Origin: a virus
Virus record (IMG/VR): IMGVR_UViG_3300035670_001095
Span: 1 to 26,552 of that record
Strand: one strand, 5' to 3'
DNA: 26,552 bases
In this document: positions 1 to 26,552 of the stretch, one piece after another
Layout of the letters: each line of letters starts with the position of its first letter
Position numbering within the stretch: the stretch's first letter is position 1
Made by a program: the position numbers and the translations under genes
Notes under the pieces: generated by a model
Told to the model about the DNA's origin: nothing
Databases searched by the model: none
The model's input: the letters and a program-made list of their open reading frames with translations, nothing else

Positions 1-6
1 GGTATT

Positions 7-330
7 ATGGCAAAAGTTGCAAAAGTTGAAGCTATCAAAACATTTACAGACTCCGTTGGTGGTGTTATGCGCCGCAAAGGTGATGTTTTTGAGTGTTCTG
101 CCGATAGAGCAGAGGCTCTTGTAAATTTCAAAAATGAGGGCAGGGCTTTTCAGCTTGTAAAGGTGTTAGAAATTAGCGAGATTGTTGAAGCTGAAGTTGT
201 TGAAATAGAAAAAGACGATTTCTCACACTATGGTGCTGAAGACTATAGCCTGCAGAATGCAAAATCCGCTTTGATCGAGAAAAAGAAACCTGTTGCGAAA
301 AAGAAAACAGTAAGTAAGAAAAAGAAGTAA
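7..330 (+). CDS. Small phage protein with lysine-rich tail
   Basis: Encodes 107 residues of unknown function. The first 50 residues resemble short phage proteins found near packaging and head genes, with a pattern of an aromatic residue, a Gly-Asp turn (MRRKGDVFE) and an Arg-Ala pair (DRAEALV). The middle is acidic (residues 57-70) and the last 20 residues are almost all Lys with Val, Pro or Ser, which could bind DNA or an acidic partner. The frame is also open through bases 1-6 to the window edge, so an upstream start cannot be excluded. It lies 21 nt before the probable small terminase gene and is probably co-transcribed with it. No enzymatic motif is visible. Confidence 0.75.
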   Translation: MAKVAKVEAIKTFTDSVGGVMRRKGDVFECSADRAEALVNFKNEGRAFQLVKVLEISEIVEAEVVEIEKDDFSHYGAEDYSLQNAKSALIEKKKPVAKKKTVSKKKK

Positions 331-351
331 AATAACCGATAGCTGACCAAG

Positions 352-636
352 ATGACTGACTCCACCCTACACACTAAAGAAGCTAAAATGCGCACGCTCA
401 ATCGAGATGCAATTCTTGCTTGTGTTATTGACGAGGATATTCAAGATGCTTTCAAAGCATTGTTGAGCATTATGAAAACAGCCGAAAAGGATTCTGACAA
501 AATAAACGCTATCAAAACGTTATTGGAGTATGCAATCGCCAAGCCAAAGCAAGAGGTAGATGTCAGCACTCTCGGTGATAAAATATCGGCTATACAGGTT
601 CAAATCATAAAGCCCGATGAGCCAACTTCAAATTAA
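352..636 (+). CDS. Probable terminase small subunit
   Basis: Encodes 94 residues, mostly helical and charged. Residues 15-65 look like the helical core of small terminases, ending in LLEYAIAKPKQ, a signature often seen in small subunits or their immediate neighbours. The small subunit would recognise the packaging site and load the large subunit on DNA. The gene overlaps the start of the large terminase gene by 20 nt, typical of a translationally coupled terS-terL pair. No Shine-Dalgarno sequence precedes the ATG, and an internal ATG (MRTLNRDA) is an alternative start. The assignment rests mainly on position and the short C-terminal signature. No confident helix-turn-helix is seen, so it could be another terminase-associated protein. 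Confidence 0.5.
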   Translation: MTDSTLHTKEAKMRTLNRDAILACVIDEDIQDAFKALLSIMKTAEKDSDKINAIKTLLEYAIAKPKQEVDVSTLGDKISAIQVQIIKPDEPTSN

Positions 637-2722
637 AGCCTCGATTGTTTTACAAAAAACACTTGACGCTCAAAATACGAAAATTATATGTCATCAGGGC
701 AGTTCGCGTAGCTCCAAAACTTGGAGCATTTTTCAATACTTTTTGTTGAAAGCCCTGCAGGGTGAAAAGTTTGTGCTTACGATTGCGAGAGCCAAACTCA
801 CTTGGGTAAAAGCCACCTTGCTAATGGACTTTAAGCAGTTGTGCGAGGATTACGGCATAGCCGTTTCGCCTGATGTAAACATAAATAGGCAGGAGCAGAG
901 CTACACAATAAACGGCTCGGAATTTGCTTTTTTCGGATTAGACTACGCTGAGAAGCTACACGGTCGAAAACAAACCTACACTTGGTTAAACGAGGTTATG
1001 GAGATTGACCGCAAAAGCTTTGACCAGCTCGAAATGCGTACAACAAAACAGATCGTGATTGACTACAACCCTGCTTATGATGACCATTGGGTATTTGACC
1101 TGCACAAGCGGCCCGATGTTGCGGTTATTCAATCCACTTTCAAAGATAATCCCTTTTTAGAGCAGACGATTGTCGATAAGTTATTAAGCTACGAGCCTAC
1201 TGCCGAGAATATTGCCAAAGGCACGGCAGATAACTATATGTGGGAGGTTTATGGACTTGGTAACAAAGCGAGGTTGCAAGGTGCTATCTTTACCAATTGG
1301 GATAAGGCAGAAATTCCACAGGACGCGAAGTTTCACGGCTATGGAATGGACTTCGGTTATAGTTGTGTTGCGGATAATTCTAGGGTGGAGATTATGGGTG
1401 GATATAAGCAGATAAAGGACATTTCTATAGGCGACCTTGTACTAACGAGGGGCGGATATCGGTCGGTTACTTCCACTAAAGATATGGGATATAGAAATGT
1501 ATATGAATTAGACTTTGGATATGATAAAATAATATTAACAAGCGACCATCGAATATTTACTAGTGACGGTTGGAGGCGCGTTGATGAATTATCTAGTCAA
1601 GAGGAACTATGTATACGCAAGTCGAGTTTAACGGAAGGACTTATCGGAGATACCATAATGGTAAACACTCCAATTACTTTTTCTCAACCGATGCTAGAAA
1701 GAGCAGGTTACATCGTGATATATATGAATTCTATAATGGAGAGATACCAAAGGGCTATTGCGTCCATCACCGAGATTTTAATCCGCTTAATAACAAAATC
1801 GAGAATTTGCAACTCGTTACTAAGGCAGAGCATCAGACAATCCATTACCCCGATGGGGGATTGCAGAAGATATCTAAAGGCGAAATGGATAGAATTCGAG
1901 CAGAGAATGGGTTTACGAAAGACAACTGGAATATTAGGAGAGGTAAATCTATGGATACTGCTATTAAGCGTATTAGGAAGTGCTCAGAGTGTGGCAGGGC
2001 AATTACTCCAACGAATACGCACCAGCGTTTCTGTGGTGCAAAATGTAGAAAAATTTCGAATAGCAGAAGCAGCACTAAACAATACACTTGCGAGAATTGT
2101 GCAAAGGTATTTATCGCGTCGTCGTATTACCCAAGAAATTCCTGTTCTCGCGCGTGTGCCAGTATCCTTACGGCTACTAAAAGAAAAAAGAAGAGTATTT
2201 GATATTAGCGTGGAGGGCGAACGAGAGTTTTTTGCCAATGGATTGTTAGTTCACAACTGCGACCCAACCACTCTTGTCGGAGTTTATACACACAACAATG
2301 AGGTATATCTCGATGAAGTTCTTTATCAGACTGGTATGACCAACCAAGATATAACAGACCGATTCGACACGATGGCAATCCCTCGAAATCAAATCATTGT
2401 TGCGGATAGTAGTGAGCCGAAATCGATTGAAGAAATCAGGCGGCGAGGGTACGCGATACGAGGAGCTGAAAAGGGTCAGGACTCGGTACAGTTTGGCATT
2501 GACTTACTAAAGCAGTTTAAGTTGCACCTAACACCTCGAAGCGTGAACCTAGAAAACGAATTCCGTAAATACAAATGGGCAGAGGATAGGAACGGTAAGA
2601 GCCTTAACGTACCGATTGATGAATACAATCATGCGATTGACGCTAGCCGTTACCTTGCAAGTTATGCACTTAAGGCCAAAAATAAAGTTTCTATTGTCGA
2701 TCGCCGTTCGTTTGGTATTTAG
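617..2722 (+). CDS. terL: Terminase large subunit interrupted by an intein
   Basis: This is the packaging ATPase-nuclease, 701 residues as a precursor. The ATPase domain has a Walker A-like loop GSSRSSKT at residues 28-35 and a Walker B-like YTWLNE at 121-126. The nuclease domain begins with GMDFGYS (243-249). It resumes after an intein with CDPTTLVGVY (548-557) and carries further candidate metal-ligand Asp residues at 597 (VADSSEP) and 675 (EYNHAIDAS). Removing residues 250-547 gives a 403-residue protein of normal length with the family motif DFGYSCDPT restored. The mature sequence resembles the terminase_3 type. The ATG overlaps the preceding gene by 20 nt. Packaging activity presumably depends on splicing, because the intein splits the nuclease active site. 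A second gene is nested in another frame at 1609-2202. Confidence 0.93.
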   Translation: MSQLQIKASIVLQKTLDAQNTKIICHQGSSRSSKTWSIFQYFLLKALQGEKFVLTIARAKLTWVKATLLMDFKQLCEDYGIAVSPDVNINRQEQSYTINGSEFAFFGLDYAEKLHGRKQTYTWLNEVMEIDRKSFDQLEMRTTKQIVIDYNPAYDDHWVFDLHKRPDVAVIQSTFKDNPFLEQTIVDKLLSYEPTAENIAKGTADNYMWEVYGLGNKARLQGAIFTNWDKAEIPQDAKFHGYGMDFGYSCVADNSRVEIMGGYKQIKDISIGDLVLTRGGYRSVTSTKDMGYRNVYELDFGYDKIILTSDHRIFTSDGWRRVDELSSQEELCIRKSSLTEGLIGDTIMVNTPITFSQPMLERAGYIVIYMNSIMERYQRAIASITEILIRLITKSRICNSLLRQSIRQSITPMGDCRRYLKAKWIEFEQRMGLRKTTGILGEVNLWILLLSVLGSAQSVAGQLLQRIRTSVSVVQNVEKFRIAEAALNNTLARIVQRYLSRRRITQEIPVLARVPVSLRLLKEKRRVFDISVEGEREFFANGLLVHNCDPTTLVGVYTHNNEVYLDEVLYQTGMTNQDITDRFDTMAIPRNQIIVADSSEPKSIEEIRRRGYAIRGAEKGQDSVQFGIDLLKQFKLHLTPRSVNLENEFRKYKWAEDRNGKSLNVPIDEYNHAIDASRYLASYALKAKNKVSIVDRRSFGI
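1364..2257 (+). mobile_element. Intein in TerL (298 residues)
   Basis: The protein-splicing element starts with Cys250 of the precursor (CVADNSRVEI, block A) and has the block B motif TSDH (T308-H311). It ends with block F/G residues VFDISVEGE...FFANGLLVHN, with the His546-Asn547 pair followed by Cys548 as the +1 nucleophile. All residues expected for standard class 1 splicing are visible. The splicing domain is split into residues 250-330 and about 527-547. The linker between them has no LAGLIDADG motif or other recognisable domain in this frame, but its DNA encodes an HNH endonuclease in the -1 frame. The intein is AT-rich: 15 G+C of 60 at 1501-1560, against 25 of 60 in the extein at 1261-1320. 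This fits acquisition from elsewhere. Confidence 0.93.
1609..2202 (+). CDS. HNH homing endonuclease nested out of frame in the TerL intein
   Basis: Encodes 197 residues in the -1 frame relative to terL. Residues 1-80 form a classic intron/intein-type HNH domain: LHRDIYEFYNGEIPKGY, then the core VHHRDFNPLNNKIENLQLV and AEHQTIH, supplying the H-N-H metal and catalytic residues. Two Cys4 zinc-finger-like units follow, CSEC...FCGAKC and CENC...CSRAC, probably for DNA recognition. A TAG in this frame at 1594-1596 shows it is not a fusion to the N-terminal intein half. The ATG is preceded by AAGAGGA (about 1599-1605), an SD-like sequence with short spacing. The TGA stop at 2200-2202 falls exactly where intein block F begins. 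By family, it would cut intein-less terL alleles to drive homing. Confidence 0.88.
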   Translation: MYTQVEFNGRTYRRYHNGKHSNYFFSTDARKSRLHRDIYEFYNGEIPKGYCVHHRDFNPLNNKIENLQLVTKAEHQTIHYPDGGLQKISKGEMDRIRAENGFTKDNWNIRRGKSMDTAIKRIRKCSECGRAITPTNTHQRFCGAKCRKISNSRSSTKQYTCENCAKVFIASSYYPRNSCSRACASILTATKRKKKSI

Positions 2723-2740
2723 TTACGGAAATGTTATGAT
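2712..2740 (+). promoter_or_regulatory. Sigma-70-like promoter before the portal gene
   Basis: TTGGTA (2712-2717), a 17-nt spacer and TATGAT (2735-2740), with an extended -10 TG at 2732-2733. It overlaps the last codons of terL. A transcript starting near 2747 would have a leader of about 20 nt before the portal ATG at 2770. It would let portal and capsid genes be expressed independently of terminase. Judged by eye only. Confidence 0.5.
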
Positions 2741-2769
2741 ATATTTGACATTACATTAAACACTATGCT

Positions 2770-4182
2770 ATGCAGAATTATTTAACAATGCCAGTTGGCA
2801 CTTTGCCTACAAAATCCACGATTGACGAGGCTATTAAGTGGAACGAGCTGCTAAAATACTACTACGATAAAGCCGACAATTACTACGGCGGCGATCACCC
2901 TGTCTTGTATCGTACGAAGACAATCGCACTTAAAAATAACAAACTCGTAACAAACCACTGTAAATACATCACGGATATAAATGTTGGATACCTGCTAGGC
3001 AATCCAGTCGATTATCAGACTGCAGGCGACCTAGAGGATACCGCAATCGCTCCTGTTCTTGACCTGTACCGCCGCCAAACTGTAGAGGGTGTAGACACCG
3101 ATATCGCTATGGATTGCTCTATATTCGGTCGGGCTTACGAATATGTATTCATAAATACAAAGGGTGATACACGCTCGGCTAAAATTGATCCACGGAATTG
3201 CGTTGTTGTTTATGACGATACAATCGAGAGATTGCCATTATGGGCGGTTATGTACCAGTACGGTGACGGACAACAGATAGAGAAATTGCAAGTTGTTACA
3301 GTTGACGAGGTTATAACCTACGATACAAAGGGCGGTTCGTATACCGAGAAATCCAGACTACCTCACAATTTTGGTGATGTACCTGTTGTTGAATACTGGA
3401 ATAACGACCGTACGCAAGGCGACTTTACACAAGTTACTACGCTGGTAAATGCCTACAACTTCCTGATGAGTGACCGTGTAAACGATAAAGAGCAGTTAGT
3501 TGAAAGCATTTTGGCTATGTACGGCTATGGACTTGAAGAGGGGCAACGAGAGCAGTTGTTGCTTTATAGAACGCTTGAGAACTTACCAAATGACGGTAAA
3601 ACGGAGTACCTTACAAAGCAATTAAACGAAGCTGATATTGAGATACTAAAAAACGCTATTGAGCAGGATATTCATAAGATTTCTATGACTCCAAATATGA
3701 GTGATGCCAACTTTGTAGGTAATTCAAGTGGCGTTGCTATTGCTTATAAGCTTCTACCGTTTGAGCAGAACATTAAGAATAAGCAAAGAGCTATGGAGGC
3801 TGGACTTCGCAAGCGTTTTGAACTCTATGCAAATCACCTCGCTTACTTAAAGAAAATGAGCGAAATCGAAATATCTGATGTTGAGATTATATTCAAGAGA
3901 AACCTACCTAAGAACGACCTAGAAACCTCACAAATGATTGCCAACTTACGAGGTGTCATTTCTGCTGAAACTGGTATATCACAATTGTCGTTCGTTAAGG
4001 ACGCTTCCGCTGAAGTAGAGAAAGCGAGAGAAGAGGGATTGCAGGGTATGAACGCTGAAATGCCAGAATTCGGTACGCCTGATGCTACACTCGAAACACT
4101 AGAAGAAAAGGGACTGGTTGAAGCTACAGCAAAGCAGGATAGTTTGCTGACTAAACTTAAAAACCTAATGGGTGGACAATAA
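2770..4182 (+). CDS. Portal protein (SPP1 gp6-like)
   Basis: A 470-residue portal protein, the dodecameric ring at the capsid vertex through which DNA is packaged and the head joins the tail. It resembles the phage_prot_Gp6/SPP1 portal family. The N-terminal segment (YYYDKADNYYGG, then NNKLVTNHCKYITDINVGYLLGNPVDY at about residues 30-85) is typical. A central clip/stem region carries DKEQLVESILAMYGYG, and MSDANFVGNSSGVAIAYKL (about 315-333) is the usual portal signature before the crown. The C-terminal 70 residues are acidic and probably flexible. The length is normal. No SD sequence precedes the ATG. A second ATG 6 nt upstream is out of frame. The 3' end overlaps the next gene by 11 nt. Confidence 0.93.
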   Translation: MQNYLTMPVGTLPTKSTIDEAIKWNELLKYYYDKADNYYGGDHPVLYRTKTIALKNNKLVTNHCKYITDINVGYLLGNPVDYQTAGDLEDTAIAPVLDLYRRQTVEGVDTDIAMDCSIFGRAYEYVFINTKGDTRSAKIDPRNCVVVYDDTIERLPLWAVMYQYGDGQQIEKLQVVTVDEVITYDTKGGSYTEKSRLPHNFGDVPVVEYWNNDRTQGDFTQVTTLVNAYNFLMSDRVNDKEQLVESILAMYGYGLEEGQREQLLLYRTLENLPNDGKTEYLTKQLNEADIEILKNAIEQDIHKISMTPNMSDANFVGNSSGVAIAYKLLPFEQNIKNKQRAMEAGLRKRFELYANHLAYLKKMSEIEISDVEIIFKRNLPKNDLETSQMIANLRGVISAETGISQLSFVKDASAEVEKAREEGLQGMNAEMPEFGTPDATLETLEEKGLVEATAKQDSLLTKLKNLMGGQ

Positions 4183-7100
4183 ACTAAAGCAAGTTATTGA
4201 CCGCCTCGAATTAGAGAAAAAACTGACCACGCTTGCGGAATTGACCACCGAAGCACTTGCAAAAGTAAAATCGGTTTTTTCTAAAGAAATCGAGCGAGTC
4301 GATGGCGAAATCATAAAGCTAGACGAAAAGATTGAAACCTCAGTTACCGAGCTTATTTCGGTTACTGACGCAATCACCTCTGATGCGGTTAAAACGAACG
4401 AAACTATTCAAGATGTAAAAGCAGAGGTAGCGAGTGTGGATAGCGACTTGCAGGCGACCAAGCGCGATTTGAGCGACAAGATTGCAAAGGTCAAGGCGAT
4501 CAAAGGGGATAGAGGTGAGAGAGGCGAAAAAGGAGATCGCGGCGAGAGAGGTTTGAGAGGTGAGAGAGGGGTCGCTGGGGCAGATGGGCGCGATGGTATC
4601 GATGGCGTTACAACTACGATTGAAACGAAAGTTCCTTTGACTCGTGACGATGTTGTAAAGCTTGCAGGCGACTTGACCGAGTTGCCGAGAGAATTAAAAA
4701 TGACAACAAAGGCGATAAGAGATTATCGAGAGGAAACGATACGCATAGCCAGCGAGGTTATACCTGCAGGCGGCACGACAATACATAACGAGCTATCGGG
4801 GCGAGATGCTGCAGCTACGCACCCTGCCAGCTCAATTCAGTATGGTGATGGGAATGTAGGCGAGATACTAGACAATCGGGTTATTAGTGTCGATGGGCAA
4901 ACTGGCGCGGTGGATTTGTCAGATACATACCAGCCAAAAGAAGACCAGCGGCTTTCTACGACTGACGAGGTGGCGTTTACTTCAGTCACTCTTGTAAATC
5001 CTAATGCCGAGCCTGTAGGCAAATTATGGTGGAATGAGGTCGATGGGACTGTAGATATATCGCTCAAGAATGGGGCGACCTTGCAGACTGGTCAAGAGTT
5101 GCATTTCTATGGCAAGGCTTCGGGCAATATCTCTAACGGCGATGTATTGCAGTTTGCAGGCGTGCAGGGTGACCATATTCTAATGAAGAAGGCAGTTGGA
5201 GCTGAAATTGCTACGCACCCTGAGTATCTTGTAGGTATTGCAACGCAAAATATCACGAACGGAGAGTTTGGCTATGTTACTTGGTTTGGTAAGGTGAATG
5301 GCGTGTTTACAACTGGATTTACCGCTGGTGATATTTTGTATTTCAACACTGACACTTCGACCCTGCAGAATACACAACCCGATGCCCCTTTGCGCCGAAT
5401 TATCGTGGCAAGTGTCATTAAGGAGGCTACAGGGGGTGCTGAAAACGGAACTTTTCTAGTTCGCCCGACTTGGGGGTTTAGGTTTGCAGACCTAGATGAT
5501 GTAGACGGAACTGATCCAGTCGCAGGTGATATACCGCAATATCAATCAGATGGTACATGGAGCAGAACAATACTAACAGATGTCAATTTTAATAGCCAAA
5601 CGGCTATAGCTATGGGAATGGAGAATGGTACTACACTTCCTAGCAGTCCGGCAGAAGGTCAATGGTTTTTACTGAAGGCAACGAATAAGACGATTCTATA
5701 TGAGTATATTAAAGGGATATGGTATGCTACAAGAAGTTTCGGAACTATGACTTTGTATGTTGACCCTGTACTTGGTACTGATAGCTCTGAAAAAGGCTTT
5801 GGGACTGGTGCAGATGCCTACAAAACAATGCAATATGCTTACAATCAGATACCACCTATTGTGGATAGTATAGTAACCATTAACCTAGCAGACGGAACTT
5901 ATACATTCACAAGTACATGGGCATTAACGCCTAGACTTGTTCTAACAGCTGGTGCCTATGTGACTATAAGGGGTAGTACAACATTCCCTACAGTAGATAG
6001 CGGAACTGCAACGAGTGTTACGAATGGTAGCGTGTCTGCAGGTGCGACGATCACTGATACGACAAAAACATGGGTAGTAGACTCGTTAGAAGGTAAAAGG
6101 ATAACCATTAATGGAGTTAACTACCTGATAGATAGTAATACAGCTAACACGATAACAATACTGGGGTATTTCACAGTAACACCAACGAACTTGGCCTATA
6201 CAATTTCTACGCAAGGGGCAATTATAAAGAGGTCGTCAGCAGTCAACTTTTACTCCTTGCAGACTGGTATGTCATTTTTGAGGTTTGAGAACATCAAGTT
6301 TGAAATGCCATTGACTGGTAACATAGGGTCAGGCAATGGGGCGACACATAACTTCATCTGGTGCTGGTTTGATTTACAGCAGACTAATGGCTCAGCTTTA
6401 CTCACAACTATTACTCAAATTATTCTTTCTCTTACGAACTGCTATGCTAAAAAATCCGTCGCAGTTAGCAGCAACCCATTTTTTGCTATATCGGGGTTGT
6501 CATCGGTAAGTATTACTAACTCGTTATTAGTAGGCGCACCATCAACAACGGTAAGTGGGGCGTTACAATTGCAAGGAGGAACTTCGCTTATCTCGGTAGC
6601 ATCTATTTACAAGAATTGGGTAGGTAGGGCTGTATCTCTGCAAACTTCATATTGGGCTGCAGGTGCTGTAAGTTCATTCATGAATCAATTCAAGAACAAT
6701 GGAATTGGATTGGAACTTTTAACAGGTAGCGTAATTCAGATAGATACTGCTACGATGTACTCAGGTAATACCTATGACAAGTTTCATAATTGGTCTTATG
6801 GCAACACTGCTCTTACTGCAGTACAGAACAATCCAACATTGACCATATCACAACTTGCGGGGCAGACAGCCAACTTGATAGAAATGAAGAATTCGGTTGG
6901 TACACTTACTAACTATACAGATATTGATGGCGATTTGCATACTGATAAGGTAGAATCATTAAACGGCTCATTGTCATTAGTAACTTCAGAAGTAAAGGTC
7001 GGAAAACAAACGAACGGTACACAAAATGACATATCTGTAGTAGATACGATAGGCTCTAATATAGATGGCGGAGATTTAGTTATAACAGGACAGAAATCCA

Positions 7101-8110
7101 CAGGAACTGGTAGCGGTGGGGATATTGTATTTGAAGTAGGGGGAATAGGTGCAGGTGGTAGTGATTCTATTACACTAGGTAATCAGCAGTCTCTCATAAA
7201 GTCGATTGCATCAAGTTATACACAGGCACACACGATAGCCAACAATCCTGATAGAATTATGTTTGTGCAATTATATTATGTTGCTACGGTACCACGAGCA
7301 ACAGCAGTTACATACAATGGGGTAGCAATGACTGAGTTAGCTTCGCAGGTGTCTGGTACGTCAGTACAACAGCTATGGTATTTAAAAAATCCAGATGTAG
7401 GTACTTTCAATGTAGTGGTTACTAATAATACGGTGGCGGCAGCTAGAATAGGTATAGTAGATTATTATAATGTAGCACAGAATAACACATTTGGAAGTAG
7501 CTACAGCAATGCTGTAAATAGTACCACTGGTATGAGTGCAACTCTTGTACCCGAAACACCGAACCAATTATCAATCGCATTTTATACAAATGCAGGTGGT
7601 GGGGTGGTGGTTACTCCGAGTGATACACAGGTATATTTATTAGGTAGTACAGCCACACCTGTTGGGGTAATTGCACACAATTATGAGCTGAATGGTATAG
7701 ACCTTAGCTTTACATATACTGATGGGTCACTTCGCAGACAAGCTATATATGGGGTGGTACTTAGACCATCTAGTGAAAACATAAATGATGGTAGCGAAGT
7801 TTTAAGAATCACGAAAGACGGGATAAAGACACTAGGATTCTCACAATCTGTAGTGGTAAAAAGTGCAGATTGTACTCTAGATAAGAATGATGACATTGTG
7901 ATATTTGACACTTCAGCCACAGCTACGCTACCTCTAGCCACAGGGAGCGGTAAGATTTATAAGATAAAATCTGAGAGTGGGAGCGGTGCTAATGTAATAG
8001 TAACAGCAAGCGGAACTGATACGATAGATGGCGACATTAGTACAATGGTAACAGATGGTAATTCACCTACGCTTGTAGACTATGCAGGTGGTAAGTGGGC
8101 TTTAATTTAG
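4172..8110 (+). CDS. Large fibre/spike structural protein with collagen-like stalk
   Basis: Encodes 1312 residues with modular fibre architecture. Residues 1-110 are a coiled coil. Residues 112-145 are eleven Gly-X-Y triplets (GDR, GER, GEK and so on), a collagen-like stalk. Residues 225-260 carry VDGQTGAVDLSDTY, a common fibre shaft motif. Residues 300-470 are beta-rich with repeated Gly-Asp turns. From about 526 (MTLYVDPVLGTD) to 910 it reads like a right-handed beta-helix of the pectin-lyase type. The C-terminal 90 residues resemble the closing domain of many tail fibres. It starts with GTG inside the portal gene. Position between portal and MuF is unusual and suggests a head fibre or a receptor-binding module inserted here. 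No catalytic residues can be assigned, so depolymerase activity is only possible. Confidence 0.82.
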   Translation: MDNKLKQVIDRLELEKKLTTLAELTTEALAKVKSVFSKEIERVDGEIIKLDEKIETSVTELISVTDAITSDAVKTNETIQDVKAEVASVDSDLQATKRDLSDKIAKVKAIKGDRGERGEKGDRGERGLRGERGVAGADGRDGIDGVTTTIETKVPLTRDDVVKLAGDLTELPRELKMTTKAIRDYREETIRIASEVIPAGGTTIHNELSGRDAAATHPASSIQYGDGNVGEILDNRVISVDGQTGAVDLSDTYQPKEDQRLSTTDEVAFTSVTLVNPNAEPVGKLWWNEVDGTVDISLKNGATLQTGQELHFYGKASGNISNGDVLQFAGVQGDHILMKKAVGAEIATHPEYLVGIATQNITNGEFGYVTWFGKVNGVFTTGFTAGDILYFNTDTSTLQNTQPDAPLRRIIVASVIKEATGGAENGTFLVRPTWGFRFADLDDVDGTDPVAGDIPQYQSDGTWSRTILTDVNFNSQTAIAMGMENGTTLPSSPAEGQWFLLKATNKTILYEYIKGIWYATRSFGTMTLYVDPVLGTDSSEKGFGTGADAYKTMQYAYNQIPPIVDSIVTINLADGTYTFTSTWALTPRLVLTAGAYVTIRGSTTFPTVDSGTATSVTNGSVSAGATITDTTKTWVVDSLEGKRITINGVNYLIDSNTANTITILGYFTVTPTNLAYTISTQGAIIKRSSAVNFYSLQTGMSFLRFENIKFEMPLTGNIGSGNGATHNFIWCWFDLQQTNGSALLTTITQIILSLTNCYAKKSVAVSSNPFFAISGLSSVSITNSLLVGAPSTTVSGALQLQGGTSLISVASIYKNWVGRAVSLQTSYWAAGAVSSFMNQFKNNGIGLELLTGSVIQIDTATMYSGNTYDKFHNWSYGNTALTAVQNNPTLTISQLAGQTANLIEMKNSVGTLTNYTDIDGDLHTDKVESLNGSLSLVTSEVKVGKQTNGTQNDISVVDTIGSNIDGGDLVITGQKSTGTGSGGDIVFEVGGIGAGGSDSITLGNQQSLIKSIASSYTQAHTIANNPDRIMFVQLYYVATVPRATAVTYNGVAMTELASQVSGTSVQQLWYLKNPDVGTFNVVVTNNTVAAARIGIVDYYNVAQNNTFGSSYSNAVNSTTGMSATLVPETPNQLSIAFYTNAGGGVVVTPSDTQVYLLGSTATPVGVIAHNYELNGIDLSFTYTDGSLRRQAIYGVVLRPSSENINDGSEVLRITKDGIKTLGFSQSVVVKSADCTLDKNDDIVIFDTSATATLPLATGSGKIYKIKSESGSGANVIVTASGTDTIDGDISTMVTDGNSPTLVDYAGGKWALI

Positions 8111-8122
8111 TATATAAACAAA

Positions 8123-9307
8123 ATGAGTTACTTTAATGATATAAGATACGACCCTTTGCAACTATCACTTGATGCAATGGGTAAAGTAAGAAGTTCTACA
8201 GAAACTACACTATTTGATGGCAAAGTGCTAAATGCTGATAGACTTACAATATGGGAAAATGCTGGTACTGGAACTGGAACTTATTCGGCCTCAAAGTACA
8301 ATATGAATGTTACAAGCGGCCAATGGCATGTTAGACAAACTAAAAGATTCTATCCGTACTTTAGTGGCAAGTCGCAAGTGGTAGAGGTTACTTTTGATAA
8401 CTTTGAAACAGAGGCTAATGTGGTTAAGAGGGTTGGTTACTTCTCAAGCAACGCAGTATCACCTTTCGATACGACTTATGATGGATTTTGGCTAGAAGAT
8501 GATGGCACTACAAAAAGAATAATAGCGAAAAGAGCAGGTACCGAAACCTTGAATATAGCAATTGCAAACTGGACTTCTGCTCATAGTTATGACTGGTCAT
8601 CACACGATTGGTCGAACTTTAATGTTATCAAGTTTGACTTCTTATGGCTTGGTGGCGCAATCTTGAGAATGTTTGTGGATACACCACAAGGACTGATGCT
8701 AGCACATTATCATGTCCATGCCGAAGCCAATGCAGATGTATTCATACAATCTCCAAACCAGCCTGTTAGATATGAAATTAGAAGTTCTACAGGAACTGGT
8801 GATTTTAGATATATCTGCTCAAGTGTAGCTACAGAGGGTAGTGTAGATGAATCAGGGCATGGACTTGCAGTATACAATCCTACAGGATTAGCGGCTAATT
8901 CGGTCGGCACGATTTATGCTTTGATAGGACTTAAAAAACAAACTACTTATAGAGATAACGCAATCCAGCTAACTAGTATGGAGATTGTGAATACCACCGT
9001 AACTACAGATTCTGGGGTGCTTATGGTTATAATCAATCCTACATTATCAGCTCCTTTGACCTATGCTAACAACTCTATGATACAGGTAGCTTATGGGACA
9101 GGAGAAACAATTACAGCAGGGACTGGGAGGGTAATTGCGACAACGACAGTTAGCTCCGCAGGTGGTAGCTCGGATATATTGAACAAGAACTTCCTAGCGT
9201 GGCTAAGTTCTACACTTACAAATACCCATGATGAATATGTATTGGCCTATATGCCAGTCACCGCAAATCAGACAGTGCATGGTATTATGAACCTAAAGGA
9301 ATTTTAA
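8123..9307 (+). CDS. Phage structural protein, probable fibre/decoration component
   Basis: Encodes 394 residues without signal peptide or membrane segment, rich in Ser, Thr, Gly and aromatic residues, as in beta-sandwich virion proteins. Residues 65-110 (QWHVRQTKRFYPYFSGKSQ, then VKRVGYFSSN) match a recurring phage structural family in which an RQT-RFYPY-GKSQ segment precedes an RVGYF turn. The C-terminal part has repeated beta strands and no enzymatic motif. It lies 12 nt after the giant fibre gene and 16 nt before the next small gene, and shares their AT-rich composition, so the three look like one inherited module. Function is inferred as part of a capsid or baseplate appendage. The exact location on the virion is unknown. 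Confidence 0.65.
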   Translation: MSYFNDIRYDPLQLSLDAMGKVRSSTETTLFDGKVLNADRLTIWENAGTGTGTYSASKYNMNVTSGQWHVRQTKRFYPYFSGKSQVVEVTFDNFETEANVVKRVGYFSSNAVSPFDTTYDGFWLEDDGTTKRIIAKRAGTETLNIAIANWTSAHSYDWSSHDWSNFNVIKFDFLWLGGAILRMFVDTPQGLMLAHYHVHAEANADVFIQSPNQPVRYEIRSSTGTGDFRYICSSVATEGSVDESGHGLAVYNPTGLAANSVGTIYALIGLKKQTTYRDNAIQLTSMEIVNTTVTTDSGVLMVIINPTLSAPLTYANNSMIQVAYGTGETITAGTGRVIATTTVSSAGGSSDILNKNFLAWLSSTLTNTHDEYVLAYMPVTANQTVHGIMNLKEF

Positions 9308-9323
9308 ATATTAGAAAACTACA

Positions 9324-9590
9324 ATGGCTTTGCAATTACAAAAACAATTAAACAACGGGATTACAGCAGATTATTGGAGAATTATCAGGGTAAATAATCA
9401 AAAGAGAGGGTTTACAGAAGTAACAATTGGCCTTTTTAGAGATTCAGGAATAAATGATAATGGGGTATTAGATACAAGGGCCTTTCAATATGTAATAAAT
9501 GGCGCAATATTCGAAACTGGTAATGTTTATCAGACCATATATGAGCTGATTAAGCTAGAAGAGGAGTTTGCGGACGCTATCGACTGTTAA
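9324..9590 (+). CDS. Small conserved phage structural-module protein
   Basis: Encodes 88 residues. It resembles short proteins often found directly after fibre genes, which open with a Leu/Lys strand, a turn (NNGITADYWRI) and a beta hairpin (TEVTIGLFRDS), then an acidic helix (IYELIKLEEEFADAID). It may be an accessory or chaperone for the preceding fibre, but no function is established from the sequence. Its DNA is among the most AT-rich of the late region (20 G+C of 60 at 9361-9420), sharply different from the following MuF gene. No SD sequence precedes the ATG. Confidence 0.6.
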   Translation: MALQLQKQLNNGITADYWRIIRVNNQKRGFTEVTIGLFRDSGINDNGVLDTRAFQYVINGAIFETGNVYQTIYELIKLEEEFADAIDC

Positions 9591-9614
9591 TTATATAGTT
9601 TACTTCGGACTGTA

Positions 9615-10532
9615 ATGACTTCAAAAGAATATTGGGCAGATAGACAAAAGCAAAGGGTTGTAGATGCTGAGCTGCAGGGCAGGCTTGCCATCTCGAAATT
9701 GCAGGTGATCTATAACGAGGCTTATGCCAACATACGCGACGCTATAAACCGCACTTACGCGAGCTATAGCCGAGCAACTGGATTGTCGGTAGACGAGTTG
9801 GCGGTCGCACTTAACGCACAAGATAGAACGCAATATATCGCATCACTTTCAAGGGCGCTTGGGCGTGCTGGTCTTGACATAAAGGGCGTATTTGACGATA
9901 GGTATATTTCGAGGCTCACACGACTTGAAGCCCTTAAAAAGCAGATTTATTACGAAGTACTAGCCCTTGCCGAGCTGGAAAAGAATATCACAACGCAAAC
10001 CTATGGCGACATACTAGCCAAAAGCTACGCGGCGACACGAAACGATCTGCGCGAGCTTGGTGGCGTGCAAGGTACTTTCGCACAACTCGATACAAGGGTC
10101 GCTGGCGCAATGCTTCGAGAGAACTGGTTTGGCGGCAACTACAAAACTAGAATAAACGGACATCGAGATAAATTCGTTAGTAGGCTACAGGCCAAGCTAG
10201 GCGGCGCGCTCACTTCAGGTAGTGGACTTGAGAAGGTAGCAAGCGATTTACAAAAAGAGTTTCAGGTCGCGAGGTATGACGCGGTACGCTTGGTGCGAAC
10301 TGAAACGAACTATTTTCACAATCAGGCGGAATTAGAGGCGTATAAAGATGATGGGATTGAGAAGTATGAGTTTTTAGAGGTCTTAGACGGTCGCACTTCG
10401 GACATATGCCGCGAAGCAGGTGCAGAGGGCAATAATATCCATAAGGTAGAGAATGCAGTCGTTGGTGATAACTATCCACCGCTTCACCCAAATTGCAGAT
10501 CCACCACAATTCCAGTTGTTGAATTATCGTAA
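9615..10532 (+). CDS. MuF-like head morphogenesis / minor head protein
   Basis: Encodes 305 residues. The C-terminal 90 residues carry the Phage_Mu_F signature: RTETNYFHNQAELEAY (about 213-228), then EFLEVLDGRTSDICREAG and the closing PPLHPNCRSTTIPV. The conserved Cys and His residues probably bind metal. The N-terminal 200 residues are helical and basic. Proteins of this family are internal or minor head proteins that act during capsid assembly near the portal, and some are ejected with the DNA. G+C rises sharply relative to the upstream fibre module (33 of 60 at 10081-10140), marking a mosaic boundary just before this gene. No toxin domain is fused to its C-terminus. Confidence 0.87.
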   Translation: MTSKEYWADRQKQRVVDAELQGRLAISKLQVIYNEAYANIRDAINRTYASYSRATGLSVDELAVALNAQDRTQYIASLSRALGRAGLDIKGVFDDRYISRLTRLEALKKQIYYEVLALAELEKNITTQTYGDILAKSYAATRNDLRELGGVQGTFAQLDTRVAGAMLRENWFGGNYKTRINGHRDKFVSRLQAKLGGALTSGSGLEKVASDLQKEFQVARYDAVRLVRTETNYFHNQAELEAYKDDGIEKYEFLEVLDGRTSDICREAGAEGNNIHKVENAVVGDNYPPLHPNCRSTTIPVVELS

Positions 10533-10547
10533 CAATTGTGTTACATT
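10519..10547 (+). promoter_or_regulatory. Sigma-70-like promoter before scaffold and capsid genes
   Basis: TTGAAT (10519-10524), a 17-nt spacer and TACATT (10542-10547), with extended -10 TG at 10539-10540 followed by T, the same layout as at 2712-2740. It would start a transcript near 10554, giving a leader of about 50 nt that contains GGAGGT at 10569-10574, too far from the ATG at 10605 to be its ribosome site. High-level capsid and tail-tube expression would be served by a promoter here. Judged by eye. Confidence 0.5.
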
Positions 10548-10604
10548 ACATTTAGAAAAATACTCGACGGAGGTTAAACGGATTTAATTTTATCTAAAGA
10601 CTTA

Positions 10605-11132
10605 ATGTCAGAAGATATAAAAAACACTCCAGTTGCAACACCTGATGCAACACCAGCGGAGGCAATCAAAGGTGACGACACGACTCCAAAAGAGAGCAAG
10701 GTCGAGATTACGCCCGAAGTTCAGAAGGTGATCGATGGGGCTATCGAGGCTCGGTTAAAACGCGAGCGCGAGCAGCACCAGAGAGAACTTGAAGAAGAAA
10801 GGCGACTTGCCAAGCTTTCAGAAGACGAGCGTCAAGCTGAATTACAAAAGAAATATGAACAGGACTTATCAAGTCGAGAAGTGCAATTGCGCCTCGCCGA
10901 GAATAAGCTTGCTTATACTAAAAAATTCGAAGCTGACGGATTGCCTACAGAAATGCTAGATTATATCGTTAGTGAGGATTTAGACAGTACGACCAAGCGA
11001 TACGACGAGTTCAAAGCAACTTGGAACGCGACACTTAATAAGAAATTAGAGGAGAGGGTAAAACCAACCTCGAACCCTGCAAGCTTTCAGAGTAATTCAG
11101 TAAAAAAACAGGACATCATTAGAGTTCTGTAA
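10605..11132 (+). CDS. Capsid scaffolding protein (DUF4355-like)
   Basis: Encodes 175 residues, highly charged and helical. The order is an acidic low-complexity N-terminus, a long coiled coil with the motif DGAIEARLKREREQHQRELE (about residues 45-64), an EDERQAELQKKYEQDL segment, and a short basic C-terminus (KKQDIIRVL). This matches the DUF4355-type scaffolds of siphoviruses. They co-assemble with the capsid protein to shape the procapsid and leave before or during packaging. The position directly before the capsid gene agrees. The usual C-terminal basic residues that contact the capsid are present but few. A protease role is not suggested. Confidence 0.85.
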   Translation: MSEDIKNTPVATPDATPAEAIKGDDTTPKESKVEITPEVQKVIDGAIEARLKREREQHQRELEEERRLAKLSEDERQAELQKKYEQDLSSREVQLRLAENKLAYTKKFEADGLPTEMLDYIVSEDLDSTTKRYDEFKATWNATLNKKLEERVKPTSNPASFQSNSVKKQDIIRVL

Positions 11133-11155
11133 TTTTACTTTAGAATTACAATACA

Positions 11156-11998
11156 ATGGCACGAACAAATGCAATGAGCATTTATCTTGAGGACGGCGTA
11201 ACACTTGCCAGCCTTCAAGAGGTGTACAATGGCGTTTTGGACAATGTTTCCAAAATGGCACTTTCTTCACAGCTGAAGAACCAGAACTTTTCTGGCAATC
11301 CTATGGCTGGATCAGTTGAAATCAAAAGATTTGTCAACTCAGTAGTTAAAGCTTACGGAACTGCACGAACTGCAGGCGAAGCTGACAAGCTAAACGCAGA
11401 AGCTATCACAGTAAACATCAACACTCCAAAAGAGATCGTTGAAGAGTTTGAAGCTTGGGATGTTGAGCAGTATGGTATTGCCAACCTCGTATCACGCAGA
11501 AGCGGTACATATACCGATTCAATGGTACGATTTATGGATAGCCTATTCTTTGCTCAGGCTGAAGCAGATGGAACTGAAGTAACCCTAACAGGTTCAACAG
11601 ATGTTGAGAAGCTCGAAGAGCTTATTCAAGCACTCGAAACAGTTTCAAACGACTATGTAGATGGCGTTGATCGCGATCTCATCTCGGTTTCATTGAAGCC
11701 ATCAGTATACGGTGCATTACGCAACTATATTGACACGCTTCCAAATCCTGTAGATGGTGGTGTAGCAGTTAACCGTTTCCACGGTGTACGCGTTTACAGC
11801 AACCATAGACAGACTGAGGACGCAATTGCAATGGTAGATGGTTCTATTGCAATGCCTGTTTCAATCACAGGTGTAAAGGTTTCTGATATCGATATGTCAG
11901 TTGCCGTATCAGCAGGTTTGTTCTTCAAATATGGTTTGAAGACGATTATGCCTGACCTGATTGTTTATGCAGACTTTACTCCAGTAGTTTCTGCTTAA
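11156..11998 (+). CDS. Major capsid protein (HK97 fold)
   Basis: Encodes 280 residues. It resembles the HK97-like major capsid family that pairs with DUF4355 scaffolds. An N-terminal helix is followed by a long E-loop-like stretch (QNFSGNPMAGSVEIKRF, about residues 42-58). Then come the spine-helix segment beginning VEEFEAWDVEQYGI and a P-domain/A-domain with VSLKPSVYGALRNYI and RFHGVRVYSNHRQT. The protein is short because there is no fused protease or N-terminal delta domain; a separate scaffold is used. Codon use is even and the gene is flanked by short gaps. No SD sequence precedes the ATG, only an AT-rich stretch, striking for what should be the most abundant protein of the phage. Confidence 0.9.
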   Translation: MARTNAMSIYLEDGVTLASLQEVYNGVLDNVSKMALSSQLKNQNFSGNPMAGSVEIKRFVNSVVKAYGTARTAGEADKLNAEAITVNINTPKEIVEEFEAWDVEQYGIANLVSRRSGTYTDSMVRFMDSLFFAQAEADGTEVTLTGSTDVEKLEELIQALETVSNDYVDGVDRDLISVSLKPSVYGALRNYIDTLPNPVDGGVAVNRFHGVRVYSNHRQTEDAIAMVDGSIAMPVSITGVKVSDIDMSVAVSAGLFFKYGLKTIMPDLIVYADFTPVVSA

Positions 11999-12017
11999 TT
12001 TTAGGTAGTAAACCAAA

Positions 12018-12425
12018 GTGGACGAGATAATAGCAAAAATTAAGGTCTATGTTCTGTTACTAGACAGTACTATTGAAGACGACGATATGCTCGATTTCAT
12101 AGTAGCCGAAACTGTTGACCGCGCGCTAATCTATATGAATAGGGCGCAGTTAATAGAGGATTATGAGAGTGGCGATAGCGAAACTTCACCAATCCCTGAA
12201 GTAATTGAAAGGGCGTTGGCGAGGGCTGTAATAAGCGTGTATCGCGGCTCACAGGCTCAAATGGCTAGTGTGAAAGAAGTAAAATCGATGTCAGATAATG
12301 GGCAATCTGTAACATTCGACACGGTTCTGAAAAGCTATTATCTCTCACTTGGTGATGCTGAAGTATTTTCAGATATTACAAGTGTTTTGAATAAGTTTAG
12401 AATTCCCTCCATTGGAAGTAGGTAA
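12018..12425 (+). CDS. Head-tail connector protein (gp6/gp15-like adaptor)
   Basis: Encodes 135 residues, starting with GTG. It is a mostly alpha-helical adaptor with an N-terminal pair of helices (IIAKIKVYVLLLDS, then DDDMLDFIVAETVDRALIYM) typical of Phage_connect_1 / SPP1 gp15-like proteins that bind beneath the portal. The C-terminal half (DVFSDITSV-like segment and KFRIPS) probably makes contact with the next ring. It follows the capsid gene, the normal position, and overlaps the next gene by 14 nt. Assignment rests on helical pattern, size and position. Confidence 0.7.
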   Translation: MDEIIAKIKVYVLLLDSTIEDDDMLDFIVAETVDRALIYMNRAQLIEDYESGDSETSPIPEVIERALARAVISVYRGSQAQMASVKEVKSMSDNGQSVTFDTVLKSYYLSLGDAEVFSDITSVLNKFRIPSIGSR

Positions 12426-12774
12426 CGATTTCAAAAATGCAATAGCAAGTGTTTTCTACGATAAAGAGATTACTCTATACGATTTGACCATCGTGCAAGA
12501 TGCAGACGGTTCGACTCGTCAAGAGTATATCGAGAGCGGCGATACATTTCTAGGCAATGCGAGATTTAACAACTTGGAGAGAATTAGGGCAGATTATGGT
12601 ATTGCCGAGATAATCGATATTGCCATAACTACGCAAGAAACTATTCAGAACGGCGCGATATTGGGATATGACAGCAAGTTCTTTGAAGTCGTCAAAGTAA
12701 TTCCCTTTGATAGTCATAATTTGATTGTAGGTAAACAATGCTTATCCGCGTCCTTAACATCGATAAGTGCTTAA
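12412..12774 (+). CDS. Head-tail connector / head closure protein
   Basis: Encodes 120 residues if it starts at TTG 12412. No ATG or convincing alternative is available near the N-terminus, and the overlap with the upstream gene suggests translational coupling. The sequence has the small beta-barrel pattern of head closure proteins (SPP1 gp16-like, Phage_H_T_join): ITLYDLTIVQDADGSTRQEY, an Asn-Ala-Arg-Phe turn, and SKFFEVVKVIPFD near the C-terminus. These form the ring that stops DNA leaking from the filled head. The start codon is less certain than the frame. The 3' end overlaps the next gene by 37 nt. Confidence 0.65.
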   Translation: MEVGNDFKNAIASVFYDKEITLYDLTIVQDADGSTRQEYIESGDTFLGNARFNNLERIRADYGIAEIIDIAITTQETIQNGAILGYDSKFFEVVKVIPFDSHNLIVGKQCLSASLTSISA

Positions 12775-13121
12775 AAAAGCTCGGCAATATATCCAATTTG
12801 GATTTGTCATCAGCTTACAATAAAAGCGCGCAATTGGTGCAAAGGGTGGCAAAGGAGAAAGCTCCAGTCAATAAAGATCCTGATGCGCCTACGCGAGATA
12901 ACTTGCGAAGCAGTATCAGGCGTTACAGGATTGGCGGTAGTTACCGAAATGGCGCGGCGGTAGGGACTGATGTTGAATACGCTATTTATCAGGAGTTTGG
13001 TACTTACAAGATGGCGGCGCAACCTTTTCTGATACCAGCGTTAAAAGAGAATGAAAAGACGATTATAAGAGAAATCGCTTTAGAGGTTAATAAAAAGATT
13101 AAAGAGGAGTCTGCAAAATGA
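12738..13121 (+). CDS. HK97 gp10-like head-tail/tail completion protein
   Basis: Encodes 127 residues matching the HK97-gp10_like family. A helical N-terminus is followed by VAKEKAPVNKD, a basic turn TRDNLRSSIRRYRI, then AAVGTDVEYAIYQEFGT and QPFLIPAL, the conserved core. It would join the head connector to the tail tube. The gene starts inside the preceding one and ends with TGA directly followed by TAA (13119-13124), a tandem stop. The next gene's ATG overlaps this stop (ATGA), so translation is probably coupled along the four connector genes. Confidence 0.85.
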   Translation: MLIRVLNIDKCLKKLGNISNLDLSSAYNKSAQLVQRVAKEKAPVNKDPDAPTRDNLRSSIRRYRIGGSYRNGAAVGTDVEYAIYQEFGTYKMAAQPFLIPALKENEKTIIREIALEVNKKIKEESAK

Positions 13122-13453
13122 TAAACAATGATAAACAAACTATATACGAGGCGTTAGTCGCGATTGGTGGTTTTACAGTTTATCAGGGCAGGCCTGTTAG
13201 TGATATGGCGTTGCCTTGTGCGACCTTCACGCTTTCCGATATGTCAATCGATGTAAACTTGGATCGTGAGTTAGTCAACCAGTCAACTGAATACACTATA
13301 GATATCTTTGCAAAATCCACAAGCGAGGTTTCGGATATTTTGGCGAGTGTCGAGGCGGTTATGAGGGGTATGAGCTATGTTCTAACTTCAGCGTTAGACT
13401 TGCCCGATCCTGACAACATTGCGCACACTCAAGCGAGATTTAATTTGAGCTAA
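13118..13453 (+). CDS. Tail terminator / tail completion protein
   Basis: Encodes 111 residues in the position of the tail terminator (lambda gpU / SPP1 gp17 / DUF3168-like), directly before the major tail protein. The pattern is right: an N-terminal helix (KQTIYEALVAIGG), a strand GRPVSDMALPCATFTLSD, then a two-strand plus helix region STEYTIDIFAKSTSEVSDILASV. These proteins cap the tail tube and set its length with the tape measure. It overlaps the upstream gene by 4 nt and ends 7 nt before the next ATG. Confidence 0.7.
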   Translation: MINNDKQTIYEALVAIGGFTVYQGRPVSDMALPCATFTLSDMSIDVNLDRELVNQSTEYTIDIFAKSTSEVSDILASVEAVMRGMSYVLTSALDLPDPDNIAHTQARFNLS

Positions 13454-13460
13454 TTACAAA

Positions 13461-13880
13461 ATGGCTGCACAAAAGAGTATGGGTACAAAACTGTACCTCG
13501 TAGGGACTCCAGATGTTCAGATTGCAGACCTCACCTCTATTGGTGAGTTCGGTATCGAGTCCGAGGAGATTGAAACTACGACACTTGATAGTACAGGTGG
13601 TTTCCGCGAGTTTATTGCGGGCTTAAAAGATGCTGGCGAGATTGCACTTGCTGGTATCACCAAGAGCCAAGCGAACTTGGGTGACTTACTAGACTTGGCT
13701 GATACACAGACAGTCGAGAGCTGGAAAGTAACTTGGGAAGATGGTTCGTTATGGGAGTTTGATGGTTTCGTTAAAATGCTTAAAGAGGGCGAAAGCACAA
13801 TTGACGGCGTACGAAACTTTACAGCTGCCATTCGTATTTCAGGCAAACCTGAATATACAGAGCCAGTTGTTTCTGCTTAA
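13461..13880 (+). CDS. Major tail (tube) protein
   Basis: Encodes 139 residues. It is a compact tube protein with the usual opening (GTKLYLVGTPDVQIADLTSIG), the ESEEIETTTLDS segment found in many siphovirus tail tubes, and a closing beta strand DGVRNFTAAIRISG. Hexamers would stack into the tail tube around the tape measure. It sits between the tail terminator and the chaperone genes and is the last gene before a strong terminator, as expected of a very abundant product. It lacks the extra C-terminal Ig-like domain of longer relatives. Confidence 0.88.
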   Translation: MAAQKSMGTKLYLVGTPDVQIADLTSIGEFGIESEEIETTTLDSTGGFREFIAGLKDAGEIALAGITKSQANLGDLLDLADTQTVESWKVTWEDGSLWEFDGFVKMLKEGESTIDGVRNFTAAIRISGKPEYTEPVVSA

Positions 13881-13887
13881 TAGGTTT

Positions 13888-13913
13888 GGGAGGGCGACCT
13901 CCCTCTCCTTTTT
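13888..13913 (+). terminator. Rho-independent terminator after the major tail protein
   Basis: A GGGAGG stem (13888-13893), GCGA loop and CCTCCC (13898-13903) are followed by TCTCC and TTTTT (13909-13913). The six-bp all-GC/AT-free-loop stem is strong although the T-tract begins five bases later. It lies 7 nt after the major tail protein stop and would reduce transcription into the low-copy tail genes. Confidence 0.8.
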
Positions 13914-13931
13914 AATTTGATCGTTCATACT

Positions 13932-14270
13932 ATGGAGTTAAAGTTCACACCATTCAGCATTCGTAAGTTAGAGAAAGCCCATTCGGGGACTTCTTTTGAG
14001 CTGTTGCTACAAGAGGGTTCGTTCAGTCGTTTGACTGAATTCGTATCGGCTGGCTTGCATATTTATGATGAGGAGGCTGTAGACAATGCGATTATGGCTT
14101 ACTTTGACGAAGGTCACTCAAAAGATGATTTAATCTTTTTGATACTGGACGCATTGGAGGCTAGCCATTTTTTACAAGTAGGAGCGGCGGCAATGGCGAG
14201 GAAGCAAGTCGCCGAGAAGATGGCAGAACTTGGGCTAACTTCACAGAGCTCTGGGAAGCAGGCGAAGTAG
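13932..14270 (+). CDS. Tail assembly chaperone, upstream (gpG-like) frame
   Basis: Encodes 112 residues from the ATG at 13932. A TTG at 13917 is in frame but would start inside the terminator tail. The protein is acidic and helical (SFELLLQEGSFSRLTEFVS, then DDLIFLILDALEASHF), as in gpG-like chaperones that hold the tape measure during tail assembly. It lies between the major tail protein and tape measure, the invariable place for this pair. The zero frame contains T TTT TTA at 14168-14174, a canonical -1 slippery heptamer, and the -1 frame is open from there to 14581. The last residues (TSQSSGKQAK) look poorly conserved, as expected of a tail beyond a frameshift point. Confidence 0.8.
   Translation: MELKFTPFSIRKLEKAHSGTSFELLLQEGSFSRLTEFVSAGLHIYDEEAVDNAIMAYFDEGHSKDDLIFLILDALEASHFLQVGAAAMARKQVAEKMAELGLTSQSSGKQAK
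14168..14174 (+). promoter_or_regulatory. Candidate -1 ribosomal frameshift site (T TTT TTA)
   Basis: In the reading frame of the gpG-like gene the codons read CAT TTT TTA, so the heptamer T TTT TTA is in the correct phase for -1 slippage. The -1 frame is open from here through 14581. However, the zero frame still reads like real protein until about 14231 (GAAAMARKQVAEKMAEL), so the shift may instead occur further downstream at a less canonical site. Confidence 0.45.
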
Positions 14271-14287
14271 ATGCTATCGCGAATGGC

Positions 14288-14581
14288 TTGACGCTTGAAC
14301 AGTATTGGAATTACACGCCAAGAGATATCAAGACCATTTACAGGGGCTTTGAGGCTCGCATAATGAACGATTTAAGGCAGCGCGACATTGCTAATCATTT
14401 GCTGGGTAAATACATTGCTTACGCATTTAACGATCCTAAGAAATATCCAAAAGAGCCCTTTCTATATAAAGAAGCGGCTCAAAATGATAAAATAAATAAG
14501 CAAATGACTGGCGAACAGATGAAGGATTTTGCAAAGCGTTTTACCGCTAAGTTTAACAAAAAAGACAATGGCAAAGGTTGA
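14288..14581 (+). CDS. Tail assembly chaperone, downstream (gpT-like) frame
   Basis: Encodes 97 residues if read from TTG 14288, but protein-like sequence in the same frame extends upstream to about 14231 (WANFTELWEAGEVDAIANG). There is no start codon there, so this is best seen as the -1 frameshift extension of the preceding gene, as in lambda gpG-gpGT. It contains EQYWNYTPRDIKTIYRGFEAR, typical of T-like extensions of Gram-positive-type siphoviruses, and a basic C-terminus. The gpGT fusion recruits major tail protein to the tape-measure complex. It ends with TGA inside the start of the tape measure gene (14 nt overlap). Confidence 0.75.
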   Translation: MTLEQYWNYTPRDIKTIYRGFEARIMNDLRQRDIANHLLGKYIAYAFNDPKKYPKEPFLYKEAAQNDKINKQMTGEQMKDFAKRFTAKFNKKDNGKG

Positions 14582-16616
14582 AAATTTAGAAGTACTCATA
14601 CAGGCCAACGCGGATCAGTTAAAAACTGAACTACAGGCGACACAAAAGGCATTGACGAAGTTCAAAAAGGGTGCAGAGGGTACGAGTCAAGGCTTCGGCT
14701 CTTCATTTAGTGCTGCTGGCATTGTTGCTGGTGTCGGTATCGCTGCGGTTACCGCTGCTATAGGCGCGGCTGTAAAGTCGTCTACGCAATTCGCAATGCA
14801 GGCCATCGAGAGCGAGAACCTTGTAGGCGTTACCTTTGGCAATATGACTGGTGACATTGTGGAGTGGAGTAACCAACTTGAGCAGGCCTTGGGTATGAAT
14901 GCCTTTGAAACTCGCAAAAGTGCAGGTGTGTTTTTTAACATTGCAAACTCATTAGGATTGACGAGGGATAACGCTCTCAATCTTTCTAAGGGGGTTGTGA
15001 TGTTAGCAAATGATATGGCTTCATTTTACAATATTGCTACAGATGATGCTTTGATGAAACTGCAATCGGGCTTGACTGGTGAAATCGAGCCTTTAAAGCG
15101 TTTGGGTATTTTGGTAGACGATAACACTATCAAAATGAAGGCAATGGAGATGGGCTTGGGCGACAACACCGCCGCAATGAGTCAGGCTACAAAGGCCTCG
15201 TTGAGATACCTCGCAATTCTCGATCAGACCAAGAACGCTCAGGGCGATATGGCGCGAACGATAAACTCGCCTGCTAATCAGTTGCGCATTCTAGAGAGTC
15301 GCGTCAAAGGCGTGCAGATTGCACTCGGTGCGGTATTTATTCCAGTTTTGAATGCTATTCTGCCCTATATCGGTGCGTTCGTTATTATGATAGGCAGGGC
15401 AATCGAGGCGGTTTCAAAATTCTTTGGTATCGTAGGAATTCAGGTCGATATAGACGCGTGGAACGAGTATGGCAAGTCACTCGAAGGGGTTGGCGCAGGT
15501 GCAAGTGGCGCGGCCGATGGCGTTGGTAAGCTGAAAAAAGAAATGGCAGGACTTGCAGGCTTTGACGAAATGAATGTACTTACAGCACCAGCGGCAGGAG
15601 GCGCAGGAGGTGGAGCAGGGGCTGGAGGAATTGGTGGAGGCGCGGCGATAGATATTCCTGCACCTGATATGAGCTGGATAGATGATATGACTAGCAAAAC
15701 CGATGATGCGGTCAAGAAAATGGAGTCGCTATGGATACAATGGGGCGATGTTATCAAGTCTGTTTTTGCAGGTATTGCAGTCGGAGCAGCGCTTATGTGG
15801 CTTGGTATCTCAGCTCCAGTCGCAATTCTCGTAGGTGTAATAGTCGCGGCCGCCCTTTATATATGGCAAAACTGGGATACGCTTGTGCGCAATCTCAAAT
15901 GGATATGGGAACAGTTTGTCAGAAGTTTGGGCAATACAGTCGAGGCTATCGGTGTCGGTATCTCAAATCTGTTCAAAGGCATAGTCAATGCTGTTGTTGG
16001 CTATATAAAATGGGTTGGTAGCGTATTTAAGGCTATACTGGATCTCAATATATGGTGGGTCAATCAGATAGGCGGTTTCTGGTCAAACCTCTTCAAATTC
16101 TTGGCAACTGGCGCAAGCAATGTAGGTATCGCGCTCTCTAACATATGGGGTGCGGTCAAAACCAAAGCAGGCGATGCGATTGACTGGATTAAAGATAAAT
16201 GGGAAGGACTTGGCGGCTCACTTGGCGGCATAGGCGATGCAATGTGGCAGGCGGTCAAAAAAGGCATCAACAAGGTTATAGATGTTATAAACAAATTCCT
16301 GAAAGGCATAAACGATAGTTTGGGTTTGTCGGGTGACTTGAAAATCAAAACGATTCCAAAGCTCGCAAAGGGTGGTGTTGTATCCAGCCCGACTATCGCA
16401 ATGGTAGGTGAGGCAGGTAAAGAAGCTGTTATGCCACTCGAAAACAATACAGGCTGGATTACAGAGCTTGCACAAAAGATAGGCGAGCGAGGCGGCGCAA
16501 GTGGCGAGCCTATAAACCTGACTGTTCAAATCGGCACCAAAACGATTGCAAAGGAGATTATAAATGTAGTCAATAACGAGAGTATGCGTTCTAATAGTTT
16601 AGTTTTTAACATATAG
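14568..16616 (+). CDS. Tape measure protein
   Basis: Encodes 682 residues from ATG 14568 (MAKVENLEVL), preferred to an in-frame TTG at 14529 because it overlaps the chaperone gene and gives a natural N-terminus. The order is an N-terminal coiled coil (about 15-45), an Ala/Gly hydrophobic segment (58-80) and a PhageMin_Tail core (about 90-260). Next come a membrane-active hydrophobic stretch (260-285), a Gly/Ala-rich linker (about 345-365), two further hydrophobic segments (about 405-430) and the C-terminal motif AKGGVVSSPTIAMVGEAG. Tail length scales with this protein, so a tail of very roughly 100 nm is expected. No lytic domain is visible. Confidence 0.92.
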   Translation: MAKVENLEVLIQANADQLKTELQATQKALTKFKKGAEGTSQGFGSSFSAAGIVAGVGIAAVTAAIGAAVKSSTQFAMQAIESENLVGVTFGNMTGDIVEWSNQLEQALGMNAFETRKSAGVFFNIANSLGLTRDNALNLSKGVVMLANDMASFYNIATDDALMKLQSGLTGEIEPLKRLGILVDDNTIKMKAMEMGLGDNTAAMSQATKASLRYLAILDQTKNAQGDMARTINSPANQLRILESRVKGVQIALGAVFIPVLNAILPYIGAFVIMIGRAIEAVSKFFGIVGIQVDIDAWNEYGKSLEGVGAGASGAADGVGKLKKEMAGLAGFDEMNVLTAPAAGGAGGGAGAGGIGGGAAIDIPAPDMSWIDDMTSKTDDAVKKMESLWIQWGDVIKSVFAGIAVGAALMWLGISAPVAILVGVIVAAALYIWQNWDTLVRNLKWIWEQFVRSLGNTVEAIGVGISNLFKGIVNAVVGYIKWVGSVFKAILDLNIWWVNQIGGFWSNLFKFLATGASNVGIALSNIWGAVKTKAGDAIDWIKDKWEGLGGSLGGIGDAMWQAVKKGINKVIDVINKFLKGINDSLGLSGDLKIKTIPKLAKGGVVSSPTIAMVGEAGKEAVMPLENNTGWITELAQKIGERGGASGEPINLTVQIGTKTIAKEIINVVNNESMRSNSLVFNI

Positions 16617-16618
16617 CG

Positions 16619-16987
16619 ATGGCAATAACTAACATCTTAAAGATAAATGGGACTGATGTACCTGCCTTGCGCAAGTATGTTGTTGGTATAAACAAGCTTT
16701 GGACTGATGCAGGGCGGAACCTTAAAGGCGAGCTGAAAACTACTTTTGTTGGTAATTTCATTAAGCTCGAATGCGAGGTTGGCTATACAACTCAGGCGCA
16801 AATGACGACACTCCGCACGATGCTCGATAATGCCTTTATGACTGTTCTTTGGTTTGATGAGAAAACTGACACTTTGAAATCGGGTACTTTTTACCCTAGC
16901 GATTATGCCTATGGCTTGTATCGAAAAGATGTTGCACTTTACGAGCCGTTCCAGTTCTCGCTCATTGCAACCAAGAAACTAACATAA
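16619..16987 (+). CDS. Distal tail-associated protein (DUF6711-like)
   Basis: Encodes 122 residues starting 2 nt after the tape measure stop. It is a small beta-rich protein with the family pattern LKINGTDVPALRKY at the N-terminus, a central charged strand FIKLECEVGYTTQAQMTTL and TLKSGTFYPSDYAYGL near the C-terminus, as in DUF6711 phage tail proteins. The position between tape measure and hub is that of the distal tail (Dit) ring, which joins tube to baseplate, and this may be its minimal form. No carbohydrate-binding domain is attached. Confidence 0.7.
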   Translation: MAITNILKINGTDVPALRKYVVGINKLWTDAGRNLKGELKTTFVGNFIKLECEVGYTTQAQMTTLRTMLDNAFMTVLWFDEKTDTLKSGTFYPSDYAYGLYRKDVALYEPFQFSLIATKKLT

Positions 16988-16998
16988 GCCTTTGAAAT

Positions 16999-19242
16999 AT
17001 GTACACAATATCGGCAGACCTAAAAGACGCACTACGAAGCGAGGGGAACGAGTTCGAGGCTTATATTACAGATAATGACACAATAACTATCGCCGCTGAT
17101 GACGATCTTGTAGAGCTTGAATTGACCGCACAAGGCAATTACGGCAAGACTGTAATGCGCGAGTTATCGGGCAAGTGGAATGGTAACTACGACCTTTTGG
17201 GTAAATATATAAACGCCTATATGGGCGGACATATTCCCGATGTCACCAATAAGGGTGCGGTTACGATTTCAATTGCTACGCCTGCAGTAGTCACTTTGAC
17301 TGCTCACGGCTTGCTAACTGGCGATAGGGTGCGCTTTACCACCGATGGCGCGCTACCGACTGGCATAACTGCAGGTACGGATTATTATGTAATTAAAGTT
17401 ACGGACAATACTTTCAACATTGCTACAACCTATGAGAACGCTTTCAATGGCGTTAAGGTTGCTACAACTGGAACACAATCGGGAACGCATACGCTTTTCT
17501 ACTATCCAGTTTCGTTTGGTAGCACGATCGAGTATGTCAGCTATGGTAGTTTCAAAGTAGTAGAAACGGCGATTGACGATGGTAGTACAGAAACCTCTTT
17601 CAAGGCCTACGATAAGATGTACGAGGCGTTAAAAGTGTATGCGCTATCGTTAGACTTCTCAGCTGGTTTGGCAATCCTAGAGGTGCTACAGGCGATATGT
17701 ACCGAACTCGGCTGGACACTTGGAGCTGCATCGTTTGTAAATGACACGATTAGTTTCGATAGCGATCCATTCACCGATCAGGGTTTGACATACCGCGATG
17801 TTTTGGAGGATATTGCAGAGGCGAGCGGTACGATTGCGATGTTTAATGAGGACGATGAGCTAATTCTAAAGGCTCGCGATGTTGTAGTGGACACGCTAAC
17901 AGGCGATGACTTAATGGCTAGCAAGTTTGAGCCCGAATGGGCAGAGTTGAATAGCGTGGTATTGTCACGCGTAGAGGTTGACAACATTGTCGAGCAAGAC
18001 GCGACATCGATTGCAACCTATGGCTTGCACGAGTACAAAATAGTTGACAATCTCGTAGTTGACGGGGATAGGGCGACATATATAACGCCGCTTTATAATG
18101 AATTGCTAGGCTTGCGATACTACCCTTGTGAAGTTGACGCTTTCGGTACTATTTACCTAGAAGTCGGCGACTTGGTTTCTATTCAAGATCCAGACGACAT
18201 TGACCGCGATGTTTTGATTACTAGAATTGTAACAAAGGGCTTCAATGTTTACATCGAGGCCAAAGCACCCGATTTGACTTCTACGGACTACAAGACAGCA
18301 GGGGTCATAGGCAAGGCGATTAAGAATACTGAAATCAAGGTTGACAAACAGGAGGGGCGCATCGAGCTTTTGGTAGACGATGTTGCCTCGCTCACGATTT
18401 CAACAGAGGGCATTCAATTGACCGCACAAACCGCGCTAGATCAGGCAGAGGCTAATGCGGCGAGCCTAGAAGATGTTTATAGCGAAATCACCACGCTGCA
18501 ACAGTCTGTAGATGGCCTAGAAATCAGCGTATCGGGTATTGGTGGATCAAACCTATTCAAGAACTCGGTTGGGCTAAAAGGTACGATTGAAGAGTGGAAA
18601 GAGGATACTACAGAGGCTCGAAACGATGCCACAATAGACACTTCAACAAATGTACGCGAAAATACAGAGGCGCAAAGCGGATTGTCACTCAATGATCAGT
18701 ATGTTAAACAGACCGTGCCAACTATAATCGGCGAGAGGTATGTTTTATACTGCAAGTTCTATAAGAATGGTACTCTGACCGCCGCCATAACAGGCGTTCC
18801 CATAATTACTATGACTGGCAACACTAATGAGTGGACTGTGTTCAAATATGACTTTATCGCAACTGGTATCACAACATCGGTTACTTTCGATACAACTGGC
18901 TTGGCCGTAATCTCGGATATTGTAATGAAAACAGGTGATGTTAGCGGCTGGATACAAGCTCCAAACGAGGTATATGGTGCGAACTTCAGATTTGATAAAG
19001 ACGGCTTCAGGATCTCGAGTTTAACCGATCCGTTCGTGAGCCTGCTCGATAATCAAAAGCTCGCGGTATACGATACATCGAGCGGTAGTGATAGAATAGT
19101 TATGTATGTATCAAAGGATAGCGGCATCGTCACGAAGCTAGTAGCGCAAGATGATTTGATAATTCAGAGGTATGAAGAGCCTAGCAAGGCAGGGCGATTC
19201 ATACCAACAGCTGACGGAGTTTACTTTACGATTAATGACTAA
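16999..19242 (+). CDS. Tail hub / tail-associated protein with inserted FCCH-like domain
   Basis: Encodes 747 residues. Residues 1-75 and 170-400 look like a siphovirus tail hub (Tal, gp27-like fold), including TYRDVLEDIAEASGTIAMF (about 265-283) and EVGDLVSIQDPDD (about 390-402). Between them, residues 85-160 (PAVVTLTAHGLLTGDRV through TGTQSGTHTLFYY) match the beta-barrel FCCH-like domain seen in many phage tail proteins, here interrupting the hub sequence. A coiled coil and a carbohydrate-binding-like beta domain (about 500-660) form the C-terminus. No peptidase motif is recognised. The stop overlaps the next ATG (TAATG). Confidence 0.82.
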   Translation: MYTISADLKDALRSEGNEFEAYITDNDTITIAADDDLVELELTAQGNYGKTVMRELSGKWNGNYDLLGKYINAYMGGHIPDVTNKGAVTISIATPAVVTLTAHGLLTGDRVRFTTDGALPTGITAGTDYYVIKVTDNTFNIATTYENAFNGVKVATTGTQSGTHTLFYYPVSFGSTIEYVSYGSFKVVETAIDDGSTETSFKAYDKMYEALKVYALSLDFSAGLAILEVLQAICTELGWTLGAASFVNDTISFDSDPFTDQGLTYRDVLEDIAEASGTIAMFNEDDELILKARDVVVDTLTGDDLMASKFEPEWAELNSVVLSRVEVDNIVEQDATSIATYGLHEYKIVDNLVVDGDRATYITPLYNELLGLRYYPCEVDAFGTIYLEVGDLVSIQDPDDIDRDVLITRIVTKGFNVYIEAKAPDLTSTDYKTAGVIGKAIKNTEIKVDKQEGRIELLVDDVASLTISTEGIQLTAQTALDQAEANAASLEDVYSEITTLQQSVDGLEISVSGIGGSNLFKNSVGLKGTIEEWKEDTTEARNDATIDTSTNVRENTEAQSGLSLNDQYVKQTVPTIIGERYVLYCKFYKNGTLTAAITGVPIITMTGNTNEWTVFKYDFIATGITTSVTFDTTGLAVISDIVMKTGDVSGWIQAPNEVYGANFRFDKDGFRISSLTDPFVSLLDNQKLAVYDTSSGSDRIVMYVSKDSGIVTKLVAQDDLIIQRYEEPSKAGRFIPTADGVYFTIND

Positions 19243-21299
19243 TGGCAACAATTCTAGGTAGCTTTACAGGTAAATCCACTTCGATAGCGCGCCCTTATAT
19301 TGAATATAGCTATACTCAGGATATACCGAATAATCAAAGTACAATAACCGCCTCGCTGTATTTCGTAAAGTACAACGCCTCATACTTCTTTTTTAATACT
19401 GGCGGTTTCACCAATAACTTCAAGATTGACACTTCGACCTCTTCAACGACCGAAACCTTTGATTTGCGCAGCTCAAGTGTTCCAGAAATCGAGCTGATCG
19501 TCACGCGTAGTTATACGGTCACGCATAATAGTGATGGTACGCGCTCGGTATGGATTGGTGCGAGTGGCAATACAGGCATCACCGCGCTGGGTACTTATGA
19601 TTTCGGCTCGACTGTTACTCTGCCCACAATCCCACGCGAGGCAACAATTACAAATTCCGTGAGCTTTACGGTCGAAAACGATATTCCGCTAACATTCAGC
19701 AACCCTGCAAACTATTGGATTAAGTGCGAACTATATGTTAATGGGGCGCTCATAAAGTCGCAAAACTTCGGGCAGGTTACTTCGGGAACTCTTACGCTCG
19801 ATGCTACAAACGATGCGGCTATATACGCACAAATGCCAAGTGTTACCTCCACCTCGATGTATGTACGCTGTAAAACATACACAACAAGCGGATACACTAC
19901 GCAACTCGGCAGTAATAAAGACAAAACTGGAACTGCCTCTATTAACCAGTCAATTAACCTACCAACCTTTTTAGATTGGGATTTGACGGCAGTAGACAAA
20001 GCGGTTGCGGTAAAAGATAAGTACGACAATACACTGGTGACCTCGCAGACCAACACGCTGACTGGATCGGCCTCGAAAATTATTAAGGGGTTCAATACCA
20101 CACGTGCCACTATCGAAGTCGCTGACAAAGCAGTCGCAAAAAACTCTGCAACGATGGCGACATACGCGCTGACAGCAGGCTCGCTGACGGGTAGCGCGGC
20201 ATATAGCGCGGTTGCGGCGGTAAATGTCACGCTACAAGATGTCTTGGTAAACTCTATGGGCGTAAAGGCTACGGATAGCAGAGGGCTTTCAACAACTGTA
20301 ACAAAGGCCTTTAGCAATATGGCGAACTACGCTGCCATCACGCTCACGACACCAACGCTCACGCGCGATAACAACGTAGACGCGCCAACGAAACTAGCTT
20401 TTAGCGGAACGGCTTTCGATGGCTACTTTGGTGGCGGTGTGGCTGGCGTGCAAAATACGGTAACGGCGCACTATCGCTATAAGGAGAGTACGGTCGCTTG
20501 GGGCGCGCAAACTTGGAACGCGATAACTGTAACCTTTACAGGCGGATCGTTTACCTTTGATGATTATGTAAATGGCGACTTGGGCGCATCAGGCTTTGAC
20601 ACTTCTAAATCGTTTGATATCGAGGTGCGTGTCTACGACAAACTAACGGCGACAATAACAGAAGAGCCGCTTTCAAAGGGTATTCCACTAGTACACTACA
20701 CCACTTCGGGCGTAGCCATAAAGGGCGCGTATGATACGGCAGAGGGTGGAGCATGGCAGGTACACGGTGCGACTAGGCTTAATGGCGATGTAACTGGTGA
20801 CGGCGTACTCGATGAGGACGATATGGCTTCTAATTCAGCTGTAAAGATTGCAACGCAGCAGAGTATCAAGGCTTATGTAGATAACAGGTTGGCATTTTTT
20901 GCGTATATATCAGCTAATCAGAATATAACGGCGACCTTTGTAACTGTAAATGCCAATACGGAGCTTTATGATACAGGTGGTGCTTATGATAATAGTACAT
21001 ATCGTTTTGTAGCACCAATTGCAGGATATTATCATTTTTTTGGAGAGCTGGAGGTGTCTTCGGCGGCAGGCGACAGGTTATTATTGGCGCTATTTAAGAA
21101 CGGGGCAGAGGAGAGGAGAGGTAACGGACATATTACGACCTCATCAAGCCTGTACAATGTATCCGTTAGTGCGGATATCTATTTGGCGGCAAATGACTAT
21201 GTAGACCTGCGAGCCGCCTCATCGACTACACGCTCAACAGCCAATGCCAACAATAAACAAATCAATTATTTTGGCGGCCACTTGGTACAGCGCGCATAG
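19242..21299 (+). CDS. Receptor-binding tail protein (DUF859-like with C1q-like head)
   Basis: Encodes 685 residues. The N-terminal 500 residues resemble the DUF859 siphovirus tail family, with the beta-rich opening ARPYIEYSYTQDIPNNQST and TVTHNSDGTRSVWIGAS at about 90-106, then repeats of Ig-like strands. A Ca-binding, dockerin-like loop DVTGDGVLDEDDM (about 517-529) precedes the fibre joint SNSAVKIATQQSIKAYVDN. The last 135 residues (FFAYISANQN...RFVAPIAGYYHF...INYFGGHLVQ) look like a C1q/TNF-like jelly roll, a common trimeric receptor-binding head. It starts at the stop of the hub gene. The C-terminal head DNA is visibly more AT-rich than the rest, suggesting exchange of the host-range module. 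Confidence 0.82.
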   Translation: MATILGSFTGKSTSIARPYIEYSYTQDIPNNQSTITASLYFVKYNASYFFFNTGGFTNNFKIDTSTSSTTETFDLRSSSVPEIELIVTRSYTVTHNSDGTRSVWIGASGNTGITALGTYDFGSTVTLPTIPREATITNSVSFTVENDIPLTFSNPANYWIKCELYVNGALIKSQNFGQVTSGTLTLDATNDAAIYAQMPSVTSTSMYVRCKTYTTSGYTTQLGSNKDKTGTASINQSINLPTFLDWDLTAVDKAVAVKDKYDNTLVTSQTNTLTGSASKIIKGFNTTRATIEVADKAVAKNSATMATYALTAGSLTGSAAYSAVAAVNVTLQDVLVNSMGVKATDSRGLSTTVTKAFSNMANYAAITLTTPTLTRDNNVDAPTKLAFSGTAFDGYFGGGVAGVQNTVTAHYRYKESTVAWGAQTWNAITVTFTGGSFTFDDYVNGDLGASGFDTSKSFDIEVRVYDKLTATITEEPLSKGIPLVHYTTSGVAIKGAYDTAEGGAWQVHGATRLNGDVTGDGVLDEDDMASNSAVKIATQQSIKAYVDNRLAFFAYISANQNITATFVTVNANTELYDTGGAYDNSTYRFVAPIAGYYHFFGELEVSSAAGDRLLLALFKNGAEERRGNGHITTSSSLYNVSVSADIYLAANDYVDLRAASSTTRSTANANNKQINYFGGHLVQRA

Positions 21300-21312
21300 A
21301 ATATGCTACAAT
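21282..21312 (+). promoter_or_regulatory. Possible promoter before the 116-residue gene
   Basis: TGC TACAAT gives an extended -10 at 21304-21312 in an AT-rich gap of 42 nt. The best -35 is TTGGTA at 21282-21287, with a long 19-nt spacer. A transcript would start near 21319, about 22 nt before the GTG at 21342. Weaker evidence than the sites at 2712 and 10519. Confidence 0.35.
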
Positions 21313-21341
21313 GTATTTACATAAAATAAACAACCCAACTT

Positions 21342-21692
21342 GTGCCAAAGGTAGAAATTGACACAGCGGAACTGAAAACAATGGTTGATAAGGCTACAAT
21401 GGAAGCCGTGAAAAAACAACTAAAGGGTTTCGATAATATGATTAGCGATATCGCCGACATCAAGGGGGCTTTGTTGGGCAGCGATTTCTCACCTATAGGA
21501 GCTATTAAGAAGGTTGATGAACTATGGGACGAGTACAAGGCGCAGAAAGAAGATGGACATGTTGAAAAGGTCAAGAAAATGTGGGAAGCCTTCTCATTTA
21601 TTCAGAAGCTCACAGCGATACTTACATTTATTAACCTAAGCCAATTTATCGGCTTAGTTGCTTTAGTAATAGACTACTTAAAAACTCGCTAA
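21342..21692 (+). CDS. Small membrane-anchored protein of the lysis/tail module
   Basis: Encodes 116 residues starting with GTG, with no SD sequence. The N-terminal 80 residues are charged and helical, probably coiled coil (AELKTMVDKATMEAVKKQL), and include an acidic/basic segment DEYKAQKEDGHVEKVKKMW. The C-terminus is one membrane segment (about 93-112, LTAILTFINLSQFIGLVALVI) followed by DYLKTR. Its place between the receptor-binding protein and endolysin suggests a holin-like or membrane-tethered accessory protein. There is only one membrane helix, so a class III holin or an anchor are the alternatives. Confidence 0.7.
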   Translation: MPKVEIDTAELKTMVDKATMEAVKKQLKGFDNMISDIADIKGALLGSDFSPIGAIKKVDELWDEYKAQKEDGHVEKVKKMWEAFSFIQKLTAILTFINLSQFIGLVALVIDYLKTR

Positions 21693-21697
21693 CGAAT

Positions 21698-22834
21698 ATG
21701 ACACAAATATTCATAGACGGTAAGGATATTAAAGACATCAAAATGACCCAAAACGGCAAGGGTCAATACATCTCTCGTGGTAAAACCTACTACGATACCC
21801 CTATGAAAGATTTTGAATACTTCATAGCCAATAAGCCAGCTGGCTATGTGGTACATAATGATGGTAGCCACCAAACGACTGCTGCTCGAAAGGCTCAGAG
21901 GGCTATAGATATTTCGTCACTAGGCAAGGCTACAGCTACAGAGGACTTCAAGATTACAGGCGTTTTGAGAGACGGCGTACAGTCATACATTAAAGGTAAC
22001 TTCAATACCTTCGGCGAAGTCTGGTTTGTACACGCCTATAAGGTTGGTGCAAAGGTCGGGCAAGTTATACCAGCAGGTGAAATGATTGCCGAGTGCGTTT
22101 ACAATCACTTCCACCTATTCAGCTCTAAGTTTGACATTTACAAAGAATATATGGAACAGGACATTGCAATCCCTCCATTCAAGGCTGGGGATAATATCGC
22201 GGCAACTGTAGACAATATTAACCTGCGTAAAGATTTCGGTATGGATACCGAGATTGTTGGTAAACTTATGAAAGGCGATGTTGTTGAAGTCGCCTCTGAG
22301 CGATACCCTATTGATGATGGATACTCGTGGATACAAACTAATAAAGGGTGGGCGGCTTACACCCCAGAGTGGTACCGTTTAACCTCTTCACCAGTCGACC
22401 CTTGCGCCGCCACCAAAGCTGAGTTGGCAGATGTAAAAACCAGTTACTCTACGCTGTCTGTAGCTAACGAAAAACTCACGAGAGAGGCAAGAGACTATCG
22501 AAAGGTTATCGAGGCTTTTGAGGGTACTAAGGCTCACTACAATGAACAGGTGGTAAAACTGGAGGGGGAAATAACACTTTTGAAGGAATTACAGTCGGTT
22601 TTGAATAAAGAATTAGAGAATCGAGATAAAGCCATTAAGAAATACCGAGAATTAAATGCTACTTTGATGGCAGAAAATCAGTCGGTCGCTGAGTTGGTAA
22701 AAAGCAAAGAGGATTGGAGTTGGCACTTGGGTGAGGTGTATCGTATTATAGATAGCAAGATTGGATTGACCAATGGGCTGGTCAAGTTGTTCAGCAAGCT
22801 TTCGGGGGTTTTCTCTAAAAGCAAGCTGAAATAA
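21698..22834 (+). CDS. Endolysin-like protein: M23-like domain, SH3b domain, coiled coil
   Basis: Encodes 378 residues. Residues 45-145 follow the order of an M23 metallopeptidase (LytM-like): AIDISS (69-74), VWFVHAYKVG with His112, KVGQVIPAGEMIAE (119-132) and NHFHLF with HxH at 137-139. The usual first zinc ligand His of HxxxD is Gln67 (QxxxD, Asp71), so activity is uncertain. Residues 168-229 are an SH3b cell-wall-binding domain (INLRKDFGMDTEIVGKL, GWAAYTPEWYRL). Residues 237-340 are a long coiled coil, unusual in an endolysin. No signal peptide. It lies 5 nt after a membrane protein gene and just before holin candidates, so release of the host wall peptidoglycan is the likely role. Confidence 0.72.
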   Translation: MTQIFIDGKDIKDIKMTQNGKGQYISRGKTYYDTPMKDFEYFIANKPAGYVVHNDGSHQTTAARKAQRAIDISSLGKATATEDFKITGVLRDGVQSYIKGNFNTFGEVWFVHAYKVGAKVGQVIPAGEMIAECVYNHFHLFSSKFDIYKEYMEQDIAIPPFKAGDNIAATVDNINLRKDFGMDTEIVGKLMKGDVVEVASERYPIDDGYSWIQTNKGWAAYTPEWYRLTSSPVDPCAATKAELADVKTSYSTLSVANEKLTREARDYRKVIEAFEGTKAHYNEQVVKLEGEITLLKELQSVLNKELENRDKAIKKYRELNATLMAENQSVAELVKSKEDWSWHLGEVYRIIDSKIGLTNGLVKLFSKLSGVFSKSKLK

Positions 22835-22849
22835 GTTTTAATAGGTTGT

Positions 22850-22881
22850 AACTTGGAACACAAGTTTCACTACAATATAAA
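22850..22881 (+). promoter_or_regulatory. Promoter with overlapping inverted repeat before holin genes
   Basis: TTGGAA (22853-22858), a 17-nt spacer and TATAAA (22876-22881) form a good sigma-70-like promoter. A start near 22888 would give a 25-nt leader carrying GAGAGGAG before the ATG at 22913. AACTTG (22850-22855) and CAAGTT (22861-22866) form a six-bp inverted repeat around the -35, a possible operator or a chance palindrome. Confidence 0.5.
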
Positions 22882-22912
22882 TCGTAGGGCTAATAGAGAG
22901 GAGTTTATACAA

Positions 22913-23014
22913 ATGGTTGCGAGTGCTGTAATATTATCAGGTGCGAGTTTAGTGCTACTCGGTAGCATTCTTTTGATCTCGGGAATAATTTTATTAGTAG
23001 CTATTTATGGCTAA
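22913..23014 (+). CDS. 33-residue single-pass membrane peptide, holin/antiholin candidate
   Basis: A short open frame, MVASAVILSGASLVLLGSIL and so on, ending IYG. It is almost wholly hydrophobic, with one membrane helix at about residues 5-31 and no charged residue. The ATG has a real SD sequence (GAGAGGAG at 22896-22903, 9 nt before ATG), unusual for this strand, and a promoter-like site upstream, which together support translation. The stop overlaps the next gene by 8 nt. It lies between endolysin and the holin candidate, so a pinholin-like or antiholin role is plausible but not shown. Confidence 0.65.
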   Translation: MVASAVILSGASLVLLGSILLISGIILLVAIYG

Positions 23015-23228
23015 GGCAAAACAAGATAGGTTTGATTATATGATTACACGCGTTGGCAATATGCTACGCTGGTTAATCGCTTCAGGTACGATTACATTCT
23101 TATTAACGCAGCTATCTGACTGGGTAACAGGTGCGAAAATGTCACCAGAGATTGCGACTGGCTTAATGATTTCAATAAATACCTTACTTTTTGCTGTACG
23201 AAGTTATGTCGAGGGTGAACAGGAATAG
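23007..23228 (+). CDS. Probable holin
   Basis: Encodes 73 residues with two membrane segments, residues about 20-40 (LRWLIASGTITFLLTQLSDWV) and 47-66 (EIATGLMISINTLLFAVRSYV), a basic N-terminus (MAKAKQDR) and an acidic C-terminus (VEGEQE). This is the class II holin arrangement, which forms the membrane holes that free or trigger the endolysin at the end of infection. It overlaps the 33-residue peptide gene by 8 nt and is the last gene before a strong terminator. No SD sequence is visible, so translation may be coupled to the upstream peptide. Confidence 0.72.
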   Translation: MAKAKQDRFDYMITRVGNMLRWLIASGTITFLLTQLSDWVTGAKMSPEIATGLMISINTLLFAVRSYVEGEQE

Positions 23229-23256
23229 AGAAATCCCATTAAAATAGGGTTTTCGT

Positions 23257-23283
23257 GAAGGTGCTCAATGCACCTTCTTTTTT
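23257..23283 (+). terminator. Strong rho-independent terminator ending the late operon
   Basis: A perfect 8-bp stem GAAGGTGC / GCACCTTC (23257-23264 and 23270-23277), a five-base loop and six T (23278-23283). It lies 29 nt after the holin stop and separates the late operon from the following HNH gene. Confidence 0.92.
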
Positions 23284-23306
23284 ATGTAATTTTTTACTCA
23301 ATACCG

Positions 23307-23741
23307 ATGCCACCATTCCATGAAACAGTTAGGCGAGAGATGTTCAAGAGAGATGAAGGAACCTGTCAAAATGATAATTGCGTATGTCGTAAGGTGTATG
23401 GTCAAAATGCTCAATGGCGTGACGGCTTTGCCATTCAAATGGCTCATTACCCAGACAGACACCAGCCGAGAGTAGACTTTAACCCCGACAATGGCAGGGC
23501 TTCGTGTTGGGCTGCACACCTTATTGAAACGATACAAACTGGCAACCACAGAGGGGCTTCTACAATGTATGAGCAGTTCAGTAGCCGTAGTTATGAATGG
23601 ATTAGAGAACACGGTTTCCGCGATGAGAAAATGCCACTCCAATGGTACTACGACTATGCAGACTGCCTGAATAGGAGTGACGAGCTAGGTATAGAGGGAT
23701 TAGTATTGTCAGCTCAAGAGAATTTCGGGATTGGTGAATAG
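23307..23741 (+). CDS. Stand-alone HNH nuclease-like protein
   Basis: Encodes 144 residues from ATG 23307. An in-frame ATG at 23268 lies inside the terminator hairpin and adds 13 hydrophobic residues, so it is rejected. The sequence has the generic HNH layout: VRREMFKRDEGTCQ at the N-terminus, Cys residues of a zinc knuckle (TCQNDNC), IQMAHYPDRHQ supplying the first His, and DFNPDNGRASCWAAH with the Asn, Cys and last His. The C-terminal 60 residues are helical and acidic. It lies outside the late operon and is followed by a shared terminator. It could be a free-standing homing enzyme or the HNH partner used by some terminases at cos sites. Promoter not identified. Confidence 0.75.
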   Translation: MPPFHETVRREMFKRDEGTCQNDNCVCRKVYGQNAQWRDGFAIQMAHYPDRHQPRVDFNPDNGRASCWAAHLIETIQTGNHRGASTMYEQFSSRSYEWIREHGFRDEKMPLQWYYDYADCLNRSDELGIEGLVLSAQENFGIGE

Positions 23742-23747
23742 AAAAGA

Positions 23748-23789
23748 GGTGGCTCTTAAAAGATATAAAATCGCTACTCAAGAGCCACC
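23748..23789. terminator. Inverted repeat between convergent genes, bidirectional terminator
   Basis: GGTGGCTCTT (23748-23757) and AAGAGCCACC (23780-23789) form a perfect 10-bp stem with a 22-nt AT-rich loop. It lies between the HNH gene stop and the stop of the leftward operon. On the minus strand the stem is followed by TCTTTTC. The long loop makes it less classic than the hairpin at 23257. Confidence 0.65.
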
Positions 23790-23797
23790 ATTTCCCC

Positions 23798-23857
23798 CTA
23801 CTTTCGGTGTTGCCGTTTACGGCGTTTGCGGAGCTTTCGCTCTTTTGGCTTGCCCAT
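23798..23857 (-). CDS. 19-residue arginine/lysine-rich peptide
   Basis: A tiny frame, MGKPKERKLRKRRKRQHRK: 12 of 19 residues are Lys or Arg. The ATG is preceded by AAAGGAG four bases upstream, and this SD overlaps the stop of the gene before it (CGCTAAAGGAG), so the two genes look coupled. A nucleic-acid-binding or ribosome-associated role is suggested only by its charge. It is the last gene of the leftward operon, 9 nt before the inverted-repeat terminator. Because it is so short, coding must be tested; the strong SD is the main support. Confidence 0.5.
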   Translation of the reverse strand: MGKPKERKLRKRRKRQHRK

Positions 23858-23866
23858 AGGACTCCT

Positions 23867-23992
23867 TTAGCGGATTAGTATCCACTTTACAACTTTGGTT
23901 GTTACATTGAAAAAGACGTGGAACAGCCCTGCGGCCGTTTCTACGACTTTCCATAGCACCCAGCCTGCGCCGTTGATGGGGTCGTCTGACAT
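23867..23992 (-). CDS. 41-residue small amphipathic/membrane-associated protein
   Basis: Encodes MSDDPINGAGWVLWKVVETA and so on, ending KWILIR. The acidic N-terminus is followed by a hydrophobic amphipathic helix of about 30 residues rich in Trp, Phe and Val with spaced Lys, suggesting membrane association. It has the best ribosome binding site of the window, AAGGAGGTGAGGCAA before the ATG, strong evidence that it is translated. It follows 435 nt of non-coding sequence on the same strand and is coupled to the 19-residue peptide. Function unknown. Confidence 0.68.
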   Translation of the reverse strand: MSDDPINGAGWVLWKVVETAAGLFHVFFNVTTKVVKWILIR

Positions 23993-24000
23993 TTGCCTCA

Positions 24001-24427
24001 CCTCCTTTTTGTAGGGATGTTGAAAGAACTTCGGAATTTCGCCGAATATGAGGAATTTAATTCACTCTATGTATGTATCTAGCTAGTAACGCTCCAGGCT
24101 ATTGCCAATCCGCTTTCGCCATGAGTCCTAAACCATACGCACCTCTAAATACATACATACAAAGAACTCTAACCTGCTGGCTTGGTAGGGGACTTGAACC
24201 CATATAGACAACCCTCGCACCAATAGTTGTATACACTTATGGTGGTCAGCTGTAGTCCTACCTCCGCTTAGCTAGCATCACTTTTTATTAGACGAACACA
24301 AGCCAACAGATTACAATCCTCTATTCTATTTTAAGGTGCTAGCCACTCTGTAAGGTGTGCGGTAACAATGGCCTGCCCATAGTACCACCGCCACCACACG
24401 CCCTACAGGGCGGCTATGCCCCGCCTA
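24001..24427 (-). other. Non-coding, structured stretch inside the leftward operon
   Basis: No frame longer than about 35 codons with a plausible ribosome site is found on either strand. Several inverted repeats are visible: CGCCCT-AC-AGGGCG at 24399-24412; an extended imperfect hairpin 24354-24399 (GTGTG with CACAC, GCGGT with ACCGC, ATGG with CCAT around CCTGC); CACCA/TGGTG about TTGTATACA near 24219-24245; and the 11-bp arms TATGTATGTAT (24068-24078) and ATACATACATA (24149-24159). On the minus strand GGGTTCAAGTCCCC (24201-24188) looks like a tRNA T-arm, but no complete cloverleaf forms. It may be a non-coding RNA, a long leader or remnant tRNA material. Confidence 0.4.
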
Positions 24428-24601
24428 CTATTTCCACTTACAACCGCACTCTCTGCACTTGTAGGTTTTTGGCAGAAACGGAATCATTATGAGCCCGATG
24501 CCCATACTTATAAAGGCAAACACTAGAAACGCGCACCCCATATCGCGACTGGTAGAAATCTTTTTACCGCCGCACTCTGGACACTTATTTATTACTGACA
24601 T
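24428..24601 (-). CDS. 57-residue zinc-ribbon membrane protein
   Basis: Encodes MSVINKCPECGGKKISTSRD, then one hydrophobic segment (about residues 22-43, GCAFLVFAFISMGIGLIMI) and a C-terminal CRECGCKWK. The two CxxC pairs (Cys7/Cys10 and Cys49/Cys52) would form one zinc ribbon split by, or folded beside, a membrane hairpin or helix, as in small zinc-ribbon proteins of bacteria and phages. The frame ends TAG at 24428-24430. No SD sequence is visible, with AT-rich sequence before the ATG. The CxxC symmetry makes chance unlikely. Function unknown. Confidence 0.68.
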   Translation of the reverse strand: MSVINKCPECGGKKISTSRDMGCAFLVFAFISMGIGLIMIPFLPKTYKCRECGCKWK

Positions 24602-24612
24602 TGTTTTATTAT

Positions 24613-24747
24613 TTATAAATGAAATACCACACTAAGTACAACCCAAAACCATAAGGCAAGGGCTATGAATATAACGAGCGCGTATCGCTTTTTAACCTTC
24701 TTATTCTCCTCTATCTCGCGCCCAAACTGGTCTTGTAAATCGTCCAT
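24613..24747 (-). CDS. 44-residue single-pass membrane protein
   Basis: Encodes MDDLQDQFGREIEENKKVKK, then one strongly hydrophobic segment (about residues 23-44, ALVIFIALALWFWVVLSVV). The charged N-terminus would face the cytoplasm. Its ATG overlaps the stop of the preceding gene by one base (TAATG), which supports translation by coupling; an AAGGG lies about 10 nt upstream. Function unknown; it could act at the host membrane, for example in exclusion of other phages or as a small holin-like regulator, but nothing in the sequence decides. Confidence 0.66.
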   Translation of the reverse strand: MDDLQDQFGREIEENKKVKKRYALVIFIALALWFWVVLSVVFHL

Positions 24748-25043
24748 TATGATTTCCCTTGTTTACTAAGGTTAGATAATAATTCTGCTTTGACTTCCTC
24801 AAAGGTTTTGTTCAGCTCCCTTGAATTCCACTCTCCAAACCGTTGTATTGCGAGTTGGTATTTATCGTTGTTGTGTAGGTCATCTAATGCCTGTTCATAG
24901 ATTTCCCTCTCCCTCTCATCAAGTAGTTGTTGGACTTTCTCTGTTATCTGATTAAGAAATTCTTGGTCAATATACCCAACTCCTTCTGCTATAAACTTTT
25001 CAAGTTTTGATAGACTGTCAACTTCCTCTTTAATGTTTCTCAT
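24747..25043 (-). CDS. 98-residue coiled-coil protein of unknown function
   Basis: A charged, helical protein (98 residues). Residues 1-25 and 35-60 form probable coiled coil (ITEKVQQLLDEREREIYEQ), followed by a polar loop and a last helix (EEVKAELLSNLSK). No enzymatic motif, signal peptide or membrane segment. It has a strong SD, AAAGGAGG 7 nt before the ATG, lying in the end of the previous gene, and its ATG shares a base with that gene's stop (TAATG). The same arrangement joins it to the next gene, so three genes are tightly coupled. Confidence 0.78.
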   Translation of the reverse strand: MRNIKEEVDSLSKLEKFIAEGVGYIDQEFLNQITEKVQQLLDEREREIYEQALDDLHNNDKYQLAIQRFGEWNSRELNKTFEEVKAELLSNLSKQGKS

Positions 25044-25465
25044 TACTTATCCTCCTTTGATAATTTATCCTGCTCCTCTTGTAGGAGGGTTTTAATCTTT
25101 TTGGCTACTGCTTGGGCTTGCTCTTTGGTTTGGAAGTAGTTGCCTAGTCGGTATTTATCCTCATCACTAGATAAATAAGCTTCCATAAGCATATAGACTT
25201 CACCATTGTCTAAAATGCTGAAATAGTTCCCCCATTTACTAGCTCTCCACCTTTTTGGAATAACTTCCTCGATATAGTCAACTTCCAACTCCAGCAACTC
25301 ATCTACATTTATACCAATCTCCACATCATCGACACCTTCTGCTTTGACGGAATAAACAATACCTAAGCCACCCCCAAGATCCTCAGCCTGCATATCTTGT
25401 GGCTCAAATACATTACCTCCAAAATCCACTATTCTTTTTGTTAGTCTATATTTTTTCATCATCAT
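25043..25465 (-). CDS. Conserved phage accessory protein
   Basis: Encodes 140 residues. The N-terminal half is an acidic beta-rich domain (KKYRLTKRIVDFGGNVFEPQ, then VDDVEIGINVDELLELEVD). The C-terminal half, beginning PKRWRASKWGNYFSILDNG and continuing to RLGNYFQTKEQAQAVAKKI, matches a short domain common in phage and prophage early-region proteins, whose pattern is W-x-aromatic strand, G-x-V-x, then R-x-GNYF-x-T-x-E-A. Its function is unknown. The start is ambiguous among three consecutive ATG codons (MMMKK). It lies 10 nt after the acidic protein gene, without a clear SD sequence. Confidence 0.75.
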   Translation of the reverse strand: MMMKKYRLTKRIVDFGGNVFEPQDMQAEDLGGGLGIVYSVKAEGVDDVEIGINVDELLELEVDYIEEVIPKRWRASKWGNYFSILDNGEVYMLMEAYLSSDEDKYRLGNYFQTKEQAQAVAKKIKTLLQEEQDKLSKEDK

Positions 25466-25475
25466 ATCTGCTTAA

Positions 25476-25805
25476 TTAAACCCTATCCCCCTCATCTGAA
25501 TATCCTGCTGGTATGTTGCTACCAGTCGCGTAGTGATACACGAACGCGCTCGCGTCAATCGGGTCGTCAATCAGGTAAATGTTGCGCAGACGATCCGCGT
25601 AGGTGCTGATGTAGTTTGCTTTATGCAGCAAGTCACCAGCCTGCATATCGTCTAGCATCGAGCTATACTCCTCACCCTCCAAGTAGCAGACCTTATCATC
25701 ATCTGCATCAAAGCCATACGCTTCAGGGCTATACTTCGCATCGCACTCGTAAATCAGCTTTACAAGCGTATTAGCGTAAGCCTCGATTAGCTTCGTTTTA
25801 TTCAT
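25476..25805 (-). CDS. Acidic 109-residue protein of unknown function
   Basis: A soluble, acidic protein: 21 Asp/Glu against 9 Lys/Arg by direct count. The N-terminal helix (KTKLIEAYANTLVKLIYECD) is followed by an acidic stretch (FDADDD) and EGEEYSSMLDDM. Many Tyr residues are present. It is the first gene behind its own promoter-like site at 25837-25864, so it may be expressed early and strongly. The charge pattern would suit a DNA mimic such as an anti-defence protein, but this is inference from composition alone, and no homologue is recognised. Confidence 0.75.
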   Translation of the reverse strand: MNKTKLIEAYANTLVKLIYECDAKYSPEAYGFDADDDKVCYLEGEEYSSMLDDMQAGDLLHKANYISTYADRLRNIYLIDDPIDASAFVYHYATGSNIPAGYSDEGDRV

Positions 25806-25836
25806 ATTATATAGATTGCTTAACTTATCTAACTGT

Positions 25837-25864
25837 ATTATATACCTTTAGGGATACAATGCAA
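25837..25864 (-). promoter_or_regulatory. Minus-strand sigma-70-like promoter
   Basis: On the minus strand TTGCAT (25864-25859), a 16-nt spacer and a perfect TATAAT (25842-25837). The start would be near 25830, giving a leader of about 25 nt before the ATG of the acidic protein gene at 25805. It would drive genes 25805 to 23798. The site lies in the 64-nt gap after the nuclease gene. Confidence 0.68.
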
Positions 25865-25869
25865 TAGCC

Positions 25870-26208
25870 CTATAGTGTCGTTTCTAATATTCTCCAGCCA
25901 CCCATAAAGTAAACCCAAAATACCCAACCTTTATAGGGCTCTTTGAGCATTATATAGCAGGGTACTTTGACACCATTCGACTCGATCCAGTTGGTGATTT
26001 TCTTTTTGGCGGCGGATACATTGCTTTTATTACTCTTGACCTGCACGAAACTCACTTTTTCGCCTTTGACTGCTACAAAATCGAACATACCAAAAAAGTC
26101 GGGGCTCTGCAGTAGTGATTTGTTCTTTTTGTCTACCACCCAACCCCATCGAGTCCAGAGCTTGCGAGCCTGTGCCTCGTAGTAGTCGCCTTTACTTACT
26201 GTTGACAT
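25870..26208 (-). CDS. PD-(D/E)XK-like nuclease
   Basis: Encodes 112 residues from the ATG at 26208 (MSTVSKGDYYEAQARKLW). An ATG six codons upstream is also in frame but would lie deeper in the preceding gene. AAAGG lies about 10 nt before the preferred start. The fold signature is clear: SKGDYYEAQARKLW helix, a basic loop, then SPDFFGMFDFVAVKG with candidate Asp ligands, and VSFVQVKSNKS, where QxK stands for the usual ExK. Related short nucleases include Holliday-junction resolvase-like and Vsr-like proteins. The C-terminus is a beta-rich PYKGWVFWVYFMGGWRIL. It overlaps the upstream HTH gene by 17 nt. A role in DNA processing is likely. Confidence 0.78.
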   Translation of the reverse strand: MSTVSKGDYYEAQARKLWTRWGWVVDKKNKSLLQSPDFFGMFDFVAVKGEKVSFVQVKSNKSNVSAAKKKITNWIESNGVKVPCYIMLKEPYKGWVFWVYFMGGWRILETTL

Positions 26209-26500
26209 TCTGCAGTACCTTTTCAATTTTATCTGAAACTCGCTTCAAAATAGATTTCGCGATTAGCGTGTATCGCTCGTGCGGATTCACCTGCTTGACA
26301 CCAATCCACTTGCGGCGTTCAATTCGGGCGCGCATATATTGCGCTAGTACCGCGCGGTTCATACCGAGATCGCTGGCGATTTCGGCGATACTGATTGCCA
26401 TATACTTACGAGCTACCTCGTACCGCCTCAGCGCCTCGACCTTTTCGGGTTCGGTTTTCGCCTCGAACTCTTTAATAATTTTATTATAATCGAATTGCAT
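26192..26500 (-). CDS. Helix-turn-helix DNA-binding protein
   Basis: Encodes 102 residues from ATG 26500, which has CAAGG 5-6 nt upstream. Residues 36-60 (SIAEIASDLGMNRAVLAQYM) form a helix-turn-helix of the sigma-region-4/Xre type, followed by a basic patch (RARIERRKW) and a helical C-terminus. It may regulate the leftward operon or act in replication. The frame is also open upstream to the window edge and reads plausibly (RLTPDGKDWLNFNKAK), so the true start may lie outside the window and the gene may be cut here. It ends inside the nuclease gene start, so the two are coupled. Confidence 0.72.
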   Translation of the reverse strand: MQFDYNKIIKEFEAKTEPEKVEALRRYEVARKYMAISIAEIASDLGMNRAVLAQYMRARIERRKWIGVKQVNPHERYTLIAKSILKRVSDKIEKVLQNVNSK

Positions 26501-26552
26501 TTTTGCCTTGTTAAAATTTAACCAATCCTTGCCATCAGGAGTTAAGCGCCCC

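What the first reader, a model, noticed from the sequence alone, without database searches (positions are those of the whole stretch)
1609..2202. Complete HNH homing endonuclease gene nested out of frame inside an intein
The TerL intein has intact N- and C-splicing blocks, but the linker between them encodes nothing recognisable in the intein frame. The same DNA, read in the -1 frame, encodes a full 197-residue HNH endonuclease with two zinc fingers. It has its own ATG, an SD-like AAGAGGA and a stop placed exactly where block F begins. In ordinary large inteins the endonuclease is fused in frame. Here it is a separate gene and the intein frame is kept open for about 198 codons across it. With equal base use, the chance of no stop over that length is about 7e-5, so the double-open frame is probably selected. 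This would be a hybrid of intein and intron-type homing: spliced linker and free endonuclease from one sequence.
Basis: partly seen in the sequence, partly recalled or inferred. Interest (0 to 1): 0.92.

Follow-up and report, generated by a model that had tools for sequence, protein, structure and literature searches.

The report
Endonuclease gene hidden inside phage intein
A self-splicing insert in a phage DNA-packaging gene carries a complete, separate DNA-cutting-enzyme gene in a shifted reading frame of the same DNA, and the same trick recurs in about a hundred other phage sequences, so it looks like a widespread, overlooked way to build a mobile element.

Summary
Confirmed, and wider than reported. 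The window's terL ORF (617-2722) holds an intein (1364-2257) with intact splicing residues. Nested in its -1 frame is a complete 197-aa HNH endonuclease (1609-2202). It is not an error or a one-off: scans by intein blocks or by HNH similarity found about 125 phage loci with the layout (89 clusters at 60% HNH identity), including cultured phages Highwayman and TJE1. Of 64 contiguous HNH inteins found through intein blocks, 64 are nested at that offset and none is fused in frame. Stops in the intein frame: 0 observed, 218.5 expected after synonymous shuffling; free-standing and split relatives match expectation. Substitutions follow HNH codon positions, half the nested genes have their own Shine-Dalgarno, and the linker is unconserved. 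Intein plus HNH move together (56%/54% identical in TerLs 26% identical), and empty alleles exist at 97-99% TerL identity. Best reading: an intein whose homing enzyme is a separate overlapping gene. Split versions with the same HNH arose repeatedly. Splicing, HNH translation and cleavage are not shown. Out-of-frame HNHs are published only in non-splicing inserts (ShiLan); one relevant preprint could not be read.

The parts
617..2722 (+). terL precursor ORF, 701 aa: N-extein + intein + C-extein in one frame
   Evidence: Terminase_3, Terminase_3C, Intein_splicing
617..1363 (+). TerL N-extein, ends ...GMDFGYS (nuclease motif)
1364..2257 (+). intein, 298 aa (C1 ... HN, +1 Cys)
   Evidence: C1, T59, H62, N298 invariant over 50 inteins
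1364..1612 (+). N-terminal splicing half (IntN, blocks A and B, TSDH)
   Evidence: pLDDT 96-98
1599..1605 (+). SD-like AAGAGGA, 3-4 nt before the HNH ATG
   Evidence: family SD test
1609..2202 (+). nested HNH homing endonuclease gene, 197 aa, -1 frame relative to terL/intein
1613..2191 (+). linker read in the intein frame across the HNH gene: open but unconserved, low confidence in the model
1705..1836 (+). HNH_3 catalytic domain (HNH residues 33-76)
1981..2046 (+). first Cys4 zinc-binding motif (C125, C128, C142, C146)
2089..2157 (+). second Cys4 zinc-binding motif (C161, C164, C179, C183)
2200..2202 (+). HNH stop TGA, made by the Phe-Asp codons (TTT GAT) of intein block F
2192..2257 (+). C-terminal splicing half (IntC, blocks F and G: VFDISVEGEREFFANGLLVHN)
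2258..2722 (+). TerL C-extein (CDPTTL...) with stop

Best explanation
This is a mobile intein whose homing endonuclease is a separate gene nested out of frame in the intein's own linker DNA. Ribosomes that start at the terL ATG read through in the intein frame and make a 701-aa precursor; its Hint halves join the TerL exteins and discard a nonsense linker. Ribosomes that start at the internal ATG (1609), behind an SD-like site, make a free 197-aa HNH zinc-finger endonuclease. That enzyme cuts intein-less terL alleles at the insertion site and repair copies the whole element in. Selection keeps the HNH protein and only forbids stops in the intein frame. Shown by sequence: both frames, intact catalytic residues of both machines, selection on openness, constraint on the HNH frame, joint horizontal movement, empty alleles. 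Inferred: splicing, internal initiation, cleavage and homing.
For: Layout found in about 125 loci (64/64 contiguous HNH inteins retrieved by intein blocks; again by HNH similarity alone). Stops in the intein frame 0 vs 218.5 expected over 89 clusters; third frame 1775 vs 1821; free HNHs 130 vs 126.7; split 39 vs 36.1; two loci nested in the other frame have 0 vs 20.5 there. Met content of nested HNHs 0.78% vs 1.35%; Met before an A-codon 0/135 vs 15/54. HNH codon-position bias, e.g. 18/8/42, HNH identity 0.87 vs intein-frame 0.68. SD at 44/88 nested starts vs 14/103 background windows and 8/15 free genes. Invariant H35, H53, H54, N66, H75 and first zinc Cys. HNH model pLDDT 91; Hint halves 96-98, linker mostly 41-75. 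Window vs L026: HNH 56%, IntN 54%, TerL 26%, same site. Empty alleles at 97-99% TerL aa identity for the L068 element. Nested copies in cultured phages.
Against: No expression, splicing or cleavage data. Half of the nested genes lack a recognisable SD, and the window's is close to its ATG. For the window alone the open frame is only P=0.010. The 'nested' label is itself conditional on an open frame, so the zero count must be read against the intein-based retrieval (64/64) and the controls. Foldseek finds no confident PDB match for the whole HNH model; assignment rests on Pfam HNH_3 and a weak sequence match to the HNH homing endonuclease 1u3e.
Confidence: 0.85

Rival explanations
1. The HNH is made by programmed -1 ribosomal frameshifting as a TerL-IntN-HNH fusion; the constant -1 offset reflects that.
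For: HNH is in the -1 frame in all but two nested loci.
Against: In-phase slippery heptamers are no commoner near the junction (6/89) than in background windows (80/584), and the window has none. In the window the HNH frame is open only 12 nt upstream of its ATG. SDs are enriched at the starts. Two loci use the other offset (L157, L179). The offset has a simpler cause: VY[DN]/VF[DN] codons of block F give a stop in that frame.
Confidence: 0.05
2. A sequencing or assembly error displaced an ordinary in-frame HNH intein.
For: None found.
Against: An in-frame fusion would need two compensating indels and loss of the HNH stop; the same offset recurs in many assemblies and cultured phages.
Confidence: 0.01
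3. Chance overlap: the HNH-frame DNA happens to be open in the intein frame, with no selection on openness.
For: For the window alone P=0.010; for GC-rich TJE1 P=0.21.
Against: 0 vs 218.5 stops over 89 clusters, while free and split relatives meet expectation.
Confidence: 0.02
4. A degenerate element: the intein still splices but the HNH is a dead passenger, or the HNH acts in trans on another target.
For: No activity data.
Against: Catalytic and zinc residues conserved, purifying selection in the HNH frame, joint movement of IntN and HNH, empty alleles.
Confidence: 0.07

Closest known systems
Large inteins with a fused homing endonuclease (LAGLIDADG or HNH)
   Same: Hint splicing halves around an endonuclease at the canonical insertion position between blocks B and F; homing site at the insertion point
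   Different: there the endonuclease is an in-frame domain of the spliced-out protein; here it is a separate gene in the -1 frame and the in-frame linker is nonsense
Fractured genes / split inteins with an endonuclease gene between the halves (Dassa et al. 2009, known from memory and as cited in PMC11766414; gp41-1, NrdJ-1)
   Same: the endonuclease is a separate gene between IntN and IntC; gp41-1 is the best sequence match among solved inteins and one of the best fold matches
   Different: there the intein frame is broken and the halves are separate genes; here it stays open and one precursor spans the HNH gene
ShiLan domain (Arsenault et al. 2025, PMC11855218)
   Same: an HNH of about 195 aa with zinc fingers, out of frame and without stops in the host frame of a phage gene
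   Different: the ShiLan insertion has no intein blocks and is thought to stay in the methylase; here splicing blocks are intact and the host is TerL
Mobile group I introns with an endonuclease ORF
   Same: splicing element and free endonuclease share DNA
   Different: splicing here is at protein level; no Rfam match in window 600-2800

Membership tests
Intein (class 1) | Cys/Ser at position 1, TxxH in block B, HN at the end, C/S/T at +1 | tested here: met
   C1, T59, H62, H297-N298, +1 Cys; C1, T59, H62 and N298 invariant over 50 relatives
Intein (class 1) | Hint fold | tested here: met
   predicted halves pLDDT 96-98; gp41-1 intein TMt 0.87, rmsd 1.7
Intein (class 1) | in-frame insertion in a conserved host motif that intein-less homologues keep uninterrupted | tested here: met
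   DFGYS|CDP against DFGYTNDP; empty alleles for L068
Intein (class 1) | protein splicing | not testable with these tools
   needs expression of the precursor
Bifunctional intein with fused endonuclease | endonuclease in frame with the splicing halves | tested here: not met
   HNH at offset +2; no in-frame fusion among the loci examined
HNH homing endonuclease (HNH_3) | HNH motif with catalytic His and Asn, DNA-binding module | tested here: met
   Pfam E 8e-16; invariant H53, H54, N66, H75; two Cys4 motifs
HNH homing endonuclease (HNH_3) | cleaves the allele without the element | not testable with these tools
   indirect support only: mobility and empty alleles
Split intein / fractured gene | IntN and IntC on separate ORFs | tested here: not met
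   one open frame in the window; met in relatives L013-L015, L143, L171, L189
ShiLan-type insertion | out-of-frame HNH in a host gene without splicing domains | tested here: not met
   splicing blocks intact; L176 is such a case in a methylase
Group I intron | ribozyme core | tested here: not met
   no Rfam match at E up to 1

The most novel reading that the evidence does not exclude
Nested inteins are a third, widespread architecture of mobile inteins, with splicing and homing carried by two overlapping genes, and a bridge to naturally split inteins: once the HNH is a separate gene, stops in the intein frame leave IntN and IntC as trans-splicing halves. Split relatives with the same HNH family arose at least three times.
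Probability: 0.4. Interest if true: 0.9.

Novelty: new variant of a known kind. Interest (0 to 1): 0.82.

Why it matters
Inteins are taught as one protein with two fused domains. Here the homing enzyme is free, made from DNA that also encodes a disposable linker, which lets splicing and homing evolve apart at no cost in length. It adds a large set of overlapping genes in which one frame is only required to stay open, shows that many terL genes carry an unannotated endonuclease, and gives a testable route to natural split inteins, which are major biotechnology tools.

Tried and rejected
Frameshift fusion: slippery heptamers not enriched. Group I intron: no Rfam match. Sequencing error: refuted by recurrence. 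Plasmids: one weak, partial match. Genome contigs gave only five loci, too few to judge how common the layout is in bacterial genomes. Foldseek of the HNH model against PDB gave nothing confident. Literature searches found no held paper on an out-of-frame endonuclease in a true intein; Gorbalenya 1998, Dassa 2009 and preprint 10.1101/2025.01.02.630785 are not held.

Full report
Observation. The window has one ORF 617-2722 (701 aa) and inside it, at offset +2, an ATG ORF 1609-2202 (197 aa). Pfam reads the long frame as Terminase_3, Intein_splicing and Terminase_3C, and the short one as HNH_3 (E 8e-16). The intein runs 1364-2257 (298 aa) between GMDFGYS and CDPTTL; relatives without it read DFGYTNDPT. 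In the HNH frame a TAG at 1594 separates it from the N half, AAGAGGA lies at 1599-1605, and the stop TGA (2200-2202) is made by the Phe-Asp codons of block F.

Recurrence. The HNH protein hits TerL genes of unrelated phages, and in Highwayman, TJE1, LS06 and a gut phage the HNH is again out of frame at the same offset. A scan of viral contigs with the splicing halves only, read with profiles together with the loci already in hand, gave 64 contiguous inteins with an HNH: 64 nested at offset +2, none fused in frame; 22 were mini-inteins with no HNH. A scan with HNH proteins again returned mostly nested cases: in all about 129 nested entries (a few contigs fetched twice) in 89 clusters at 60% identity, two nested at the other offset (L157, L179), eight entries with a broken intein frame, and under 20 free-standing (some of them at contig ends). 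The hosts are mainly TerL of several superfamilies, with one aminotransferase.

Selection on the intein frame. Shuffling synonymous codons within each HNH gene keeps its protein and codon use. Nested genes: 0 stops in the intein frame, 218.5 expected; the third frame 1775 vs 1821. Free-standing: 130 vs 126.7. Split: 39 vs 36.1. The two offset-1 loci are open in the other frame, 0 vs 20.5. The window alone: 3.09 expected, P=0.010. The label 'nested' requires an open frame, so the controls and the 64/64 retrieval through intein blocks carry the argument. The constraint reaches the protein: Met is 0.78% against 1.35%, and Met before an A-starting codon, which would force TGA, is 0/135 against 15/54 in free plus split.

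Selection on the HNH frame. Between related loci substitutions follow HNH codon positions (L068/L073: 18, 8, 42), HNH identity 0.87 against 0.68 in the intein frame. Over 53 nested HNHs, H35, H53, H54, N66, H75, C125, C142 and C146 are invariant. Over 50 inteins C1, T59, H62 and N298 are invariant and the linker shows no conservation. AlphaFold gives the HNH pLDDT 91 and the Hint halves 96-98 with a mostly poor linker; the intein fold fits gp41-1 (TMt 0.87, rmsd 1.7), also the best sequence match.

Expression. An SD lies before 44 of 88 nested starts, against 14 of 103 background windows and 8 of 15 free genes, for example AAAGGAGGATATATTATG in L186. Slippery heptamers are not enriched (6/89 vs 80/584). 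Internal initiation on the terL message is therefore the likeliest route; it is inferred, not shown.

Mobility. The window and L026 share HNH (56%) and IntN (54%) at the same site while their TerL exteins are only 26% identical. For the L068 element empty alleles exist at 97-99% TerL identity and 91-92% DNA identity, with DHA|CDAM occupied and DDG|LDAM empty.

Frame choice and evolution. In 29 of 80 clusters the HNH stop is formed exactly by the block F codons VY[DN]/VF[DN], which give TGA or TAA in the -1 frame when the aromatic codon ends in T; this may explain why that frame dominates. In Vibrio phages 1.245.O and 1.238, and in L143, L171 and L189, the same HNH family sits between IntN and IntC with 10-14 stops, and IntC has start codons of its own. 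These fall in separate parts of the HNH tree, so split forms arose repeatedly; direction is inferred, since the tree is unrooted.

Compared with what is known. Out-of-frame HNHs without stops in the host frame are published for methylase insertions that lack splicing blocks (PMC11855218), and fractured split inteins carry an endonuclease gene between their halves (Dassa et al. 2009, from memory; cited in PMC11766414). I found no held paper on a contiguous intein with the endonuclease in another frame. The preprint on non-canonical actinobacteriophage inteins (10.1101/2025.01.02.630785) could not be read and may hold such a case.

Verdict. A real, selected, recurrent architecture: an intein and a separately encoded HNH homing endonuclease sharing DNA in two frames. 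Biochemistry remains to be done.

Noticed in passing
L176:2564-3556: HNH out of frame inside a DNA methylase ORF with no intein blocks: a ShiLan-like element in an environmental virus contig.
   Followed up: partly
L013 (NC_055736.1 3792-9370): Vibrio phage 1.245.O terL holds two inteins: a complete one with an apparent in-frame LAGLIDADG endonuclease (read by eye), and a split one with the HNH between its halves.
   Followed up: partly
L063:922-4248: One terL ORF with two inteins, each with its own nested HNH.
   Followed up: no
L023:455-2587: Lactobacillus phage CL2: TerL seems to end in an IntN-like block followed by a free HNH, with no IntC seen.
   Followed up: no
L144:2400-3712: A free HNH directly after terL with what looks like a duplicated TerL C-terminus behind it, as if the insertion restored the gene end.
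   Followed up: no
L005-L190 set, PHROG phrog_30251: A PHROG 'terminase large subunit' family matches 48 of 68 nested-intein ORFs (best E 0), so intein and nonsense linker may be built into the TerL profile.
   Followed up: no
window 4172-8110: 1312-aa ORF with a collagen-like GERGEKGDRGERG stretch, probably a tail fibre or adhesin.
   Followed up: no
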